Assembly: GCF_007754155.1 (NCBI RefSeq)
Contig: NZ_CP037423.1
Coordinates: 9,544,938 to 9,608,937 of the forward strand
DNA length: 64,000 nucleotides
Source: Stieleria neptunia
GTDB lineage: Bacteria > Planctomycetota > Planctomycetia > Pirellulales > Pirellulaceae
Direction of reading: 5' to 3'
Below the pieces are notes generated by a model. It had not been told where the DNA came from and did not search any database. It saw nothing but the letters and a program-made list of their open reading frames with translations. The translations under genes were made by a program, and so were the position numbers. Position 1 is the first letter of the stretch. Each line of letters starts with the position of its first letter. Below, one piece after another: positions 1 through 64,000 of this stretch.

Positions 1-3000
1 GTTCATTGGCATCAATTGCCCAAACGCCCTTCGGGTTGGTTTCGATCTCGAACTTCTTACGTCGCTTTGGCCTTTCGGCTTCGTCAGGGACGGCTTCGTC
101 CGCCGCGTCGAATTCAAGGACAAACTGCCGAGGGTTCTTCAACATCGAAGGCGTGGTCGCTGTCAGCATCAGCTCCTTTTGCGTCGGCACGCGAGATGCA
201 TCGCCTTGAAGTCGCTCGCGAACACTGGCGGCAGCTTGGTACAGCCCTGCCTTGGCGATCGACGGCACGTTGTCGATCATCGACCGAGCGAGTAACGCTT
301 CGAGTTCGTCAGCCTTCCTGCGCTGCTTATCTTGCAACTCGTCATCTGGAATTTTTCGGTACATTTCCAACATGGCCGTCGCGATGACAAGATAGTTTGC
401 CGCGAACTGATCGATCACCTTGTCCGAATAGCATTCTAAACAACCCGCCACGTCGTCGCGAAACTGACAGTCGGCGTAATACGTCATCAGCGATTCGGGA
501 GTTGCGAAACCGGGGTTTGCCTCAGCGGAATGAATCACACCGTCCGTCGCCGAGTCGACCGAAATGTACTGCTGACGTATTTGGAATGCATAAGTGCTGC
601 CAGGCCTCGCGACTTGCGGCATCACCATTCGTACCGACCAAATCTTGAAGGTGTCACCGCCTAGGCTCCCGAAACGTGCGATCACATCCAACTTGCAGTC
701 TACTGGCAGTTGATGAGTGTTTTTGATCTCTTGAAAGTTTGCGAAAGTTTTGTTGTCGACCGAAGCTTCATGGCGGCGAGACTTCCAATTAACGATTGCC
801 GCCAGTACTTCGTCGACTGTCAATGGCGGCTGACGTTTGCCATCGACCGAATGATGCATCGCATTGAATTCGGTGATCGCAGCGGCCAGCGGCGTTGCCC
901 GTTCAATCGCGGCGGGCAGTCTGGGGGCCCGGAAGTTCACGGGTGGAGCAAGGTAACGTTTGCGAACGAGAACCCTTGATTGAGAGTAGCGATTCACCAG
1001 TTCGATGCTGTAAATCTTGATCTCTCCATCATCCGTCACGACTTCCGATTCGCCCCCTGCGATTGCCCATTGCTCCGGTAAATAGCGTCCGATTCCGAGG
1101 TTGGTTAGGAAACCCTTGACTTCAACGGATAGCTCGCCATCGGTTTGCAGTTTCCATTGGCTTAGCGAAAGCAATTCGTCGACGGTGAGCGGAGGCTGGT
1201 GATCGTCGCCACCGGCTGCGATCATTCTGCGATTGAACGCTTCGACTTTGCCAGCCAATGTGCTGGGGTCCGCGGGCGCACCTAATGCTTGGAATTTGCC
1301 GTCACCATGAAGTCTTGATGCTGCGTCGCCGATCAAATGAAAATGATGGTGGTCGATGTAGACCACTTTGATTGCATCGCGTTCGTCAATGGAATGGGGG
1401 ATTGGATAATCGACTTCTTGTTTCTCGTCGGAATAGACCGTGCATTTATAGTGCGCGTGGTGGAGTTGTGCTGGACCAATCAGAGGATACACGCGAGGAG
1501 GATCGATGTAGTCTGCGATTTTCTCTTTCGTTATTCGCACATTCTCTCGCCGCGTTTTCCAGATCGATGCAATGTTGCCTTTTGCAAAACGTTGCGACTC
1601 TAGAACGCGGAGGATTTCCTGATCGCTGGGAGGATCAAGGGCAATCGCGTTGCCGCCTTGCGTTGTTGGGCCGGGGATTGGCACGAAGTTGGCGAGGGGA
1701 TGCTGCTGGGTCGCAATTGCGTTTGCTCTCTGGTAAACCGGTGCTGGTCCGGCATTTGGATTCGGGCCATTTCGATCGTCGAAGCCATACACATCCAATT
1801 CACGCACCTTGTCCGGTGCCAAGCGGACATCAATCTTCGCCAACCAAGTCTCGCCGCGTTTCAGCGTCACGCGACCGCCTGAGAGATGAACGTCGGTTGC
1901 TTGGCCATCGACTTCGATGCGGTAGTTGCCTGCACTTAAACGTGTTGTGGCACCATCGAGAGAAACGCTGAGTTGGTCGACGATTTTTTCGCCTTGAATG
2001 ATCCGAATCGGAACGTCTGCCTGCGAATTACTTTCGATACGAAGGGTGCCTTTGTTCGTTTCAAGCACGATCACGGTTGCGAGGACTGCAAAGAAGGCGA
2101 ATGCGGCGGTGGCGATCAGCCAATGGGTGAATCGGCCCCGTGAACCGTTGGCGCTACCTTTGAAAGTCGACGGGTGAGTTGAAAGGCCCGCGGCTAGCGC
2201 CGTCGGCTCAGGCGGACGGACCATGATGTTCGGTTGTTGCAGGTGGGCGTGCCAGTTTTGCAGCAACTCGGCTACTTCGGCGGCCGTTTGAAAGCGATCA
2301 TCGGGCGATTTGGAAAGCAGCCGCAACACGGTTTGTTCCAACCATTGGGGGACGTCGGCGTTGATGGACCGAATACTGCGTGGTTCGTCATTGCCAATCC
2401 GATTGAGCACACCCATCGTCGTCTCGGCGCGGAAGGGGCTGCGGCCGACAAGCATGAAGTAAACAAGACTACCGAGTGAAAACAGATCGCTGCGGTGGTC
2501 GATCGTGTCGCCGTGGGCTTGTTCAGGGGACATGTATTGCGGTGTGCCGGCGATCACGCCCGACCGCGTCATGCTGGCGTCGTCGACGGCGCGGGCGAGA
2601 CCAAAGTCGGTGATTTGCACGCGTTCGACGCCATTTTCCAGCAACACGTTGGCGGGTTTGATGTCGCGGTGAACGAGGCCCTGGTCATGGGCGGCGGCGA
2701 GACCTTCGGCGACCTGCGAAGCGATGCGGACGGTTTCGAGGATCGACAACGGGCCGTCCGCGTCGACGCGTTGTTGCAGACTTTGGCCTTCGACGACAGG
2801 CATCACCAAGTACGGCAGCCCATTGTATTCATCGACCGTTTGAATCGGGACGACGTGCGGATGAACGACGGCGGCGGCACTTTTTGCTTCGCGTGAAAAT
2901 CGCCGGCGGGCAGCCGCGCTGCTGGCCAGTTCAGGTGCGAGGACTTTCACGGCACAGTGTCGCCCGAGTGAAGTGTCGAACGCCTGCATCACGATGCCCA

Positions 3001-3322
3001 TGCCACCGCGACCGAGAATCCGTTTGATTTCGTAGCGGGCGAAACGGCCGAGGGTGTCGGGATCGTCGGACGATTGAAGGAAGGTGGGGCAAGCTTCCGG
3101 CTTGCCGTCTTCCAATTCCGCAAGCTGAAAACTTGCGCCACCACGCAGCAACTCACCCGCCTTGTCCATCGTCAATCCATCTTCCATCAGCGATTCCAAC
3201 GCCGACTGACACTCGTCGCACTGTTCGACGTGCGACGCGATCTCAGCCGTTTCGGAGACAGCTTCTTCGTCCAAAAAGCGAGTCAGCGTTTTGCGGTCAT
3301 AATGAAAACGGGCAATCATCAT
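1..3322 (-). CDS. Membrane Ser/Thr protein kinase with N-terminal anti-sigma-type zinc finger (3' end off window)
   Basis: Translating the minus strand from ATG at 3322 gives an open frame to the left edge (about 1,107 codons), so the C-terminus is missing. Seen: residues 31-38 form an H-x3-C-x2-C zinc motif like that of ZAS anti-sigma factors. A Hanks-type kinase domain spans about 94-365, with a GRGGMG loop, HRDIKPAN catalytic loop, DFGLA and GTPQYMSPEQ. A single membrane segment lies near 395-417, followed by a PEGA-like stretch and a long extracytoplasmic part in which a QPPLTVDE motif occurs twice (DNA near 1170-1200 and 805-830). The start overlaps the end of the upstream ECF sigma gene by 26 nt, implying translational coupling. 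Inference: the kinase senses an envelope signal and controls the neighbouring sigma factor, by binding through the zinc finger, by phosphorylation, or both. Family is certain, signal unknown. Confidence 0.9.
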   Translation of the reverse strand, partial: MMIARFHYDRKTLTRFLDEEAVSETAEIASHVEQCDECQSALESLMEDGLTMDKAGELLRGGASFQLAELEDGKPEACPTFLQSSDDPDTLGRFARYEIKRILGRGGMGIVMQAFDTSLGRHCAVKVLAPELASSAAARRRFSREAKSAAAVVHPHVVPIQTVDEYNGLPYLVMPVVEGQSLQQRVDADGPLSILETVRIASQVAEGLAAAHDQGLVHRDIKPANVLLENGVERVQITDFGLARAVDDASMTRSGVIAGTPQYMSPEQAHGDTIDHRSDLFSLGSLVYFMLVGRSPFRAETTMGVLNRIGNDEPRSIRSINADVPQWLEQTVLRLLSKSPDDRFQTAAEVAELLQNWHAHLQQPNIMVRPPEPTALAAGLSTHPSTFKGSANGSRGRFTHWLIATAAFAFFAVLATVIVLETNKGTLRIESNSQADVPIRIIQGEKIVDQLSVSLDGATTRLSAGNYRIEVDGQATDVHLSGGRVTLKRGETWLAKIDVRLAPDKVRELDVYGFDDRNGPNPNAGPAPVYQRANAIATQQHPLANFVPIPGPTTQGGNAIALDPPSDQEILRVLESQRFAKGNIASIWKTRRENVRITKEKIADYIDPPRVYPLIGPAQLHHAHYKCTVYSDEKQEVDYPIPHSIDERDAIKVVYIDHHHFHLIGDAASRLHGDGKFQALGAPADPSTLAGKVEAFNRRMIAAGGDDHQPPLTVDELLSLSQWKLQTDGELSVEVKGFLTNLGIGRYLPEQWAIAGGESEVVTDDGEIKIYSIELVNRYSQSRVLVRKRYLAPPVNFRAPRLPAAIERATPLAAAITEFNAMHHSVDGKRQPPLTVDEVLAAIVNWKSRRHEASVDNKTFANFQEIKNTHQLPVDCKLDVIARFGSLGGDTFKIWSVRMVMPQVARPGSTYAFQIRQQYISVDSATDGVIHSAEANPGFATPESLMTYYADCQFRDDVAGCLECYSDKVIDQFAANYLVIATAMLEMYRKIPDDELQDKQRRKADELEALLARSMIDNVPSIAKAGLYQAAASVRERLQGDASRVPTQKELMLTATTPSMLKNPRQFVLEFDAADEAVPDEAERPKRRKKFEIETNPKGVWAIDANE

Positions 3323-3914
3323 CCTGTACCTCTTTTCGTAGTCTTGCCAACACGCGGCAGCGGGCCACGCGAACGCCTCCTTCGGTCTTCCCCAATCTCT
3401 CGGCGGCTTCCGCGATCGAGATTCCCTCGACGGCTGTCATCCAGAACGCATCCCAAATCGGTGGGCTGATCGAACCACGCAACCGTTCGGCGGCCCTCGC
3501 CAAGAGGGCTCGCTGGTGCTCCACCCGCAGCAGGGTCAGTGTTTCGCTGCGTGCCGGTTGCTCGCCGATCATCGCTTGCACTTCCGAATCGCCGCTGCCG
3601 ACATCACGAGGGCCGCGAGTCAGTTTGTTGACGACCTGGTCGCGAGTGATCTTCAACAACCAGCCACGAAACGAACCGCCTCGTCCAAAATCAAACTCGC
3701 CAACCTTGCGGCCGACGGTTGCGAAAACTTCCTGCGCTAAATCTTCGGCATCGGCATGTTGCAGCCCTCTCGCGCGGGCGACCCGATAGACGACCGGCTG
3801 GTACAAACCGACAAACTCCGCCCAGGCATCGTGTGACGCCGGATCATGGAGCTGGCCGATCAACGACGGTCGTGTTTTGGGGTCCTGCACAATTTGTCTC
3901 CACCAGTTACCCAC
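3297..3914 (-). CDS. ECF-type RNA polymerase sigma factor
   Basis: The 205-residue protein has the two-domain layout of extracytoplasmic-function sigma factors. Region 2 is seen as DAWAEFVGLYQPVVYR followed by DAEDLAQEVF and FRGWLLKITRD (about residues 28-93). Region 4 is a C-terminal helix-turn-helix with ISIAEAAERLGKTEGGVRVA (about 164-183). It resembles the planctomycete ECF sigma factors known to sit beside Ser/Thr kinases. The TGA stop lies inside the start region of the downstream kinase (26-nt overlap), so the two are probably co-expressed and functionally paired. No separate anti-sigma gene is present; the zinc finger fused to the kinase may take that role (inference). Confidence 0.92.
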   Translation of the reverse strand: MGNWWRQIVQDPKTRPSLIGQLHDPASHDAWAEFVGLYQPVVYRVARARGLQHADAEDLAQEVFATVGRKVGEFDFGRGGSFRGWLLKITRDQVVNKLTRGPRDVGSGDSEVQAMIGEQPARSETLTLLRVEHQRALLARAAERLRGSISPPIWDAFWMTAVEGISIAEAAERLGKTEGGVRVARCRVLARLRKEVQDDDCPFSL

Positions 3915-4043
3915 GTCTCGACGTCAATTGTTACAAGAAAAAACAATCGGATTTCAGGTCCAGTTCAAACGGCTGTTTCCCGATCCTTCTCGCTGATCAC
4001 CACCATTTAGGACCGCCGGAAGAATAAGTGGCGGGGATTGATT

Positions 4044-4066
4044 GTGGGATAGGCTTCCAGCCTGTC
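4044..4066. repeat. REP-like hairpin repeat, family 1
   Basis: One copy of the 23-bp repeat that recurs through the window. It contains GATAGGCTTCCAGCCTGTC, which folds into an 8-bp stem with a TCC loop. It lies between the PP2C gene and the ECF sigma gene upstream, both on the minus strand. Confidence 0.85.
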
Positions 4067-4079
4067 GTTATCGCCCACG

Positions 4080-4883
4080 CTAGGGCGTCAGCATCACGAG
4101 ACTCAGATCATCCGGCTTGCCGTGCTCGGAGTGCATCCGATCGGTCGCCTGATCGACCAGCGATCGCATGCGCTTGATCGGCGGGCCGACCCGGGCGAGC
4201 GCGCAAACCTCATCCAGATGCAAGTTATCGAACAGCCCATCGCTTGCCAGCAAGACGGTATCGCGCGCGGCCAGACGAACGGTCGGACCGATTTCGATGT
4301 GCATGCTCTTGGAACCGACCAGATTGGAGACATAGTGTCGATCGTCGTGATGCATCGCTTCGTCTTCGCCCATCAGCCCGGATTCGACGGCATAGCCGAC
4401 CGGTGAATGGGACGTCGATTTCCACTTGACCAAACCACGCTGTCCGACGACCAGGGCCATGGAATCACCGACCTGGTACCCGCGGGCGACGCGATCCTGA
4501 ACTTCGATCACCGTCAGAGTGGTCGCGGCCCCGATCGCGAGTTCCAGAATGGCGGCATTGGCCCGCTCGATGCCGTCAAGAATCAACGGTCTGAGGTCAC
4601 CGCTGACGGATTGGGACGAGACGCTCTCGAGCAGACATTGCATGGCAATCGCCGACGCCTTGTGCCCCACCGGGGAACCGCCCACGCCGTCGGCGACGGC
4701 CAACACCAATCCGTCATCCAAGGTGCGGATGATCGCGGCGCTGTCGTCATTGGGGTCTTGTTTGCCGGGGCAGGTGCGGGCAAACGCCAACACATGGCCT
4801 TGGCCGTGGTCGAAGACCTCTGGTTCGCCCATCTCGCTTTCGAGATAGAGCCGAGTCGGTGATGGTGAATGGTCGGGGAGCAA
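4080..4883 (-). CDS. PP2C-family Ser/Thr protein phosphatase
   Basis: A cytoplasmic metal-dependent (PPM) phosphatase of 267 residues. Motifs seen in order are DDSAA (46-50), DGVGG with its metal-binding Asp (65-69), QVGDS (137-141), SDGLFDN (214-220) and PDDLS (257-261), which is the complete acidic metal site of the family. It has no membrane segment or extra domain. It lies 48 bp downstream of a kinase on the same strand, so the two probably form an operon of opposing activities. An in-frame ATG 17 codons downstream (MGEPEV) is an alternative start. The substrate is not evident from sequence. Confidence 0.9.
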   Translation of the reverse strand: MLPDHSPSPTRLYLESEMGEPEVFDHGQGHVLAFARTCPGKQDPNDDSAAIIRTLDDGLVLAVADGVGGSPVGHKASAIAMQCLLESVSSQSVSGDLRPLILDGIERANAAILELAIGAATTLTVIEVQDRVARGYQVGDSMALVVGQRGLVKWKSTSHSPVGYAVESGLMGEDEAMHHDDRHYVSNLVGSKSMHIEIGPTVRLAARDTVLLASDGLFDNLHLDEVCALARVGPPIKRMRSLVDQATDRMHSEHGKPDDLSLVMLTP

Positions 4884-4931
4884 ACGGGAGCCCTTGGGCG
4901 GCGGTGTGGAAACAAGGCGTCCGGAAACGAT

Positions 4932-5777
4932 TTAACTCGATTTTCGTTTACGAAGAACGTGGCGAATCGCTTTCATCCGCGATTTCTCCCACTCCGACGC
5001 CATTTTACCGGCATCGGCGTACCGATCGCGCGGCTTGACGGCCACGGATTTGCGGATGATGCCGATCAGGTCCGGATGGACGCGTTTGCGAATCGTCGCC
5101 GCACCGGGAAACGGCCAGTCGAAGGGGTACTCCGGCCACTTGCTGGAGAACAGGCGGTAGGCGATCAAGCCGAGCGAGAACACATCGCTGCGGGTCGACG
5201 GTTTTCCCATCGCCTGCTCCGGCGGCATGTAGCCGAGCGTCCCGGTGCCCGAACCGTTGATCGTTTGCTGGGCGACCTTGGCGATGCCGAAATCCGCCAG
5301 CCGCAACCAGTCGTCATCGAACAGCAGGATGTTTTCGGGTTTGATGTCGCAATGAATCACGCCCATCGAATGGGCGTAGGAGACCGCTTCGAGCAATTGC
5401 GACATCAATTCGAAGCCCAGCTCGAACCGCATTCGCTTGGCCAATCGATCATTGAGCGTTCGTTTGGCCAGCGGCGACACGATGACAAAATGCCCCTCGA
5501 TGAACCGGGCGTCACGGATCGGCAGGATGTTGGGATGATCCAGCTCGATCGTCAACTTGACCTCACGGCGAAACTCGTCGATCAGTTCGGGCGTGACCCA
5601 GCGTGAATTCGGGATTTTCAGCGCCACCTTGGTCGACAGCAGGGTATCGGTGGCGGCGTAGACGTCGGCGAATCCTCCCTGTCCGATCCGTCGGTTGAGC
5701 CGATATTTTCCCAAACGGCTTCCGACTCGAAGTCGCGGGGCATCGCTGGAGATGGGGTAGTCAGTTCGTTTTGCCAT
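4932..5777 (-). CDS. Small soluble Ser/Thr protein kinase, non-RD type
   Basis: A 281-residue protein that is almost entirely a Hanks-type kinase domain. Seen: IGQGGFADVY (31-40), VALK with the ATP-binding Lys (51-54), HCDIKPEN (142-149), LADFGIAK (160-167) and GYMPPEQ (182-188). There is no transmembrane segment, so it should act in the cytoplasm. The catalytic loop has Cys where most kinases have Arg (HCD instead of HRD). In known families such non-RD kinases usually do not need activation-loop phosphorylation. It is followed by a PP2C phosphatase gene, its likely antagonist. Confidence 0.9.
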   Translation of the reverse strand: MAKRTDYPISSDAPRLRVGSRLGKYRLNRRIGQGGFADVYAATDTLLSTKVALKIPNSRWVTPELIDEFRREVKLTIELDHPNILPIRDARFIEGHFVIVSPLAKRTLNDRLAKRMRFELGFELMSQLLEAVSYAHSMGVIHCDIKPENILLFDDDWLRLADFGIAKVAQQTINGSGTGTLGYMPPEQAMGKPSTRSDVFSLGLIAYRLFSSKWPEYPFDWPFPGAATIRKRVHPDLIGIIRKSVAVKPRDRYADAGKMASEWEKSRMKAIRHVLRKRKSS

Positions 5778-5900
5778 GCCTTTGTCGTCGCTCGTCGTTT
5801 CAGCTTCGCATCACTGTAGCGTGCATCCGGCGGCAACGGCGAGCGGTGGACCGCCCGCGACGGAAAGAAACGCCCGCTGCAAAGTATGCACCCGCTGCCC

Positions 5901-5906
5901 TATAAT
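5901..5906 (+). promoter_or_regulatory. Possible -10 box upstream of the AspA/RimK pair
   Basis: A perfect TATAAT sits 58 bp upstream of the ATG at 5964, in the gap between divergent genes. I see no clear -35 hexamer at the usual spacing, and planctomycete promoters are poorly defined, so this is tentative. Confidence 0.25.
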
Positions 5907-5963
5907 AGAAGATGATTTGCCCCCTACTCACTGAAAGCCGCGCGCTTTGCGATCGTCACCCCA

Positions 5964-7034
5964 ATGGTCTCAGGTTCATCTCATTCTTCCAGCCAATCTT
6001 GGTTCGGCAAGTCCGTCGCCCCAGGCGAATCAGTCAACTCGGAATTGTTGATCACCGAAAGCTACAGCAGTCGCGATGTTGGGATTTCCCTGCGCGTGAT
6101 TCGGGGCCTTGGCGACGGCCCGACCGTGTTTGTCTCCGGCGCCCTCCACGGCGACGAAATCAACGGCACCGGTGCCATCCGGTCCCTGATCGCCGACGAC
6201 GATCTGAAACTCACCGCGGGCACGGTCGTCCTGATTCCGGTCTTGAACGTGCTGGGGTTCGAGCGACACTCACGCTATTTGCCCGACCGCCGGGATCTGA
6301 ACCGTTGTTTTCCCGGCAACGCCAGCGGAAGCATGGCGACACGGATGGCCAAGGTGATCTTTGATGCCATCGTACGCCGCTGTGACTACGGAGTCGACCT
6401 GCACACCGCCGCGGTGCGGCGAACGAACTACCCGAACGTTCGAGCCGACTTTCGCAACCCCGACTGCATGCGATTGGCCGAAGCCTTTGGCGCCGGCGTG
6501 ATTCTCGATGGCAAGGGCCCCAAAGGGTCGTTGCGCCGCGAAGCGACCCTGGCGGACTGTCCGACGATCGTGGTCGAGGGTGGCGAAGTCTGGAAAGTCG
6601 AACCGTCGATCGTCGATTGCATGAAACGCGGCGTCCTGAACGTGCTGAAACACCTGGAGATGATGGAGGGTGAGCCCGAACTGCCGATCGGGCAGGTCAA
6701 GATCAAACAAACCAAGTGGATTCGCGCCGAACGCGGCGGATTCATGGACTTGCATGTCTCCCCCGGCAGCACCGTCACCGCCGGACAGCCGATCGCGACC
6801 AACAGCACGCTGGTGCACCAAGACCAGAACCAACTGATCGCGCCCTTTGACGGGATCGTGATCGGGATGTCGACCCTGCCCGCGGTCCAGCCCGGCGAGC
6901 CCGTCGTTCACCTCGGACGACTCGCCGGTGCCAAAAGCGCCCGCCGTGTCGAAAAACACTCCCAAGCCGACGACGTGCAACGGACCGCCCAAGAACATCT
7001 CTCGACCAACATCCAAATCGTCGATCCGAACTGA
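5964..7034 (+). CDS. Succinylglutamate desuccinylase/aspartoacylase-family zinc hydrolase
   Basis: A 356-residue M14-like zinc amidohydrolase of the AstE/AspA family, which removes acyl groups from amino acids. Seen: metal-binding HGDEING (62-68), RDLNRCFPG (110-118) and DLHTA with the third zinc ligand (145-149), then a C-terminal beta domain with a biotinyl-like GGFMDLHVSPGSTVTAGQ segment. There is no signal peptide, so it is likely cytoplasmic. A RimK-type ligase follows 30 bp downstream on the same strand. This arrangement recurs in bacteria and suggests one enzyme adds, and the other removes or trims, an amino-acid modification (inference). The substrate cannot be read from sequence. Confidence 0.85.
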   Translation: MVSGSSHSSSQSWFGKSVAPGESVNSELLITESYSSRDVGISLRVIRGLGDGPTVFVSGALHGDEINGTGAIRSLIADDDLKLTAGTVVLIPVLNVLGFERHSRYLPDRRDLNRCFPGNASGSMATRMAKVIFDAIVRRCDYGVDLHTAAVRRTNYPNVRADFRNPDCMRLAEAFGAGVILDGKGPKGSLRREATLADCPTIVVEGGEVWKVEPSIVDCMKRGVLNVLKHLEMMEGEPELPIGQVKIKQTKWIRAERGGFMDLHVSPGSTVTAGQPIATNSTLVHQDQNQLIAPFDGIVIGMSTLPAVQPGEPVVHLGRLAGAKSARRVEKHSQADDVQRTAQEHLSTNIQIVDPN

Positions 7035-7064
7035 CCCTGACTCCCAACCCCCGACCGCATCGCC

Positions 7065-8294
7065 ATGAAACTCGGAATCCTCTCGCGAAGCATCCGCTGC
7101 TACAGCACCCGCCGACTGCGTGAGGCCGCCATCCAACGCGGTCACCAGGTGAAAGTCCTGGACACATTGAAGTTCGCGATCGACCTGAAACCCGCCGAAC
7201 CCGATCTGTTCTTTCGCGGCAAGCAGCTGTCCCATTACGACGCCGTGCTGCCACGCATCGGTGCCTCGATCACCCAGTTCGGAACCGCCGTGGTGCGGCA
7301 GTTCGAACAGATGGACATCTTCACCACCAACTCCTCCGCCGGCATCTCCAATTCCCGCGATAAACTCCGCAGCCTCCAAATCCTCAGTCGACACCAGATC
7401 GGGATCCCCGAAACGACCTTCGTTCGCGACAAACGGGACGTCCTGCCGGCCATCGAACGCGTCGGCGGATCCCCGGTCATCATCAAACTGTTGGAAGGCA
7501 CCCAGGGCATCGGGGTGCTGTTGGCCGAATCGGTCAAGGCCGCCGAGGCGATTGTGGAACTGCTGCAAAGCCAAAAGCAAAACGTGCTGATCCAGAAGTT
7601 CGTTGCCGAAAGCAAGGGCAAAGACATCCGCGCGTTCGTCGTCGGGGACCAAGTCGTCGGCGCCATGCGGCGTGTCGCCCAAGGCCAAGAGTTTCGCAGC
7701 AATGTGCACCGGGGTGGCGTGACCGAACCGGTCGATCTGGCCGACGACTACCGCGAGGCCGCCATCCGAACCACCCAAATCATGGGCCTGAGAGTCGCCG
7801 GCGTCGACATGCTCGAAGGCAAAGACGGTCCCCAGATCATGGAAGTCAATTCCTCCCCGGGACTGGAGGGGATCGAGCACTGCACCCAACTGGACATCGC
7901 CGGTTCGATTATCGACTACATCGCCGCCCAAGTCGATTTCCCCGAAATCGATTTGCGGCAACGACTGACCGTCAGCCGCGGTTACGGTGTGGCCGAAATC
8001 CATATCCCCGAAGGATCCGAGTTCGTCAACAAGACCGTCCAGTCCTCGGGACTGCGTGAAAAAGACATCAACGCGCTGACACTCTACCGCGGTTCGACCG
8101 TCATCCCCAACCCACGCTCCGACCGCGAACTGATGGCCGGCGATCGGCTGCTGTGCTTCGGAAAATTGGAACTGATGCGCGGCCTGATCCCCAAAAAGAC
8201 GCGGCGGATTCGCAAGCCCAAGGTCCTGGACCTGCCCGACCTGCCCGTCGCCCACGAAGCCCTGACGGTCGATCCCGAAGAGACAGGTTCCTGA
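7065..8294 (+). CDS. rimK: RimK-family ATP-grasp alpha-L-glutamate ligase with C-terminal RCK_C-like domain
   Basis: A 409-residue protein whose first 300 residues match RimK, the ATP-grasp enzyme that adds glutamate to the C-terminus of ribosomal protein S6. Seen: the RimK-like N-terminus MKLGILSRS, SRDKLRSLQIL, VIIKLLEGTQGIGV (ATP-grasp loop), DIRAFVVGDQVVGAM and MEVNSSPGLEGIE (metal/ATP site). Residues from about 310 onward (AEIHIPEGSEFVNKTV...LMAGDRLLCFGK) look like a TrkA-C/RCK_C regulatory domain, which E. coli RimK does not carry. It is co-directional with the preceding zinc hydrolase. Alternative substrates such as other peptides are possible, so the symbol reflects family rather than proven function. 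Confidence 0.85.
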   Translation: MKLGILSRSIRCYSTRRLREAAIQRGHQVKVLDTLKFAIDLKPAEPDLFFRGKQLSHYDAVLPRIGASITQFGTAVVRQFEQMDIFTTNSSAGISNSRDKLRSLQILSRHQIGIPETTFVRDKRDVLPAIERVGGSPVIIKLLEGTQGIGVLLAESVKAAEAIVELLQSQKQNVLIQKFVAESKGKDIRAFVVGDQVVGAMRRVAQGQEFRSNVHRGGVTEPVDLADDYREAAIRTTQIMGLRVAGVDMLEGKDGPQIMEVNSSPGLEGIEHCTQLDIAGSIIDYIAAQVDFPEIDLRQRLTVSRGYGVAEIHIPEGSEFVNKTVQSSGLREKDINALTLYRGSTVIPNPRSDRELMAGDRLLCFGKLELMRGLIPKKTRRIRKPKVLDLPDLPVAHEALTVDPEETGS

Positions 8295-8323
8295 CGCACA
8301 AGTTAGCAACCAGCGGAAACTAC

Positions 8324-8346
8324 GTGGGATAGCCTTCCAGCCTGGC
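8324..8346 (+). repeat. REP-like hairpin repeat, family 1 (divergent copy)
   Basis: This copy carries GATAGCCTTCCAGCCTGGC, with two changes from consensus that weaken the stem. It lies 29 bp after the RimK-like gene, where such hairpins commonly sit. Confidence 0.75.
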
Positions 8347-8511
8347 CTATTGAAGAAGAGTCCACGGCGCGAGTTTGGGAGCTCTATGAATCAACTCGCA
8401 ACCCGACTATCGCTCGCGCGTGAAACTCGATCGATGGCGCTCGGCTCACCGACGCTGCCCGCGCCATCGACCGTTTTGCATGTACGAAGACGCATCATTT
8501 GGAACATGGCT

Positions 8512-8591
8512 CCCCTCTCCCCAAAACAGATCGTGCGAAAGACATTTGTTCGCAGAGTGACGTTGACCGCGATCTGTTTTGGGGAGAGGGG
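8512..8591. repeat. 80-bp palindromic element with 22-bp perfect arms
   Basis: Positions 8512-8533 and 8570-8591 are exact reverse complements (22 bp each, beginning CCCCTCTCCCCAAAACAG). Inside the loop a second hairpin pairs TGCGAA (8534-8539) with TTCGCA (8548-8553). No reading frame is associated. It could form a stable RNA hairpin acting as a terminator or processing site after the RimK-like gene, or be a non-autonomous mobile repeat. The right arm runs into CTGGGGGTGAGGGG. Confidence 0.85.
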
Positions 8592-8933
8592 CTGGGGGTG
8601 AGGGGCTCAGCACTGAGACGCTTCACATCGATTGACGTGCTAAATCGCCGATCATTTTGAGGCGTGATTGCTGTCGGGTCTTCTCTGCCCGTACGTGTCA
8701 CGATGGATTGGAATCCCCCTCTCCCCCAACACTCTGGCTCGCTGCAACATTTTTGACGGTCCGGCGCTCGCTCCAGGCCTCTCTCTTAACGTAAAATACC
8801 ACAGGGCCAGTGCGCAATAATACATACCCTCCGCGGCGGCGACGCGTACACTGTAGGCACCTCACGGTCCTCTCTCTCCCCGTCTCCCCATCCAGTCACT
8901 GCGAATTGTCCAAGCAGGTTGACTCATCCGCCC

Positions 8934-11900
8934 ATGAAAACCCTGACGTCTTTTTTCAGTCTCCTGATCGCCAGCGCGATGCTCTTGCCCGGACAGTCGT
9001 CCTGCGGCGACGACATCCAGGTGCTGTTTCTCGGTGACAACGGACACCATCAACCCGGCGTCCGATTCCGCGAACTCGAACCGGTCTTGCGGACGCGCGG
9101 CATCGCGATGACATACACCGACCAGATGTCGGATTTGACGCCTGCCAAGTTGGATCAGTACGACGTCCTGGCGGTGTACGCCAACATCGACGAAATCGCT
9201 GCCGACCAGGCCGACGCCATTTTGGATTACGTCCGCGGCGGCGGCGGATTTGTGCCGCTGCACTGTGCGACGTACTGCTTTCGCAACGCCCCCGAAATCG
9301 TCGCCTTGATGGGCGCCCAGTTCCAGCGTCACGGCACCGGCGTCTTTCGCTCCCAAGTCGCCGCGCCCAACCACGAACTGATGAAGGGCTACGGCGGATT
9401 CCAGAGTTGGGACGAGACCTACGTGCATCATTTGCACAACGACAAAAACCGCACCGTCTTGGAATACCGCACCGACGCCGAAGGTCGCGAACCATGGACT
9501 TGGATTCGGACCGAGGGACAAGGCCGCGTTTTCTATACCGCTTGGGGACATGACTCGCGGACCTGGACGAACCCGGGATTCCAGAACCTGGTCGAACGCG
9601 GGATCCGCTGGGCGGCGAAACGGGACCCCTCGGCGGCCGGCACCTACCTGGCCGATCAAGCCTTTCCCGTCCCCGCGATGACGAAGATTCCCAGCGACGC
9701 GGCAGAATTTGAATACGTCGACGTCGGTGGCCAGATCCCCAACTACACGCCGTCGAAGCAGTGGGGCGTTCAGGGAAAACCATTGAACCTGATGCAAAAA
9801 CCGCTCACGCCCGAAGCGTCGATGCAACACCTGGTGGTCCCGGAAGGCTTTCACGTCGAACTGTTCGTTGCCGAACCGCAACTCGGTGGCAAGCCGATCT
9901 GCATGGCCTGGGATGAGCGTGGACGGTTGTGGGTCGCTGAGACCATGGACTATCCCAACGAACTGCAACCGCCCGGCACGGGACGCGATCGTATCCGCAT
10001 TTGCGAAGACAGCGACGGCGACGGCCGGGCCGACACGTTCACGGTGTTCGCCGAAAACCTCAGCATCCCGACCAGCATCGCATTTTCTCGCGGTGGCGTG
10101 ATCGTCCAGAACGCGGTCGAGACGCTTTACCTGAAAGACACCGACGGTGACGATCGGGCGGACGAACATCGTGTGTTGGTTTCCGGATGGGATCTCGGCG
10201 ACACCCATGGCGGAGTCAGTAACTTTCAATACGGTCTGGACAACTGGATTTGGGCCATGCAGGGGTACAACAATTCCCAGCCCGTCGCGGGTGGCCAAAC
10301 CGAGCGGTTTCGAATGGGATTCTTTCGCATGCGTCCCGACGGCAGCGAAATCGAATTCATCCGTTCGACCAACAACAACACCTGGGGGCTGGGAATCAGC
10401 GAAGAGGGATTGATTTTCGGTTCGACGGCCAACGGTTGCCCGAGCGTGTTCATGCCGATCCCCAACCGCTACTACGAACGCGTCCGCGGTTGGACGCCGT
10501 CGTTGACGCTGCAGTCGATCGCCGACACCAATGATTTCGAACCGATCACCGACAAGGTGCGGCAGGTCGATCATCACGGCGGATACACCGCCGGGGCCGG
10601 TCACGCCCTCTACACCGCCCGCGAATACCCCCGCGAATACTGGAACCGTGTCGCCTTCGTCAACGGTCCGACCGGACACCTGGTCGGCAGCTTTGTACTC
10701 CGTAGCGAGGGCAGTGGTTTCCAATCCACCAGCCCCTTCAATTTGCTGGCCAGCGACGACGAATGGACCGCTCCGATCATGGCCGAAGTCGGCCCCGATG
10801 GCCAGGTCTGGGTGATCGACTGGTACAACTACATCGTGCAGCACAACCCGACGCCGGAAGGTTTTAAAACCGGCAAGGGCCGTGCGTACGAGACCGAACT
10901 GCGAGACAAAAAGCACGGTCGGATTTACCGCGTCGTCCCGGATGGGTCTGCGGGCGCCCCCGTACCCGATCTGTCTAAAGCCGATGCGGCCGGACTCGTT
11001 GCCGCGCTCACCCACCCGACCATGCTGGTTCGCAAACACGCCCAGCGGTTGTTGGTCGAACGCGGCCAGCGCGATGTTGCCGACGCGTTGATCGGACTGG
11101 TGCGTGACCAGCAGGTCGATGAGATCGGCTTGAACGTCGGCGCCATCCATGCCCTCTGGACGATGCACGGTCTGGGCTTGCTGGACGGTGACCACGCAGC
11201 GTCCCATCAAGCCGTTGTCTCCGCGCTCCGGCATCCTTCGGCCGGTGTTCGTCGCAACGCCGTCGCCGTGCTGCCCCCGTCGGTCGACTCGACCCAAGCG
11301 ATCCTGGACGCCAACCTGCTCGCCGATCGAGACGCCCATGTGCGGGTCGCCGCGTTGCTGGCCCTGTCTGATTTACCGACCCGATCCAACGCCGCAACGG
11401 CGCTGACGGCGGTGACCACCGATCCGGTCTCGATGGCAGACCGCTGGACACGCGATGCGCTGACCAGCGCCGCGGCCAACAGCAGCGGTCCGTTTCTGAA
11501 ATCATTGGCGTCCGTCGCCGAGGTGTCCGATCAAACCATCGAACTGATCACGATCGTCGGCGAACACCACGCCCGCGGTGGTGACAACGAGGACGCGGCC
11601 GCATTGCTGGCCGCGTTGAACGCCGCCAATCCCGCCATCGTCGAAGCGGTGTTGCAAGGATTCAGTCAAGGTTGGAAACCCGGGCAATCGGTCGCGCTCG
11701 ACGAAACCATCGAAGCCGACTTGGAGAAACTGGTCGATCGAGTCTCGCCGGGATCCAAGGGCTTGCTGGTTCGACTGGCAACCCGCTGGGGCAGCAAACG
11801 TTTTTCACGCTACGGTAAAGAGATCGCTGACGGATTGTTGGACGTGGTTCGTGATTCGAAGGCTGCCGAAGCGGACCGCATGGCTGCCGCAGCCCAGTTG

Positions 11901-13301
11901 GTCGAATTCTTGCAGGATGACGGCGACGTCGTGATGGACTTGCTCGATGAAGTCACGCCCCAGACACCGCCATCAGTCTCGTTGGGAATCATCGCCGCTT
12001 TGGAAAAGAGTCGTTGGGATGAGATCGGTGCCGAACTGGTCGACCGTTTGGCAACCATGACGCCGGCGCTCAAAAAAGCGACGTTCTCTCAATTGCTTAA
12101 ACGCCCGTCGTCGACGGCCGCCCTGTTGGACGCCGCCGAGTCGGGCGATGTGTCATTGGATGAACTGGCGCTCGATCAAAAACAATCGCTCGCGGCGCAC
12201 CCGGACCGTCAACTTCGACGCCGCGCCCAGAAACTGTTTGAACAAGGCGGCTCGCTGCCCAACGCCGATCGACAGCAAGTTCTCGACAAATACCTCGTGA
12301 CGACCGAGCGACAAGGTGACGCGGACAAGGGGCTGGCGGTCTTCAAAGAACATTGTTCCAAGTGCCATGTCCACGGTGACCTCGGCGTCGCGATCGGCCC
12401 CAACCTGACCGGGATGGCGGTTCACCCCAAAAAGGAATTGCTCACGCACATCCTCGATCCCAGCCGCAACGTCGAAGGCAACTTCAGGGCATACAGCCTG
12501 CTGAGCGTTGATGGAATCGTGCTGACGGGGATGCTGGCCTCCGAATCGCGGACGGCCGTCGAGTTGATCGACACCGAAGGCAAGAAAAAGAGCGTGTTGC
12601 GCGAAGACATCGAACAGTTGCGAATGTCGACCAAATCGATCATGCCCGAAGGATTCGAGAAATCGATCTCCCCCGAATCGATGACTGATTTGTTGGAATT
12701 CCTCACCCAACGGGGCAAATTCGTTCCACTGCCGCTGGACAAATTCGCCACCGCAGTCAGCACCAAGGGCCTGTTCAGCATGACGGACAACGGCCCGGAT
12801 CGGATGGTGTTTGATGACTGGAAACCGAAGACGTTCAAAGATGTTCCTTTCCTGTTGACCGATCCGCTCGGTAAGACCAAGCCGAACCTGATCTTGCTGC
12901 ACGGCCCCAATGGCCCCTTGCCGCCGAAGATGCCCAAGTCGGTTTCGCTGCCGTGCAACAGCCCCGCCAAAGCGATTCATTTGCTGAGCGGAGTCGGCGG
13001 TTGGAGCTTCCCCTACGATCGCCGCAAGACGGTGTCGATGATCGTGCGATTGCACTATGCGGGCGGTGAAACCGAAGACCACGAACTCGTCAACGGCGTC
13101 CACTTCGCCGATTACATTCATCGCGTCGATGTCCCCGAGAGTGAATTCGCGTTTGCCCTCGGCGGACAACAAATTCGTTATCTGGCCGTCATGCCGAAGA
13201 AGCACGACGTGATCGAAACGATCGAACTGGTCAAAGGCCCCGACAACACCGCACCGATCGTGATGGCCGTGACCGTCGAGTCCCCGGACGCCAAGCACTA
13301 A
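8934..13301 (+). CDS. ThuA-like domain + PVC-type beta-propeller + HEAT repeats + cytochrome c (exported, 1,455 aa)
   Basis: The start at 8934 is chosen because it is followed directly by a signal peptide (MKTLTSFFSLLIASAMLLPG); a start 15 bp upstream is possible. Domains in order: a ThuA-like glutamine-amidotransferase-fold domain (about 25-230, IQVLFLGDNGHH...WGHDSRTW); a glucose/sorbosone-dehydrogenase-like propeller typical of planctomycetes (about 295-670, with the calcium-type repeats DSDGDGRAD and DTDGDDRAD); Ala-rich HEAT-like helical repeats (about 690-1110); and a c-type heme site CSKCH at 1141-1145 followed by GPNLTG. The C-terminus from about 1270 is unassigned. It acts outside the cytoplasm. 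Related proteins are thought to oxidise sugars or sugar derivatives and pass electrons to the heme; the substrate is unknown. Confidence 0.9.
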   Translation: MKTLTSFFSLLIASAMLLPGQSSCGDDIQVLFLGDNGHHQPGVRFRELEPVLRTRGIAMTYTDQMSDLTPAKLDQYDVLAVYANIDEIAADQADAILDYVRGGGGFVPLHCATYCFRNAPEIVALMGAQFQRHGTGVFRSQVAAPNHELMKGYGGFQSWDETYVHHLHNDKNRTVLEYRTDAEGREPWTWIRTEGQGRVFYTAWGHDSRTWTNPGFQNLVERGIRWAAKRDPSAAGTYLADQAFPVPAMTKIPSDAAEFEYVDVGGQIPNYTPSKQWGVQGKPLNLMQKPLTPEASMQHLVVPEGFHVELFVAEPQLGGKPICMAWDERGRLWVAETMDYPNELQPPGTGRDRIRICEDSDGDGRADTFTVFAENLSIPTSIAFSRGGVIVQNAVETLYLKDTDGDDRADEHRVLVSGWDLGDTHGGVSNFQYGLDNWIWAMQGYNNSQPVAGGQTERFRMGFFRMRPDGSEIEFIRSTNNNTWGLGISEEGLIFGSTANGCPSVFMPIPNRYYERVRGWTPSLTLQSIADTNDFEPITDKVRQVDHHGGYTAGAGHALYTAREYPREYWNRVAFVNGPTGHLVGSFVLRSEGSGFQSTSPFNLLASDDEWTAPIMAEVGPDGQVWVIDWYNYIVQHNPTPEGFKTGKGRAYETELRDKKHGRIYRVVPDGSAGAPVPDLSKADAAGLVAALTHPTMLVRKHAQRLLVERGQRDVADALIGLVRDQQVDEIGLNVGAIHALWTMHGLGLLDGDHAASHQAVVSALRHPSAGVRRNAVAVLPPSVDSTQAILDANLLADRDAHVRVAALLALSDLPTRSNAATALTAVTTDPVSMADRWTRDALTSAAANSSGPFLKSLASVAEVSDQTIELITIVGEHHARGGDNEDAAALLAALNAANPAIVEAVLQGFSQGWKPGQSVALDETIEADLEKLVDRVSPGSKGLLVRLATRWGSKRFSRYGKEIADGLLDVVRDSKAAEADRMAAAAQLVEFLQDDGDVVMDLLDEVTPQTPPSVSLGIIAALEKSRWDEIGAELVDRLATMTPALKKATFSQLLKRPSSTAALLDAAESGDVSLDELALDQKQSLAAHPDRQLRRRAQKLFEQGGSLPNADRQQVLDKYLVTTERQGDADKGLAVFKEHCSKCHVHGDLGVAIGPNLTGMAVHPKKELLTHILDPSRNVEGNFRAYSLLSVDGIVLTGMLASESRTAVELIDTEGKKKSVLREDIEQLRMSTKSIMPEGFEKSISPESMTDLLEFLTQRGKFVPLPLDKFATAVSTKGLFSMTDNGPDRMVFDDWKPKTFKDVPFLLTDPLGKTKPNLILLHGPNGPLPPKMPKSVSLPCNSPAKAIHLLSGVGGWSFPYDRRKTVSMIVRLHYAGGETEDHELVNGVHFADYIHRVDVPESEFAFALGGQQIRYLAVMPKKHDVIETIELVKGPDNTAPIVMAVTVESPDAKH

Positions 13302-13303
13302 CA

Positions 13304-13349
13304 GTGGGATAGGCTTCCAGCCTGTCGTTCGTGGGATAGGCTTCCAGCC
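13304..13349 (+). repeat. Two tandem REP-like repeats, the second interrupted by the IS
   Basis: A full copy at 13304-13326 is followed 27 bp later by a second at 13331-13349 that stops at GGCTTCCAGCC, where the insertion sequence begins. The array resumes on the other side of the element at 14790. Confidence 0.9.
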
Positions 13350-14789
13350 CAGGGCTGTAAGGGTATCCTGCTAGGTCAATCCTAGCAGTTTCGCGGTCGA
13401 AACATGAGACGAGGCTACATTCCTTGATCGGTGCGGCTTTTTCTTCTTCGGGCCGCGGACCGATTTTCTGTACTCCTTTAGGTCGATCGTCCGAGCGATC
13501 TTCTTCAGCATCGCGACGAGGCCTTTGATTGTCGTCGGAATCAATTCTGCCCACTCGTCCTCGGTGATCGCAATCAACATCCCTTCGGTTTTATCGGAGA
13601 CATTTTTTGAGACGTGAAAGTGGCTGATCGCTTCCACCTCTGATTCGTCATGGGTCGCAAACAAAGCCGCAAAGATGGTTTGTCGAAGATTGAACGCGAG
13701 CAGCGACATACAAAACAGGAACGTTGCTGCTTTGGGATGACCGACACCTGATTTCTCGCAAGTGAGCGTCATCTGTAAAATATTGAACGCGGTTTCTTCT
13801 TCCCAGCGATGCCGGTAAACCTCTGCCACGTCCTTAGCCGAAACTGTGGCGGGAAGATTCGTCAACACGTGAATCTCTTCGTCGCCATCTCGCGTTGGCG
13901 AGTCCAATATGACAGTGATTCGGCGAACCACCATGGCATCTTCGGCAGCAGATAGTTTCAACGCTTGTTCGTAGACTACGCCTGTGCTGCTGCGGCCAAT
14001 GCGTTTGCGTTTTCCCAGTAAAACGCCTTTCAAACGCCCGTGCTGGCGGATCACGAAGAAGCTTTTGGATTGAGCGAGTTTGTTGAGGAATGGGACGATG
14101 CAATAATGCCGGTCCGCAATTACGACATCATTCGGCTGGATATCATCCACGATCCGATCGCAACACGTCGACTCTTGCGCGTGGCCGTCAAGCAGCACGT
14201 ACGCGCGGTCAAACACCTGTCGCTGTAGGTCAAACCTCGCGACTAGTTTACCCGGCAACGGTGCACCCTTGACGTCTCGAAGGTCTTTCAATCTTTTGTC
14301 AGACTTCGCCAAGACATTCCCATCAATACTCAAGCAACGATAACCTGGAAGCAATTCCCAGGGTGTGAACCCCATCGCGTCTTGCATTTGGATAGTCCGC
14401 TTTGCCGCGTGCGAAACGAGCGACTCACTTACCGCTGGTTCTATGCCTCTGGTTTTGGCATAGAATGACTGTCGAGAAACGTCGAGATTCTCTTTGTGCT
14501 CCTTGTAGGCTTGATTGAAATTCTCGCTGAAATCCAAGGCCACGTCAGCGACCGTCATCGCCACTGCCTGGAATGTGGCGAGGTACTCATACTGCTTTTC
14601 TCGATTGTTATCGAAAACCAGTTGCAAATCGCTCCCGATAAAGTCCTGCGTGAGCGCCCTGGTCATGACAGCAAATGGTGCCTTGGTTACAAACCGATCA
14701 AAAACTTTCGATGACATCGCGAACCTCCGTGTAGCGTAAAACACGGGAATACACAAAAATCGCGGTCACGCGATACCCTTACAGCCCTG
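13350..14789 (-). mobile_element. Complete IS4-family insertion sequence (1,440 bp)
   Basis: The ends are perfect 18-bp inverted repeats, CAGGGCTGTAAGGGTATC at 13350-13367 and its complement at 14772-14789. The flanks carry an 11-bp direct duplication GGCTTCCAGCC (13339-13349 and 14790-14800). One transposase gene fills the element on the minus strand. Perfect ends, an intact gene and an exact duplication point to a recent and possibly still active insertion. Target duplications of about 10-12 bp are normal for the IS4 family. Confidence 0.95.
13371..14717 (-). CDS. IS4-family DDE transposase
   Basis: The start at 14717 is preferred over the upstream ATG at 14756 because GGAGG lies 6 bp ahead of it. 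This gives 448 residues. The DDE catalytic core is seen as D132 in CLSIDGN, D202 in VVIADRHYC, and the C-terminal YRHRWEEE (301-308) that supplies the Glu of the IS4 Y-x2-R-x3-E-x6-K signature; the final Lys is Gln here. The frame is intact, and the gene sits inside perfect IS ends, so it is expected to move this element. It is unrelated to the function of its neighbours. Confidence 0.93.
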   Translation of the reverse strand: MSSKVFDRFVTKAPFAVMTRALTQDFIGSDLQLVFDNNREKQYEYLATFQAVAMTVADVALDFSENFNQAYKEHKENLDVSRQSFYAKTRGIEPAVSESLVSHAAKRTIQMQDAMGFTPWELLPGYRCLSIDGNVLAKSDKRLKDLRDVKGAPLPGKLVARFDLQRQVFDRAYVLLDGHAQESTCCDRIVDDIQPNDVVIADRHYCIVPFLNKLAQSKSFFVIRQHGRLKGVLLGKRKRIGRSSTGVVYEQALKLSAAEDAMVVRRITVILDSPTRDGDEEIHVLTNLPATVSAKDVAEVYRHRWEEETAFNILQMTLTCEKSGVGHPKAATFLFCMSLLAFNLRQTIFAALFATHDESEVEAISHFHVSKNVSDKTEGMLIAITEDEWAELIPTTIKGLVAMLKKIARTIDLKEYRKSVRGPKKKKPHRSRNVASSHVSTAKLLGLT

Positions 14790-14985
14790 GGCTTCCAGCC
14801 TGTCGTTCGTGGGATAGGCTTCCAGCCTGTCGTTCGTGGGATAGGCTTCCAGCCTGTCAACCGTGGGATAGGCTTCCAGCCTGTCGATCCAGGATCAACG
14901 ATACCTGACAGCCTACGCTCATGCTCCCACTTAAAGTCACCCTCCCAGGCAGGGAGGGTCGAGCGAAGCGAGGGGAGGGTCGCCC
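14790..14985 (+). repeat. REP-like repeat array after the IS, plus a GC-rich hairpin
   Basis: After the 11-bp duplication and a partial unit there are full copies at 14809-14831, 14836-14858 and 14863-14885, spaced 27 bp apart. A further imperfect inverted sequence at about 14938-14985 (CTCCCAGGCAGGGAG type, followed by GTCGAGCGAAGCGAGG) resembles one near 35760-35795. Together with 13304-13349, this was one uninterrupted array before the IS entered. Confidence 0.9.
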
Positions 14986-15101
14986 CGAAACCGTCGACAG
15001 ATTCCAAGCGACAACGGATTCCGATTGGTTTGCGACGCCAACTCGGCGAGAGTAAGATCATCGGTATTCCGATCATCAGCACGAAACAACTGGAATTTTC
15101 G

Positions 15102-15647
15102 ATGTCGTTTCAAACGGAAACACCCGGCAAATTGGGCTATGCACATTACGTGGGTTTCCCCGATGATGGCCGCCGTCATGAAATCATCGATGGAGACCAC
15201 TACGTGAATCCTGCTCCGAGCACGTATCATCAAACCGTCTCCAAGCGACTGCAGTATCAGCTTTACACCCAATTCGAACTGGCAGGTAAGGGGCTCGTTT
15301 TTGATGCTCCTGTTGATGTTCAATTGACGGCACACGACATCGTCCAGCCGGATCTGGTCGTCATTCTTAACGCCAAAACCCAGATGATCACTCCGACCAA
15401 GATCAAGGGCATACCGGATCTGATCGTCGAGATTATTTCGCCATCGAGCTCGGACAACGATCGAAAGCTAAAGAAGGAACTCTACGAGCGAGTCGGGGTG
15501 ACGGAATACTGGATCGCCGACCCGTTTGAGCACTTGATTGAACAGTGGGTCCTGCAATCAGGCGGTTACCAAATGCAGCCGGTTTCGGATCCGCTCTGCC
15601 CGACGATCGATCCCCAGGTGCGGGTCCCGATGAGCGAGATCTGGTGA
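15102..15647 (+). CDS. Uma2-family (DUF820) PD-(D/E)XK nuclease-like protein
   Basis: The start at 15102 (MSFQTETPG) is favoured because the homologous region begins just after it; a start 72 bp upstream would add unrelated residues. The 181-residue protein shows the Uma2 core: RHEIIDGDHYVNPAPS, then VQPDLVVIL (the nuclease Asp), PDLIVEIISPSS (the ExK-type strand) and the TEYWIAD segment. Uma2 proteins are common and multicopy in cyanobacteria and planctomycetes. Their fold predicts DNA cleavage, but the biological role is not established. It stands alone between repeat arrays, a setting consistent with a mobile or defence gene. Confidence 0.9.
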   Translation: MSFQTETPGKLGYAHYVGFPDDGRRHEIIDGDHYVNPAPSTYHQTVSKRLQYQLYTQFELAGKGLVFDAPVDVQLTAHDIVQPDLVVILNAKTQMITPTKIKGIPDLIVEIISPSSSDNDRKLKKELYERVGVTEYWIADPFEHLIEQWVLQSGGYQMQPVSDPLCPTIDPQVRVPMSEIW

Positions 15648-15672
15648 CGCGATCCGTCATGGACGAGCCCCC

Positions 15673-15732
15673 CATCCCAGCGGGAAGCGTTAGCGAGCGG
15701 CACATCCCAGCGGGAAGCGTTAGCGAGCGGCG
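15673..15732 (+). repeat. Two tandem copies of a 30-bp repeat
   Basis: The unit beginning CATCCCAGCGGGAAGCGTTA occurs at 15673-15702 and again at 15703-15732. The unit contains GCGTTAGCGAGC. It lies just after the Uma2 gene and has no reading frame of its own. Confidence 0.8.
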
Positions 15733-15786
15733 CGTGACGGGGAGCAAACACAACCGCCCGCCACTGGTTGACGGTCTGTTGATTGA

Positions 15787-15893
15787 GTGAGCCGTGACGC
15801 GTAAGCGGCCGGGCATTCTGGGGGCCGCCCGAGGCCTTACGGCCAGCGGCTCACCATTGACTCAGCAGATCCCGAATCAATCAACAGCCCGCT
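15787..15893 (+). repeat. Core of nested-palindrome repeat, family 3 (partial copy A)
   Basis: This copy contains the family core: GTGAGCCG..CGTAAGCGGCCGGGC, then GCCCGAGGCCTTACGGCCAGCGGCTCAC, with the conserved tail ending CAGCCCGCT. It lacks the outer inverted ends found in the copies at 58405-58601 and 62710-62907. The rest of the 15648-16020 gap has the 30-bp repeat and probably the promoter of the sulfatase, which I cannot locate. Confidence 0.85.
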
Positions 15894-16020
15894 GAGGCCC
15901 CGTGGCGGCACCTGGACCGCCCACTCATGCCCGCGATTTCGTCTATCCTGTTGGGTTCTTTCACTCGCACCGTGAAGTCCAGGTGCTGAAAATGAACCTC
16001 CCGCCCACCAAGAACGAACC

Positions 16021-17433
16021 ATGCCCCGTGTCTCCGCGATCCGCTTTGCGCTGATTTGCTTTGCCTTGCTCCTGCCGCGCTATCTCGATGCGGCGGACAC
16101 CAAACCGAACTTTGTGATCATCTTCGCCGACGACCAGGGCTACGGCGACTTGGGCTGCTTCGGCTCGACCAAGATCAAAACGCCGAACATCGATCGGATG
16201 GCCGCCGAAGGCCGACGGTTCACCAATTTCATGGTCGCCTCCCCGGTCTGCACCCCGTCTCGGGCCGCCCTGCTGACCGGATGCTACCCCAAACGCGTCG
16301 GGATGCACCAACACGTCTTGTTTCCCGCGTCGACCAAGGGACTCAATCCGACCGAACACACCATCGCCGACCACCTGAAAGCCCAAGGCTACGCAACGGC
16401 ATGCTTCGGCAAGTGGCACCTGGGACATCATCCCGAAACGCTGCCCCAGCAAAACGGGTTTGACACCTACTTGGGGATCCCCTACTCCAACGACATGAAC
16501 CATCCGGACAACCAGGGCAAGCCCCGGGTGCCGTCGGACGAATTGTGGAAGAATCAGGAAAGTGCGATCACGTTGTGGAACACGCCGCTGATGGAAAATG
16601 AAAAGATCGTCGAGTTGCCGGTCGATCAACGCACCGTCACGCGGCGCTACACCGACCGAGCCGTCGATTTCATCAAAACCAATCAAGACGCCCCGTTTTT
16701 CCTGTACCTGCCGCATTCGATGCCGCACATTCCGCTGTATGTCCCCGCAGATGTTTATGACCCCGATCCGCAAAACGCGTACACCTGCGTGATCGAGCAC
16801 ATCGACGCCGAAGTCGGACGGGTGATGGACACGATTCGCGAACTGGACTTGGCCGACAACACCTACGTGATCTACACGTCCGACAACGGCCCCTGGTTGC
16901 AATTTAAAAACCACGGCGGTTCGGCCGGACCGTTGCGGGCCGGCAAAGGCACGACGTTCGAAGGCGGCCAACGGGTGCCCTGCGTGATGTGGGGGCCCGG
17001 CCGCATTCCCGCCGGAACCGAATGCGACGAACTTGTCGGCACCATCGACTTGCTGCCCACCATCGCCGCGATCACCGAATCGCCACTTGCCAAAGACCGC
17101 AAGATCGACGGCATGGATGTCTCGGGACTGTTGACCGGAACCTGGGACCAAACGCCGCGTGAGGAGTACCTGTACTACACCTCGCGAGGCGCCATCGAAG
17201 GGCTGCGGAAAGGCAAATGGAAACTGCTGGTCAAGAAGAAAACCCCACCACGCAATCGGCCCAACGCCAAAGTGCCCCCGCCGGAGATTTTGTTGTTCGA
17301 TTTGTCACAAGACATCGGCGAGCAAACGAATCTGGCTGCGGAAAAACCAGAACTCGTCGCGTCGATGCGTTCCCGAATGGAAGAGCTGGACGCCGAAGTC
17401 ACCGCCAACGCAAGAGAACCCTGGCGCAAGTAG
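16021..17433 (+). CDS. Secreted formylglycine-dependent sulfatase (arylsulfatase A type)
   Basis: A 470-residue sulfatase that hydrolyses sulfate esters, probably from sulfated polysaccharide or a sugar. Seen: a signal peptide (RFALICFALLLPRYLDAA), calcium-binding Asp pair FADDQGYGDLG (36-45), the modification motif CTPSR (77-81) whose Cys becomes formylglycine, GKWHLG, YTSDNGPW and the C-terminal arylsulfatase region. The length matches the family. Planctomycetes carry many such genes; the exact substrate cannot be predicted. A second sulfatase of a different subtype lies at 41105-42508. Confidence 0.93.
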   Translation: MPRVSAIRFALICFALLLPRYLDAADTKPNFVIIFADDQGYGDLGCFGSTKIKTPNIDRMAAEGRRFTNFMVASPVCTPSRAALLTGCYPKRVGMHQHVLFPASTKGLNPTEHTIADHLKAQGYATACFGKWHLGHHPETLPQQNGFDTYLGIPYSNDMNHPDNQGKPRVPSDELWKNQESAITLWNTPLMENEKIVELPVDQRTVTRRYTDRAVDFIKTNQDAPFFLYLPHSMPHIPLYVPADVYDPDPQNAYTCVIEHIDAEVGRVMDTIRELDLADNTYVIYTSDNGPWLQFKNHGGSAGPLRAGKGTTFEGGQRVPCVMWGPGRIPAGTECDELVGTIDLLPTIAAITESPLAKDRKIDGMDVSGLLTGTWDQTPREEYLYYTSRGAIEGLRKGKWKLLVKKKTPPRNRPNAKVPPPEILLFDLSQDIGEQTNLAAEKPELVASMRSRMEELDAEVTANAREPWRK

Positions 17434-17706
17434 TGGGATAGGCTTCCAGCCTGTCATTCCACTTGTTCCCGGGCTCCGCCTGGGAACACACTGCAACGGA
17501 GGCTCCTGCCTCCTAACCCCAACCGCGTGTGGCGGAAGCCACACCGACATTGCGCTCCAAGGCGGAGCCTTGGAACGAGTTTCCACTTGTTCCCGGGCTC
17601 CGCCTGGGAACACACTGCAACGGAGGCTCCTGCCTCCTAACCCCAACCGCGTGTGGCGGAAGCCACACCGACATTGCGCTCCAAGGCGGAGCCTTGGAAC
17701 GAGTTG
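17433..17706 (+). repeat. REP-like copy plus a 124-bp tandem duplication of hairpin repeats
   Basis: A family 1 copy occupies 17433-17455, starting within the sulfatase stop codon region. The next 248 bp are two near-identical 124-bp units (17459-17582 and 17583-17706). Each contains the family 2 hairpin in which GTTCCCGGGC and GCCTGGGAAC flank TCC, and a second hairpin around CTCCAAGGCGGAGCCTTGGA. The remaining part of the gap to 17774 has a weak inverted pair around GGTAGGTCACGCTGTGCGTGA. Confidence 0.9.
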
Positions 17707-17774
17707 CTGGGTAGGTCACGCTGTGCGTGACAATTGGCATGCACAGCATGCCCTACCGTTCACTCCCACGTTTG

Positions 17775-19091
17775 TCACGGCTGCTCATACTTGCGGCGAT
17801 ACTTCTCCGCCAGCGTCTTGTGCTTGCTGCCCAGGTCGACTTCCGCGCCGGCGACGTAGGCCGCGGTGACATGGGACTCGGTCTGCAAGACATCGCCGTC
17901 AACGACGATCAACGTGGCGTCTTTGCCGACCGTGATCGAACCGACGCGATCGCCCACGCCCATGATCTCCGCCGGCGCGAGCGTGATCGCCCGAATCGCT
18001 TGATCGGCCGGCAACCCGTACGCCACCGCGACGGCGGCATGGTACGGCAAATTCCTGGCCGCCGCCCCGCCACCGGGACTGCCCGACCCCGCACCACCGA
18101 TCGCGAAACGAATCCCCGCATCCATCAACCGACGCGGCAGCGTGTAGGGGTGGTCATAGGGATCATACCGTCGCAGTGGCAATCGATACGTCGCGTGGAC
18201 GATCACCGGCACGTCGTATTGCTTCAGCATCGCGGCACACAGCGGTGCGTCATAGCCGCCATAGATGATCGGTCGGATCCCGCGCGAAACGCAAAACGAA
18301 ACCGCCGCTTCGATTTCACGTCGCGAATCGGCGTCGATGATCATCGGCGTCGTGCCTTCCAGCACCGGCACCAACGCTTCCAGACGCAAATCCGTCGGCG
18401 TCGCGTCCGGGCGTGCCTGCCGGGCGATCGCATAGCGAGCCGCGGTCTCCAATCGATCCGAAAGTCTTTTCAATCGTTCATCACGATCCTTGGCCCGATC
18501 CGCTTCGTTGCTTTTGCGCGAATCGTAGCCGCGCCAGTCGACCACCAGCCCGGTATCGCCCTTGATCAGCATGTCCTTGTACGTCCAGCCGTCCAATTGA
18601 ATCACGCCCGACTGGCCGCGGATGTCCCCGCGTTTGGGCGCGATCGACGCCAGCAGCACGCCTCCGGCCCTGGCGACCGGGATCCATTCGCTGTCGGCAT
18701 TGACCGCGACCCAAGGCCGCAGGTTTCCGTTTTCGTCTCCGACCTCGTCGGTATCGATGGTGGAACGCACCGCGTTGACTTCCGCCAGTCCGATGTTGGA
18801 CAGCGATTCCATCAACCCGGGATAGACGTGTTTGCCGGCGACGTCGACCGTCTTGCATCCCTTCGGCAACGTCACTTTTTTCCCCACCGCGGTGACCTTG
18901 CCTTGGTCAAAGACGACGGTGCCGTTGTCGATGGGTTTGCCGTCGACGGGATGGATCGTCCCGCCGACCAGCGCGATCGGTTTGGTTTGCGGAGCGCCGG
19001 GGATCTGGTCGTGGGCGGCGGCGGTGCCGGCGAAGCAAAGGATCATCGCAGCGACCGTCGCCAGACGGTGGATCGGTGAGTGGCGATTCAC
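17775..19091 (-). CDS. Exported amidohydrolase-superfamily protein lacking the HxH metal motif
   Basis: The start is GTG at 19091, chosen because GGAGG lies nearby upstream and a clear signal peptide follows (LATVAAMILCFAGTAAAHD); upstream codons run into repeat DNA. The 438-residue protein has the TIM-barrel amidohydrolase layout: the N-terminal GGTIHPVDG strand, DVAGKHVYPGL at 83-93, IVHATYRLP and the C-terminal ITLAPAEIMGVGDRVGSITVGKDATLIV. Where active members have HxH after PGL, this one has MESLSNIG, and the late metal Asp is replaced in FAIGGAGSG. It may therefore be non-catalytic. The following gene (19379-22621), upstream in transcription, is a larger relative, so the two may form a complex (inference). 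Confidence 0.85.
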   Translation of the reverse strand: MNRHSPIHRLATVAAMILCFAGTAAAHDQIPGAPQTKPIALVGGTIHPVDGKPIDNGTVVFDQGKVTAVGKKVTLPKGCKTVDVAGKHVYPGLMESLSNIGLAEVNAVRSTIDTDEVGDENGNLRPWVAVNADSEWIPVARAGGVLLASIAPKRGDIRGQSGVIQLDGWTYKDMLIKGDTGLVVDWRGYDSRKSNEADRAKDRDERLKRLSDRLETAARYAIARQARPDATPTDLRLEALVPVLEGTTPMIIDADSRREIEAAVSFCVSRGIRPIIYGGYDAPLCAAMLKQYDVPVIVHATYRLPLRRYDPYDHPYTLPRRLMDAGIRFAIGGAGSGSPGGGAAARNLPYHAAVAVAYGLPADQAIRAITLAPAEIMGVGDRVGSITVGKDATLIVVDGDVLQTESHVTAAYVAGAEVDLGSKHKTLAEKYRRKYEQP

Positions 19092-19129
19092 GGTTCGACC
19101 TCCATTCGCTTCGCTCGCCCTTCCGGGCA

Positions 19130-19345
19130 AGAGCGTGACGTGCGTCCTCGTTGCCAGGCTCCGCCTGGCAACGCAATGCACCGGAGGCTCCGCCTCCCAA
19201 CCATCGTCTTCAACTCGTCCCCAGGATTCGCCTGGCAACGTTAGCCCGTTGTGGCTCCCGCCACGCACCGATGGCGGCCTGGAGGCGGGAGCCTCCATGA
19301 CAGTGTGTTCCAAGGCGGAGCCTGGGAACAAGGTAAAAGTGTCTT
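19130..19345. repeat. Family 2 hairpin repeats between the two amidohydrolase genes
   Basis: Several inverted sequences are seen, including GTTGCCAGGC-TCC-GCCTGGCAAC near 19150-19175, GGAGGCTCCGCCTCC and a copy ending GGCGGAGCCTGGGAAC near 19313-19330. They make up most of the 287-bp gap and are translated spuriously if an upstream start is chosen for the neighbouring gene. Confidence 0.8.
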
Positions 19346-19378
19346 GCGAGGCGTCGCCGCGCGTTGAGTTGCGTTGAT

Positions 19379-22300
19379 TCATCGTTGCACTCCCCCGTGG
19401 TTGTGTCCGGCGTGTTGGTCTTGTTCGTCGTCGTGGTCGTGCCCGTGACAAAACTCGTCGTACCTGAACCAGCGATCTTCTTCTTCGATCTCTTCATCTC
19501 CTCCTTTGGAGCGTCCAAAACCCTTGTCGAGTATTTTCCCGATCAGCAACGAGCGCCAACGCGCATCACGCTGATGACGCTCGCGATCCTGTTCCAGTGA
19601 AAACATCCTCCGGCCGTCAACCCACGTCTGCTCGCAGCGCGACAGCGTCGACAATGGCGGCCCGCTCCATAAAACAACGTCGGCGTCTTTGCCGATTTCG
19701 ATGGAACCCACATGGTCGTCGATCCGCAGTTGCATAGCCGGATTGAGCGTCACGAACTTCAATGCCTCCTCCGCCGGCACGCCGCCGTATTTAACCGCCT
19801 TGGCGGCTTCGGTGTTTAAATGCCGTGCCAGTTCGCGATCGTCGCTGTTGAAGGAAACGACGATGCCGACGTCATGCATGATCGCCCCGTTGTAAGGAAT
19901 CGCGTCGTAGACTTCGAACTTGTACGCCCACCAGTCCGAGAACGCCGACGCCATCGCACCGTGCTGTTTCATACGGTCGGCGACCTTGTAACCTTCCAAG
20001 ATGTGTTGCAGCGTCCCGATGGTGACGTCGAATGTGTCCAGCAAATCCAACAGCGCCACGATCTCGTCTTGGCGATAACTGTGGCAGTGAATCCAACGTT
20101 CGCCGCGGAGGATCTCTGCCACCACGTCGAGTTCGTAGTCCACCCGCGGTGGCAATCCGTCGCGGCGGCCGCTACGCCAACGCCGATGCTGTTCGTCGTA
20201 TTCTTTCGCAGCCAGAAACCTGTCGCGGAACAACTGTTCGACGCCCATGCGGCTGGCCGGGTAGCGAGTCGGTGACTCGGATCGGTTGCTGCGTTTGACG
20301 TTTTCCCCGAGCGCGAACTTGATGCCCGCCGGGGCCTCGGCAAACTTCATCGCCTGCATGCCATCGCCCCAGCGCAACTTGATGACTTGGTTTTGCCCGC
20401 CGATCGGATTGGCCGATCCGTGCAAGATGTTAGACGTCGTCAATCCTCCGGCGAGTTGACGGTAGACATTGATGTCGCTGTTGTCGATGAAGTCGCCGAC
20501 GCGAACTTCCGCCGTCACCGCTTGCCCCGATTCGTTGACACCGCCGTCGGTGCCCATGTGTGAGTGGCAATCGATCAACCCGGGTGAAAGGTGTTTGCCG
20601 CTTGCATCGACGATCACGCAGTCCTTGGGCGGCTTCAGCGAAACACCGATGGCGTTGATCTTGCCCGCGACGACCAACACATCGGTGTTTTCAAGCACGC
20701 CGCGATCGCTGCACGTCCAAACGGTCGCGCCGCGAAACAGAACGGCGGGTGCAACGGGTACGGGTTCGGTCACGCCGAGTCCGCCGAGCGGGTACGTGAT
20801 GGCGATTTCATCCAAGAGCGAATCGTCGGCTTGCTCCGAGTCGGATTTCTCATCGTCGGAATCTTCGTCTTCGTCGCCTTCCTGATCGTCCGCGTCCGAT
20901 TCCACAGAATCTTTCTCGGCGACCTCGGCACGTTGCCAGTCCAGCGTTTGCGGCGTCCCATCGGGCATCGTTAGAGTCGAGAACACGTTCAACGCGTCCG
21001 CTTCGGCGACACTGACGATCGTGATCCGCGTCGGTCCGGCGGGCATTCGGCTGTCGGCACCGCTCAGATCCACCCAGGCGGTCAAGCGATCGACGGCACG
21101 GGTGACCTTGTTCAGTCTGGCCGAGGCCTGGTCGCTGTCCTTGTTGTCCGAATCGTCCTTCTTCTTGTCGGGCTGTGTTTTGGGCGGGTTCTCGCTGATC
21201 ACGTTGCCGGACCACTTCTTCTTTTCCCGTTTCAATTCCAATCGGACCGGAATACGTTTTCCATCGACCCTGACCTTTGTTTTCCAAGTTCCCTCCAACG
21301 CGTCGGGCTGCGGACTGGACGCAGCGTCGTGTTCGAATCGTTTTCCCGCCACCCAGGTCTCCAAGACCTTGCCCTCTTTGTCGAACAGGTCTCCCTCGGT
21401 CACGATCAAGTTGGCCAGCGAACCGGCACGGACTCGACCGGCGATTTCGTCGACACCGAAAAGGCGCGCCGGTGTGGTCGTGACCGCGGCCAAGGCGGTA
21501 TCGGCCGACAAGCCACGTTCAACGGCGGCGCGAATGTTTTTCAGAAACGACTTGGGATCGTCCAGCCCATCCGAAGTCAAGCAAAACGTCACACCGGCCG
21601 ACGCCAGCAAGGCGGGGTTTTCAGGTGCGAAATGCCAGTGCATCAATTCCAGCGTCGTCACATCGTCGGCCGCCGCTTCGGAGCTGACATCGGGTGCGTC
21701 GGGGAAATCGACGGGGATCAACAGCGGACGGCCGGTGTCGGCGATCGCGTTCAAGTCGCGATACTCCCGCCCCGAACCACGGATCAACAGATCCAGCGAA
21801 AACTCGCCGGCGATCTGCTCGGCCCGCAATGCCATCCGTTCATTGGGCGCATCGATGACAAACAGGCCATCGGTTCGGTCATCGGCCAGACGGGCCAGGT
21901 CGTCGTTGCGGGTTGGTCGCGGCAATTCGGGTTTGGCGGTGTAGGCTTGCCACGCCCGCGTGTACCAATCCGCATCGGCCAGCGTTTGACGCAGCAGTGC
22001 GATCGCCCCCATCGGCGAATTCGGATAGCTGTCGCGGCGTTTGTCGCGCGGCACGGTCAGCTGTAGATGCTGCGCGACGTCATCATCGACCAGGCTGACG
22101 CGACTGTTCCCATCGAGCAACACCAAACAACTCGAGCCCTTGACGATCGCCCCCCGCGGCGCGATCAACCGCATGGTCACGCCTTGCGTCCGCGATGCCG
22201 CGACATCCGAGACCGACTGGATCGCCGTTGCGGCCGCACGCCGTGGCAGCACGTTTCCGTTCCAGTGTCCGGTACCGCCGGTCGGCGGCTCCGGCGTGTC

Positions 22301-22621
22301 CACTTCCCCATAGCCATCGATCAGACCGGCGTAGATCGACTTTCCGGTGCAGTCGATGACGTGGGCTCCGTCCGGAGGGGTGAGACCGGTGCCCACCGCA
22401 ACGATCGTCGTACCCTGAATCGAGACCGACGCGGATTCCAAGACCTGACCGGGTTGAACAACAACCCGGGCGTCCTTCAAAAACACACGGTCCGGGGGAT
22501 TTTCACGGAGTCCCACGACGGGGCGGGCGTCACCGTGATCTTGCGCCACAGCGGTTGAAATCGCGATCAAGAACAGAAAACAGCCGAGTAGGCAATTGCT
22601 TTGGCGCAGCATCGTGGTCAC
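19379..22621 (-). CDS. Exported double-domain amidohydrolase with His-rich C-terminus (1,080 aa)
   Basis: Seen: a signal peptide (LLGCFLFLIAISTAVAQD); a first amidohydrolase-like domain (about 45-430) in which the HxH site is replaced by GLIDGYGEVD near residue 100; an acidic linker rich in Asp/Glu/Ser (about 565-600); and a second domain (about 630-1030) with GLIDCHSHMG, an intact HxH near 685, a WIHCHSYR segment, VVSFNSDD and the imidazolonepropionase-like ending ALKFVTLNPAMQLRIDDHVG. The extreme C-terminus is rich in His, with HGHDHDD and HAGHNHGG. The second domain should bind metal and hydrolyse an amide or ester of unknown identity in the periplasm. It is probably co-transcribed with the smaller relative downstream. 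Confidence 0.88.
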   Translation of the reverse strand: MTTMLRQSNCLLGCFLFLIAISTAVAQDHGDARPVVGLRENPPDRVFLKDARVVVQPGQVLESASVSIQGTTIVAVGTGLTPPDGAHVIDCTGKSIYAGLIDGYGEVDTPEPPTGGTGHWNGNVLPRRAAATAIQSVSDVAASRTQGVTMRLIAPRGAIVKGSSCLVLLDGNSRVSLVDDDVAQHLQLTVPRDKRRDSYPNSPMGAIALLRQTLADADWYTRAWQAYTAKPELPRPTRNDDLARLADDRTDGLFVIDAPNERMALRAEQIAGEFSLDLLIRGSGREYRDLNAIADTGRPLLIPVDFPDAPDVSSEAAADDVTTLELMHWHFAPENPALLASAGVTFCLTSDGLDDPKSFLKNIRAAVERGLSADTALAAVTTTPARLFGVDEIAGRVRAGSLANLIVTEGDLFDKEGKVLETWVAGKRFEHDAASSPQPDALEGTWKTKVRVDGKRIPVRLELKREKKKWSGNVISENPPKTQPDKKKDDSDNKDSDQASARLNKVTRAVDRLTAWVDLSGADSRMPAGPTRITIVSVAEADALNVFSTLTMPDGTPQTLDWQRAEVAEKDSVESDADDQEGDEDEDSDDEKSDSEQADDSLLDEIAITYPLGGLGVTEPVPVAPAVLFRGATVWTCSDRGVLENTDVLVVAGKINAIGVSLKPPKDCVIVDASGKHLSPGLIDCHSHMGTDGGVNESGQAVTAEVRVGDFIDNSDINVYRQLAGGLTTSNILHGSANPIGGQNQVIKLRWGDGMQAMKFAEAPAGIKFALGENVKRSNRSESPTRYPASRMGVEQLFRDRFLAAKEYDEQHRRWRSGRRDGLPPRVDYELDVVAEILRGERWIHCHSYRQDEIVALLDLLDTFDVTIGTLQHILEGYKVADRMKQHGAMASAFSDWWAYKFEVYDAIPYNGAIMHDVGIVVSFNSDDRELARHLNTEAAKAVKYGGVPAEEALKFVTLNPAMQLRIDDHVGSIEIGKDADVVLWSGPPLSTLSRCEQTWVDGRRMFSLEQDRERHQRDARWRSLLIGKILDKGFGRSKGGDEEIEEEDRWFRYDEFCHGHDHDDEQDQHAGHNHGGVQR

Positions 22622-22700
22622 ACAGTCGGCGGGTCGAGGTTGGTAGGCTGCGGCCTATTGTAGCTCGATTGTCGGTCGATGCTGAGATGACAGGCTAGCG

Positions 22701-22766
22701 GTGGGGTAAGCTTCCAGCTTGCCGTCTCGTTTCACTCGTGAAACGCAAGCTGGACGCTTACGCCAC
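22701..22766. repeat. Inverted pair of variant REP-like repeats
   Basis: A variant copy (GTGGGGTAAGCTTCCAGCTT) at 22701-22723 faces an inverted, diverged copy ending GCTTACGCCAC at 22766, with GTTTCAC-TC-GTGAAAC between them. The variant differs from the main consensus at paired stem positions, so the hairpin is retained. It sits between the dodecin gene and the amidohydrolase gene downstream in transcription. Confidence 0.85.
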
Positions 22767-22842
22767 TTTCTTGCTGACCCGAAACGGAGAGCATTTTAGA
22801 AGGCGCCGCACTCGACAGGCTATCTATTTTTTGGACCCCCGT

Positions 22843-23052
22843 TCACTGCTCGAGCGTGAAGCCGATCTTGATGGTGACTTGCCAATGACCGATTTTGCCT
22901 TCAATGATGTCGCCGCGAGTTTCGGTGACTTCAAACCAACGCATCTCACGCACGGTCTTGGACGCCTGAGCGATTGCATTTGCCACGGCGTCTTCGATGG
23001 ATGTTTTGGACGTCCCGGTGATCTCGATCTTTTTGTAGACGTGGCCTGGCAT
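22843..23052 (-). CDS. Dodecin family flavin-binding protein
   Basis: The start at 23052 ([15 protein letters not shown]) gives 69 residues, the normal dodecin length, with a GGAGA-type ribosome site just upstream. Longer starts would overlap the upstream transaldolase. Dodecins form hollow dodecamers that store riboflavin, FAD or related flavins and buffer them in the cytoplasm. Seen: the beta-alpha-beta-beta pattern, the aromatic flavin-stacking Trp in VREMRWFEV and the Gln in [10 protein letters not shown], both conserved flavin contacts. It lies 154 bp downstream of the transaldolase and may share its transcript. Confidence 0.92.
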
Positions 23053-23206
23053 GGATGGGTCTCCTTCGCTGGGGATGGCTAATCGATGGAACGCTTCCCC
23101 TATTATGATCGCTCTGGACAAATCATGTCCAGCGATTGCAAGGGACGATGGAAATTGTTCCCGCAACTTGGCTCGGTCGGTTTTACACGGCAACGCGTGC
23201 GTCAAA

Positions 23207-24484
23207 TCAACGCAGGTGCTCTGAAATCCGCTGATCCAGTTTAGCTTGAGCGTCCGCAAACGACGCCAGCCCCGCCAAGGTCATCAGACTGTCAATCGCG
23301 ATGTCGCCGCGGACGATCCGCTCTTGCCAGCGTTGGTGGTTGGGAATCTTTCCGTCTTCGGCAATCGTGCTCAACTCCTCGTCCGCCATCACCGGGAACA
23401 AGTCTTCCAGATCGTAATCAGCGGCCATCAACCTCAACTCCGCAGCATCCGTCGGAGGGGAGAGGATCGCCTTCTGCACGAACGACCGCTCGATCTTTCG
23501 CACCGCCCACAACTTTTCCAATTGCACCGTTTCAGGATCAACCTTGTCATCGAGATAGACATCGTACGTGTCGTGGAGTTGAGATTGCCACGGATCCTGC
23601 AGTGCCTCCTCCGCCTGGCGAGCGACTTTGGTAGGCATCGTGATCACATCGACACCGGCCAGACGCGGCAACTGCGAAGCGTCGCGGAGGCTGGCGGCGA
23701 TCTGTCGCGTGTCGGTCGTTGGCAAGCCGCGGGTGAACGTCGCGACTTCGCCTTGACTGGCCAACGTCGTTTTCTCTCCGACCAGATTTCCGTCGCCCAA
23801 TTGATTCTCAGCGACATAGGAGTTCAATCGCCCCAGAAACACATTCACGAACGACGGCCGCGAGAGTGCGGTGGCAACGTAGTTCTGCCGGGCGCTGAAC
23901 CCGAGCGTACAATTGACACGAATGTCTTCGTCACGGAGTTGCTTGATCGCAATCAGGCCCGCGGGTGTGAGCGGCACCTTGACGACAAAAAACTCGGGAC
24001 AGATCTGATGACAGCGTCTCGCATAAGCCAAGGTCGCTTCGCTGTCGTTGGCGACATCGGTATGAAGTTCGACACTCACGTCGCAGCGAAACCGCTCGAC
24101 CAACCGCAACGCGTGACGGACATTCAGGATGAATGCGATCTCGCGCACCAACGCTTGTTCGGACAGGTTGCCAACCACGTCTTGAGCCGACGGAATCAGG
24201 TCGTCATAGATTCCGTTTTGAATCTCGCGGTTCAACAACGTGTTGTTGGTCGTGAGCCCACTGAACTGTTCGTTCCAGAGCCGATCGATCGACTCGATGT
24301 CTCCGCTATCGATCCAAAGCGATGTTTCAGCACCGTTGATTCGTTGCCAGAACGAACTCGACTGGACCGTGTGCGGTGGCGAATCCAGGTCGATGCCATC
24401 GCGGACAAAGTCAGCGATACGCTCGACCTGCGGAGAATCGAGGGAGATGATTTCGATTGATTTGGCCGTGTCTAAGTTTGACAT
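23207..24484 (-). CDS. Transaldolase-family protein
   Basis: A 425-residue cytoplasmic protein of the transaldolase family, which moves a three-carbon unit between sugar phosphates in the non-oxidative pentose phosphate pathway. Seen: [23 protein letters not shown] (the conserved TTNP-like strand), [22 protein letters not shown] with the Schiff-base Lys, [11 protein letters not shown] and the late DVITMP strand. AGGAGC lies 9 bp before the ATG. At 425 residues it is longer than classical transaldolase (about 316), with about 100 extra C-terminal residues; it resembles the long bacterial subfamily. Exact substrate is less certain than the fold. Confidence 0.85.
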
Positions 24485-24559
24485 GCTCGTTAGCTCCTAT
24501 GGTTAAATCGTTTCAGATGCAAAGTTTTGGATCGGCGAGGTTGCAGACAAAGCGTTTCA

Positions 24560-25174
24560 TCACGGCTTGGCCACGTGTCGGCCCCACCCGTCTTTGACGA
24601 ACCGGGCCAGCCACCAAACAAACAGACCGGCAACAACGACAGTGCTCACCCAGCTCAACGGTGCCACCAATTGCTCGTAATGATCAGCCAACCACCACCC
24701 CAATGCGGCCAGCAGCGCGGTCCAGAGCACCGTTCCCAGCGCGGTGTACAGACAGAATTTCCCGATCGGCATGGCGGCAAATCCCGCCGGCACGCTGATC
24801 AGGGTTCGCAACCCCGGGATCATTCGACAACTGAACACCGCCCAATGCCCCCATCGCTCGAACCACTTGTCCATTCGCTCGATGTCGGAACAGGAGAGAG
24901 TCAGCCACCAGCCGTGCCGCTGCACCCACGCGGTCAATCGTTCCTGCCCCAACCAGTTGGCGAAGAGGTACCACAACAGGGCACCGAGAAAGGAACCGAC
25001 GCTACCCACTGTGACCACGCCCATAAACGACAGGTCACCTTGGCTGACGGCGTAGCCGGCCCACGGCATGACCACTTCAGACGGGATGGGTGGAAAAATG
25101 TTCTCGACCAGCATCATCAGACCGACGCCGACAAGACCAAATTGATCAAGAATATCGTGAATCCAGTTGCTCAT
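24560..25174 (-). CDS. DedA-family (SNARE-associated) membrane protein
   Basis: The start at 25174 (MSNWIHDILDQFG) is preferred, with GAGAGG 11 bp upstream; the ATG at 25195 is an alternative. The protein has about 204 residues and 4-5 hydrophobic segments. Seen: the family signatures ENIFPPIPSEVVMPWAG, SVGSFLGALLWYLFANWLG with its Gly-rich turn, and SCRMIPGLRTLISVPAGFAAM, the conserved R-x-IPGxR motif. DedA proteins are thought to move phospholipids or undecaprenyl phosphate across the membrane or to affect proton-dependent transport. The gene follows nothing obvious in function and is divergent from the secretin-like gene. Confidence 0.9.
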   Translation of the reverse strand: MSNWIHDILDQFGLVGVGLMMLVENIFPPIPSEVVMPWAGYAVSQGDLSFMGVVTVGSVGSFLGALLWYLFANWLGQERLTAWVQRHGWWLTLSCSDIERMDKWFERWGHWAVFSCRMIPGLRTLISVPAGFAAMPIGKFCLYTALGTVLWTALLAALGWWLADHYEQLVAPLSWVSTVVVAGLFVWWLARFVKDGWGRHVAKP

Positions 25175-25481
25175 GCGTGTTGTCCTCTCAAGCATTCCGT
25201 CCGGATGTGTTGCAAGTCAAATGCCGATCCGACGTCGCACTCGGATACGAGAGCGCAACGCAAACGCCTCGTCGCAGGGATTGCGTCGAAGCCGTCACGT
25301 TTGATGTGCGGCATGGTCGATTTCAGAACAACCCTTGGTCGGTGACGCACCCACCTGACCGCTCCCACGGACATGTCGACCAGGATGCGTCCCCCACGTT
25401 CAAGCGGAACGGGTCTTCCGCTATCGACGCTCGATTTGGTATGGGCTCGTTTACCGTCGCTTCGCCACCAACCGCCTCGCC
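25175..25481. other. Divergent intergenic region, no gene seen
   Basis: This 307-bp gap separates the DedA gene (minus) from the secretin-fold gene (plus). It should contain both promoters. I see no repeats of the families found elsewhere and no supported reading frame. Confidence 0.5.
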
Positions 25482-26441
25482 ATGGAAGGAATGATGTCTC
25501 TCACCCGAATTGCTAGCTTTGCGTGTGTCGTCGTCCTCGGGGTTTGCACCGCGGAGGGTGCGGATCCGCCGGTCACCAGCTCAGGACCGTTCGCCGATGG
25601 CAAGGTGATTCACGCGGTCGGCAGCGGGACGGCCGCTTCGCGTGTGCTGCAGAAGACGTCTTTTATCGCCCCCAAGGGACAGATCAAGTTTGAGGTTCAA
25701 ATCCTGTCGGTTGACTCCGAGACACGCGACAAGATTTACGCCGAGTTGGGTGACGAGAAAGTGCAGACGCGGATCACGCAGGTGACCGATCCGTCCGTCG
25801 AGATGATCGCCGATGATGAACTGACCCTCGGCAGCCGTCACACCTTGACGACCAGCAGCATTGTCTCCACCGCCGTGATCAGCCCTGACCAAGTCGAACG
25901 GTTGTACGCGTTGGCAAACGAGAGCGGGAACAGCAAGGTGCTCGCGCGACCGAACATCATCGCCGGCGATGGACAAGCGGCCTCGCTGCAGCAGCAGGTG
26001 CAACGTCCGTTTCTGTCGGACCTGCAGGAGGTCGAGCACGAAGGCCAGGTCGCAGTGCAAACCGGCATCCAAGTGCTCAGCGAAGGCACCGACGTGACAG
26101 TCTTGGGCGAGGTCGACGGCGAAGCGTTGAAGGTGCGGACCAAGATCCAACATTCACGCGTTGCCGATGTTCAACAACACCACGTCTACGGTGTCGGCGA
26201 AGGACAAAAGACGATCCAGGTGCCCAGCCATGAAGTGCGCCAGGCGACCGCGACGGCAAGATTGTTGCCCAAGCAAACGCTACTGCTCGATCCGTATTTT
26301 CAGTCCACCGATCGCCCCGACGCCGTCGCGGGGACACCGATCCTGTCGAACCTTCCCTACCTGCAAAAGACATTCAAGCAGGCCGAACCGAAAGCGGTTA
26401 CGATGAACACCATCGTGTTGCTCAAAGCGAAACGGCTGTAA
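25482..26441 (+). CDS. Exported protein with a short secretin-like domain
   Basis: A protein of about 315-319 residues; the ATG codons at 25482, 25491 and 25494 are all possible, and GGAAGGA at 25484-25490 favours one of the latter two. Seen: a signal peptide (TRIASFACVVVLGVCTAEGA), then a domain with KVLARPNIIAGDGQAASL and the late PILSNLPYLQKTF, which match the conserved strand and the final signature of type II/III secretion secretins. It is half the usual secretin length, lacks the N0-N3 domains and has no secretion partners nearby, so a true outer-membrane pore is unlikely. Planctomycetes have several such short proteins of unknown role. Confidence 0.65.
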   Translation: MEGMMSLTRIASFACVVVLGVCTAEGADPPVTSSGPFADGKVIHAVGSGTAASRVLQKTSFIAPKGQIKFEVQILSVDSETRDKIYAELGDEKVQTRITQVTDPSVEMIADDELTLGSRHTLTTSSIVSTAVISPDQVERLYALANESGNSKVLARPNIIAGDGQAASLQQQVQRPFLSDLQEVEHEGQVAVQTGIQVLSEGTDVTVLGEVDGEALKVRTKIQHSRVADVQQHHVYGVGEGQKTIQVPSHEVRQATATARLLPKQTLLLDPYFQSTDRPDAVAGTPILSNLPYLQKTFKQAEPKAVTMNTIVLLKAKRL

Positions 26442-26519
26442 CGGAAGTCGCGACAGAACCAATCGACAACCAGCGCCGCAATTCCTCGACATCGAAAGAC
26501 AATCGACGGAAACCACCAC

Positions 26520-28670
26520 ATGTCGCGCACCGCGAAACTCTTAATCGTGTTGGTGAGTTTGCTCGTGGCGTTTCCTTTTGCGTATCCGCTGTGCCGTTCG
26601 TACTTCCGCGGTGATGTCGCAACAATGCGACCGGATGCCGTTGCGACGAATCGCGTGACTCCGGCTGGGCCGGCCAGGGGGAATCCTCCAGTCGCCGACT
26701 CGCCATTGGCCGTGCCCCTGCCAGATCGACCGAAACCCGATCTGGTTGTTCCGTCGATGGAGGTTTCTCAATCGGGTGGGCAACAGAACTGGCGACTGAA
26801 TTTGCAAGCGCCGGGGGCAGAGCTGAAAGCATTTCGATTGCTCTTAGCTGCCAGAGGCCGGTCGTCCGTACATCCGAACAAGCCGATTCTCGCCAGCCCT
26901 CGTGGACGGAACGTTCAGTTGTGGGACATGGAAACCGCCACGCTGATGGAAACACGGCGTATCGATCCATCGGCCGACGACACGTTTTTCACCAGCGCAA
27001 CCTATTCTCCCGATGGTCAGCTCCTCGCATTCGGTTCTCCCTACGGCCCGATGAAGTTGTTGCGGATTGCCGACGACTCTCTGGTACCGATTCCCACCGA
27101 TCGCAGCATCAACGCGGATCGGATCGCATTCCATCCCGACGGCCAGCGATTCGTGGCGGTCGGCGAGCGGACCCCGGAGGGACGCAACATTCCCAATGCT
27201 CATTGGATCGATTTACGCAGCGAACAGTCGCATCCATTGGTGTCCGATGACGTCAAAGTGGTCGATGCAAACGTCAGTGACGACGGAGCATTCATCGCCA
27301 TCGCGGAGACGCAAGCGATTTCGATTTACGAAACCTCGTCACTGCAACAGCGAGTGCGATTTCCGCTTACCGAGCAACCGACGCTCGTCGCCCCCAGCCC
27401 AGACGGAGATTGGATCCTCGGATTGACCGACGGAACCGTGCGAACCTGGTCCGCCCAAACCGGTCAGTTTGTGGAAAATAGGAATCTTCAAACCGGTCCT
27501 CGACGCGTGATCGCCTTGGACCGATTCGACGACAGCAATCGATTCTGTGTCTTGACGGGCGAGGAAGAAATACTGATCTGGGACCGCGACACAGGGTCGA
27601 CTCGTGTCATCGGGCACCACGAGACCGCGCATGGGATCAGCGCCCTTGATGGGCAGAAGGGCGTCGTCACGGTCGGATTCAACAACGGAACACGCCTTTG
27701 GCACCTCCCCAGCCAGGACGCGATTGCTTCGCGGCCCGGTCCCGAGTCTTCTGCCGATTCGGTTTTGGCTTGGTCACTGGTCACCGCTTCGTCAGACGGT
27801 TCAAGGATCGCGGCCGTCGGTCAATACGTTCACGTCTGGAATGTCAGCGACGGGAAATGCATCACGGCGTTCGAGCCTGGGACGCGTTCGATTCATGACG
27901 TTCACTTGTCGCCCGATGGATCGTTGATCGCGCTGGTCGGTCAGGGATTGACGACGGAGGTCTGGTCGGTGAACGACGGCCGTCCGCTTGCCCACTATGC
28001 CGATCCCGCGGGGAAATCTCGATGGCCCACCAATATTGATCGTCGATCCCGATGTGTTCGTTTTTCGGAGGATGGCCGACAACTTTTGGTGGCCGAACAG
28101 GACGCACTTCGGATCTACGATGTTCGTTCGCGAGAGCGTGTGGTCGAATTGGCCGAAGTCGCACCACGAACCGGCACCGTCCGGATCTCGATGATCCAAG
28201 CCATCGACATCGACGAGCGAAGCGGACGCATCGCGCTGGCACAAACGAACCGCATCGTGATCTGGGACCCTGAAGACGAACGTGCATTAAAAACAGTGCA
28301 AACCCGAGGTTCGCTCGATTCGGAACACCCGGGTGTGTTCTTCTCCGCAGACGGAAAACGCATCGTCGCCGGCCATTTCTCCCGCGTGGTGGTCTACGAC
28401 GTCGACTCCGGACGCGTCATTGACGAATTGAGATCACACTGGGTGCACGGCAGAGTTGGTGATGATTGGTTGGTCAGCGATCGTGGCGGCCAACTGTCAC
28501 GCTGGTCACCGGCGACCGAATTCGTCCCCGCGTACGAGCGAAAGCAGCGCGGCGAGAACCTGAATCCCCTGATGAAAGTGCGCGGCCAGTTGAAGGACAT
28601 TGCGTTGACAGGGGATCGACAGATGGTGCTGATCGACCAGGACGAAAAGCCCCTGCTGTATCGCAGGTGA
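26520..28670 (+). CDS. Membrane-anchored WD40-repeat protein
   Basis: A 716-residue protein with one N-terminal hydrophobic segment (KLLIVLVSLLVAFPFAYPLC) that anchors or exports it, a Pro-rich stretch to about 90, and then repeated WD40/quinoprotein-like blades. Seen: QLWDMETATLMETRR, IYETSSLQQRVRFP, VRTWSAQTGQ, LIWDRDTGSTRV, HVWNVSDGKCI, LRIYDVRSRERVVEL and IVIWDPEDERALK, each ending a blade. Blade spacing suggests two propellers. WD40 proteins are scaffolds; no catalytic motif is visible. It follows the secretin-like gene by 78 bp on the same strand and may be co-transcribed. Partner proteins are unknown. Confidence 0.85.
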   Translation: MSRTAKLLIVLVSLLVAFPFAYPLCRSYFRGDVATMRPDAVATNRVTPAGPARGNPPVADSPLAVPLPDRPKPDLVVPSMEVSQSGGQQNWRLNLQAPGAELKAFRLLLAARGRSSVHPNKPILASPRGRNVQLWDMETATLMETRRIDPSADDTFFTSATYSPDGQLLAFGSPYGPMKLLRIADDSLVPIPTDRSINADRIAFHPDGQRFVAVGERTPEGRNIPNAHWIDLRSEQSHPLVSDDVKVVDANVSDDGAFIAIAETQAISIYETSSLQQRVRFPLTEQPTLVAPSPDGDWILGLTDGTVRTWSAQTGQFVENRNLQTGPRRVIALDRFDDSNRFCVLTGEEEILIWDRDTGSTRVIGHHETAHGISALDGQKGVVTVGFNNGTRLWHLPSQDAIASRPGPESSADSVLAWSLVTASSDGSRIAAVGQYVHVWNVSDGKCITAFEPGTRSIHDVHLSPDGSLIALVGQGLTTEVWSVNDGRPLAHYADPAGKSRWPTNIDRRSRCVRFSEDGRQLLVAEQDALRIYDVRSRERVVELAEVAPRTGTVRISMIQAIDIDERSGRIALAQTNRIVIWDPEDERALKTVQTRGSLDSEHPGVFFSADGKRIVAGHFSRVVVYDVDSGRVIDELRSHWVHGRVGDDWLVSDRGGQLSRWSPATEFVPAYERKQRGENLNPLMKVRGQLKDIALTGDRQMVLIDQDEKPLLYRR

Positions 28671-28712
28671 AACAAGTCGTCACAGGCGGTGTTCACTGCG
28701 CAGGTCCGCGGG

Positions 28713-30215
28713 CTACTTCGATTTCCAGACCGGGTCGTGATGGGATTCGCTGGCCGATTCGAACCAGCGGGTCAGTGTCATCTTTTGGCGGGTGTAAAAC
28801 TGGACGCCTTCGGTGCCCTGAATGTGCAGGTCGCCGAAGAACGATTGGTTCCAACCGGTAAACGGCAACCACGCCATCGGCGCGGGCACGCCGACGTTGA
28901 TGCCGATCATGCCGGCGTTGAAGTGACGTTTGAATTCGCGTGCCGCATATCCGTCACTGGTGAAGATCGAGGCGCCGTTTCCGAACGGACACGCCCTTCC
29001 GATCGCCAGCGCCTCCTGCAACGAATCCACGCGAACGACCGACAACAGCGGTCCAAAGATCTCTTCCTTCCACAGCGGCATGTCCGTGGTGACTTGATCG
29101 ACGATGCTGGGGCCCAACAGAAAGGCGTCACCGGCGTCCACATCGCGTCCGTCCAGAACCACCTTTGCACCGACCCGCTCGGCGGTCTCCAGGTAACCGG
29201 CCACACGACTGCGATGATCGCCGCTGATCACCGGCCCCATCTCCGACGCGTCGTTGTTGTCGGTGGGCGCGACCTTCAGTTTTCCGGCGAACCCGACCAG
29301 TTGTTCCAACAACGGATCGCCGGCCGAACCGACGGCAATCGCGACCGAACCGGCCATGCAGCGTTGACCGGCGCAGCCGAATGCCGATGCGGCGAGCGCC
29401 TTGGACGATTGATCCACATCCGCGTCCGGCATGATGATCAAATGATTCTTGGCTCCGCCGGCCGCTTGCACCCGTTTCCCGTGCGCGGTGCCGAGTTGGT
29501 AGACGTGTTTGGCGACGGATGTCGAACCGACAAATGACACCGCCGCGACGTCGCGATGCTGCAGCAGCGCGTCGACCACTTCTTTCCCGCCATGGACCAG
29601 ATTGATCACACCGTCGGGAAGTCCCGCTTCGACGAGCAGTTCCACCAAACGGATCGCACTCAGCGGTACCTTCTCGCTGGGCTTGAGCACGAACGTGTTT
29701 CCGCAGGTGATCGCGATCGGAAACATCCACAGCGGAACCATGTTGGGAAAGTTGTAAGGCGTGATCCCCACGCAAACCCCGACGGGATGCCGATTCGTTT
29801 CTCCGTCGACGCTTTCGGCGATTTGCGGAAACGTGTCGCCGGAGAGCATCACGGGAACGCTGCAAGCGAACTCGACCATTTCCAGGCCGCGTTGGACCTC
29901 CGCACGGGCTTCGCCGTAGGTCTTTCCATGCTCCCGTGTCACCAGACGCGCCAATTCCTCAAAGTGACGGGCGATCAACTCGCGATAGGCGAACATCACC
30001 CGAGCCCGCTCGACGACCGGGGTTTCAGCCCACTCGGGCTGGGCATCCAGGGCGGCGGCGACGGCGGCATCGACATCGGAGGCCGAGCCGACCGGAGTTT
30101 TCGCGATGATCTCCCCGGTCGACGGATTGAACACCGGTGTGGAACCGGTTGCACCTCCGCCGTCGATCCATTTCGATCCGATCCGCAGTTTCGCCGTCGG
30201 TGTTTCTGTACTCAT
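28713..30215 (-). CDS. mmsA: CoA-acylating malonate/methylmalonate-semialdehyde dehydrogenase
   Basis: The start at 30215 (MSTETPTAKLRIGS) is chosen because the family alignment begins there; the longer frame adds 23 unrelated residues. It is a 500-residue aldehyde dehydrogenase of the MMSDH family, which converts (methyl)malonate semialdehyde, NAD+ and CoA to acetyl- or propionyl-CoA plus CO2. Seen: GVCVGITPYNFPNMVPLWM (typical of MMSDH), FVLKPSEKVP, SFVGSTSVAKHVY and the nucleophile in FGCAGQRCMAGS (near 286), and the C-terminal FTGWNQSFFGDLH. Context fits: it sits next to beta-ureidopropionase, permease, aminotransferase and PreA, so it would take the semialdehyde formed from beta-alanine. 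Confidence 0.92.
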   Translation of the reverse strand: MSTETPTAKLRIGSKWIDGGGATGSTPVFNPSTGEIIAKTPVGSASDVDAAVAAALDAQPEWAETPVVERARVMFAYRELIARHFEELARLVTREHGKTYGEARAEVQRGLEMVEFACSVPVMLSGDTFPQIAESVDGETNRHPVGVCVGITPYNFPNMVPLWMFPIAITCGNTFVLKPSEKVPLSAIRLVELLVEAGLPDGVINLVHGGKEVVDALLQHRDVAAVSFVGSTSVAKHVYQLGTAHGKRVQAAGGAKNHLIIMPDADVDQSSKALAASAFGCAGQRCMAGSVAIAVGSAGDPLLEQLVGFAGKLKVAPTDNNDASEMGPVISGDHRSRVAGYLETAERVGAKVVLDGRDVDAGDAFLLGPSIVDQVTTDMPLWKEEIFGPLLSVVRVDSLQEALAIGRACPFGNGASIFTSDGYAAREFKRHFNAGMIGINVGVPAPMAWLPFTGWNQSFFGDLHIQGTEGVQFYTRQKMTLTRWFESASESHHDPVWKSK

Positions 30216-30355
30216 CGCGGATTCCGTTGAACTGTCATTCCGTTGAACTGGGAGTGAAATCGGGGAACGCGGGCGCGTCGGCAAAGTCGTATCACGAAAA
30301 TCACCCGATGCTGTTAAGCTTAGCGTTCACGTGGTTGACGTGGGTATGGCTTCCA

Positions 30356-30414
30356 GTGGGATAGGCTTCCAGCCTGTCAAATCCAGGGAATGACAGGCTG
30401 GAAGCCTATCCCAC
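30356..30414. repeat. REP-like repeats in inverted pair between divergent catabolic genes
   Basis: A forward copy at 30356-30378 and an exact inverted copy at 30392-30414 can form a long cruciform. They lie 26 bp before the beta-ureidopropionase start, so they are transcribed only if the promoter is further upstream. Confidence 0.9.
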
Positions 30415-30439
30415 TTTCGACAACGAGGAAATTTGACCG

Positions 30440-31312
30440 ATGGCACGAATCGTCCGAGGAGCTTTGATCCAGGCAAAGCTTTGTGAACCTGCGACTTCGC
30501 CGGTGGAAAAGATCAAGGCATCGATGATCGACTTGCACGTCGACCTGATCGCCCAGGCCGCCGACCAAGGTGCACAGGTCTGCTGTTTGCAAGAACTGTT
30601 TTATGGCCCGTATTTCTGCGCCGAACAAGACGCGAAGTGGTACGAGATGACCGAGCGGGTGCCCGACGGCCCGACGACGAAGTTGATGATGGAACTGGCC
30701 AAGAAGCACGAAATGGTGATGATCGTGCCGGTCTATGAAGAAGACCTGACGGGTGTTTATTACAACGCCGCGGCAGTGATCGATGCCGATGGGTCGTATC
30801 TTGGCAAGTTTCGCAAGATGCACATCCCCCACTGCAGCCCAGGGTTTTGGGAGAAATTTTACTTTCGCCCCGGCAACCTCGGCTATCCGGTCTTCGACAC
30901 GCGGATCGGCAAAGTCGGCGTCTACATTTGCTATGACCGCCACTTCCCCGACGGGGCGCGTTGCCTGGGGCTGGGCGGGGCGGAGATCGTGTTCAACCCC
31001 AGCGCGACGGTCGCCGGTTTGAGCGAATACTTGTGGACACTGGAACAACCGGCCCACGCGGTCGCCAATCAATATTTCGTCGGCGCGATCAATCGTCCCG
31101 GCACCGAGGGCCCCTGGAACATCGGCCAGTTTTACGGCCAAAGTTATTTCTGTGATCCACGCGGCCAGCTGTTCGCGCAAAGTAAAAAACGCGACGAGAC
31201 CGACATCGTGATCGGGGAGATGGACTTCGAGATGATCCGCGAAGTCCGCAACACCTGGCAATTCTTCCGCGACCGCCGTCCGGAAACCTACGGTGCAATC
31301 ACGGAGCTGTAG
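30440..31312 (+). CDS. Nitrilase-superfamily beta-ureidopropionase (N-carbamoyl-beta-alanine amidohydrolase)
   Basis: A 290-residue carbon-nitrogen hydrolase. The catalytic triad is seen as E52 (CLQELFYGPYFC), K126 (GKFRKMHIPH) and C164 (VYICYDRHFP). GAGGAA lies 10 bp before the ATG. The segments LFYGPYFCAEQD and SPGFWEKFYFRPG are shared with beta-ureidopropionase and N-carbamoylputrescine amidase. Context favours the former: it heads a cluster with an NCS2 permease, a class III aminotransferase and PreA, and is divergent from a malonate semialdehyde dehydrogenase. It would release beta-alanine, CO2 and ammonia in the third step of reductive pyrimidine breakdown. The missing second step, dihydropyrimidinase, is not in the window. 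Confidence 0.88.
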   Translation: MARIVRGALIQAKLCEPATSPVEKIKASMIDLHVDLIAQAADQGAQVCCLQELFYGPYFCAEQDAKWYEMTERVPDGPTTKLMMELAKKHEMVMIVPVYEEDLTGVYYNAAAVIDADGSYLGKFRKMHIPHCSPGFWEKFYFRPGNLGYPVFDTRIGKVGVYICYDRHFPDGARCLGLGGAEIVFNPSATVAGLSEYLWTLEQPAHAVANQYFVGAINRPGTEGPWNIGQFYGQSYFCDPRGQLFAQSKKRDETDIVIGEMDFEMIREVRNTWQFFRDRRPETYGAITEL

Positions 31313-31317
31313 CGAGA

Positions 31318-31408
31318 GTGGGATAGGCTTCCAGCCTGTCGATTCAGGGAATGACAGGCAAGATGCCTATCCCACAGCAGGGGATGACAGGCTGGAAGCC
31401 TATCCCAC
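31318..31408. repeat. Three REP-like copies upstream of the permease
   Basis: A forward copy lies at 31318-31340, a diverged inverted copy at 31353-31375 (with AAGAT in place of TGGAA in the loop region), and a second inverted copy at 31386-31408. They fill the gap between the ureidopropionase and permease genes. Confidence 0.88.
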
Positions 31409-31416
31409 AATTAATC

Positions 31417-32826
31417 ATGCAAAACAAAATCATATACGGCCTGGACGATCGGCCGCCGCTTGGCAAAGCGGTGGTGCTGGCGATGCAGCATGTCTTGACC
31501 ATGTTCGGTTCGACCGTGGCCGTTCCGTTGTTGCTCGGTCCGGCGATGGGCATGGACACCGCCGCGATCGCGTTGTTGATTTCCAGCGTGATGCTCTGCT
31601 CGGGGATCGCGACGCTGATTCAAGCGACGTTCGGATCACGATTGCCGATCATTCAAGGAGTCAGTTTTTCGTTTCTCGCGGCGTTCTTCATGATCATCGC
31701 GACGATCCACCCCGAAGGCGAATCGGTCACGCCGGGCGCCGCGATGCCCTACATCGCCGGTGCGATCCTCGTCGGCGCCGTTTTCGAAATCGCGGTCGGT
31801 TTCAGCGGGCTGATGGGCCAGATTCGAAAGGTGCTTTCGCCGGTCGTCGTCGGTCCGGTGATCATGTTGATCGGATTGGCGCTGTACTCTGCCGGCGCCC
31901 CGATCGCCGCGTCCCACTGGCCGATCTCGATTTTGACGATGGTGCTGATCACCACGTTCTCCTTTATCTGGTCGCGTCACCATTTGATTTTCCAGATGTT
32001 CCCGATGCTGTTGGCGATCGTGGGTGCGGTCGCGGTTTGTGCGTTTTGTTCTTTGCTGGGCATCTTCGGCCCCGGGCATCCGGCACGGCCGAATTTGGAC
32101 GCCTTCGAGCAGGCATCTTGGTTTCGCGTCCGCGACGTCGTCTTGCCCTGGGGCATGCCCAAGTTTCAATTGGGATTCATCGTCGCGGTCATCGCGGGGT
32201 ACCTGGCGTCGATGATCGAAAGTTTCGGCGACTACCACGCCTGCAAGCAGATGGCGGGCGGCGGTGATCCGACGCCGGAAGAGATCTCCAGGGGCATCGG
32301 ATGCGAAGGAATCGGCTGCGCGCTGACGGGGATCCTTGGCGGTTTCAGTTCGACGTCTTATTCGGAAAACGTCGGACTGATCGGATTGACCAAAGTCGGA
32401 TCGCGTTATGTGGTTCAGCTCGGGTCGGTGATCCTGATCCTGCTGGGATTATTCGGGAAATTCGGAGCCTTGGCCGCCGCGATCCCGCAACCGGTCGTCG
32501 GCGGGTTGTATTGTGTGATGTTCGGTTTGATCTCCGCCGTCGGAATTCGACAGTTTGCCAGGGCCGAATTGTCCAGCGACCGCAACCTGTTCATCGGTGG
32601 ATTTGCATTGTTCATGGGAATCAGTGTGCCGTACTATTTTGCCAACGGCGGTTCCGAAGCGGTCCAAGCGACCTTCATCGATGGACTGGACGATGTGATC
32701 AACGCGATCGGACAGACGGGAATGGCGGTCGCTGCAATCCTGGGGATCGCGCTGGACAATCTGATTCCAGGAACACGTCGAGAACGCGGCCTGGAGCCGC
32801 AGGAACCTTTCACGGAGCCATCGTGA
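31417..32826 (+). CDS. NCS2-family uracil/xanthine permease
   Basis: The start at 31417 (MQNKIIYGLDDRPPLGKAV) matches the family N-terminus; upstream codons are read through a repeat. The 469-residue membrane protein has about 12-14 hydrophobic segments. Seen: QHVLTMFGSTVAVPLLLG near the start, a central QGVSFSFLAAFF, the nucleobase-binding ESFGDYHACKQMAG region, FSSTSYSENVGLIGLTKVGSR, and IPQPVVGGLYCVMFG. These are characteristic NCS2 (uracil:proton symporter) segments. Given the neighbours, the likely substrate is uracil or thymine. Its TGA overlaps the ATG of the aminotransferase by one base, so the two are translationally coupled. Confidence 0.92.
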   Translation: MQNKIIYGLDDRPPLGKAVVLAMQHVLTMFGSTVAVPLLLGPAMGMDTAAIALLISSVMLCSGIATLIQATFGSRLPIIQGVSFSFLAAFFMIIATIHPEGESVTPGAAMPYIAGAILVGAVFEIAVGFSGLMGQIRKVLSPVVVGPVIMLIGLALYSAGAPIAASHWPISILTMVLITTFSFIWSRHHLIFQMFPMLLAIVGAVAVCAFCSLLGIFGPGHPARPNLDAFEQASWFRVRDVVLPWGMPKFQLGFIVAVIAGYLASMIESFGDYHACKQMAGGGDPTPEEISRGIGCEGIGCALTGILGGFSSTSYSENVGLIGLTKVGSRYVVQLGSVILILLGLFGKFGALAAAIPQPVVGGLYCVMFGLISAVGIRQFARAELSSDRNLFIGGFALFMGISVPYYFANGGSEAVQATFIDGLDDVINAIGQTGMAVAAILGIALDNLIPGTRRERGLEPQEPFTEPS

Positions 32827-34202
32827 TGCCACCTGTCGATCTGCCGCAAGCCCAACTGCCGCCTTGTCACCATACGCCAGAGCCCTACGACGGCCCGTCG
32901 CGTGATGAAGTCCTGGCGCTGCGTCACCAGTACGTCAATCCGGGCGTGCTGACGTATTATCGCGATCCGCTGATGATCGTCGAAGGCAACATGCAGTACC
33001 TGTGGGACGAAACCGGCAAACGCTACCTGGACGCGTTCGCGGGGATCGTCACGGTCAGTGTCGGGCACTGTCATCCGCACGTCGCCCAAGCGGTCCAAGC
33101 GCAAGCGGGTCGGTTGCAGCACACCACAACGATCTATCTGCACCCGACGATCGCCAAGTTTGCGGCCAAGCTGGCCTCTAAAATGCCGTCCGACCCGGCC
33201 GGTGTTCCGCTGGATCGTACCTATTTCACCAACTCGGGCAGCGAAGCCAATGAGATCGCGGTGCTGATGTCGCGCGAGTTCACGGGAAACCAAGACGTCG
33301 TCGCCCTCCGCAACGGTTATCACGGCGGGACCACGACCGCGATGGGCATGACGGCGCACGGGACCTGGAAATTCCCCAGCAACCCGCAACCCAACATCAC
33401 GCACAGCGTGCCCGGCTACTGCTATCGATGCCCGCTGGGGCTCGAGTACCCCAGTTGCGATGTGAAGTGCGCCCACGACATCAAGAACGTGATCGAGTAC
33501 CAGACGCCGGGCCAGATCGCTTGCTTCATTGGTGAACCGATCCAAGGGGTCGGCGGGACGGTCGTGCCGCCGCCGGAGTTCTTTTCGATTGTGTACGACA
33601 TCGTCCGTCAGCACGGTGGGCTGTGCATCGCCGATGAAGTTCAAGGCGGATTCGGGCGGACCGGAAAACACTACTGGTCACACCAGAACTGGGGCGTCAA
33701 GCCCGACGTCATCACGATGGCGAAAGGGATCGGCAACGGCGCGCCACTGGCCGCCGTGACCGCGACCGAGCCCGTGGCGTCGACAATGACCCATCGAGTC
33801 CACTTCAACACCTTTGGCGGAAACCCCGTTTCAATGGCGTCGGGATTGGCGACAATGGAAGTGATCGACGCCGAGGGAATTCAGGAGAACGCCGCCCTGA
33901 TCGGCGACTTCCTGATCGATGGCCTGATGCAGCTGAAAGAAAAACATCCCTTGATCGGAGATGTTCGCGGCATGGGACTGATGCTGGGCGTCGAATTGGT
34001 CAAAGATCCGACGTCCAAAGAACCGGCATCGGCCGAGGCCGCGGAACTGATGGAAAAGACGAAACAGCGCGGACTGATCCTCGGTAAAGGCGGGTTGTTT
34101 GGCAACACCATGCGGATCAAACCGCCGATGTGCATCACCAAGGATGACGCCCAATTCCTGCTCGCGACGATCGATGAATGCCTCGCAGAAATGGGCGGTT
34201 AG
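32826..34202 (+). CDS. Class III PLP aminotransferase (AGXT2/beta-alanine-pyruvate type)
   Basis: A 458-residue class III aminotransferase. Seen: LDAFAGIVTVSVGHCHP, YFTNSGSEANEIAV (PLP phosphate site), NGYHGGTTTAMGMT, CFIGEPIQGVGG, CIADEVQGGFGRTG and ITMAKGIGNGAP with the PLP-binding Lys near 300, then HFNTFGGNPVS. The segment GYCYRCPLGLEYPSC is typical of the AGXT2-like group that uses beta-alanine or D-3-aminoisobutyrate with pyruvate or glyoxylate. In this cluster it would turn beta-alanine into malonate semialdehyde, which is then taken by the mmsA product. It starts within the permease stop codon. Confidence 0.9.
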   Translation: MPPVDLPQAQLPPCHHTPEPYDGPSRDEVLALRHQYVNPGVLTYYRDPLMIVEGNMQYLWDETGKRYLDAFAGIVTVSVGHCHPHVAQAVQAQAGRLQHTTTIYLHPTIAKFAAKLASKMPSDPAGVPLDRTYFTNSGSEANEIAVLMSREFTGNQDVVALRNGYHGGTTTAMGMTAHGTWKFPSNPQPNITHSVPGYCYRCPLGLEYPSCDVKCAHDIKNVIEYQTPGQIACFIGEPIQGVGGTVVPPPEFFSIVYDIVRQHGGLCIADEVQGGFGRTGKHYWSHQNWGVKPDVITMAKGIGNGAPLAAVTATEPVASTMTHRVHFNTFGGNPVSMASGLATMEVIDAEGIQENAALIGDFLIDGLMQLKEKHPLIGDVRGMGLMLGVELVKDPTSKEPASAEAAELMEKTKQRGLILGKGGLFGNTMRIKPPMCITKDDAQFLLATIDECLAEMGG

Positions 34203-34550
34203 ACAGAAAAGTGAGAGAGGCTTCCAACCTGTCAAATCCAGGACACGACAGGCTGGAAGCCTATCCCACGTACCACTCGTTCCAAGGCTCTGCCATGGAA
34301 CGGGGATTGCCCGAGGCTCCGCCTCCGGCATGATGGAACGGAGGCAGAGCCTCCACGAAATGCGTTCCCAGGCGGGAGCCTGGGAACGAGAGAATTTCAG
34401 GCGGGAGCCTGGGAACGAGAGAATTTCAGGCGGGAGCCTGGGAACGAGAGAATTCCAGGCGGGAGCCTGGGAACGAGTGACAGGCTGGAAGCCTATCCCA
34501 CGACTGCAATGGCAAGCTGGAAGCTTACCCCACACTGAAAGACGACTGAG
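34203..34550. repeat. Repeat-filled gap: inverted REP-like pairs and a 29-bp tandem array
   Basis: Nearly all of this 348-bp gap is repeats. A family 1 inverted pair occupies 34211-34233 and 34247-34269. Family 2 hairpins lie at about 34275-34369. A 29-bp unit starting AGGCGGGAGCCTGGGAACGA is repeated at 34370-34398, 34399-34427 and 34428-34456, with a partial fourth at 34457-34476. A family 1 copy is at 34479-34501, and a variant (GGCAAGCTGGAAGCTTACCC type) at 34511-34533. The array has no spacers, so it is not a CRISPR. Confidence 0.9.
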
Positions 34551-35678
34551 ATGCCGACCCTTGAAACAACCGTCAATGGAATCAAGTTTCCCAATCCGTT
34601 TGTGATCGGATCGGGGCCGCCGGGAACCAACGCGCGGGTGATCTGCCGATCGTTCGCCGACGGCTGGGGCGCGTCGTGCGCAAAAACGGTCAGCTTGGAT
34701 GCGTCCAAAGTCATCAACGTTGCCCCGCGCTATGGACGATTGAAGGACCATTCCGGCGAACCCTACGGCTGGGAGAACATCGAGTTGATTTCCACGATGT
34801 CGTTCGACCAGTGGATCGACGAATACAAACGGGTCAAAGACGCTTATCCCGACAACGTCTTGATCGCATCGATCATGGAAGAGTTCAACAAAGACGCCTG
34901 GTTCGAGATCATCGAACGTTGCGAAGCCGCCGGCGTGGACATGTTCGAATGCAATTTCTCGTGCCCCCACGGATTGCCCGAACGCAAGATGGGCGCGGCG
35001 ATGGGCGAAAACCCGGACATCTTGAGCGAGGTGTGTGGTTGGGTGCGGGCCGCGACGACCAAGCCCGTGTGGGCCAAGATGACGCCCAATGTGACGCACA
35101 TCGAAGATCCTTCACGGGCTTGTCTGGCAGCAGACCTGGACGGCATCACTGCGATCAACACGATCCGGAGTGTCATCGGCGTCGACTTGGAAACGCTGCG
35201 ACCGATGCCCACGGTCGAGGGCTACACCACGCCGGGCGGCTACTCCTGCAAGGCGGTCAAGCCGATCGCGTTGCGGATGAACATGGAAATCGCCACATTG
35301 ATCCGTGACGAATTTCCCGGACGCACCCTTTCGGGACTGGGAGGGATCGAGACCGGGGAAGACGCCGCGGAGTTCTTCCTGCTAGGCGCCGACACCGTTC
35401 AAGTTTGCACCGGCGTGATGAAGCACGGGTACAAACTGGTGGAAACCATGAAAGAACAATTGCTCGCGTTCATGGACAAGCACGGCTTTGAAACGATCGA
35501 TGATTTCAAAGGCAAAGCACTCCCCTATTTCACAACCCACGCGGACCTGGTCCGGCGCCAGGCGGAGGCGAAAGCCGAAAAGGCAGAGGCCAAGGCAAAG
35601 CGGGGTGCCGGGATCACGACCGACGAAAACTGGGACGGAGACCAATTCGTCAAGCAGTCAGATGATCTGGTGGGATAG
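34551..35678 (+). CDS. preA: PreA-like dihydropyrimidine dehydrogenase subunit without ferredoxin domain
   Basis: A 375-residue FMN-binding dihydroorotate-dehydrogenase-fold protein. Seen: LETTVNGIKFPNPFVIGSG, CAKTVSLD, NFSCPHG (135-141), VWAKMTPNVTHI, GITAINTIRS, AVKPIALRM and LSGLGGIETGEDAAEFFLLGA, closely following PreA and the C-terminal half of mammalian DPD. It catalyses the first step of reductive uracil/thymine breakdown. Known PreA proteins end in two 4Fe-4S clusters that receive electrons from PreT; here the protein instead ends in a Lys/Ala/Glu-rich helix (QAEAKAEKAEAKAKRG) with no Cys cluster. A separate electron carrier would be needed, and no PreT gene is in the window. Confidence 0.87.
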   Translation: MPTLETTVNGIKFPNPFVIGSGPPGTNARVICRSFADGWGASCAKTVSLDASKVINVAPRYGRLKDHSGEPYGWENIELISTMSFDQWIDEYKRVKDAYPDNVLIASIMEEFNKDAWFEIIERCEAAGVDMFECNFSCPHGLPERKMGAAMGENPDILSEVCGWVRAATTKPVWAKMTPNVTHIEDPSRACLAADLDGITAINTIRSVIGVDLETLRPMPTVEGYTTPGGYSCKAVKPIALRMNMEIATLIRDEFPGRTLSGLGGIETGEDAAEFFLLGADTVQVCTGVMKHGYKLVETMKEQLLAFMDKHGFETIDDFKGKALPYFTTHADLVRRQAEAKAEKAEAKAKRGAGITTDENWDGDQFVKQSDDLVG

Positions 35679-36011
35679 GCTGGACAGTGGGATAGGCTGG
35701 ACAGTGGGATAGGCTTCCAGCCTGTCAGAGGCGAGGAGGTCGCGCAGTCTGAAGGCCACCCTCCTGGCAGGAGGGTCGAGCGAAGCGAAGGGAGGTCGAA
35801 CGGTGAATCGCCACTTTCGCTTCAGTCACCTCCATCTCCGACGGCGCACCAAGGCAAACCCTCTCCTCGCTACGCTCGACTCTCCCAGGGGGAGAGTGAC
35901 CAAACCCTTTTCTTATCAACGCCTAAAAACCGCACGACCTTTAGAGCCTGGGAACACGGCCGGTACGTCACGCGGTGCGTGACGTATGGCAAGCTGGAAG
36001 CTTCCCCCACT
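35669..36011. repeat. Repeats between preA and the sigma-factor gene
   Basis: Two truncated family 1 units (GGTGGGATAGGCTGGACA type) and a full copy cover 35669-35726, the first overlapping the end of preA. GC-rich inverted sequences are seen at 35758-35795 and 35855-35900 (CCTCTCCTCGCTACGCTCGA type). A variant inverted REP-like copy reaches 35989-36011 at the sigma stop codon. No gene is supported here. Confidence 0.8.
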
Positions 36012-37684
36012 TATTGTTCGAAATCGATTTCGATGTTGTTTTCGCTGGCGGCGGTTCGCAGTTTCGCCAGCGCCCGCGCTTCGAGTTGCCGAACGCGTTC
36101 TTTGGTCACGCCCATTTCCTCGCCGACCTCCTTGAGCGTCAGCGGCTCGCTGCCGCGTTCGAGTCCGAAGCGTGCCGAAATGATTTTCTGCTCGCGTTCG
36201 TCCAATCGATTGAGGATTCGGGACAGCTCGCGTTTGCGGGTGCGTTGGGCGGATTCTTCCACGTAGGGATCGACCCGTTCGTCTTGTCGCGCCAGGAACA
36301 ATTCTTCGGTCGTCGTTCGGAACCGATCGCGGTGCTTGAATTCGTTCGGGATCGTGCGGGCGAAATTTTTCATGATCGCCCACGACGCATACGTGCTGAA
36401 TTTGTTGCCGCGCGAATAGTCGAATTTCTCCACCGCGCGGATCAGCGACATGTTTCCGTCGCTGACCAACGAGAAGAAATCGTCGGTGCCGGCCAAGTGG
36501 CGTTTGGCGATCGACACGACCAAACGCAAGTTGGCTTGGACGATTCGGTTTTTGACCTTGACCGCCTGTTCGTACAACGCCTCGATGTCGTTCATCACCG
36601 CGGCTTTCCCGGCAGCCTCGGTCCCGATCGTCTCCCGCAAGCGACTGGCTTTGTGCTTGAGGTAGTTCATCTTTCGGAACAGATGGTACTCCTGTTCGCG
36701 GGTCAGCAGTGGGACGTCGTACAGCGACGCGAGATAGCTGGGCAGATCGCTCGGCACGCGGACTTTCCGAGGTGCGCTGGCCGGTTCCGGCTCCACACCC
36801 AGGTATTCCGCTTCGCGCGAGACCGCTTCAAAGTCTTCGTTGTAGATGTAGTCCAACGGCAGCTCCATGATCCGTTGCCGTCTCATTTCGACCAGGATTC
36901 GTTGGATGCTGTTGCGAGTCCGTTTGAACCGTCGGCACAACTGCGGGACGGAGACGCCGCCGAGGTACTGGTTAAAGATCGAGCGTTTGTCGTCATCGGA
37001 CAGGATGCCGCGATGGTTGGGGAAAATCGCGATCGACTTGTTGTCGGCGTCAAAGTTCTTGAGCGTGTATCGGATGGTTTCCGCACTCCGCCCCATCTGC
37101 TCGGACAACAGACGAGTCACATCGGCCAGGGCCGCCCCGCCTTCGACCAACTGTCTGGCCCGTTCGATGATTTCACTTTTTTCATCTTCGGTCAGCTGGC
37201 TGAAGCGTTCGCCACGCTGGATCTTGGCCTTGTTGCGAGCCACAAACTGCTCCACGCTGCTGTTGAGGAACCCGACGCGTTTGCGGCCGCCGAAGAGCAA
37301 CCGTCGACTGACCAAACCGGCTTCGCGCCAGCGACTGATCGTCTTGGTCGAAACATTGAACTGGCGACTGAGGTCTTGAACGGTGTGAACCTGTTCGGCG
37401 ATTTCCTCGACCGACAGATCCGCCAACTCGCTGAGATCTTCGATCAACAGGCGCAAGTCATGAGCCAGATCGGCCGAGGCGATGTTGTGTCGACCGGGTC
37501 GGTCGGAGCGATAATTGGTGATTCGATAGCACAAAAAGTCGTAGGCGTAATCTCGATCCTCTTCGATTTCGCTCAGTAGGGTTTCCGCAGCGGCAGCCTG
37601 CTCAATCAATTTTGTTTTTTGATTGAAGCGGAGCTGATCGCGCAGGTCTTTGATTTTTATGTCGCGGTAATTGTCGTGCATCAC
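36011..37684 (-). CDS. Sigma-70 factor lacking region 3, with helix-turn-helix-rich N-terminus
   Basis: A 557-residue protein. The C-terminal half is a primary-type sigma: region 1.2-like VPLLTREQEYHLFRKM (324-339), region 2 NRIVQANLRLVVSIAKRH...FDYSRGNKFSTYASWAIMKNF (379-441) and region 4 RLDEREQKIISARFG...LKEVGEEMGVTKERVRQLEARAL (493-539). Only about 45 residues separate regions 2 and 4, too short for region 3. The N-terminal 275 residues replace region 1.1 and hold three helix-turn-helix-like segments: LSRQFNVSTKTISRWREAG (about 105-123), VTRLLSEQMGRSAETIRYTL (about 189-208) and VPQLCRRFKRTRNSIQRIL (about 246-264). The role, whether primary or alternative sigma, is not clear. The start could be either ATG at 37684 or 37681. 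Confidence 0.88.
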   Translation of the reverse strand: MMHDNYRDIKIKDLRDQLRFNQKTKLIEQAAAAETLLSEIEEDRDYAYDFLCYRITNYRSDRPGRHNIASADLAHDLRLLIEDLSELADLSVEEIAEQVHTVQDLSRQFNVSTKTISRWREAGLVSRRLLFGGRKRVGFLNSSVEQFVARNKAKIQRGERFSQLTEDEKSEIIERARQLVEGGAALADVTRLLSEQMGRSAETIRYTLKNFDADNKSIAIFPNHRGILSDDDKRSIFNQYLGGVSVPQLCRRFKRTRNSIQRILVEMRRQRIMELPLDYIYNEDFEAVSREAEYLGVEPEPASAPRKVRVPSDLPSYLASLYDVPLLTREQEYHLFRKMNYLKHKASRLRETIGTEAAGKAAVMNDIEALYEQAVKVKNRIVQANLRLVVSIAKRHLAGTDDFFSLVSDGNMSLIRAVEKFDYSRGNKFSTYASWAIMKNFARTIPNEFKHRDRFRTTTEELFLARQDERVDPYVEESAQRTRKRELSRILNRLDEREQKIISARFGLERGSEPLTLKEVGEEMGVTKERVRQLEARALAKLRTAASENNIEIDFEQ

Positions 37685-38516
37685 TGTGGTCTCCCAGCGC
37701 TATTGGCGTAGACTGGCCAAACGTCCTTGCAATCCCGGCGGATCGCCCAGTCCAATCGCCTCGGTTGCCCGGGGTCACCTGTCTCCTCCAGGTGATATCG
37801 GTCGCTTGGCCTAGGTTTCAATGTCGAGCCTTGGCTCGACACCTCTGGTCAAACCGGATGGCCTGACCCCCAGAACAAGTTCCCTAGCCGACTCCATGTC
37901 GACCGAAATGACAGTCGCAGGACAACAGCCGTTAAAAACGTTGCTGTCCACAAATGCGGATGCCTGTAGGACGAGAGCCTCCGCCGCTCGGTTCACCTCG
38001 ATTGAATGAGTTTCTAGAAAACCACTCGTTGCTTGGGGATGAAACCCGACACTTTGAGTCGATTTTTTTTCCACTATTCCAACTCGATGAGCTTGGCAGC
38101 GGTTGCCTGCGTCCGGGACACCTTGTAGGAAATTTGGGGCCAATTCTGCAGCGATTTGTCACGATTTCCCTCAATTTTCGCCGCAAACCCTTTACTGGCA
38201 ACACTTTAGAAACCCGAAAACCTTTTCGGGGTGTCGCGCATTTTTGCGGCGCTGCCTGCATTGTGTGTAAAAATTTCAGACAGGCTGCACAAAAGGCAGT
38301 CTCGCAATGCGACCGCTGTCCAAGAATCGACTTTGCGGAACACGACGGCTGCACACCTTTCGGGCCCGGGAACTGCCCCCTGAATCGCCCCGAGCGGGGT
38401 ATTTCGGCTGAACCGCCCCAATGCCGACGGTCGATCATTGCGAGACAGGCGATCTCCCAAGCCGCCGTGCTGCGCGCGGCGGGGGTCGATCGGCCACTTC
38501 CGGACTGCCCACCGAA
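37685..38516. other. Long non-coding region between the sigma gene and a Tat-exported protein gene
   Basis: This 832-bp divergent gap contains no convincing gene; the small frames lack codon bias and homology I recognise. On the sigma-gene side are two inverted repeats: TCACCTG/CAGGTGA at 37775-37795 and a tight GTCGAGCC-TT-GGCTCGAC at 37823-37840. They would be hairpins in the sigma-factor leader RNA if transcription starts upstream of them. 38040-38300 is noticeably more AT-rich than the surroundings and may hold promoters or a small RNA. Confidence 0.5.
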
Positions 38517-40025
38517 ATGGACTTTCAGATGCCCAGCCACGACGTCACCGCCAATCGTCGCTCCTTTCTCGCCGGCTCTCTCGCGATCGCTTCGGCGTCG
38601 CTCGCTGCCCCCAGTCGGGCGGCGACCGGATCGGCCAACATCGTCGCCGGGCCCCAACAATTGATGCGGGTGCGGATCGAGATGGATGTGAAAGGAAACG
38701 TCAGGGTTTCCGACAACGCGATTGCGTCCAAAGAGACGCGGCAGACGTTTCCGATCACGTCCCAAGCGGTCCTGGACTATGAGGAGCGATACCGGCGGCC
38801 TGCCGACGCGGCCGCTTCGTCCGAGGTGGTGGCCGCCGAGCGGTATTACCACACCGCATCCAACAAAAGCGTTCTGAACAAGACGTCGAGCGAGCAGGAT
38901 TTGCGAAAATCGATGCGACAGGCGATCGTCCGCCGCGAATCGCTGCCCGAATCGATCTACTCGCCGGATCATTTTTTCACCCACGGCGAGCTTTCGCTGC
39001 TCAAATCCCCCGTCTCCAGCGTCTCGGTCGACCGATTCCTACCGGGCGAACGTGTGATCGAGGGAGACCGCTATGAGATCGATTCGGACGCCCTGTGCTC
39101 CGTTTTGAATCTGACGTCGGTCGACAGCGGACGGGTGGAAAGCACCGTCGCCGGGATTTCCGAGGACGCGGTGCGTTTCAAATTGGAAGGCGACATCGAA
39201 GGGTCGATCGATGGCGTCGGCACGCGAATTCGGCTGATCGGCAAAATGACATTCGACCGCAACGCCAAGACCTGCACCTGGCTGGCGTTGGCGATCCACG
39301 AGACCCGTGAAATCAGCCGCGCCGAACCCGGATTTGATGTCTCGGCCACCATCCGAATGGTCCGTCGCCCGATGGCCCAAGCGGTGGCCTTGCCGGCTGA
39401 GCGGGCGGTGATTGAGTTTGACCGCGAGATCCCACGGGAGCGGATGTACGTCGAGCTGCAAAGTCGTCAGCTGGAGGTCGGGACGATGATGGACCGCAAG
39501 TGGCGGATGATCAGCGACGCCCCCGGTTCGGCGGTGATGCGAATGATCGACCATGACCGGAGCATCGCCCAGTGCAATCTACGCCCATTGGTCCAGCTGC
39601 CCGAAGGCAAGCAGTGGACGCTGGAGGCGTTTGAGGCGGCCGTCCGACAGACACTCGGCGAAAAGCTGACACAGCTGGTCGAGGGGGATCAGCGGGTCAG
39701 TGCACAAGGATTACGGGTTTTGCGCGTCGTCGCCGACGGAGAAACCCAAGGCGTACCGATTCGATGGATTATGATGCACTTCTCCGATGACGAGGGACGT
39801 CGAGTTCAAGCGACCTTCACGCTGTCCGCCGACAAGCTCGAAGCCTTTGCCGGCAACGACGCCCAGCTCGCCGATTCCCTGCGATTTCTCGACCCCACGG
39901 AAATCCACGACGGCAAGCCGGGTGACGAGGAAGCGATCGCCGGAGAGCCCGAGGCCGATCCGGAGATCGCCAGCCGCCCCCCGACCGATGACACCGAAAC
40001 CCTCAGTTCCAGTGATCGGAGGTAG
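38517..40025 (+). CDS. Tat-exported protein of unknown function
   Basis: The start at 38517 (MDFQMPSHDV) or 38529 places a twin-arginine signal at the N-terminus: ANRRSFLAGSLAIASASLAAPSRA, with RRSFLAG matching the Tat motif. The longer frame to 38421 would bury it. The mature part (about 470 residues) has no family I recognise. It is rich in beta-strand-like segments, with one Cys pair candidate (ALCSVLN, CNLRP) and an acidic C-terminus. Tat export implies folding in the cytoplasm, perhaps with a cofactor. The next gene, 60 bp downstream, is another exported unknown, so they may act together. Confidence 0.7.
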   Translation: MDFQMPSHDVTANRRSFLAGSLAIASASLAAPSRAATGSANIVAGPQQLMRVRIEMDVKGNVRVSDNAIASKETRQTFPITSQAVLDYEERYRRPADAAASSEVVAAERYYHTASNKSVLNKTSSEQDLRKSMRQAIVRRESLPESIYSPDHFFTHGELSLLKSPVSSVSVDRFLPGERVIEGDRYEIDSDALCSVLNLTSVDSGRVESTVAGISEDAVRFKLEGDIEGSIDGVGTRIRLIGKMTFDRNAKTCTWLALAIHETREISRAEPGFDVSATIRMVRRPMAQAVALPAERAVIEFDREIPRERMYVELQSRQLEVGTMMDRKWRMISDAPGSAVMRMIDHDRSIAQCNLRPLVQLPEGKQWTLEAFEAAVRQTLGEKLTQLVEGDQRVSAQGLRVLRVVADGETQGVPIRWIMMHFSDDEGRRVQATFTLSADKLEAFAGNDAQLADSLRFLDPTEIHDGKPGDEEAIAGEPEADPEIASRPPTDDTETLSSSDRR

Positions 40026-40085
40026 GCCCACGCCGGCCGCCGAAGATCCGTCCGCTAATCCAAAATCTCTGACCGAGTTCCTGAC

Positions 40086-41135
40086 ATGAGCCTTGCTGAA
40101 AATCAAATCACGCCCGCGCGACTGACCCCGCGCCGTGCTACGGTGCTGTTGGGATCGATGTTGGTTTGCCTGGCAGCCGTTCGCTGCCCCCAGGCAAGCG
40201 CCCAAGCATCCGGTCAACCCCAAGACGCCACGACGGAGCAGGCGACCCAGTTCGCCCCGGGCGTGGTGACCATCGTCCCCGGTGATGCCAGCCCCGACGA
40301 AACCTTTGACGGCCCGCTGACGCTGAAGACGTTTCTCAGTGCCCATCCCGAACTGGAATGGAAAGCGCCGACCTTCGAAAACGGCTCACCGCATTTCGAT
40401 CCCCGTTCGCGGACGTTGGTCGAGATGGCCAAACAGGTCGTCTTGCGGCGCGAGATTTACTGCCTGGAATTTTCCTTTAAACCCCTGCGTCAAATGTATG
40501 TCGATGTGCCGGTCGGCAGCGGCAAACTGCAACGCAAACTGGTTTGGTACATGGTCTATCGCGTGCGTTATCGGGGCGGCGACTTGCGACCGGCGGCCGA
40601 CGAAGTGGGCGGTTCAAAACTGTATCAACGGCTCGAATCGGTCTCCTACGACTCGCGACGGTTCTTTCCCCTGGTCACCCTGAAAGATCACGTCAGCGGC
40701 CAAGAGTACCTGGACCGGATCATCCCCAGCGCCAAAGAAATGATCGCGGCCCGCGAACAGATCACCGCACCGCTGTACAACAGCGTCGAAATCACCCGCC
40801 AGCGGATTCCGCTTTCCTCCGATGAAAGCGCCCCCGGAGTCTGGGGCGTGTTGACCTGGATGGATGTCAATCCGAACGTCGATTACGTCTCGCTGTACGT
40901 TTCGGGACTGACCAACGCGTTCCAACAGGACGGTGAAGGCGATGACGCACCGTACCGTCGCAAAGCGTTGCAATTGAATTTCTTTCGGCCCGGCGACGCG
41001 ATGAGTCAAACCGAAGACTTCATTCGCTTCGGCATGCCTTCGTTCGAAGACTCCGAAGAGCAAGCGTATATTCTGGACAAGTACAACATGCCCGAACCGC
41101 TGAATTACCGCTGGGTCTTCCGCTCGGTGAAGTGA
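40086..41135 (+). CDS. Exported conserved-looking protein of unknown function
   Basis: A 349-residue protein with an N-terminal hydrophobic export signal (RATVLLGSMLVCLAAVRC...ASAQA). No family is recognised. The mature part has a distinctive KQVVLRREIYCLEFSFKPLRQMYVDVP and VWYMVYRVRYRGGDLRP block and a C-terminal FFRPGDAMSQTEDFIRFG. The pattern of tryptophans and tyrosines suggests a beta-sandwich. Its last 31 bp overlap the 3' end of the convergent sulfatase gene. It follows the Tat-exported protein by 60 bp and is likely in its operon. Confidence 0.7.
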   Translation: MSLAENQITPARLTPRRATVLLGSMLVCLAAVRCPQASAQASGQPQDATTEQATQFAPGVVTIVPGDASPDETFDGPLTLKTFLSAHPELEWKAPTFENGSPHFDPRSRTLVEMAKQVVLRREIYCLEFSFKPLRQMYVDVPVGSGKLQRKLVWYMVYRVRYRGGDLRPAADEVGGSKLYQRLESVSYDSRRFFPLVTLKDHVSGQEYLDRIIPSAKEMIAAREQITAPLYNSVEITRQRIPLSSDESAPGVWGVLTWMDVNPNVDYVSLYVSGLTNAFQQDGEGDDAPYRRKALQLNFFRPGDAMSQTEDFIRFGMPSFEDSEEQAYILDKYNMPEPLNYRWVFRSVK

Positions 41136-42508
41136 TCGGTTCGCTCGCGTAGTCGTTCCCGCAGCCGCTGGAGCACCTCGGCGTATTGAGATCGGTTCGC
41201 CAGATTGGTCGTTTCACCGGGGTCGTTGTGCATGTCGTAGAGCTCTTCGCTGTCGTCGTCATAACGCATCATGTGCCAGCGGTCGGTGCGAATCGACGTT
41301 CCATTTTGAAACGAGAGCGCTTCGGATTTCACGCCGGCGGTCGAGTCGGCAAGCACCGGCATCAGGCTGGTCCCCTCGGCGGCCGCCGCGACCGGCACAC
41401 CGACTAAGTCACAGATCGTCGGGTACAGATCAACCAACTCGGCGAGCGAATCGGATTGACCGGATGGCATGCCGGGGGCGTCGATCAGCAACGGGACGCG
41501 GATCACTTCCTCGTGCAGGTTGCTCTTCTGCCAGAACCCATGCTCCCCGAGATGGTAACCGTGATCGCTGGTGAAGATCACCGCCGTCTGATCGCGGTGG
41601 GGTGAATCCTCCAGGGCGTCCAGGATTCGCCCGACCTGATGATCCATGAACGTCACGCTGGCGTAGTAGGCGGCCCACATGCGTTTCTGGTTCTCGGGGT
41701 AGTTTCCGATCGCGTTCTTCCGGTTGTTGGTCTTGGCGATCCCCAGTTTCGGAATGTCGTCGGTGTCGTCGTGCCAGTTGGCCGGCATTTCAATGCGTTC
41801 AATGCCGTACGGCTCAAAGTACTTGCCGGGGGCAACCATCGGGTAATGCGGTCGCACCAGCCCGACGGCGAGAAAGAACGGGCGTTCTGGCGACTGCTTT
41901 AAAAGTTCAATCGCCTTGCTGGCCGATTTGTAATCCGGTTGCTCGGTCCCATCGGCATCGCCCTTGACCGACACGAACATGCGATGGGGCATTCGGGTGG
42001 ATTGTCGATTCTGCAAATCACGCGTCACGATATTCAGATTCAAACACGCGTACTCGCCCGGCGTATGCGCCTCCGGTCCGGGCGAATTGAACCGCGCCGA
42101 CCAACACGCCGGATGGTCCTGGCCGTCGGTCCCGGCGATGATGTCGCCCGGGACACGCATGTGAAAGATTTTGCCGACACGGGTGCTGCTGAGTCCGTGG
42201 GTTTGCAAGTGCTGTCCCAGGGAAACATTCTGTTTGTCCCGATAGCGGCCGAACATGAAGGAGATCCGCGAGGGCAAACACCAGGTCCCCTGGCAATAGG
42301 CTCGTCGGAAAACCATCCCGTTGCGGGCAAGGCGGTCCAGGTTGGGTGTCGCACAGACCTTGTCGCCATAACACCCCAGCACACTCGCCTTGAGATCGTC
42401 GGCGACGATCATCACGACGTTTTTGATTTCACGCGGCGGCTGGACGGCCGCGGCCGTCGCGGAGGTAAGGGAGACGGCAAGGCAGGCGGCGAGCAATCGT
42501 GGAATCAT
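41105..42508 (-). CDS. Secreted formylglycine-dependent sulfatase (iduronate-2-sulfatase type)
   Basis: A 467-residue sulfatase with a signal peptide (RLLAACLAVSLTSATAAAVQ). Seen: metal-binding VADDLKASVLGCYGD (36-49), the modification site CLPSR (77-81) with Cys77, VGKIFHMR, PFFLAVGLVRPHYP (typical of the iduronate-2-sulfatase group), FTSDHGYHLGEHGFWQKSN and the closing LYDMHNDPGETTNLA. Leu in the second position of CxPSR still fits the formylglycine consensus. It would remove sulfate from a glycosaminoglycan-like or algal polysaccharide. It overlaps the convergent unknown gene by 31 bp. Confidence 0.93.
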   Translation of the reverse strand: MIPRLLAACLAVSLTSATAAAVQPPREIKNVVMIVADDLKASVLGCYGDKVCATPNLDRLARNGMVFRRAYCQGTWCLPSRISFMFGRYRDKQNVSLGQHLQTHGLSSTRVGKIFHMRVPGDIIAGTDGQDHPACWSARFNSPGPEAHTPGEYACLNLNIVTRDLQNRQSTRMPHRMFVSVKGDADGTEQPDYKSASKAIELLKQSPERPFFLAVGLVRPHYPMVAPGKYFEPYGIERIEMPANWHDDTDDIPKLGIAKTNNRKNAIGNYPENQKRMWAAYYASVTFMDHQVGRILDALEDSPHRDQTAVIFTSDHGYHLGEHGFWQKSNLHEEVIRVPLLIDAPGMPSGQSDSLAELVDLYPTICDLVGVPVAAAAEGTSLMPVLADSTAGVKSEALSFQNGTSIRTDRWHMMRYDDDSEELYDMHNDPGETTNLANRSQYAEVLQRLRERLRERTDHFTERKTQR

Positions 42509-42574
42509 CGTCGTGGTTGTTGCGGGGTGGAACGAGACAGATCGATCATGCCGCGATTGTAACCCAAGACGTGT

Positions 42575-42642
42575 CGGGCAGGCTCAGCGACCGGGCAGGC
42601 TCAGCGACCGGGCAGGCTCAGCGACCGGGCAGACTCAGCGGC
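42575..42642. repeat. Four tandem 17-bp units at the end of the GGDEF/EAL gene
   Basis: The unit CGGGCAGGCTCAGCGAC is repeated at 42575, 42592 and 42609, and a variant follows at 42626-42642. The last unit overlaps the final codons and stop of the regulator gene, so the array arose by copying the gene end into the intergenic space. Confidence 0.85.
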
Positions 42643-44662
42643 TGGGCAGTTGAATCCCGCCGGTCGTGCCACCGGGCATCGTCACCGGGGCCGGAACGGT
42701 GGACTTCAGGATTTTGATCCCGTCGCTTTCACCGGGGGTGATCAGCAATCGTTCCAGTTGGACGATATCCAGCGGCGGCGCAAAGATGTAGCCTTGGGCG
42801 AGGTCGCATCCCCACTGTTGCAGCAGATTCAATTGCTGAGCCGACTCGACGCCTTGGCAGACGATGTTTGCCATCAGGTGGTGCGCGAGTTGAACGATGG
42901 CTTGGGTGATGATCGCATGCCCATGGTCGATCGTGATCGAGGCGGTGAACGTGCGATCGATCTTCACGGTCTCGATCGGATAGTCGTGAAAGCAGGTCAG
43001 CGACGAATTGCCTTTGCCAAAATCGTCGATGTGAATCCCGACACCGCTTTGGTGCAGATCCAACATCGTTTGCAGGGAGCGTTCGTTGTGACGGGTGTCT
43101 CCGTTTTCGGACATTTCCAGTTTCAGCGACCACTTGAACCGCGTGCGATCGATGATCGCTTGCAGCCGATCGATGAAGAAGGGATCGGCGAGCTGGCGCC
43201 GCGAAATGTTGACGCCCAGATAGACTTGCGGTCGCTGTGCGTCCTCAAACGACGCCATCATGGCGCTGAATTCACGCATCGATCGTTCGAGCACCCATTC
43301 GCCGAAATGGTTGATCAATCCGATCTCTTCGGCAACGGGCACAAATTCGCTCGGGGGCACGTATTCTCCGTCGTCACCTCGCCATCGCGACAGGACTTCG
43401 ACGCCTTGAATCTCGCAGCTCTTCAGATTCACGATCGGTTGGTAGCGCAGTTCAAATTTTTCCTCCCGCAACGCGACGCGAAGCTGTGCTTCCAGCTCAT
43501 GCCGGGCGACGACCGCATCGTGCATGGTTTGGTCAAACACCGCGATCTGGCCTTTGCCCGAATTTTTGGCCTGATACATCGCCGTGTCGGCGTTGCGAAG
43601 GGCTTCGTGGCCGTCGGCCAGCGAGTCATCGATGAATGCGACTCCGACGCTGGTCCCGACGGTGACCAGTCGATCACCGAGCGAAAAGGGTTCACAGATC
43701 CGCTGGACGATCCGCCGGGCGACCAGCAGGGCGTCGTCGCGATGGGCCAACCGTTCCAGCAGCACGACGAACTCATCGCCGCCCAAGCGGATCGTTTCAT
43801 CGCCGGCCGCATCGTTGCTGGTTTCGACCGAATCGCTGCAGCGGGAAGCGGTGTCGTGATCGCGAACGCATTCTTGAAGCCGGACGGCGACCTGATTGAG
43901 CAGGTCATCACCGGCCTCGTGGCCGAGGCTGTCGTTGATGATTTTGAAATTGTCCAGATCGAGAAACAGCAGCGCGTCATGGGATCGCCGCCGCGGCCCC
44001 TGGTTGGCGAGGACTTGTTCCAGTTTTTCGATCAAAAACGGACGATTGGGAAGCGCGGTGAGCGCGTCCCGATGCGCCATGTCTCTCAGTTCCGATTCCG
44101 CTTTACGCCGCCGATTCACTTCGCTCTTGAGCAGTTGGAGCTTCTCTTCCTGTCGGATCGAGAGACGATATTTCTCGCTGAGCGCCAACGCCAATTGACG
44201 TGCTTCGTCATGTTCAAAGGGTTTGCGGAGCAGCAACAACTTGTCGCTGTAGCCGAGGCTGCGAACGATATCGTCCCAGGTGTGATCGCTGTAGGCGGTG
44301 CAGATGACGACTTGCAAATCGGCATCGATCCGCCACAACCGGCGGATGGTCGCCAATCCGTCCATTCCCCTGGGCATTCGCATGTCGACAAAGGCGACGG
44401 AAAACCGCTCTCCCGCTTCGACCGATTTTTGGACTTCATAGACGCCTTCTTCGCCGCCGTAGGCATGCGTCAGGGCGAAGACCGGTGCACTGGACCGCTG
44501 GCTCGCTTGCGGCTCGGAGTCATCCAACAGGAAACGCGCCTCGAAATCATCCAATTCATGTTCACTGCGTTGATCGCATTGAAAGATGCGCGCAAACGTT
44601 TCGTGAATCTGTGATTGGTCATCAATGATCAGAACGCGGCGTTCCGTTTCAAAGTCTGTCAT
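42635..44662 (-). CDS. Response regulator with GGDEF and degenerate EAL domains
   Basis: A 675-residue regulator. Domains: a receiver (about 8-155) with IIDDQ, the phospho-acceptor VDMRMPRG and LLRKPF, and an insertion of about 35 residues after its first helix; a GGDEF domain (about 205-365) with an intact LGGDEF near 290, so diguanylate cyclase activity is expected; and an EAL domain (about 385-640) with EVL in place of EAL, NIS and DDFG conserved, but CQGVES where active enzymes have xEGVE. The Gln for Glu change at a metal ligand suggests weak or no phosphodiesterase activity. It lies 22 bp downstream of a histidine kinase gene, its likely partner, so the phosphorylation state would set c-di-GMP levels. 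Confidence 0.92.
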   Translation of the reverse strand: MTDFETERRVLIIDDQSQIHETFARIFQCDQRSEHELDDFEARFLLDDSEPQASQRSSAPVFALTHAYGGEEGVYEVQKSVEAGERFSVAFVDMRMPRGMDGLATIRRLWRIDADLQVVICTAYSDHTWDDIVRSLGYSDKLLLLRKPFEHDEARQLALALSEKYRLSIRQEEKLQLLKSEVNRRRKAESELRDMAHRDALTALPNRPFLIEKLEQVLANQGPRRRSHDALLFLDLDNFKIINDSLGHEAGDDLLNQVAVRLQECVRDHDTASRCSDSVETSNDAAGDETIRLGGDEFVVLLERLAHRDDALLVARRIVQRICEPFSLGDRLVTVGTSVGVAFIDDSLADGHEALRNADTAMYQAKNSGKGQIAVFDQTMHDAVVARHELEAQLRVALREEKFELRYQPIVNLKSCEIQGVEVLSRWRGDDGEYVPPSEFVPVAEEIGLINHFGEWVLERSMREFSAMMASFEDAQRPQVYLGVNISRRQLADPFFIDRLQAIIDRTRFKWSLKLEMSENGDTRHNERSLQTMLDLHQSGVGIHIDDFGKGNSSLTCFHDYPIETVKIDRTFTASITIDHGHAIITQAIVQLAHHLMANIVCQGVESAQQLNLLQQWGCDLAQGYIFAPPLDIVQLERLLITPGESDGIKILKSTVPAPVTMPGGTTGGIQLPSR

Positions 44663-44684
44663 TTATTCTCTCCGTGATTTCCCT

Positions 44685-46988
44685 TCATCGATGGCTGCCG
44701 GAAGATCCGCTGGCGGTACCGACCAGATCGGGAGCTTCGCTGGAATGTCCGGGGTCGCTTTCGTCGGACGGTTTGACGACCGGCACCTCGAGGATGAAGG
44801 TGGCGCCCCGATCGGGACCGTCGCTTTCGGCGTGAATGGCCCCGCCGATTCGTTTCATGGCGATCGCGCAGAAATGCAGCCCCAATCCGCTTCCCGACTG
44901 GCGGGTCGTGAAGTGGGCATCAAAAACGCGCGCCAGGGTGGCTTCATCCATCCCGCAACCGTTGTCACGGAATCGAAGCCGGACGGTCGTTTTGGTGCGG
45001 ATCAGATCAATCGTGAGTGTCGGCTGTCGGTGACAGATGTCCTGCGTGGCGTTGCCGGCATTGGTGATGATATTGATCAGGATTTGCAGCAACAGCGACC
45101 GATCGGTCCAAATGAGAACATCATTCTCTCGCTTGAAGTCGACCGAGACGTTGTCCTTTTCCAGCCGAGCCTGGCTGCAACGGACCGCTTCGGCGATCAC
45201 ACCGTTGACGTCCAGGTGCGCCCATTTGATCGGCTGGTTGGCATGCCGCCGCTGGTCACGAATCACCTGGTGAATGTGCTGGATGTTGTCATTGAGCGTT
45301 TGCAGCAGGGCGGCCAAATCGTCTTTGTCGTCCTCCAAGGTCGCGCTCAAACGCTGCAGATAATCCGGCGTCGCGCGTTGCAGGGCGATGTCGACGTCGT
45401 CTTGCCGCAACCGAGAGGCGAGCTTTTCGAGCGGTTCGATCCGCAAGCTTTCCACGCGTCGCGTCGCGGTTTCGATCAGGCTGTTGACGTTCGTCAGCAC
45501 ATTCCCGACGTTGTGAATCACGGTGTCGGCCACCAAACTCATTCCGGCCGCGTGCGAGGCGTCGGAGAGCCGTCGCTGGGCGTCGCCCAAACGTGTCCGC
45601 ATCCGATCGAAGGACTGGGCCAACTGGCCGATCTCGTCGTGCCCGGCGACCCGCAAGACCGGTGCGCCGGTCTCCTCGGAAATGATCCCGGTGCGTGCAA
45701 TCTGTTCGGTATGCTCACGAATCCTCTCGATCCGCCCGATCACGATCCGCTGCAATAACAGCAACAACAGCAACAACGAAGCACAGGCCCCACACAATGA
45801 AAGATAGCGGGCAAAGGCGGTGGTCCGGTTGCTGCGACTGGTGACTTCCCGTGGCAGATGGACGCTCAGTTCCGCCAACGGGCTGCCGGACGGACTCAAC
45901 AGCGGCCAGCGGACACACAGCAGCGAACTGTCGGTCGGTTCCACCTCAATGGACTGTTTCAATGTCACGTCATGCGTCAGCGGGCGAACGGAAAACAGAA
46001 CGCTGGTCCGTTGCTGAAGATCCGTCATCACCGCATCACCGAACTGGCGACCGACGACGTAGAAGGATGCCGGCGTCTGACGCCCCACGGCACCGTGGTG
46101 GTTGCGATGCGGCACGCCGTGGGTGCGTTGGTACAGCGGAACGGCGGCGAACAAGTACAACTGGCCGTCACTGCCACGCGTCATCCCGCGAACGGTGTTC
46201 GCGTCGTCCGAACCGCTCGCTACGTCTCGCTGAGCCGCGATCCGCTTGGCGATGCCGGGAAATTCGAGGTCGGCCAAGTCGGGTCGCGTCGAGGACGCTT
46301 CGTCTTCTGAATCGTCTTCTGTAGCGGGCGCGGTCGTCGTCAGCCAAGTCCAATTTCCGTCTTGACGGGTGATCGCAGCCCACTCGACGCGTTTCCCCTG
46401 ACCGAGCATCCCCAGCGGCATCGCGCTGGCAAGCTGTTCGGCAGGATCGCCACCGTCCTGGGCCCGCAGATGGATGTCGATGCGGATCGCATCCTGGGCC
46501 GCGGTTTCGGAGAGGAATTCGACTTCGGTGTTGATCGCCGAGAGCACTCGATTGGTGTCCTTGAGTGCGGCGACGCGTTCCAGGTTGGCGAATTCGGGCG
46601 CGATCACTTTTTGCCGGACGATTTCATCGATGCCGACCACCACGCCCAACATCAACGCCAGCGCCAAGACCAACTTGCTCCGCAGCGATTGTGAATGTTC
46701 GCTTTCGAATTGACTCGCCGAGAGCGTCGGGATCGAATCGTCTCGGTCGCCCGACGTGCCGTCTCGGTCCGGCGAATCCCGTGGTGGGCGTTCGTTTTTG
46801 TTCGTCGCCGCTGTTTTCGTCGGCGCCGTCTCGTCCGATCTCGCGCCGGCATCCGTACGCCCGGCGGTTGCACCGCTGGTCGCTTCAGGAATGGTCTCAC
46901 CGATTGTCTCACCGTGCCCATCCGACGGCGCGCCCGGGGGCTCGTCGGCGTTGGGTGGATCGTGTGAGAGAGGTGGACGCGTCGACAT
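44685..46988 (-). CDS. Membrane sensor histidine kinase
   Basis: A 767-residue kinase. Seen: a disordered Pro/Thr-rich N-terminus (about 1-88), a first membrane segment (LVLALALMLGVVVG, near 90-110), a periplasmic sensor region of about 260 residues of CHASE4-like appearance, a second membrane segment (SLCGACASLLLLLLLLQ), a HAMP linker, the phospho-acceptor VADTVIHNVGNVLTNVN (near 491), and the ATPase motifs NIITNAGNATQD, DNGCGMD, FDAHFTTRQSGSGLGLHF. It would phosphorylate the REC-GGDEF-EAL protein encoded 22 bp downstream. Signal unknown. The gap 46989-47193 shows no gene. Confidence 0.92.
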   Translation of the reverse strand: MSTRPPLSHDPPNADEPPGAPSDGHGETIGETIPEATSGATAGRTDAGARSDETAPTKTAATNKNERPPRDSPDRDGTSGDRDDSIPTLSASQFESEHSQSLRSKLVLALALMLGVVVGIDEIVRQKVIAPEFANLERVAALKDTNRVLSAINTEVEFLSETAAQDAIRIDIHLRAQDGGDPAEQLASAMPLGMLGQGKRVEWAAITRQDGNWTWLTTTAPATEDDSEDEASSTRPDLADLEFPGIAKRIAAQRDVASGSDDANTVRGMTRGSDGQLYLFAAVPLYQRTHGVPHRNHHGAVGRQTPASFYVVGRQFGDAVMTDLQQRTSVLFSVRPLTHDVTLKQSIEVEPTDSSLLCVRWPLLSPSGSPLAELSVHLPREVTSRSNRTTAFARYLSLCGACASLLLLLLLLQRIVIGRIERIREHTEQIARTGIISEETGAPVLRVAGHDEIGQLAQSFDRMRTRLGDAQRRLSDASHAAGMSLVADTVIHNVGNVLTNVNSLIETATRRVESLRIEPLEKLASRLRQDDVDIALQRATPDYLQRLSATLEDDKDDLAALLQTLNDNIQHIHQVIRDQRRHANQPIKWAHLDVNGVIAEAVRCSQARLEKDNVSVDFKRENDVLIWTDRSLLLQILINIITNAGNATQDICHRQPTLTIDLIRTKTTVRLRFRDNGCGMDEATLARVFDAHFTTRQSGSGLGLHFCAIAMKRIGGAIHAESDGPDRGATFILEVPVVKPSDESDPGHSSEAPDLVGTASGSSGSHR

Positions 46989-47193
46989 GCGGTGGGTTCC
47001 TGGGGACCGAAGACTCAGGCAACCCTAGGTTTCGCAATTTGAAACGGGACCCGCACGATTCGATGAACCCGACCCGAGGGGAATGGCGGGGACCGATCCT
47101 ATCGACTGGACCGATCATGACGCGGTGCTGCCGGGCGATTTGCCTTGATTCGACTGTGACAGGATCAGACAAGGCGGGGGGCGTGTAACGCCC

Positions 47194-49485
47194 TCATCGC
47201 GTTCCGATGTCGAGCGATTCGAAGTAGCGTCGTGCGGCGTGATGAAGATCCAATCCCTGCCATTCGGCGGCACGTTCCCTGGGGATCAGGTCGACGAACA
47301 GCCGCGGGGGTTGGTACAGCAGTTCCAGCGTGGTTTGCACCAGAGCCGAGGGCGCGTCTCGACGGGCGACCAAAAAGGCGGTGGTGCCGACCGTCGCCAG
47401 CCCCCCATCGGGAATGCCTGCGGTCCGGTAATCCTTTGCGTCGATCGTGATCGTCCGCAGCGTCGGGTGTTGCATGGAGATCGTGATGCCTTGCGGGATC
47501 GCGACCAGACGCCAATCGCGCCGCAGCAATTCCGAAACCAGGCCACTGCCACGGCCGACACAGATCAGCGCGACATCGGGTGCGTCCGGCGATTGCAACT
47601 GTTCCCAGGCGATGACTTCACGCGGCGCGACGTCGGCGGGAAGTTGCAGCGAATCCAGGATCATGTCCGCGGCGCGGCGCGAACCGCTGCCGATCGGACC
47701 GACCGCGATGCGTTGTCCGGCCAGAAACTGCAAGCCGACGGATTCAGGTGGGGCCAAGAGTTCGGGCGCACGGACTAGCAGATGCGCCACTTCATAAAAC
47801 AATGGTGCAATGACACACAAATCGTCACCGCTGATCGCCGAGGCCTGCATCGGCGCAAGCTGGACCTCTCGGGTGATCAACAGTTGGCGGTTGGCCAGCG
47901 ACCCTTCGCTGGCGATGACACGCGTCGCCACTGCGGCCGAGCGTTCCAACCGATCGGCGATCGCTTGCGAGACACGGTTGTAGGAGCCTTGTTCCAGCCC
48001 ACCGGCCAACGCCACCGATTGCGGCATCGCTTCAATGTGACGGCTCCAGAGCATCGCCCCGATGACAAACAGGAACGGCGAGAGGGCCAACAGCAACAGC
48101 ATCGCGGCCTGGAAACGGCGGTGTCCGGGTGAGGTGCGCACGATCTTGCGACCGATCAAGGCGCCGACCAAGGGGACGCCGGAAACCCAATGCCACGTTT
48201 TCAGCAACCGCCCGCGGGGCCGCGCCAGAATCGGTCGGCCTTCCATGAACGCGTCCAGGTCTTCGGCGAGGTCTCCGGCCGATTGAAAGCGTTTGCGAGG
48301 TTCCTTTTCCAAACATTTGGCAACAATCGTCTCCAAATCCGTCGGCACGTTGCTGCGAAACGCACGCATCGCCGGCGGCGGCTCGTGCACGACCTGCATC
48401 AACGTCTCCACGACCGTGTCGCCGACCAGGGGTGGTCGCCCGGTGACACAGGCAAACAGGATCGCACCGAGTGAATACACGTCGCTTTGCCGCGTGGCCC
48501 GATCGCTGTGCCCCCCCGCCTGCTCGGGCGCCATGTAATTGGGCGTCCCCACGGCCGCACCGCTGCCGGTCACGCTGCTGTCGGTGCTCAGATTCTTGGC
48601 CAAGCCAAAATCGGTGATGTGAACACGATCCTTTTGATCGATCAGAATATTGGCGGGCTTCATGTCGCGATGCAGCAGATCGTTCTGATGGGCGTGCTCC
48701 AATGCCCGCGCGACATCGCGAACGTATCGGGCGGCGTCTTCGATTCTCAGCTCGCCGTCGTTGATCTTGCGTTGCAGATCCGTCCCTTCGATCAACGCCA
48801 TCGAAAAAAAGTGGTGGCCGGCTTCGTGCCCGAATTGATACACGGGAACGATTCCCGGATGATGCAGCCGGGCGGCGGCCTGGGCTTCGGTATAAAACCG
48901 CCGCACATCGTTCTCACAGGCCAGCATTCCGCCGCGAATCATTTTGACCGCCACGGTTCGATTGAGCATGCGTTGGGTCGCACGATAGACCACGCCCATC
49001 CCACCGCGGCCGATCACCTCCAACAGTTCATAATCGCCGAGCGTGTAGGGCAGCGTGGGCCCCGGATCGCCTTTCGCACGATGCGCCTCGGGCAGTGTCG
49101 CGGCGGGATCGTCCCCGGAATCGTCGGGCCCGGCGACCTTCAAGTCGACGGTGTCCGCGGCCGCGGCGGCTTGCCCGATCTCGCCCGAGTCCGCAACGCT
49201 TGCCCCGGTGAAACGATGGATCGCATCGGCCGCGTCCATCAAACTTTTCAGTTCCTCGGCCATCTCGGGAAACTGTGCCAAAAACTCTTCGCGCGATCCG
49301 ACGGATCCTTCATCACACGAACGCAGGTAGGCTGCGAACGCTTCGTCGATCGGATCATCGGCTTCGGAAGGAACGGGCATGGAATAGTCGGACGAAGGAT
49401 CAGGGGAAGGGGTGGCGTCTTCACATCGACCAGCATCAGAGGCCGCAATCACCGTGGCGGGGGGCGCGCCCTCCGCGGTCGGCAC
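47194..49485 (-). CDS. Membrane Ser/Thr kinase with extracytoplasmic TAXI-type solute-binding domain
   Basis: The start used is GTG at 49485; an ATG 35 codons later is an alternative. The 763-residue protein has an N-terminal Glu-rich helical stretch (EFLAQFPEMAEELKSLMD), a full kinase domain (about 148-415; GRGGMGVVYRA, VAVKMI, HRDMKPAN, ITDFGLAK, GTPNYMAPEQ), a membrane helix (about 458-482; AAMLLLLALSPFLFVIGAML) and, outside, a region (about 500-755) resembling TAXI-family TRAP substrate-binding proteins: SVALAGGLEQGSYNRVSQAIADRL, GSLANRQLLITREVQLAPMQ, FLAGQRIAVGPIGSGSRRAADMIL. Binding of a small solute may thus control the kinase (inference). An ECF sigma gene precedes it by 20 bp. Confidence 0.88.
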   Translation of the reverse strand: MPTAEGAPPATVIAASDAGRCEDATPSPDPSSDYSMPVPSEADDPIDEAFAAYLRSCDEGSVGSREEFLAQFPEMAEELKSLMDAADAIHRFTGASVADSGEIGQAAAAADTVDLKVAGPDDSGDDPAATLPEAHRAKGDPGPTLPYTLGDYELLEVIGRGGMGVVYRATQRMLNRTVAVKMIRGGMLACENDVRRFYTEAQAAARLHHPGIVPVYQFGHEAGHHFFSMALIEGTDLQRKINDGELRIEDAARYVRDVARALEHAHQNDLLHRDMKPANILIDQKDRVHITDFGLAKNLSTDSSVTGSGAAVGTPNYMAPEQAGGHSDRATRQSDVYSLGAILFACVTGRPPLVGDTVVETLMQVVHEPPPAMRAFRSNVPTDLETIVAKCLEKEPRKRFQSAGDLAEDLDAFMEGRPILARPRGRLLKTWHWVSGVPLVGALIGRKIVRTSPGHRRFQAAMLLLLALSPFLFVIGAMLWSRHIEAMPQSVALAGGLEQGSYNRVSQAIADRLERSAAVATRVIASEGSLANRQLLITREVQLAPMQASAISGDDLCVIAPLFYEVAHLLVRAPELLAPPESVGLQFLAGQRIAVGPIGSGSRRAADMILDSLQLPADVAPREVIAWEQLQSPDAPDVALICVGRGSGLVSELLRRDWRLVAIPQGITISMQHPTLRTITIDAKDYRTAGIPDGGLATVGTTAFLVARRDAPSALVQTTLELLYQPPRLFVDLIPRERAAEWQGLDLHHAARRYFESLDIGTR

Positions 49486-49505
49486 GGAGCGGGCCGCATG
49501 GGGAC

Positions 49506-50147
49506 CTACATGTACGGATTGTTCTTGGGATCAATGATGGTCCGCAGTTTCTGCAACCCTCGTTTTAGCAAGCCAGCGACGGCGGTGTCGGATTTTCCCA
49601 TCCGCTCGACGATGATTGCCAGCGGCAAACCTTCCATGTAACGCAATCGGATCGCTTCGGCCTGCGTTTCGGGCAATTGATGCAATGCTTCCAACAGGGC
49701 GACGGCTGTTTCCTCCTTGATCACCACACCGGAAGGGCTGGTGGTGCTGCCGGGCAATTGGGCGATCCAGGGTGCACCGCCCGAATCGTTTCCCTGCTTG
49801 GCATCGGCATTGACTTCTCGACGAATACTCCGCTTTTGCGTCATGACGTGACGCGTCACGGCCGTGGCGACGTTGTTTTTCAACATGCCACGCAACCACG
49901 CGGCAAACTCTCCCGGCGAATCGCCACGAAAGGAATGCAGGTCGCGTTTTGCTTCCAAAAACGTGACTTGAACGATGTCCCCCGGATCGACGCGGCGGCG
50001 AAGCTGTTCGGACAAATTGCGATGCGCGAGCATCAACAAGTACCCGCGATACTGTTCCAGCAATTGCCCCAACGCCGAATTGTCGCCGGCTTTGGATGCG
50101 ACCACTAATTCGGTCGTCGACATGTCTCCATCAGTTGCGGTCATCAA
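49506..50147 (-). CDS. ECF-type RNA polymerase sigma factor (second)
   Basis: A 213-residue ECF sigma. Seen: region 2 with YRGYLLMLAHRNLSEQLRRRVDPGDIVQVTFLEAKRDLHSFRG and FAAWLRGMLKNNVATAVTRH (about 30-105), and region 4 with LHQLPETQAEAIRLRYMEGLPLAIIVERMGKSDTAVAGLLKRGLQKLR (about 154-205). It belongs to the planctomycete type found with Ser/Thr kinases. It is 20 bp upstream of the TAXI-sensor kinase and probably expressed with it. Unlike the modules at 1-3914 and 54714-56824, its kinase partner has no zinc finger. Confidence 0.92.
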   Translation of the reverse strand: MMTATDGDMSTTELVVASKAGDNSALGQLLEQYRGYLLMLAHRNLSEQLRRRVDPGDIVQVTFLEAKRDLHSFRGDSPGEFAAWLRGMLKNNVATAVTRHVMTQKRSIRREVNADAKQGNDSGGAPWIAQLPGSTTSPSGVVIKEETAVALLEALHQLPETQAEAIRLRYMEGLPLAIIVERMGKSDTAVAGLLKRGLQKLRTIIDPKNNPYM

Positions 50148-50291
50148 TCAAATTCTGGACAATGTTGGTGCGCGGCGGATGCGACACAGTTTATCTGAAG
50201 AATGGGGGTCCCAAAGCCAACGGAGCCTGTTCGTCGCTGATTTTTCGCCTCTTCACCGTCCTTCCCTACCAAACTTCGGCAGACTTCCACG

Positions 50292-51194
50292 ATGTCCATG
50301 CGTCACACCGATCCAAGGCCTTTCCGACACCGGACTCGCAAGCTGTCCCGTGTTCTCGTCGTCTTCGCAGCCGCCCTCTTGGTCGGCTGTGGCGGCAGCG
50401 ACGCACCAAACGACGCATCAAGCGACAGCCCGTCGCCCGAGCCGGCGTCCGTCGAAGCCGGCGACTCGACCGGCAGCGAAAACGCCGGCGAATCGACCTC
50501 CCCCGCGACACCGGCGATGTCAGCAACGCCGGCGGTGCCGGCCGGCGGCAGCGGCATCCAGCTTCCCGATCAAGCGGTCGAAATCGGCGATGAAGCCGGC
50601 GCCCCCTCGGGCCAAGCCCAGCCCGAATCCGGCGGACCGACCCAACCGGGGGCCGGCGGCATTGAAATGCCCGATCTCGATCCCGCCCCCCCGTCCGATG
50701 ATTCGTCCGATGATTCAGCGGCGGATGCAGGGCAAAGCAACAGCGGCGTGGACTTGCAATTCGCGAGCTGGTCGGCGATCGAATCCCACGCCAAATCGAC
50801 CGGCAAGATCACCGTCGTCGACCTCTGGTCCACCGTTTGTGAACCCTGCGTCAAGGAATTCCCCGGACTCGTCCGGCTCAGCAAATCCATGTCCGACGAC
50901 GTGGTCTGCATCGGCGTGGCGGTGGACTACGACGGACGAAAATCGCGTCCGCCGGAATACTATTCGGACAAGGTCACCGCCTTCCTGGGTGCAATGGGCG
51001 CGGACTTCGAAAACTACCTGTGCAACACGCCGAGCGATGACGTCTTTGCAACCGTCGGAATTCCTTCGATCCCCGCCGTGCTGATTTTTGACGCCGATGG
51101 AAAACAGGTCAAACAGTTCGTCGATGCCGGTGACACGGTCGGTTTTTCGTATGAAGCCGACGTCGTTCCGTTTGTCGAAAAACTGGCCGGATGA
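50292..51194 (+). CDS. Thioredoxin-like (TlpA/ResA-type) lipoprotein
   Basis: A 300-residue protein with a lipoprotein signal (VLVVFAAALLVGCGGS, lipid-attached Cys at about 34), a long Ser/Pro/Ala/Asp-rich linker (about 35-150), and a thioredoxin domain with the active site VVDLWSTVCEPCVKEFPGLVRL (C-x2-C) and the cis-Pro segment VGIPSIPAVLIFDADG. Such proteins are thiol-disulfide reductases outside the cytoplasm that keep cysteines reduced, for example for cytochrome c assembly. The target here is not evident. The neighbouring genes on the opposite strand (51203-54324) converge on it. Confidence 0.9.
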   Translation: MSMRHTDPRPFRHRTRKLSRVLVVFAAALLVGCGGSDAPNDASSDSPSPEPASVEAGDSTGSENAGESTSPATPAMSATPAVPAGGSGIQLPDQAVEIGDEAGAPSGQAQPESGGPTQPGAGGIEMPDLDPAPPSDDSSDDSAADAGQSNSGVDLQFASWSAIESHAKSTGKITVVDLWSTVCEPCVKEFPGLVRLSKSMSDDVVCIGVAVDYDGRKSRPPEYYSDKVTAFLGAMGADFENYLCNTPSDDVFATVGIPSIPAVLIFDADGKQVKQFVDAGDTVGFSYEADVVPFVEKLAG

Positions 51195-51202
51195 TCCCGC
51201 GA

Positions 51203-52018
51203 TCACGGCGCCCCTGACACGCGGTTGACAATGCCCAGCGTGATCACGACGCACCCCGCCTGGGTCCCCAGCAGCACGACGGCCAAGGTGGGATCGGAAG
51301 ACTGGTCCATTCCCGCTTGGACGGCCCCCCATTGCAAGACGACTGCCAGCAGAAACACCGGTCCGGCAAACGCGAACAGACGTGTGGCAACCACCGACCT
51401 CTTCCGCGCCGCCAAAGCGATCACGCACAGCAAAGCGGTGACGCCCACCATCAACCCGACCACCACCATCATGATGCCTTCGTGGACGTTCAAAGAATCG
51501 ATCGACCACCAACCCCGCCGCTGACCAACTTCGACCACCGCGAACCCGATCGCCGCCATGGTCGTCAACACGATCAGAGATCGGATGGGAAACTGAAACG
51601 GAGTGTTTCCCGACTCCAAGGCGACGGCCGACGAAGCTGAGGCATGCCTTCTTTTTTGCTCCATCACCTGGGTCCCCAGCGAACACACGATCGTCTGCAC
51701 GGTGATGGCGATCGCCCACCATGCGGCGCCGGGTTCACCGAGTCCCCAGTAAAAGACGGTCGAAAGCCCGTACCAACACGTCAGAGCGGCACTCCACGTG
51801 ATCGCGATTCGGGCGAGCTTGCCTGGCGCAAACATCGTTGCCAGGATCGCCGCTAACGAACACTGACCGAGCATCACGCCGACCGCGATCACCCGGTGAA
51901 CGTCATCGGACGGCCGCAATACGAACCCCAACGACCAGTAGACAATGACGTGAATCAACAGGGCGCTGCCGAGAACGATTCGCCGGACCCGACGTCTGCG
52001 CTGCGGAGATTCGGTCAT
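51203..52018 (-). CDS. Multi-pass membrane protein of unknown function
   Basis: A 271-residue protein with about 8 hydrophobic segments and an Arg-rich N-terminus. The middle segment FQFPIRSLIVLTTMAAIGFAVVEVGQRRGWW resembles the short motif (F-IRSLL-LTT-AA) found in many uncharacterised planctomycete membrane proteins. No catalytic residues stand out. Its ATG overlaps the stop of the VWA gene (ATGA), so it is translated with that gene and may serve the same complex (inference). Confidence 0.75.
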   Translation of the reverse strand: MTESPQRRRRVRRIVLGSALLIHVIVYWSLGFVLRPSDDVHRVIAVGVMLGQCSLAAILATMFAPGKLARIAITWSAALTCWYGLSTVFYWGLGEPGAAWWAIAITVQTIVCSLGTQVMEQKRRHASASSAVALESGNTPFQFPIRSLIVLTTMAAIGFAVVEVGQRRGWWSIDSLNVHEGIMMVVVGLMVGVTALLCVIALAARKRSVVATRLFAFAGPVFLLAVVLQWGAVQAGMDQSSDPTLAVVLLGTQAGCVVITLGIVNRVSGAP

Positions 52019-54324
52019 CGGCGGCGTGTGTCATCCATCAGTCGAATCAGCTCGGCTTCCTGTTTCTCCTCCGCGGCTTTCCATTTGGGCAGCTGATCCA
52101 ATTGGGTCTTCGCCTGGCGGGTGGCCAACGCATCGGGATAGCGGCTGATGATCGCTTCGAGTTGCTGTCGCTTTTGCTTTAGACCCGCGTAGGCGTTCTC
52201 GCTGCCGACTTGCAACAACATTCGTCGGGCGTTCAGTTCGCAATTGATGCGATCCCTGCGCAATTGAGCGAGCAAGGGATCATCCGCGAACCCCATCTCC
52301 AATTGCTCATTGATCTCGTCTTTGAGATCAAAATCGCGTTGCATCGATGCGTCTCGTGCGGCGACCAGTTGTTTCATCGTTAAATCACGCAGCGCCGTAT
52401 CGGCCAGGGATCGCAGGATCTGATCCGATTGCCCCGTCCTCGCCTCGCGTAAGTTCCGAATCGCCGCCGCCATGTCTCCCCGTTCAACCATCTCATTGGA
52501 CTGACGGAGAATTTGATCACGAATCTGATCGCACATCGTCTGGCAGACCGCAACGGCTTTGGATCGCGGATGGAATCGCTTGACCATTTGCAATCGCGCA
52601 AAGGCTTTTTCGGCGGAGTCCCGGTTCAACGTTCCCAGATGATCGGCAATCCGGTCCAAAACGCTTGTCGCCGCAACCGATCCCCGCCAACGCAAGATGG
52701 CGTCGCAGGTGGATTCGACGTCGGACGCATCGGCCTCGTGCAATCGTCGCGAGAGCTCTCCGGCGACCTTGTCTTGCAACGACGCGATCACGGACCGTCG
52801 GGAATCGGTATGGACCAACGCTTCTAGCAACCCGAATAATTCATCCAAGGGAGGAACACTGACCAGCGAATCCGGTTGACCGATGTCACCATAGGTGTTC
52901 TCGAATTCGTCGACCAACAACGTCCCATAGGTCTGTTTCGCGTTGCCGGACACCTGAGACGATCCGAATTGGTGGCTCAATTGCCGCTGACGACTCGCCC
53001 TGGCTCTGCCCGGCGGCTGGCCGACCATCGTCTTGGCGTCGGCGATCAACTCGGCCTGCGTTCTTCCGGACGCGTTGACAAACCGGTATTCACCGCCGCT
53101 CAGCTCCGCGAGTCGTTTCATGTTTTTGCAGCTGCGGGGATCTTCAAACGCGATCGCGTGGATCGGGATCGCCCCGCCGGAGGCTTGGACGATCGAATAG
53201 GCATCACCGCCGGCACTCAACAAACCGCCCCGCTTGTTGGCCTTCGTCTCCGAAAATTCACCGTCGGACAACATGAACACCGCACTCGGTTTCATTCTCA
53301 GCGCCGTCCGCAGCGAGGAATTGGGATTGGTCCCGCCACCGGCGCGGATCGTCGCCAACCAAGCGTCCAGCTTGTCTTTATTCTCCGCCGTCGCCTCCAT
53401 CATCTTCATCAATCGAGTCCCCTGAAACATCGGCGTGCTGGAATTGCTAAACAGCACCACAAAAAACTTCTGGTCCTCCCGCAGTTCACGAACCGATCGC
53501 TTCAATTCTTCGATCGCGCGTCGATAGCGAACGCCGTTCATGCTTCCCGAACGATCGACGATGTAAACAAACTCCTGTCCGACCGCTTCGATGCCGAAGA
53601 ATGAACCGCGTGATCCGCCACTGACATTGCCGGCGGATTGACCGGGCTTGGATTTTAAACCGGAGGGTTTGATGACCGGGCGAGCCACGTTCAGCGAAAC
53701 ATCAACCGGCTCGAGCATCTCCGCTTCCGGTTCCATTTCGTTCAGTAACGAGGAGTCCTCGGCCGCCGTTTCGTCGACCAACATCATCGGGATCGGAATC
53801 TCCGGCTGATCCTCGCTGAGCGTCATCACCAAGGTTTGCATCCCGTTGCCCCCGAAGTCCGCCGGAACCACCAGAAACGCAATCAGCAGCACGATCGCGA
53901 CGTGGACGAGAATCGAGCCGAACCAGCCGGCCGACTTTTGGCGGCCCCCGGTCTCCGCGGCACGCCGCACCGTGTGAATCTGAGCCAGCGTCGGGAAGCG
54001 GCGTACGCTGGCATCATCGCTGGCATCATCGCTGGCATCATCGCTGGCATCATCGCTGGCATCATCGCTGGCATCATCGCTGGCATCATCGCTGGCATCA
54101 TCGCTGGCATCATCGCTGGCATCATCGCTGGCATCATCGCTGGCATCATCGCCGGCAGGCAAGTCGCAGCAGGCGACCGGCGGAGCATCGCGGTAGATCA
54201 CCGAATCGGCCGCGGCGCGTCGTTCACCGGGAATCGGCGGCGGAAAATTGATCGGCAAGGATTCACGGTCTTCCAAGCCGAGATCAAGTCCGTCGGTCAG
54301 CCATCGTTTCCGAGCTGATGCCAT
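52015..54324 (-). CDS. Membrane-anchored von Willebrand factor A protein with 12-fold DDAS repeat
   Basis: The start at 54324 (MASARKRW) is chosen over 54393, which adds unrelated residues. The protein has about 769 residues. Seen: a 48-residue tract of twelve DDAS units (near 58-106), a membrane helix (GSILVHVAIVLLIAFLVVPADF), a VWA domain with the metal-ion site VDRSGSMNG (near 258), GGGTNPNSSLRTAL and MLSDGEFSE, and a C-terminal 350-residue helical region with tandem coiled-coil-like arrays. The N-terminal tract is cytoplasmic and very acidic. VWA proteins typically mediate protein assembly, often with MoxR ATPases, but none is adjacent. The downstream membrane protein overlaps its stop codon. 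Confidence 0.87.
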   Translation of the reverse strand: MASARKRWLTDGLDLGLEDRESLPINFPPPIPGERRAAADSVIYRDAPPVACCDLPAGDDASDDASDDASDDASDDASDDASDDASDDASDDASDDASDDASDDASVRRFPTLAQIHTVRRAAETGGRQKSAGWFGSILVHVAIVLLIAFLVVPADFGGNGMQTLVMTLSEDQPEIPIPMMLVDETAAEDSSLLNEMEPEAEMLEPVDVSLNVARPVIKPSGLKSKPGQSAGNVSGGSRGSFFGIEAVGQEFVYIVDRSGSMNGVRYRRAIEELKRSVRELREDQKFFVVLFSNSSTPMFQGTRLMKMMEATAENKDKLDAWLATIRAGGGTNPNSSLRTALRMKPSAVFMLSDGEFSETKANKRGGLLSAGGDAYSIVQASGGAIPIHAIAFEDPRSCKNMKRLAELSGGEYRFVNASGRTQAELIADAKTMVGQPPGRARASRQRQLSHQFGSSQVSGNAKQTYGTLLVDEFENTYGDIGQPDSLVSVPPLDELFGLLEALVHTDSRRSVIASLQDKVAGELSRRLHEADASDVESTCDAILRWRGSVAATSVLDRIADHLGTLNRDSAEKAFARLQMVKRFHPRSKAVAVCQTMCDQIRDQILRQSNEMVERGDMAAAIRNLREARTGQSDQILRSLADTALRDLTMKQLVAARDASMQRDFDLKDEINEQLEMGFADDPLLAQLRRDRINCELNARRMLLQVGSENAYAGLKQKRQQLEAIISRYPDALATRQAKTQLDQLPKWKAAEEKQEAELIRLMDDTRRR
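54007..54150 (-). repeat. Twelve perfect 12-bp tandem repeats (GCTGGCATCATC) coding DDAS
   Basis: The unit is repeated without interruption from 54007 to 54150, within the VWA gene. Because it is a multiple of three, slippage changes the number of DDAS units without breaking the frame. The opposite strand is open in another frame and gives an artefactual AGII repeat. Confidence 0.95.
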
Positions 54325-54713
54325 TTCGGGTGCCTCGATCCGGTCCTTTGAACAATCAGCAACGTGCGCGCATCCAATCCAACCATCCGTCAACAGCGCA
54401 AGTGGCAGCGCCGTGACACGTCCATCGGCAGACGAGTGATAAGATGATGAAGAGATGACCCACGCCCGCCTACGAGCGTTAGCGTGGCGAATCCGAGTGG
54501 CGTTGTCAAATCGGACGGCCAGTCTGGAATGTTTCGGCCCTCCAATCGTTCAGCCTTTCCCTCCCGCACCCGATCCAACAGCTAGAAAATAATAAACTGC
54601 AAAAATGACCTGACCTGCTGACAGATTTGCTCACCTGGCGTGTGTAGGACGTCTGATGACGCTCCGCTTTGCCCGACGCATCGTGCCGAACTCCCGATTC
54701 ATTGTCCCGCCGA
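54325..54713. other. Divergent intergenic region, no gene seen
   Basis: This 389-bp gap separates the VWA gene (minus) from the ECF sigma gene (plus). Only short frames without coding signature are present. The stretch at 54575-54640 is AT-rich (AGAAAATAATAAACTGCAAA) and may hold the sigma-gene promoter, though no consensus is clear. Confidence 0.5.
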
Positions 54714-55319
54714 ATGTCTGTTCCCGAAACACGACCGAGCCTGCTGATGCGAATCCGCGATCCCCGTGATCGCCAGGCGTGGCACGAGTTTTCGGACCTG
54801 TATCGTCCCGTCGTCTGCCGAATGGCACGCCATCGGGGCATGCAACCGGCCGACGCGGACGATTTGGCTCAGCAAGTTTTGCTGGCAATTTCGCGAGCGA
54901 TCGAAGGATTTGACCCCGACAACGGGCAAGCAAAATTTCGAACCTGGCTGAAAACGATCGCTCGACGCGCGATCATCAATGCCCTCACCCGCGGCGCGCC
55001 CGATCGGGCGATCGGAGGCAGCGACGTCATCGATTTCCTGCATCAACAGCCCGCCGCCGATGATCAAACGTCAACCTTGATGATGCAGTACCGGCGAGAA
55101 ATCTTTCTCGTCGCCGCCTCACAAATCCGTGAGGAGTTCCATGGCGAGACCTGGCAAGCGTTTTGGTGCAGCGTGGTGCTCGGACAAGATGTTCAACGGG
55201 TTGCCGAGACGTTGAATCGCTCCCGCGGAAGTGTCTACACCGCCCGCAGCCGTGTCATGAAACGCCTGAAGGACAAAGTCCAGGAACTCGATCTGCGGCA
55301 GGAGCACGACGAATCATGA
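54714..55319 (+). CDS. ECF-type RNA polymerase sigma factor (third)
   Basis: The start at 54714 (MSVPETRPSLLMRIRD) fits the family N-terminus; the longer frame adds 15 residues of no similarity. The 201-residue protein closely parallels the sigma at 3297-3914: RQAWHEFSDLYRPVVCRMARHRGMQPADADDLAQQVLLAI, then FRTWLKTIARRAIINALTRG, and region 4 with QDVQRVAETLNRSRGSVYTARSRVMKRLKDKV. The two are probably paralogues. The stop TGA overlaps the kinase ATG in ATGA, so translation is coupled. It heads a sigma-kinase-TPR operon. Confidence 0.93.
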   Translation: MSVPETRPSLLMRIRDPRDRQAWHEFSDLYRPVVCRMARHRGMQPADADDLAQQVLLAISRAIEGFDPDNGQAKFRTWLKTIARRAIINALTRGAPDRAIGGSDVIDFLHQQPAADDQTSTLMMQYRREIFLVAASQIREEFHGETWQAFWCSVVLGQDVQRVAETLNRSRGSVYTARSRVMKRLKDKVQELDLRQEHDES

Positions 55320-56824
55320 AAGCACCAAGCACTCCGTGCCGCTTCGATCAACTTGACGCGTTCTTGGCCGGTGAACTCTCCGCCGCGCAAGTGGAACAAC
55401 TCGAACAGCATCTCGATGCGTGCCCACACTGTGACGAGGAACTGACGCGGCGGACCGCTGACGAATCGTTCTGGGACGATGCCCAAACCTTTCTGAGCGC
55501 GGCCGACGATCTGCCATCGGATCACGACACCGATGATCGCCCGCTGCCCACGACATCGGATCCGCACACGTTGAACAGGCCGGGCCAATCCCTCCACCTC
55601 GGACAACTGAGCTTTTTGGATCCCACCGACGACCCACGCATGTTGGGGCGTTTCGGCGGCTACGAGATCTCGGGCATCATCGGCCAAGGCGGCATGGGCG
55701 TGGTGATGAAGGGCTGGGATGTCTCGTTGGATCGTTTCGTCGCGATCAAGGTTCTGAGCCCCGCCTACGCCGGCCACTCCGCGGCGCGGCAACGCTTTGC
55801 CCGGGAAGCACAAGCCGCCGCGGCGATTCTTCACGACAATGTGATCGCCATCTACGGCGTCGACCATTGGAAGGACATGCCCTACCTGGTCATGCCCTAC
55901 ATCAAGGGCGAATCGTTGCAGCAACGCATCGACCGTGCCGCGCCGCTTGCGCTGGAAAACGTTCTCGAGATTTCGCTACAGATCGCGCGAGGGCTGGCTG
56001 CGGCACACGACCAGGGCCTGGTTCACCGCGACATCAAACCGGCCAACATCTTGATGCCCGCCAGCGTTTCGCGAGTGATCATCACCGACTTTGGTTTGGC
56101 ACGCACCGCCGACGATGCCAGCCTGACCCGCAGCGGCGTGCTGGCCGGGACGCCCCAATACATGTCGCCCGAACAGGCCCAGGGTGAAGCCATCGACGGT
56201 CGCACCGACCTATTCAGTCTCGGCAGCGTCATCTACGCCATGGCCTGCGGCCGCCCGCCGTTCCGCGCCGAAACACCCTACGGCGTGCTCCGCAAAATCA
56301 CCGACCAGCCGCATCGCCCGCTTTCCCAGCTTCGCGACGATCTTCCCACCTGGTTGGAATCCATCGTCGATCGACTGCTGCAAAAAGATCCCGCCAAGCG
56401 ATTTGATGACGCCCATCAGTTGGCCGCACATCTCGAAGAATGCCTCGCGCACGTCCGTCAACCGACGACGACGCTGTTGCCAAAGCTGCAGCCTTCGTCC
56501 AAACGCCGGCCAAGCGTGTTGCCGCTCGCCGTGGTGATGGTCGCCCTTGCCCTGGTTGCCCTGGTCGTGGTGGCTCTGGTCATGGTCGGGGACGGTTGGG
56601 CGATGAAGCGATTCGAGACCAACGATTCCGGAACACCGCCACCCCAAGTCACCGATCCCGATCCACCACCGTCGGATTTGCTGCCGCCACAGGTCGGCTG
56701 GGAGTTCGATGCAACAGCGTTGGATCAATTGGAAACCGAACTCCATCTTCTTCTGCAAGAAACGGCCGACGATCCGTTCGCCGATCCCTCACCAACCTTG
56801 GAGCCGTCCAATGAGACGCTTTAA
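55316..56824 (+). CDS. Membrane Ser/Thr protein kinase with N-terminal anti-sigma-type zinc finger
   Basis: The start at 55316 is set by the ATGA overlap with the sigma stop. The 502-residue protein has a zinc motif H32-x3-C36-x2-C39 in QHLDACPHCD, typical of ZAS anti-sigma domains; a kinase domain (about 115-375; GQGGMGVVMKG, VAIKVL, HRDIKPAN near 237, ITDFGLAR near 256, GTPQYMSPEQ); a membrane helix (about 400-425; VVMVALALVALVVVALVMV); and only about 70 residues outside, Pro-rich. It is a shorter relative of the kinase at 1-3322. Inference: the zinc finger binds the neighbouring sigma factor and the kinase domain controls that binding. The signal is likely carried by another protein, perhaps the TPR protein downstream. 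Confidence 0.93.
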   Translation: MKAPSTPCRFDQLDAFLAGELSAAQVEQLEQHLDACPHCDEELTRRTADESFWDDAQTFLSAADDLPSDHDTDDRPLPTTSDPHTLNRPGQSLHLGQLSFLDPTDDPRMLGRFGGYEISGIIGQGGMGVVMKGWDVSLDRFVAIKVLSPAYAGHSAARQRFAREAQAAAAILHDNVIAIYGVDHWKDMPYLVMPYIKGESLQQRIDRAAPLALENVLEISLQIARGLAAAHDQGLVHRDIKPANILMPASVSRVIITDFGLARTADDASLTRSGVLAGTPQYMSPEQAQGEAIDGRTDLFSLGSVIYAMACGRPPFRAETPYGVLRKITDQPHRPLSQLRDDLPTWLESIVDRLLQKDPAKRFDDAHQLAAHLEECLAHVRQPTTTLLPKLQPSSKRRPSVLPLAVVMVALALVALVVVALVMVGDGWAMKRFETNDSGTPPPQVTDPDPPPSDLLPPQVGWEFDATALDQLETELHLLLQETADDPFADPSPTLEPSNETL

Positions 56825-58325
56825 TTTGCCAACCGTCGCGTCTGCCCTGCTGGGTATCCTGCTGATGCAAGTCAGCGTTTCGAAACAAGCCCGCGCCGAA
56901 CTGTTGCCCGCGGACAAACTCGCCTCCTGCCAGTTGCACGTCATCGGGATCTATTCGCCTGAGAGCAGTGCCGATGACCGCGTGTTCGTCGACGTGCAAC
57001 CCACCGGCAAACCCGTCGTGTTGGTGCTCTCGGGCTACTACGGCGCCCAGTGGAATTTGAACATTGCCCCCGAAGCCGACGTCCGCCAAATCATCATTGC
57101 GGGTTACTTTGAACACTCCGTCCGCGGCGTACCGGATCGCGTTCCGACAGAAATGATCACGTACTATCCAAACGCGGACAAAACTCGCAAAGATTTCTTC
57201 TGGGCCTATTCATGGCATACCAAGAATGGTCGCGACCTCAAATCACGTCTCAAAGAGCTCACCGGACTGGAGGTCACGACCTTTCAGGGCGAGTATGCCG
57301 CAAAGCGGTTTGTCGTGGACGGAATAAACGGTGACGTCGCACAGTTTCTAACCGCTGAACCGCCGCCATCCGCGCCGGCGCGGAATACCAATTCTCTTGA
57401 AAAGAAACTGCGAGAAACCGGATCGGCCGCAAAGCTCAAATTGCAAGAACTGGCCAGTCAATTCGGTCAGGGTCACCCCACGGTCAAGCAACTCGAAGAG
57501 AACATTGAACTGATCAACAACCAACTCAAACGATTGGGCGCCGCCCCGCTCGGACCTGCCGCCAAACAACCGTCGACTGCCAAACCGTCGACTGCCAAAA
57601 CCCCGCCGGAAACCGACCCGAACAAAGTGATCGAAGCGTTGGTGCGACAGTCATTCCAGTTGCAGATGGAACTGCAATTGGCACGCGTGGAAAAAGCCGA
57701 AGCCGACCTGCAACGCGTCAAACTGCAATTGCAGCAACGGCTTGATTCGGCCGAAGAAATCATCGCCGCCCGCGTGCAGGAATTGATCCACAGCGATGTG
57801 GCCAAACCCGAGACGAAGGAACAGGTACCGGCATCCGTGCTCGTCGACGAAGGTTGGAAGGCCTGGCGAACCCACGATACTCGCAAGGCTCTGACCAGCT
57901 TTCTCTCGGCGGTCGATCTCGAACCGGAGAACCAATCGGCACGAAACGGCTTGGGCTGGACCTACGTGCATCTGGGGGAATACGAAAAAGCGATCACGGA
58001 ATTCAAAAAGATCGATCCAGACACGCCGGTTCACGGCGCGGCGCTCAACGGGATCGGCCAAAGTCTACTCGCGCTGGGCAAATTAGATGAAGCCATCCAG
58101 GTGTTGCTCGACACGACCGAGCAGACGATCGCCAAGGTTGGCGAAGTTCGCGCCGCCAAGATGGGATTGGCCGCCTGGCACGGTCTGGTCCGCACGTACC
58201 TGCAACAGCAAAACTACGAGCAAGCCAAGCAGTGGAGCCGGAGATACCTCAAGCACAATCCCAATGACAAAGGCATGAAGGACATGCTGGAACAAGCCGA
58301 ATCGGCCAGCGACGTCGAGGATTAG
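56811..58325 (+). CDS. Exported TPR/coiled-coil protein of sigma-kinase operon
   Basis: The start at 56811 (MRRFNLPTV) is chosen because a signal peptide follows (SALLGILLMQVSVSKQARA); it overlaps the kinase 3' end by 14 nt. The 504-residue protein has a unique N-terminal domain (about 30-170; CQLHVIGIYSPESSADDRVFVDVQPTGKPVVLVLSGYYGAQW), a coiled-coil region (about 190-330) with LQLARVEKAEADLQRVKLQLQQRL, and TPR repeats at about 345-490 (AWRTHDTRKALTSFLSAVDLEPEN..., VHLGEYEKAITEFKKI). It is outside the cytoplasm, where the kinase has almost no sensor, so it is a candidate signal-transmitting partner (inference). Confidence 0.85.
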   Translation: MRRFNLPTVASALLGILLMQVSVSKQARAELLPADKLASCQLHVIGIYSPESSADDRVFVDVQPTGKPVVLVLSGYYGAQWNLNIAPEADVRQIIIAGYFEHSVRGVPDRVPTEMITYYPNADKTRKDFFWAYSWHTKNGRDLKSRLKELTGLEVTTFQGEYAAKRFVVDGINGDVAQFLTAEPPPSAPARNTNSLEKKLRETGSAAKLKLQELASQFGQGHPTVKQLEENIELINNQLKRLGAAPLGPAAKQPSTAKPSTAKTPPETDPNKVIEALVRQSFQLQMELQLARVEKAEADLQRVKLQLQQRLDSAEEIIAARVQELIHSDVAKPETKEQVPASVLVDEGWKAWRTHDTRKALTSFLSAVDLEPENQSARNGLGWTYVHLGEYEKAITEFKKIDPDTPVHGAALNGIGQSLLALGKLDEAIQVLLDTTEQTIAKVGEVRAAKMGLAAWHGLVRTYLQQQNYEQAKQWSRRYLKHNPNDKGMKDMLEQAESASDVED

Positions 58326-58404
58326 TTGGGCAGCGTCACTTTCATTCAATAACAACTTCATGGAGACTCGTTCCCAGGCTCTGCCTTACGCCGTGAACGA
58401 TTTA

Positions 58405-58601
58405 TTAGCGGCAGGGCGCAAGCGGGCTGTCGGTTTTGTGAGCCGCGACGCGTAAGCGGCCGGGCATCCAGGCGCCCGCCCGAGGCCTTACGGCCAGCGG
58501 CTCACCATTGCCTCGACCAATCCCACTCAATCGACAGCCCGCGAACTCTCCGGCTTGCGCGTTTTTGCCAACAGACCGGAGGGCTCGCGCCCTGCCGCTA
58601 A
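58405..58601. repeat. Nested-palindrome repeat, family 3 (full copy B, 197 bp)
   Basis: The ends are perfect 15-bp inverted repeats: TTAGCGGCAGGGCGC (58405-58419) and its complement (58587-58601). Inside are two further nested inversions: GCGGGCTGTCG with CGACAGCCCGC (58422-58432 and 58532-58542), and the core GTGAGCCG...CGGCTCAC (58438-58505). No frame is encoded. The rest of the 58326-58651 gap has a partial family 2 hairpin near 58366-58380 and nothing else recognised. Confidence 0.9.
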
Positions 58602-58651
58602 CCCAAACACCCCGCTTGGCGTCAACCTAGATGGCATGGGGTAAAGCCAGC

Positions 58652-60463
58652 CTACCGACCGCCACTCACCCCCGTCCTGTCGCGATCGACCACGACGCGG
58701 CGCCAAAGCTCGAACGTCATCAGCATCCACAACCGCATGCCGTAGCGTCCGGCGCCTTCTTCGATGTCGTAACGCAACAGTTGTCGGATTCGATCGGGAT
58801 CAAACAACTCGGCCTCGCGGACGTGTCGCGACGCCAGCGTTTTTTTGGCCAACCGCCGCATTTCACCGCGGAACCAAAAATGGACCGGGACCCGCATCCC
58901 GCTCTTGGGCCGCTCGATCACTTCACGTGGCAAGTCGTCTTCGTAGGCACGCTTGAGCACCCATTTTTCGTCACCGCTGCGGAGCTTCATGCGCGGAGGC
59001 ATCTGAAAACTCAACCGAATCAATTCCTCGTCGAACAACGGCGCCAGCGGGGTCAGTCCCGACGCGGCCAACATCCGTTCGACTTTGGGAAGAATCAAAT
59101 GGGCCCCCTTGAGACGAATATTGATGGCCATCAGTTTGTTCAAGAACGAACGGACCGAGGTCTGTTGAAAGAACGGCGCCAAAATCGATTCCAAATCACG
59201 TTCGGGATCAATCTGGTCTCGAATCCGCGGGTGCAGCACGCGGGACCATTCTTCGTAAGCCCGTCGATAGGACGCCAGGTACGCCTTTTCACGGAACCCG
59301 GGTTCGCGTGGGACGCCGTACCAGTGCTGCATCATCATCGGCAAATTTTTGGGACCGCCGAACAGCGGGTCGCCCCCTTCGCCGTTGAACACATACCGCA
59401 CATCTTGGCTGACGCGTCGGGCGAGTTCAAAATTCGGCTGCGTGATCGGATCACCGATCGGGTCGTCCAGATGCCAGATCATCTGACGCAGCCGCGGCGC
59501 AAACTGCCTGGGATTGACCATGACTTCATGGTGCTCGGTGCCCAGACGGTCTGCGACGCTGCGTGCGAACTGTAACTCGTTGGGATAGTGTTTGCCGAAG
59601 TGAATCGCATAGGTCAGCACCCGATGGTTGTGCTGACGGGCGACCTCGGCGGCGACGATGCTGGAATCCAAACCGCCGGACAAGAAGATCCCGACGGGCT
59701 CGCCCACAGGCAACCGTCGCGCGACGGCATCGGCGATCACCCGCCGTGACTCAGCCACCCAGTGCGAATGGTCATCCCCGTCACCCCGGCCGTCCCATTC
59801 ACCGTCCTCAAACGGAAACAGATTCGTCAGGTTGCTGGAACCATCAGCGGAGAGCGTCACTGCGTGACCGGCCGGCAATTCGAAGACATCCTGCAACATC
59901 GTCCCGCTACCGGGTACAAAACTGAACGCCAAGTATTGTGCGATCGCCGCCGGACGAATCGCTGCCTGAAACGCCGGTGCGGATGTGATCGCCTTGGGCT
60001 CCGATGCGACCAACCAGCGCGACGTTGCGGCCGACGGGTCGGTGTACCGCCCGTAAAAAACCGTCCGCACCCCGGCGCCGATTCTCGCCACGTGCAGCGC
60101 GCCGGCGGTCTCGTCAGCAATCGCCACGATCGCCGCTCCCTGCAGACGCGCCAGCGCGGCAACCCCGCGTGCCCGATACTCCGCGATCAAGCCGGACAGC
60201 GCGACCGATCCCCCGGGCGACTCCGTTCCGTCTCGGGTCAGGAACCCACAAACCAGCAACGTCACGTCGCCATCGATCAACCCGCGGCGGTCCAGTCGCA
60301 GACCGACGGCGTGGTCGTCACTCAGTTGCAATCTTGCCAACGACGCATGGTTTGATTGCAGGAACACCTCGCCGGGTGCTTTCCCACGGTGCATCAGCGT
60401 CGCGATCATCGATCGCAACAGCGTCTCCGACGGCGGCCCCGTGAATCCGACCAATGCATCCAT
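58652..60463 (-). CDS. Asparagine-synthetase-like ATP-dependent ligase without glutaminase cysteine
   Basis: The start at 60463 (MDALVGFTG) lies 4 bp after the upstream gene and matches the AsnB N-terminus, giving 603 residues. AsnB proteins begin MCGI, with Cys2 releasing ammonia from glutamine. Here residue 2 is Asp and no nearby Cys replaces it. The rest of the N-terminal domain is still recognisable (TLMHRG). The synthetase domain is intact: PP-loop IFLSGGLDSSIVA (about 258-270), VFNGEGGDPLFGG and KWVLKRAYEDDLPREVIERPKSGMRVP. It probably activates a carboxylate with ATP and uses free ammonia or an amine substrate, as in beta-lactam synthetase or lasso-peptide cyclases. It is the last gene of a four-gene operon. 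Confidence 0.85.
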   Translation of the reverse strand: MDALVGFTGPPSETLLRSMIATLMHRGKAPGEVFLQSNHASLARLQLSDDHAVGLRLDRRGLIDGDVTLLVCGFLTRDGTESPGGSVALSGLIAEYRARGVAALARLQGAAIVAIADETAGALHVARIGAGVRTVFYGRYTDPSAATSRWLVASEPKAITSAPAFQAAIRPAAIAQYLAFSFVPGSGTMLQDVFELPAGHAVTLSADGSSNLTNLFPFEDGEWDGRGDGDDHSHWVAESRRVIADAVARRLPVGEPVGIFLSGGLDSSIVAAEVARQHNHRVLTYAIHFGKHYPNELQFARSVADRLGTEHHEVMVNPRQFAPRLRQMIWHLDDPIGDPITQPNFELARRVSQDVRYVFNGEGGDPLFGGPKNLPMMMQHWYGVPREPGFREKAYLASYRRAYEEWSRVLHPRIRDQIDPERDLESILAPFFQQTSVRSFLNKLMAINIRLKGAHLILPKVERMLAASGLTPLAPLFDEELIRLSFQMPPRMKLRSGDEKWVLKRAYEDDLPREVIERPKSGMRVPVHFWFRGEMRRLAKKTLASRHVREAELFDPDRIRQLLRYDIEEGAGRYGMRLWMLMTFELWRRVVVDRDRTGVSGGR

Positions 60464-60467
60464 GGAT

Positions 60468-60929
60468 TCACTCGGCCCGTTGCCGATCGAGCATGGCTCG
60501 CACCGCATGGGCTTCGGCGATGTAGATGCTGCGCGACTGGTTCACGATGTCTTGAAATTGTTGCTCCGCCTGCTGCGTGTTCCCATCGAGCAACTCAATA
60601 AACGCCAGTTTGTAGCGTGCCTTGTCGGCCTCGTCCGACTTGGGAAACCGATCGATGGTTTGTTGAAACAGTTGCCGCGCTTGCGGAAGATCCCCCGCCC
60701 CCAGCTTGGCTTTGGCGCGCAGGAACCGCGTCCGACTGGAGAGCGCATGACCGGGATGCTGTGTTTCAAATTCCGCCAACACGGATTCGGCCGCGTCGAA
60801 TTGCCCCTTGATCAACAACTCTCTTCCGCGGTGAAAGGCTTCGCCAGAGGGTTGGTTGTCGCATCCGGTCGTGCAGACCGCCATCAGCATCAGCAACGCG
60901 GCGAGGACAGCTGTATTCGTTTTCATCAC
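60468..60929 (-). CDS. TPR-containing lipoprotein
   Basis: A 153-residue protein with a lipoprotein signal (LAALLMLMAVCTTGCDNQPSG, lipid-attached Cys at 23) and three TPR-like helix pairs: FHRGRELLIKGQFDAAESVLAEFETQHPGH, RAKAKLGAGDLPQARQLFQQTIDRFPKSDEA and KLAFIELLDGNTQQAEQQFQDIVNQ. It resembles the small TPR lipoproteins of the YbgF/BamD type but is shorter. It lies 3 bp after the zinc-ribbon protein and 4 bp before the AsnB-like gene, so it is part of one operon. Role unknown, perhaps an adaptor in the envelope. Confidence 0.82.
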   Translation of the reverse strand: MMKTNTAVLAALLMLMAVCTTGCDNQPSGEAFHRGRELLIKGQFDAAESVLAEFETQHPGHALSSRTRFLRAKAKLGAGDLPQARQLFQQTIDRFPKSDEADKARYKLAFIELLDGNTQQAEQQFQDIVNQSRSIYIAEAHAVRAMLDRQRAE

Positions 60930-60932
60930 GGA

Positions 60933-61904
60933 CTACCCAAAACTGGAATTGGAGGATGCGACCGCCTGTTCCCGAGCGTGTTCTTCCAGCAACGCACTCA
61001 TCGTCATTTCGCTCGCAAAACAGGCGGCCAATCCGGTGGACAGGAACGGCAGCGCCAACACGTCGGCAGGCAGAGTACGCTTGCGATTCGTGGGATCAAT
61101 CTGCTTGGCCCGTTTGAGACGGTTGAAATCGTCGGGGGAAAATCCCAAGTCGATGATCTTGCGCCCCTGCAGCGGCAAACCAAGCTTTGGAAGCTGCGAT
61201 TGCATGGTCTGTCCCAGGGCGTCCGCATCGTGAAGCAGATGCACCGGCAAATCAGGCTGCTCTTCCAACACGCGTTTGGCATGTCCGAGCAGGTAATTGG
61301 GATAGCCGTTGATGGACAACACCAGCATCGACTGTTCGGCGTGGAGATTGTTGAGAACAAACAGATCCACGAGTTCGTCGCGCTGCACGATCAACAATCG
61401 CTGAATCCCATAGTCGTACAAATCCGACTCGGGCGACTGCGGCGGCGGCGACCGCAGCGACGGTGACACGATCAACTTGTCGAGTGGTTTGCCGTCGTTC
61501 ATCCATCGCTCGATCAATCGCATGAAGCGGTCTCGCGGTAAAATCGACGGACGGCTCAGCAGCGTCGCCAAAAAGATGATCGCCGAGATGAACCATGTCA
61601 ACGCACCGGCGGGGATGTTATTGGAAGCAATCGCGACCGCTCCGAAAATAAAGAACAACGTTCCCACCAGGATGCCCGGTACCTTTGACACCTTTTGCCG
61701 CCGACAATAGGTCCCATAGAGCTGGTTGCGGGTGAAGAACGCCGTGTCATTCTGGCTGGCCGCGCGAACCGCGGCGAGAAAACGTCCGTCCGTCAATCCC
61801 TGGGATTGCACATCCTGGGGATTGAAGCTGAATCGATAACCGCAGGAAGCGCACTTCATCCCCGATTTGACCGGTTGGTTGTGCGGGCACTTTGGACATT
61901 TCAT
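60933..61904 (-). CDS. Zinc-ribbon membrane protein of unknown function
   Basis: A 323-residue protein. Seen: an N-terminal zinc ribbon with two Cys pairs, MKCPKCPHNQPVKSGMKCASCG (3-6 and 18-21); two membrane helices (about 82-98 and 105-121; GILVGTLFFIFGAVAIA, LTWFISAIIFLATLL); and a C-terminal domain with RLLIVQRDELVDLFVLN, SMLVLSINGYPNYLLGH and HLLHDADALGQTMQ. The last segment, with alternating acidic residues, faintly recalls a Toprim-like fold, but I cannot assign it. Its ATG overlaps the cupin stop (ATGA), so the two are translated together. Confidence 0.75.
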   Translation of the reverse strand: MKCPKCPHNQPVKSGMKCASCGYRFSFNPQDVQSQGLTDGRFLAAVRAASQNDTAFFTRNQLYGTYCRRQKVSKVPGILVGTLFFIFGAVAIASNNIPAGALTWFISAIIFLATLLSRPSILPRDRFMRLIERWMNDGKPLDKLIVSPSLRSPPPQSPESDLYDYGIQRLLIVQRDELVDLFVLNNLHAEQSMLVLSINGYPNYLLGHAKRVLEEQPDLPVHLLHDADALGQTMQSQLPKLGLPLQGRKIIDLGFSPDDFNRLKRAKQIDPTNRKRTLPADVLALPFLSTGLAACFASEMTMSALLEEHAREQAVASSNSSFG

Positions 61905-62635
61905 GATCGTGATTCCGCCGGTGTGCAGGATGCGTCTTGATTCCGCTGCCGCTGGGCCGCCGAAACACCATCGATCACGGTGCGGTTGATCATCGGATGA
62001 TCACCATGGGTCGGACCGCAATCGCTGTCCGGATGCCAAGCGATGACGAGCAACGAATCATGCGTGGTGTTGAAGCTGTGAATGCCCTCGGGGCGAATCG
62101 AAAAAATGTCGCCGGGTTGGAGTGCCAAGTCTTGATTCGGCGACCGACAGACACCTTGGCCGCCCACGATGATTCCGAAACGAACCGTCGGGTGGGTGTG
62201 GGCGGTCTGACGCGTGTGTGGTGGAATGTGCAACAGATTCAAACAGGGGTCGCCCTTGACGGCCGGACTGATCAACAAGGTATCGCTGCAGCCGTCGATG
62301 TATCGCAAGCGGCCCGTCGCTTCGATCGGGCCGCCCAGTTGAAACAGCCCGCGATAACCGATTCGCGAGGCGACGAACCCGCTGCCAGATCCCTCCAACC
62401 GGCATTCCCCCGCCGCACTGAAATACATTCCGGGGGTCAATTGAAAGTCGTGTCCCCCCAATTTCAACACCGCACGACCGCGTTGCACAAACCCGTAATG
62501 CGTCGCGTCTGATTGCAGCGTCAACCCTTCATCCTTCCAGCCGTACAGCACCGCCGGGAACGACGAATCCGACAAATCACAAAGTGGCCGCGTCTGTGCG
62601 GCAAACAGCGAAACGGCATCCGGCTCGTGATCCAT
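61901..62635 (-). CDS. Cupin-domain protein
   Basis: The start at 62635 (MDHEPDAVSL) gives 244 residues; the longer frame is unsupported. Seen: two cupin-like halves. The first contains THYGFVQRGRAVLKLGGHDFQLTPGMYFSAAGE. The second contains the metal-binding cluster IPPHTRQTAHTHPTVRFGIIVGGQG, with the Gly-rich turn, and later PGDIFSIRPEGIHSFNT, matching cupin motifs 1 and 2. Cupins are dioxygenases, isomerases or sensors; the ligand is not evident. It is first in the four-gene operon with the zinc-ribbon protein, TPR lipoprotein and AsnB-like ligase. The C-terminus is a hydrophilic tail overlapping the next start. Confidence 0.82.
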   Translation of the reverse strand: MDHEPDAVSLFAAQTRPLCDLSDSSFPAVLYGWKDEGLTLQSDATHYGFVQRGRAVLKLGGHDFQLTPGMYFSAAGECRLEGSGSGFVASRIGYRGLFQLGGPIEATGRLRYIDGCSDTLLISPAVKGDPCLNLLHIPPHTRQTAHTHPTVRFGIIVGGQGVCRSPNQDLALQPGDIFSIRPEGIHSFNTTHDSLLVIAWHPDSDCGPTHGDHPMINRTVIDGVSAAQRQRNQDASCTPAESRS

Positions 62636-62709
62636 CGGTCTCAGCTTGCATGGGTGCAGAAAAGGGATCGCAAACAGCCAGCAAGGATAACGAAACTCGT
62701 CGCTGTTTG

Positions 62710-62907
62710 TTAGCGGCAGGGCGCGAGCCCTCCGGTCTTTCAAGTTTCCTCAACCGGAAACCGGACGGCGCGGGCCGGCGATTCGGTGAGCCGCGGGCGC
62801 GTAAGCGGCCGGGCACTGCGACGCTGCCCGAGGCCTGACGGCCAGCGGCTCACCATTGACTCGACAAATCCCAATAAGACGACAGCCCGCTCGCGCCGTT
62901 CCGCTAA
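62710..62907. repeat. Nested-palindrome repeat, family 3 (full copy C, 198 bp)
   Basis: The ends are imperfect inverted repeats of 19 bp with two mismatches (TTAGCGGCAGGGCGCGAGC at the left). The core is the same as in copies A and B and in the same orientation. The long left arm equals the reverse complement of the right arm of copy B for 28 bp, so arms and core have switched relative orientation. It lies in the 62636-63040 gap, upstream of both the cupin operon and the thioredoxin-like gene. Beyond it, 62908-63040 holds no repeat I recognise. Confidence 0.9.
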
Positions 62908-63040
62908 CTCCCTCATGACGTCCCGTCCCGCCGGTCCGATCGTTCGGGATTCCCCTCAACCCGGCGTCAATCGGTTGCCATCAGCCAACCGACGACCAAC
63001 AGCTTCTATTGACGCGGGGCAACACCGAGGGGACAGCGGG

Positions 63041-63670
63041 ATGAATTCACGGCCGATTCTACTGATGACGTTTGTCGCATTGTTTTCGATGTCGGCGATC
63101 GGCTTCATTCAGTTGACGGACTACTCCAGTCGTCCCGGCCGGGCAGGACAGGCACCGCGTCAACTGACCGACCTGGCACTCTTGGAGGCGTCCTGGACGG
63201 GCGACGTGCCCGGCATCCCTTTGGGCGAGATGCCGACGCTGCTGGTTTTTTACCACCCCAAATGCCCCTGCACGGCGGCCACGGTGCGGGTTCTGGAACG
63301 ACTGCAGCCGCGTTTCAAACCGACGCTGCGGATCATCGCGGTTGCGTATTGCCCGCCGGACCAGGACGACGCTTGGATCGAGTCTCGAACCACGACGGCA
63401 CTTTCCAATCTGACCGGGACGCAGACCGTGATCGACAGGGGCGGCAAGCTGAGTGAACAATTCGGTGCCCTCGTCTCCGGACACCTGCTGCTCTACGGCG
63501 CCGACGGCCGGCTGACCTTCAGCGGCGGAATCACCCCCTACCGTGGGCACGAAGGCGATAGCCCCTCGTCGTTGGACTTGCTGCGTCGAATCAATGCCCC
63601 CCCAGACGACTGCGGACAATGGGCCGTCTTCGGATGCTCGATCGCCTCCGATTCGGAGACGCAACGGTGA
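63041..63670 (+). CDS. Membrane-anchored thioredoxin-like protein with CPC motif
   Basis: The start at 63041 (MNSRPILLMTF) is preceded by GAGGGGA and followed by a hydrophobic anchor (ILLMTFVALFSMSAIGFIQL). The 209-residue protein has a thioredoxin-fold domain with LLVFYHPKCPCTAATVRVLERL, in which C-P-C replaces the usual C-x2-C, and later cis-Pro-less LLLYGADGRLTFSGGITPYRGHEGDS. It resembles the RedB group seen next to membrane sensor proteins. The downstream gene starts in its stop codon (GTGA), so the two are co-expressed and may form a redox-linked sensor (inference). Confidence 0.8.
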   Translation: MNSRPILLMTFVALFSMSAIGFIQLTDYSSRPGRAGQAPRQLTDLALLEASWTGDVPGIPLGEMPTLLVFYHPKCPCTAATVRVLERLQPRFKPTLRIIAVAYCPPDQDDAWIESRTTTALSNLTGTQTVIDRGGKLSEQFGALVSGHLLLYGADGRLTFSGGITPYRGHEGDSPSSLDLLRRINAPPDDCGQWAVFGCSIASDSETQR

Positions 63671-64000
63671 GCGAGACCCGGCGGACGACCGAAAGCACCG
63701 ACACGCTGTTTAAAGCGCGTTACCAGAAGGAATGTTTACGCGTCAACGGATTCATTCAATGGTTGATGGTCGCCCAGTGGCTGGCCGGCATCGCGTTCGC
63801 CGCGTTCTATTCCCCGCTGACCTGGATCGGCAATCATTTCGAATTGCACGTGCACGTTTGGGCCTCCATCCTGATCGGCGGCTCGCTCTCGGGGTTCGCG
63901 ATCTTGTGGCTGCGCACCTACCCCACCGCCGCCCACTCGCGACACGTCGTGGCGACGACTCAAATGCTTTGGTCGGCGTTGCTGATCCATCTGTCCGGCG
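63667..64000 (+). CDS. N-terminal part of a multi-pass membrane sensor protein (runs off window)
   Basis: The GTG at 63667 overlaps the upstream TGA. The 111 codons visible encode VSETRRTTESTD... then three hydrophobic segments: WLMVAQWLAGIAFAAFYSPLTW, VHVWASILIGGSLSGFAILWLRTY and VATTQMLWSALLIHLSG. The RHVVATTQMLWSALLIHL pattern is like the N-terminal membrane domain of certain planctomycete and proteobacterial histidine kinases, but the kinase part would lie beyond the window, so this is a prediction. Confidence 0.6.
   Translation, partial: MSETRRTTESTDTLFKARYQKECLRVNGFIQWLMVAQWLAGIAFAAFYSPLTWIGNHFELHVHVWASILIGGSLSGFAILWLRTYPTAAHSRHVVATTQMLWSALLIHLSG

Follow-up and report, generated by a model that had tools for sequence, protein, structure and literature searches.

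Anti-sigma factors of the ZAS kind (class I)—ChrR, RsrA, RshA, RslA, RsiW and DdvA—share an H-x3-C-x2-C motif, a fourth ligand about 25 residues upstream, and a helix that follows; their genes adjoin or overlap those of ECF sigma factors. Class I factors have a four-helix fold, with helix 1 at domain 4 of the sigma factor and helix 4 at domain 2. In the ECF43 pairs EcfP/PknT and EcfK/PknS an ECF sigma factor is encoded, instead, beside a membrane-bound kinase of the Hanks type, and the sigma factors, activated by phosphorylation, lack the acidic motif of region 2.2. Anti-sigma factors and Ser/Thr kinases are treated as separate controls of ECF sigma factors in the accessible part of PMC8103513. 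According to the accessible part of the literature, the two meet in Mycobacterium tuberculosis, where RshA, a ZAS factor, frees the ECF sigma factor SigH when phosphorylated by PknB, a separate protein. ECF groups 59, 61, 62 and 217, with planctomycete examples in PMC8999054, also have a kinase as neighbor; the sections of the reviews available on these groups mention no kinase-borne ZAS domain. Among kinase-linked ECF sigma factors, those that do not belong to ECF43 retain the acidic motif and so may work differently, by the same partial account (PMC8999054).

The locus described here lies in 64,000 nucleotides of Stieleria neptunia DNA ('the window'). Its ECF sigma gene, too, overlaps the gene of a putative anti-sigma factor and has a kinase for a neighbor, but here the two neighbors are one. 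The ZAS domain shares a single chain with an intact Ser/Thr kinase domain, whereas the known ZAS factors carry no such kinase, the ECF43 kinases carry no ZAS domain, and RshA and PknB are distinct proteins. Our reading, to which we give a probability of about two in three, is that the kinase serves as its own anti-sigma factor, with signal-driven phosphorylation freeing the sigma factor. The features are:

3297..3914, minus strand: gene for the ECF sigma factor, starting at GTG and encoding 205 aa; region 2.2 retains its acidic motif, DAED
1..3322, minus strand: gene of the ZAS-kinase, incomplete at the start of the window; alternative start at 3319
3297..3322, minus strand: stretch shared by both genes; 26 nt, or 23 nt from the second ATG
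3137..3322, minus strand: ZAS-type domain (residues 1-62), with H7, H31, C35 and C38 as potential ligands and a helix-4-like segment, GLTMDKAGELLR
2288..3034, minus strand: protein kinase domain, residues 97-345; K126, HRDIKPAN 218-225, DFG 239-241
2063..2119, minus strand: hydrophobic helix, residues 402-420, from hydropathy only
2..2062, minus strand: C-terminal region; no Pfam match, topology inferred

That the kinase begins with a complete ZAS, or class I anti-sigma, domain is well supported by sequence comparison. H31, C35 and C38 are where a preliminary description of this DNA had put them, numbering from 3322, and H7, 24 residues ahead of H31, is the potential fourth ligand; a Cys or His sits 24–26 residues ahead of the motif's His in 14/14 N-termini. 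The domain reaches nearer to residue 62 than to residue 50, the extent originally proposed. Its family profile, run against the PDB, matches DdvA (1.3e-5), ChrR (3e-4), RsiW (0.014) and other anti-sigma chains. A single-sequence search with the window domain matched no known anti-sigma member, Pfam zf-HC2 gave no match to it, which counts against our reading, and the NCBIfam RsrA model matched weakly (residues 13-43, E 0.032, under the cut-off). When the 97 aa preceding the kinase domain were shuffled 200,000 times, H-x3-C-x2-C arose in 224 shuffles and the four-ligand pattern in 21; the set used with this test shows 14 of the genome's own 15 copies, a cut at 140 residues dropping the first ligand of L104. 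The earlier suggestion that the kinase is its own anti-sigma factor is thus upheld in part, at the level of the domain: by the profile match to ChrR, RsiW and DdvA, by the full set of ligands, by strict association with ECF genes, and by retention of the ligands in close relatives. Binding of zinc, and binding and inhibition of the sigma factor, would follow by analogy; a point on the other side is that some class I factors, RsiW for example, can do without zinc, according to the accessible text of PMC7406223.

In the sigma factor itself Sigma70_r2 and r4_2 both score above the Pfam cut-offs, and among the NCBIfam matches listed the ECF superfamily is the only one above its own. The kinase gene runs 83 nt beyond window base 1, for a full length of 1134 aa. 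The 26-nt overlap reported earlier is correct for a reading frame counted from 3322, although the ATG at 3319 is more likely the true start, because the exact spacing it gives (a 23-nt overlap) recurs in 11 of 151 related pairs and its product would be 1133 aa long, like the database protein.

In ECF43 sigma factors neutral residues and Thr replace the DxxD of region 2.2. Here the motif is DAED, so the window sigma falls outside that group; of 188 related sigmas 175 have at least two acidic residues at this place and none has zero. Nine sigmas of the same genome are ECF43-like, and their kinases are without a ZAS domain. These facts bear on a different explanation, that the ZAS part is a docking site and the sigma factor, never held inactive, is switched on by its own phosphorylation in the manner of EcfP/PknT and EcfK/PknS. 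The kinase is intact across the family, sigma and kinase-domain distances correlate strongly, and the activating phosphosites of EcfK are in the linker between the sigma domains, outside the acidic motif (PMC13147305, in the part available), all of which a docking role would accommodate. We consider it unlikely, nonetheless: the sigma factor has the acidic motif whose place phosphorylation takes in ECF43, and the ZAS domain resembles inhibitors.

Beyond the ZAS domain, the catalytic set of a Hanks-type Ser/Thr kinase is complete (K126, D220, N225 and D239), and these residues occur in 183/188 kinases, the other five having gaps at those columns. One hydrophobic helix follows near 402-420, and then about 700 residues that presumably face away from the cytoplasm. 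Over the 1107 kinase residues inside the window, Pfam models of kinases scored above cut-off and nothing else did; the 'sensor' that had been assigned to the protein comes down to this single helix and the long stretch without a Pfam match. A membrane helix together with a long C-terminal region recurs in 112/115 homologues, suggesting that the signal comes from outside. That makes it improbable that the ZAS part acts as a zinc- or redox-sensitive switch like RsrA, in which oxidation or loss of metal frees the sigma factor and the kinase serves a different output or contributes a second input. Such a switch would suit the ligand pattern, which resembles that of soluble ZAS factors, and the number of Cys—two here, three in most relatives—and oxidation-released ZAS factors are reviewed in PMC8999054; the motif is often structural, however, according to PMC7406223, both sources being available in part.

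The arrangement is common in this genome. The ZAS motif occurs at 15 of the 118 kinase places of S. neptunia, every one (15/15) beside an ECF gene: 15/51 kinases adjacent to ECF genes have it, and 36/51 do not, versus 0/67 kinases elsewhere. One further copy is in the window:

54669..55319, plus strand: second gene for an ECF sigma factor of this kind; start codon uncertain
55316..56824, plus strand: second ZAS-kinase gene; Cys8, H32, C36 and C39; zf-HC2 match

In this pair the kinase start and the sigma stop share the 4 nt ATGA. One sigma of the same clade in this genome has a free ZAS open reading frame and no kinase, and this counts in favor of the kinase as its own anti-sigma factor. That no separate anti-sigma gene accompanies the first pair appears to hold for the ZAS type, the whole-genome profile search for ZAS domains giving no other match near the window start among those listed. 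The nearest open reading frame of at least 150 aa downstream of the ZAS-kinase is on the opposite strand and, in our own reading, transposase-like.

Relatives of the sigma factor were gathered blind to the kinase, and adjacency and motif were counted with profiles. A ZAS-kinase adjoins the sigma gene at 29 of the 30 best loci and at 60/60 of the next, both sets being of the same family, and at 27 of 39 named loci, distant ones included. H31, C35 and C38 are invariant in 60/60 aligned proteins. Loss of the zinc residues among orthologues had been named as grounds for refutation, and in close relatives they are kept (29/29 kinases of the best 30 loci, 60/60 of the next 60). Among the named loci the His is Arg in L271 and the N-terminus of L262 is odd, and at six distant ones the kinase beside the sigma gene is without the motif or the domain. 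These six count against our reading, as do 19 of 219 sigma loci at which no kinase is shown. Because relatives keep the arrangement, kinase signaling and sigma capture probably reside in one molecule. Natural sigma–ZAS–kinase fusions were sought with a 948-aa query (the window sigma plus kinase residues 1-743), scoring the sigma part alone, and none appeared at E ≤ 0.001 among 8000 candidates scored.

For co-evolution 203 pairs were at hand (188 relative loci and 15 own pairs), and the 188 distinct ones were used. ZAS distances track those of the sigma factor (partial r 0.46) but are unrelated to those of the kinase on the same chain (–0.04). Counting against our reading, the correlation is higher for sigma and kinase (r 0.77) than for sigma and ZAS (0.60). 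The ten strongest sigma–ZAS couplings average 1.22; shuffling within clusters gives 0.73 (18 shuffles, highest 0.81), free shuffling 0.72 (10 shuffles) and shuffling within finer clusters 0.82–0.95 (10 shuffles). Sigma–kinase controls rise too, so that the coupling is no proof of contact: 70 kinase columns of matched entropy give 1.03 versus 0.65 shuffled, and three kinase blocks give 1.19, 1.23 and 1.12 versus 0.86, 0.89 and 0.98 (one shuffle each), the first two matching the sigma–ZAS mean and so counting against our reading. The strongest couplings fall in sigma domain 4 in 9/10 cases for sigma–ZAS, versus 2/10 for the control; they point to domain 4 and not clearly to domain 2, whereas published class I couplings are mostly between helix 4 and domain 2. 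Taken together, co-evolution is suggestive of contact between sigma factor and ZAS domain. That the domain is a zinc-binding fold without sigma contact, linked to ECF genes through shared descent only, would fit the control, which equals much of the sigma–ZAS coupling; we regard this as extremely improbable, given the absence of the motif from all 67 kinases away from ECF genes, the similarity of the domain to anti-sigma factors, and a divergence that tracks the sigma factor rather than the kinase. A mapping of these coupled positions to E. coli RpoE was discarded as evidence, since placement depends on the alignment: R178 of RpoE, a residue named in the available text of PMC7406223, aligns with R193 of the window sigma by MAFFT and with L189 in an ungapped reading by eye.

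If the ZAS domain binds the co-encoded sigma factor, as is likely, the protein might work as follows. From the N-terminus the chain would run from ZAS domain to cytoplasmic Ser/Thr kinase domain, membrane helix, and a C-terminal region that is probably non-cytoplasmic. At rest the ZAS domain would grip the sigma factor and hold it away from RNA polymerase. A signal at the C-terminal region would activate the kinase, and phosphorylation of the ZAS domain, the linker ahead of the kinase, or the bound sigma factor itself would loosen the grip and set the sigma free. The same parts could operate in reverse, phosphorylation tightening the grip so that the sigma stays bound until the kinase is switched off. 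No result here sets the direction of the switch, but the nearest precedent, in the accessible account, is RshA, which frees SigH once PknB phosphorylates it, albeit in trans, and we judge tightening very improbable.

Release by the molecule's own kinase would matter beyond this locus. It is an even bet that planctomycetes possess a general class of membrane protein, with about fifteen copies in this genome, that combines receptor, kinase and anti-sigma factor, frees the sigma factor directly by phosphorylating itself next to the clamp, and so merges anti-sigma and kinase control into one mechanism. No description of a ZAS-kinase was found in the literature searched, which was available in part. 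If our reading is true, a kinase-borne ZAS domain would explain why some kinase-linked ECF sigmas keep their acidic motif: they would need release, not charging. Many planctomycete sigma/kinase pairs could then be tested with the 62-residue fragment and a point-mutant kinase.

Two candidates were set aside. The PP2C-like gene and the second kinase that lie upstream (4080-5777) were rejected as parts of the system: they are beside the sigma gene at 2 of the 39 named loci, L258 and L259, in flanks of up to 5 kb, some shorter. A P-[ST]-[DEN] motif in the linker ahead of the kinase domain was dropped as a phosphosite on account of its uneven distribution; it occurs in 92/188 ZAS-kinases and in 2/103 other kinases of this genome.

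The first kinase of the window carries a complete zinc-binding anti-sigma (ZAS) pattern ahead of an intact kinase domain, an arrangement that is tied to ECF sigma genes. The genes and parts concerned are these:

3297-3914, minus strand: ECF sigma gene
From 3322 downward, continuing 83 nt beyond the window start, minus strand: kinase gene, full protein 1134 aa
Residues 97-345 of that protein: kinase domain with the usual catalytic residues
Near residues 402-420: hydrophobic helix, the single one
4080-4883 and 4932-5777, minus strand: PP2C-like gene and small kinase gene, upstream of the sigma gene

The sigma and kinase genes overlap by 26 nt, as first described, if the kinase is counted from its first ATG; the second ATG, which shortens the overlap to 23 nt, is the likelier start: 11 of 151 related pairs share the 23-nt spacing, and the protein is entered in the database at 1133 aa. 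The roughly 700 residues that follow the helix, a putative sensor, have no Pfam match in the portion inside the window. The closest named loci to the sigma are those of Rhodopirellula sp. JC639 (92%), Planctomycetes bacterium TBK1r (89%) and Stieleria tagensis (80%). The gene that we read as a PP2C-like phosphatase, and its small kinase neighbor, lie beside the sigma in only two of 39 named loci.

The preliminary description named H31, C35 and C38 as the zinc residues of the kinase, correctly, and overlooked a fourth potential ligand: a Cys or His 24–26 residues upstream of the His, present in all 14 N-termini examined from this genome. It is Cys in 12 of these, and His only in the window protein and that of locus L091; a further kinase, L013, has Cys 25 residues upstream. 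In a profile alignment, the H-H-C-C order of the window protein is the order found in ChrR, whose aligned residues bind zinc. Pfam zf-HC2, at E up to 10, matches 11 of the 14 N-termini (best 3.4e-8), and does not match the window's own. A profile built from the 14 and searched against the PDB finds DdvA (1.3e-5), a CHAT-domain protein with an identical matched stretch (2.1e-4), ChrR (2.9e-4), chain 3hug_B (3.8e-4), which we take to be RslA, and RsiW (0.014), together with four unrelated-looking rows of weaker or similar E value, one a cytochrome construct (0.0016); the window sequence by itself matches no anti-sigma structure there. The full ligand set occurs in 113 of the best 120 of 139 proteins similar to kinase residues 1–130 (of the seven that lack it, two space the residues more widely), and H31, C35 and C38 are invariant in a 60-row alignment, agreement that is partly selected because the proteins were chosen by similarity.

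The census that follows is free of that selection. In the Stieleria neptunia genome (10.98 Mb, one contig), 127 Pkinase rows merge into 118 places, against 130 ECF rows. Forty-five kinases lie no more than 1500 nt 3' of a same-strand ECF gene, and six others adjoin one on the opposite strand. Of the 45, 12 have H-x3-C-x2-C ahead of the kinase domain, as do three of the other 73 (p 0.00095), making 15 places in all. These three all belong to the opposite-strand six, divergent from an ECF gene, so that the motif occurs in 15 of 51 ECF-adjacent kinases and none of the remaining 67 (p 8.8e-7, the group of 51 having been set after the three were seen). Four other ECF-paired kinases (L087, L094, L100, L110) have a zinc-ribbon-like C-x2-C … C-x2-C upstream of the kinase domain that may be another sigma-binding module. 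The third sigma–kinase pair of the window (47194-50147, minus strand) lacks the ZAS motif in its kinase, and at L072 a single 509-aa open frame holds both a sigma and a kinase match and has no ZAS.

Approached from the sigma side, a sample of 149 genomes of the family shows relatives of the window sigma in 108. A ZAS-kinase accompanies 29 of the best 30 loci (the exception, L177, shows no kinase in the 1.47 kb seen) and 60 of the next 60 among the matches listed. At 27 of the 39 named loci the kinase is a ZAS-kinase; another eight encode a kinase that lacks the motif, and at four no kinase is in view. Among the motif-less eight, L271 has Arg for His and L262 an unusual N-terminus. The remaining six are distant loci, five of which bear labels such as Phycisphaerae, and have a different N-terminal segment: in L289 and L291 to L295 it is short, around F-G-F-D / W-x-x-x-x-R-x-A. 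When three other sigma branches of the genome serve as queries, ZAS-kinases appear at 30, 22 and 20 of 30 loci. Pooled, the overlapping sets hold 188 ZAS-kinases in 219 loci (168 downstream of the sigma, 20 divergent), with 12 other kinases and 19 loci with none in view. ATGA overlaps join 49 of the 151 same-strand pairs, and another 29 overlap in some other way. A ZAS profile finds matches in 166 of 246 genomes of the phylum, kinases in part only; of 30 such loci listed, 18 have a kinase in the same frame, 11 of them with a sigma nearby. One ZAS without a kinase is L417 (minus strand of the genome, about 5977145-5977462; profile match 5977253-5977435), a 105-aa frame overlapping an ECF sigma of the window-sigma clade. 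It ends LTPTDD, about where the kinase domain starts in relatives, with no kinase 3' of it, and is either a natural ZAS without a kinase or a decayed gene.

By analogy with ChrR-like domains, the ZAS domain likely binds its cognate sigma. The sigma would be silent while bound, and activation of the kinase would loosen the grip. Release has a precedent in RshA, which frees SigH when phosphorylated by PknB, with the difference that PknB acts in trans (parts of PMC8999054, PMC13147305); that phosphorylation instead tightens the grip is unlikely. Co-evolution across 188 distinct pairs is suggestive. ZAS and sigma distances correlate (r 0.60, or 0.46 after controlling for the kinase), and ZAS and kinase distances, despite their common chain, do not (−0.04 with sigma held constant); the highest correlation is sigma with kinase (0.77). 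Sigma domain 4, which makes up 57 of the 193 sigma columns, holds nine of the ten strongest mean-field sigma–ZAS couplings versus two of ten in an entropy-matched sigma–kinase control, and 37 versus 25 of the top 80; in sigma, R182, C186, L189 and R193 are spaced as on a single face of a helix. In 70% subsamples, 8 to 11 of the 15 best pairs recur (control 6 to 8). We rate this no higher because sigma–kinase couplings also exceed shuffles, two kinase blocks equalling the sigma–ZAS value, and because sigma 2 is the partner of helix 4 in 12 of the 14 couplings published for class I pairs (PMC7406223, section 7).

The literature comparison drew on parts of PMC8103513, PMC7406223, PMC11032199, PMC8999054, PMC13147305 and PMC8567305. 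A search of titles and abstract openings, with the ECF classification and first planctomycete survey outside its scope, found no ZAS domain described on a Ser/Thr kinase. Several homologues already carry both zf-HC2 and a kinase among their precomputed Pfam labels, so we regard the ZAS-kinase as a variant rather than a wholly new kind.

ECF43 (EcfP-type) sigmas lack the acidic region 2.2 motif and gain its charge by phosphorylation, according to the parts consulted of PMC8103513, PMC8999054 and PMC13147305. The window sigma, in contrast, keeps acidic residues there (DAED), and among the 188 distinct sigmas of ZAS pairs at least two of the four motif positions are acidic in 175, one in 13 and none in 0. 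The ZAS domain thus seems to accompany sigmas that need no charging. Phosphorylation at other sites is possible by analogy with EcfK, which is phosphorylated away from the acidic motif (part of PMC13147305). Nine sigmas of the genome that are paired with non-ZAS kinases (L070, L073, L075, L076, L080, L081, L082, L093, L113) have a neutral Q-x-T-A-L-V at this place, the motif to be expected of phosphorylation-activated ECF43-like factors; most other non-ZAS pairs retain some acidic residues in the sigma. Given this split, the genome seems to run at least two sigma/kinase strategies.
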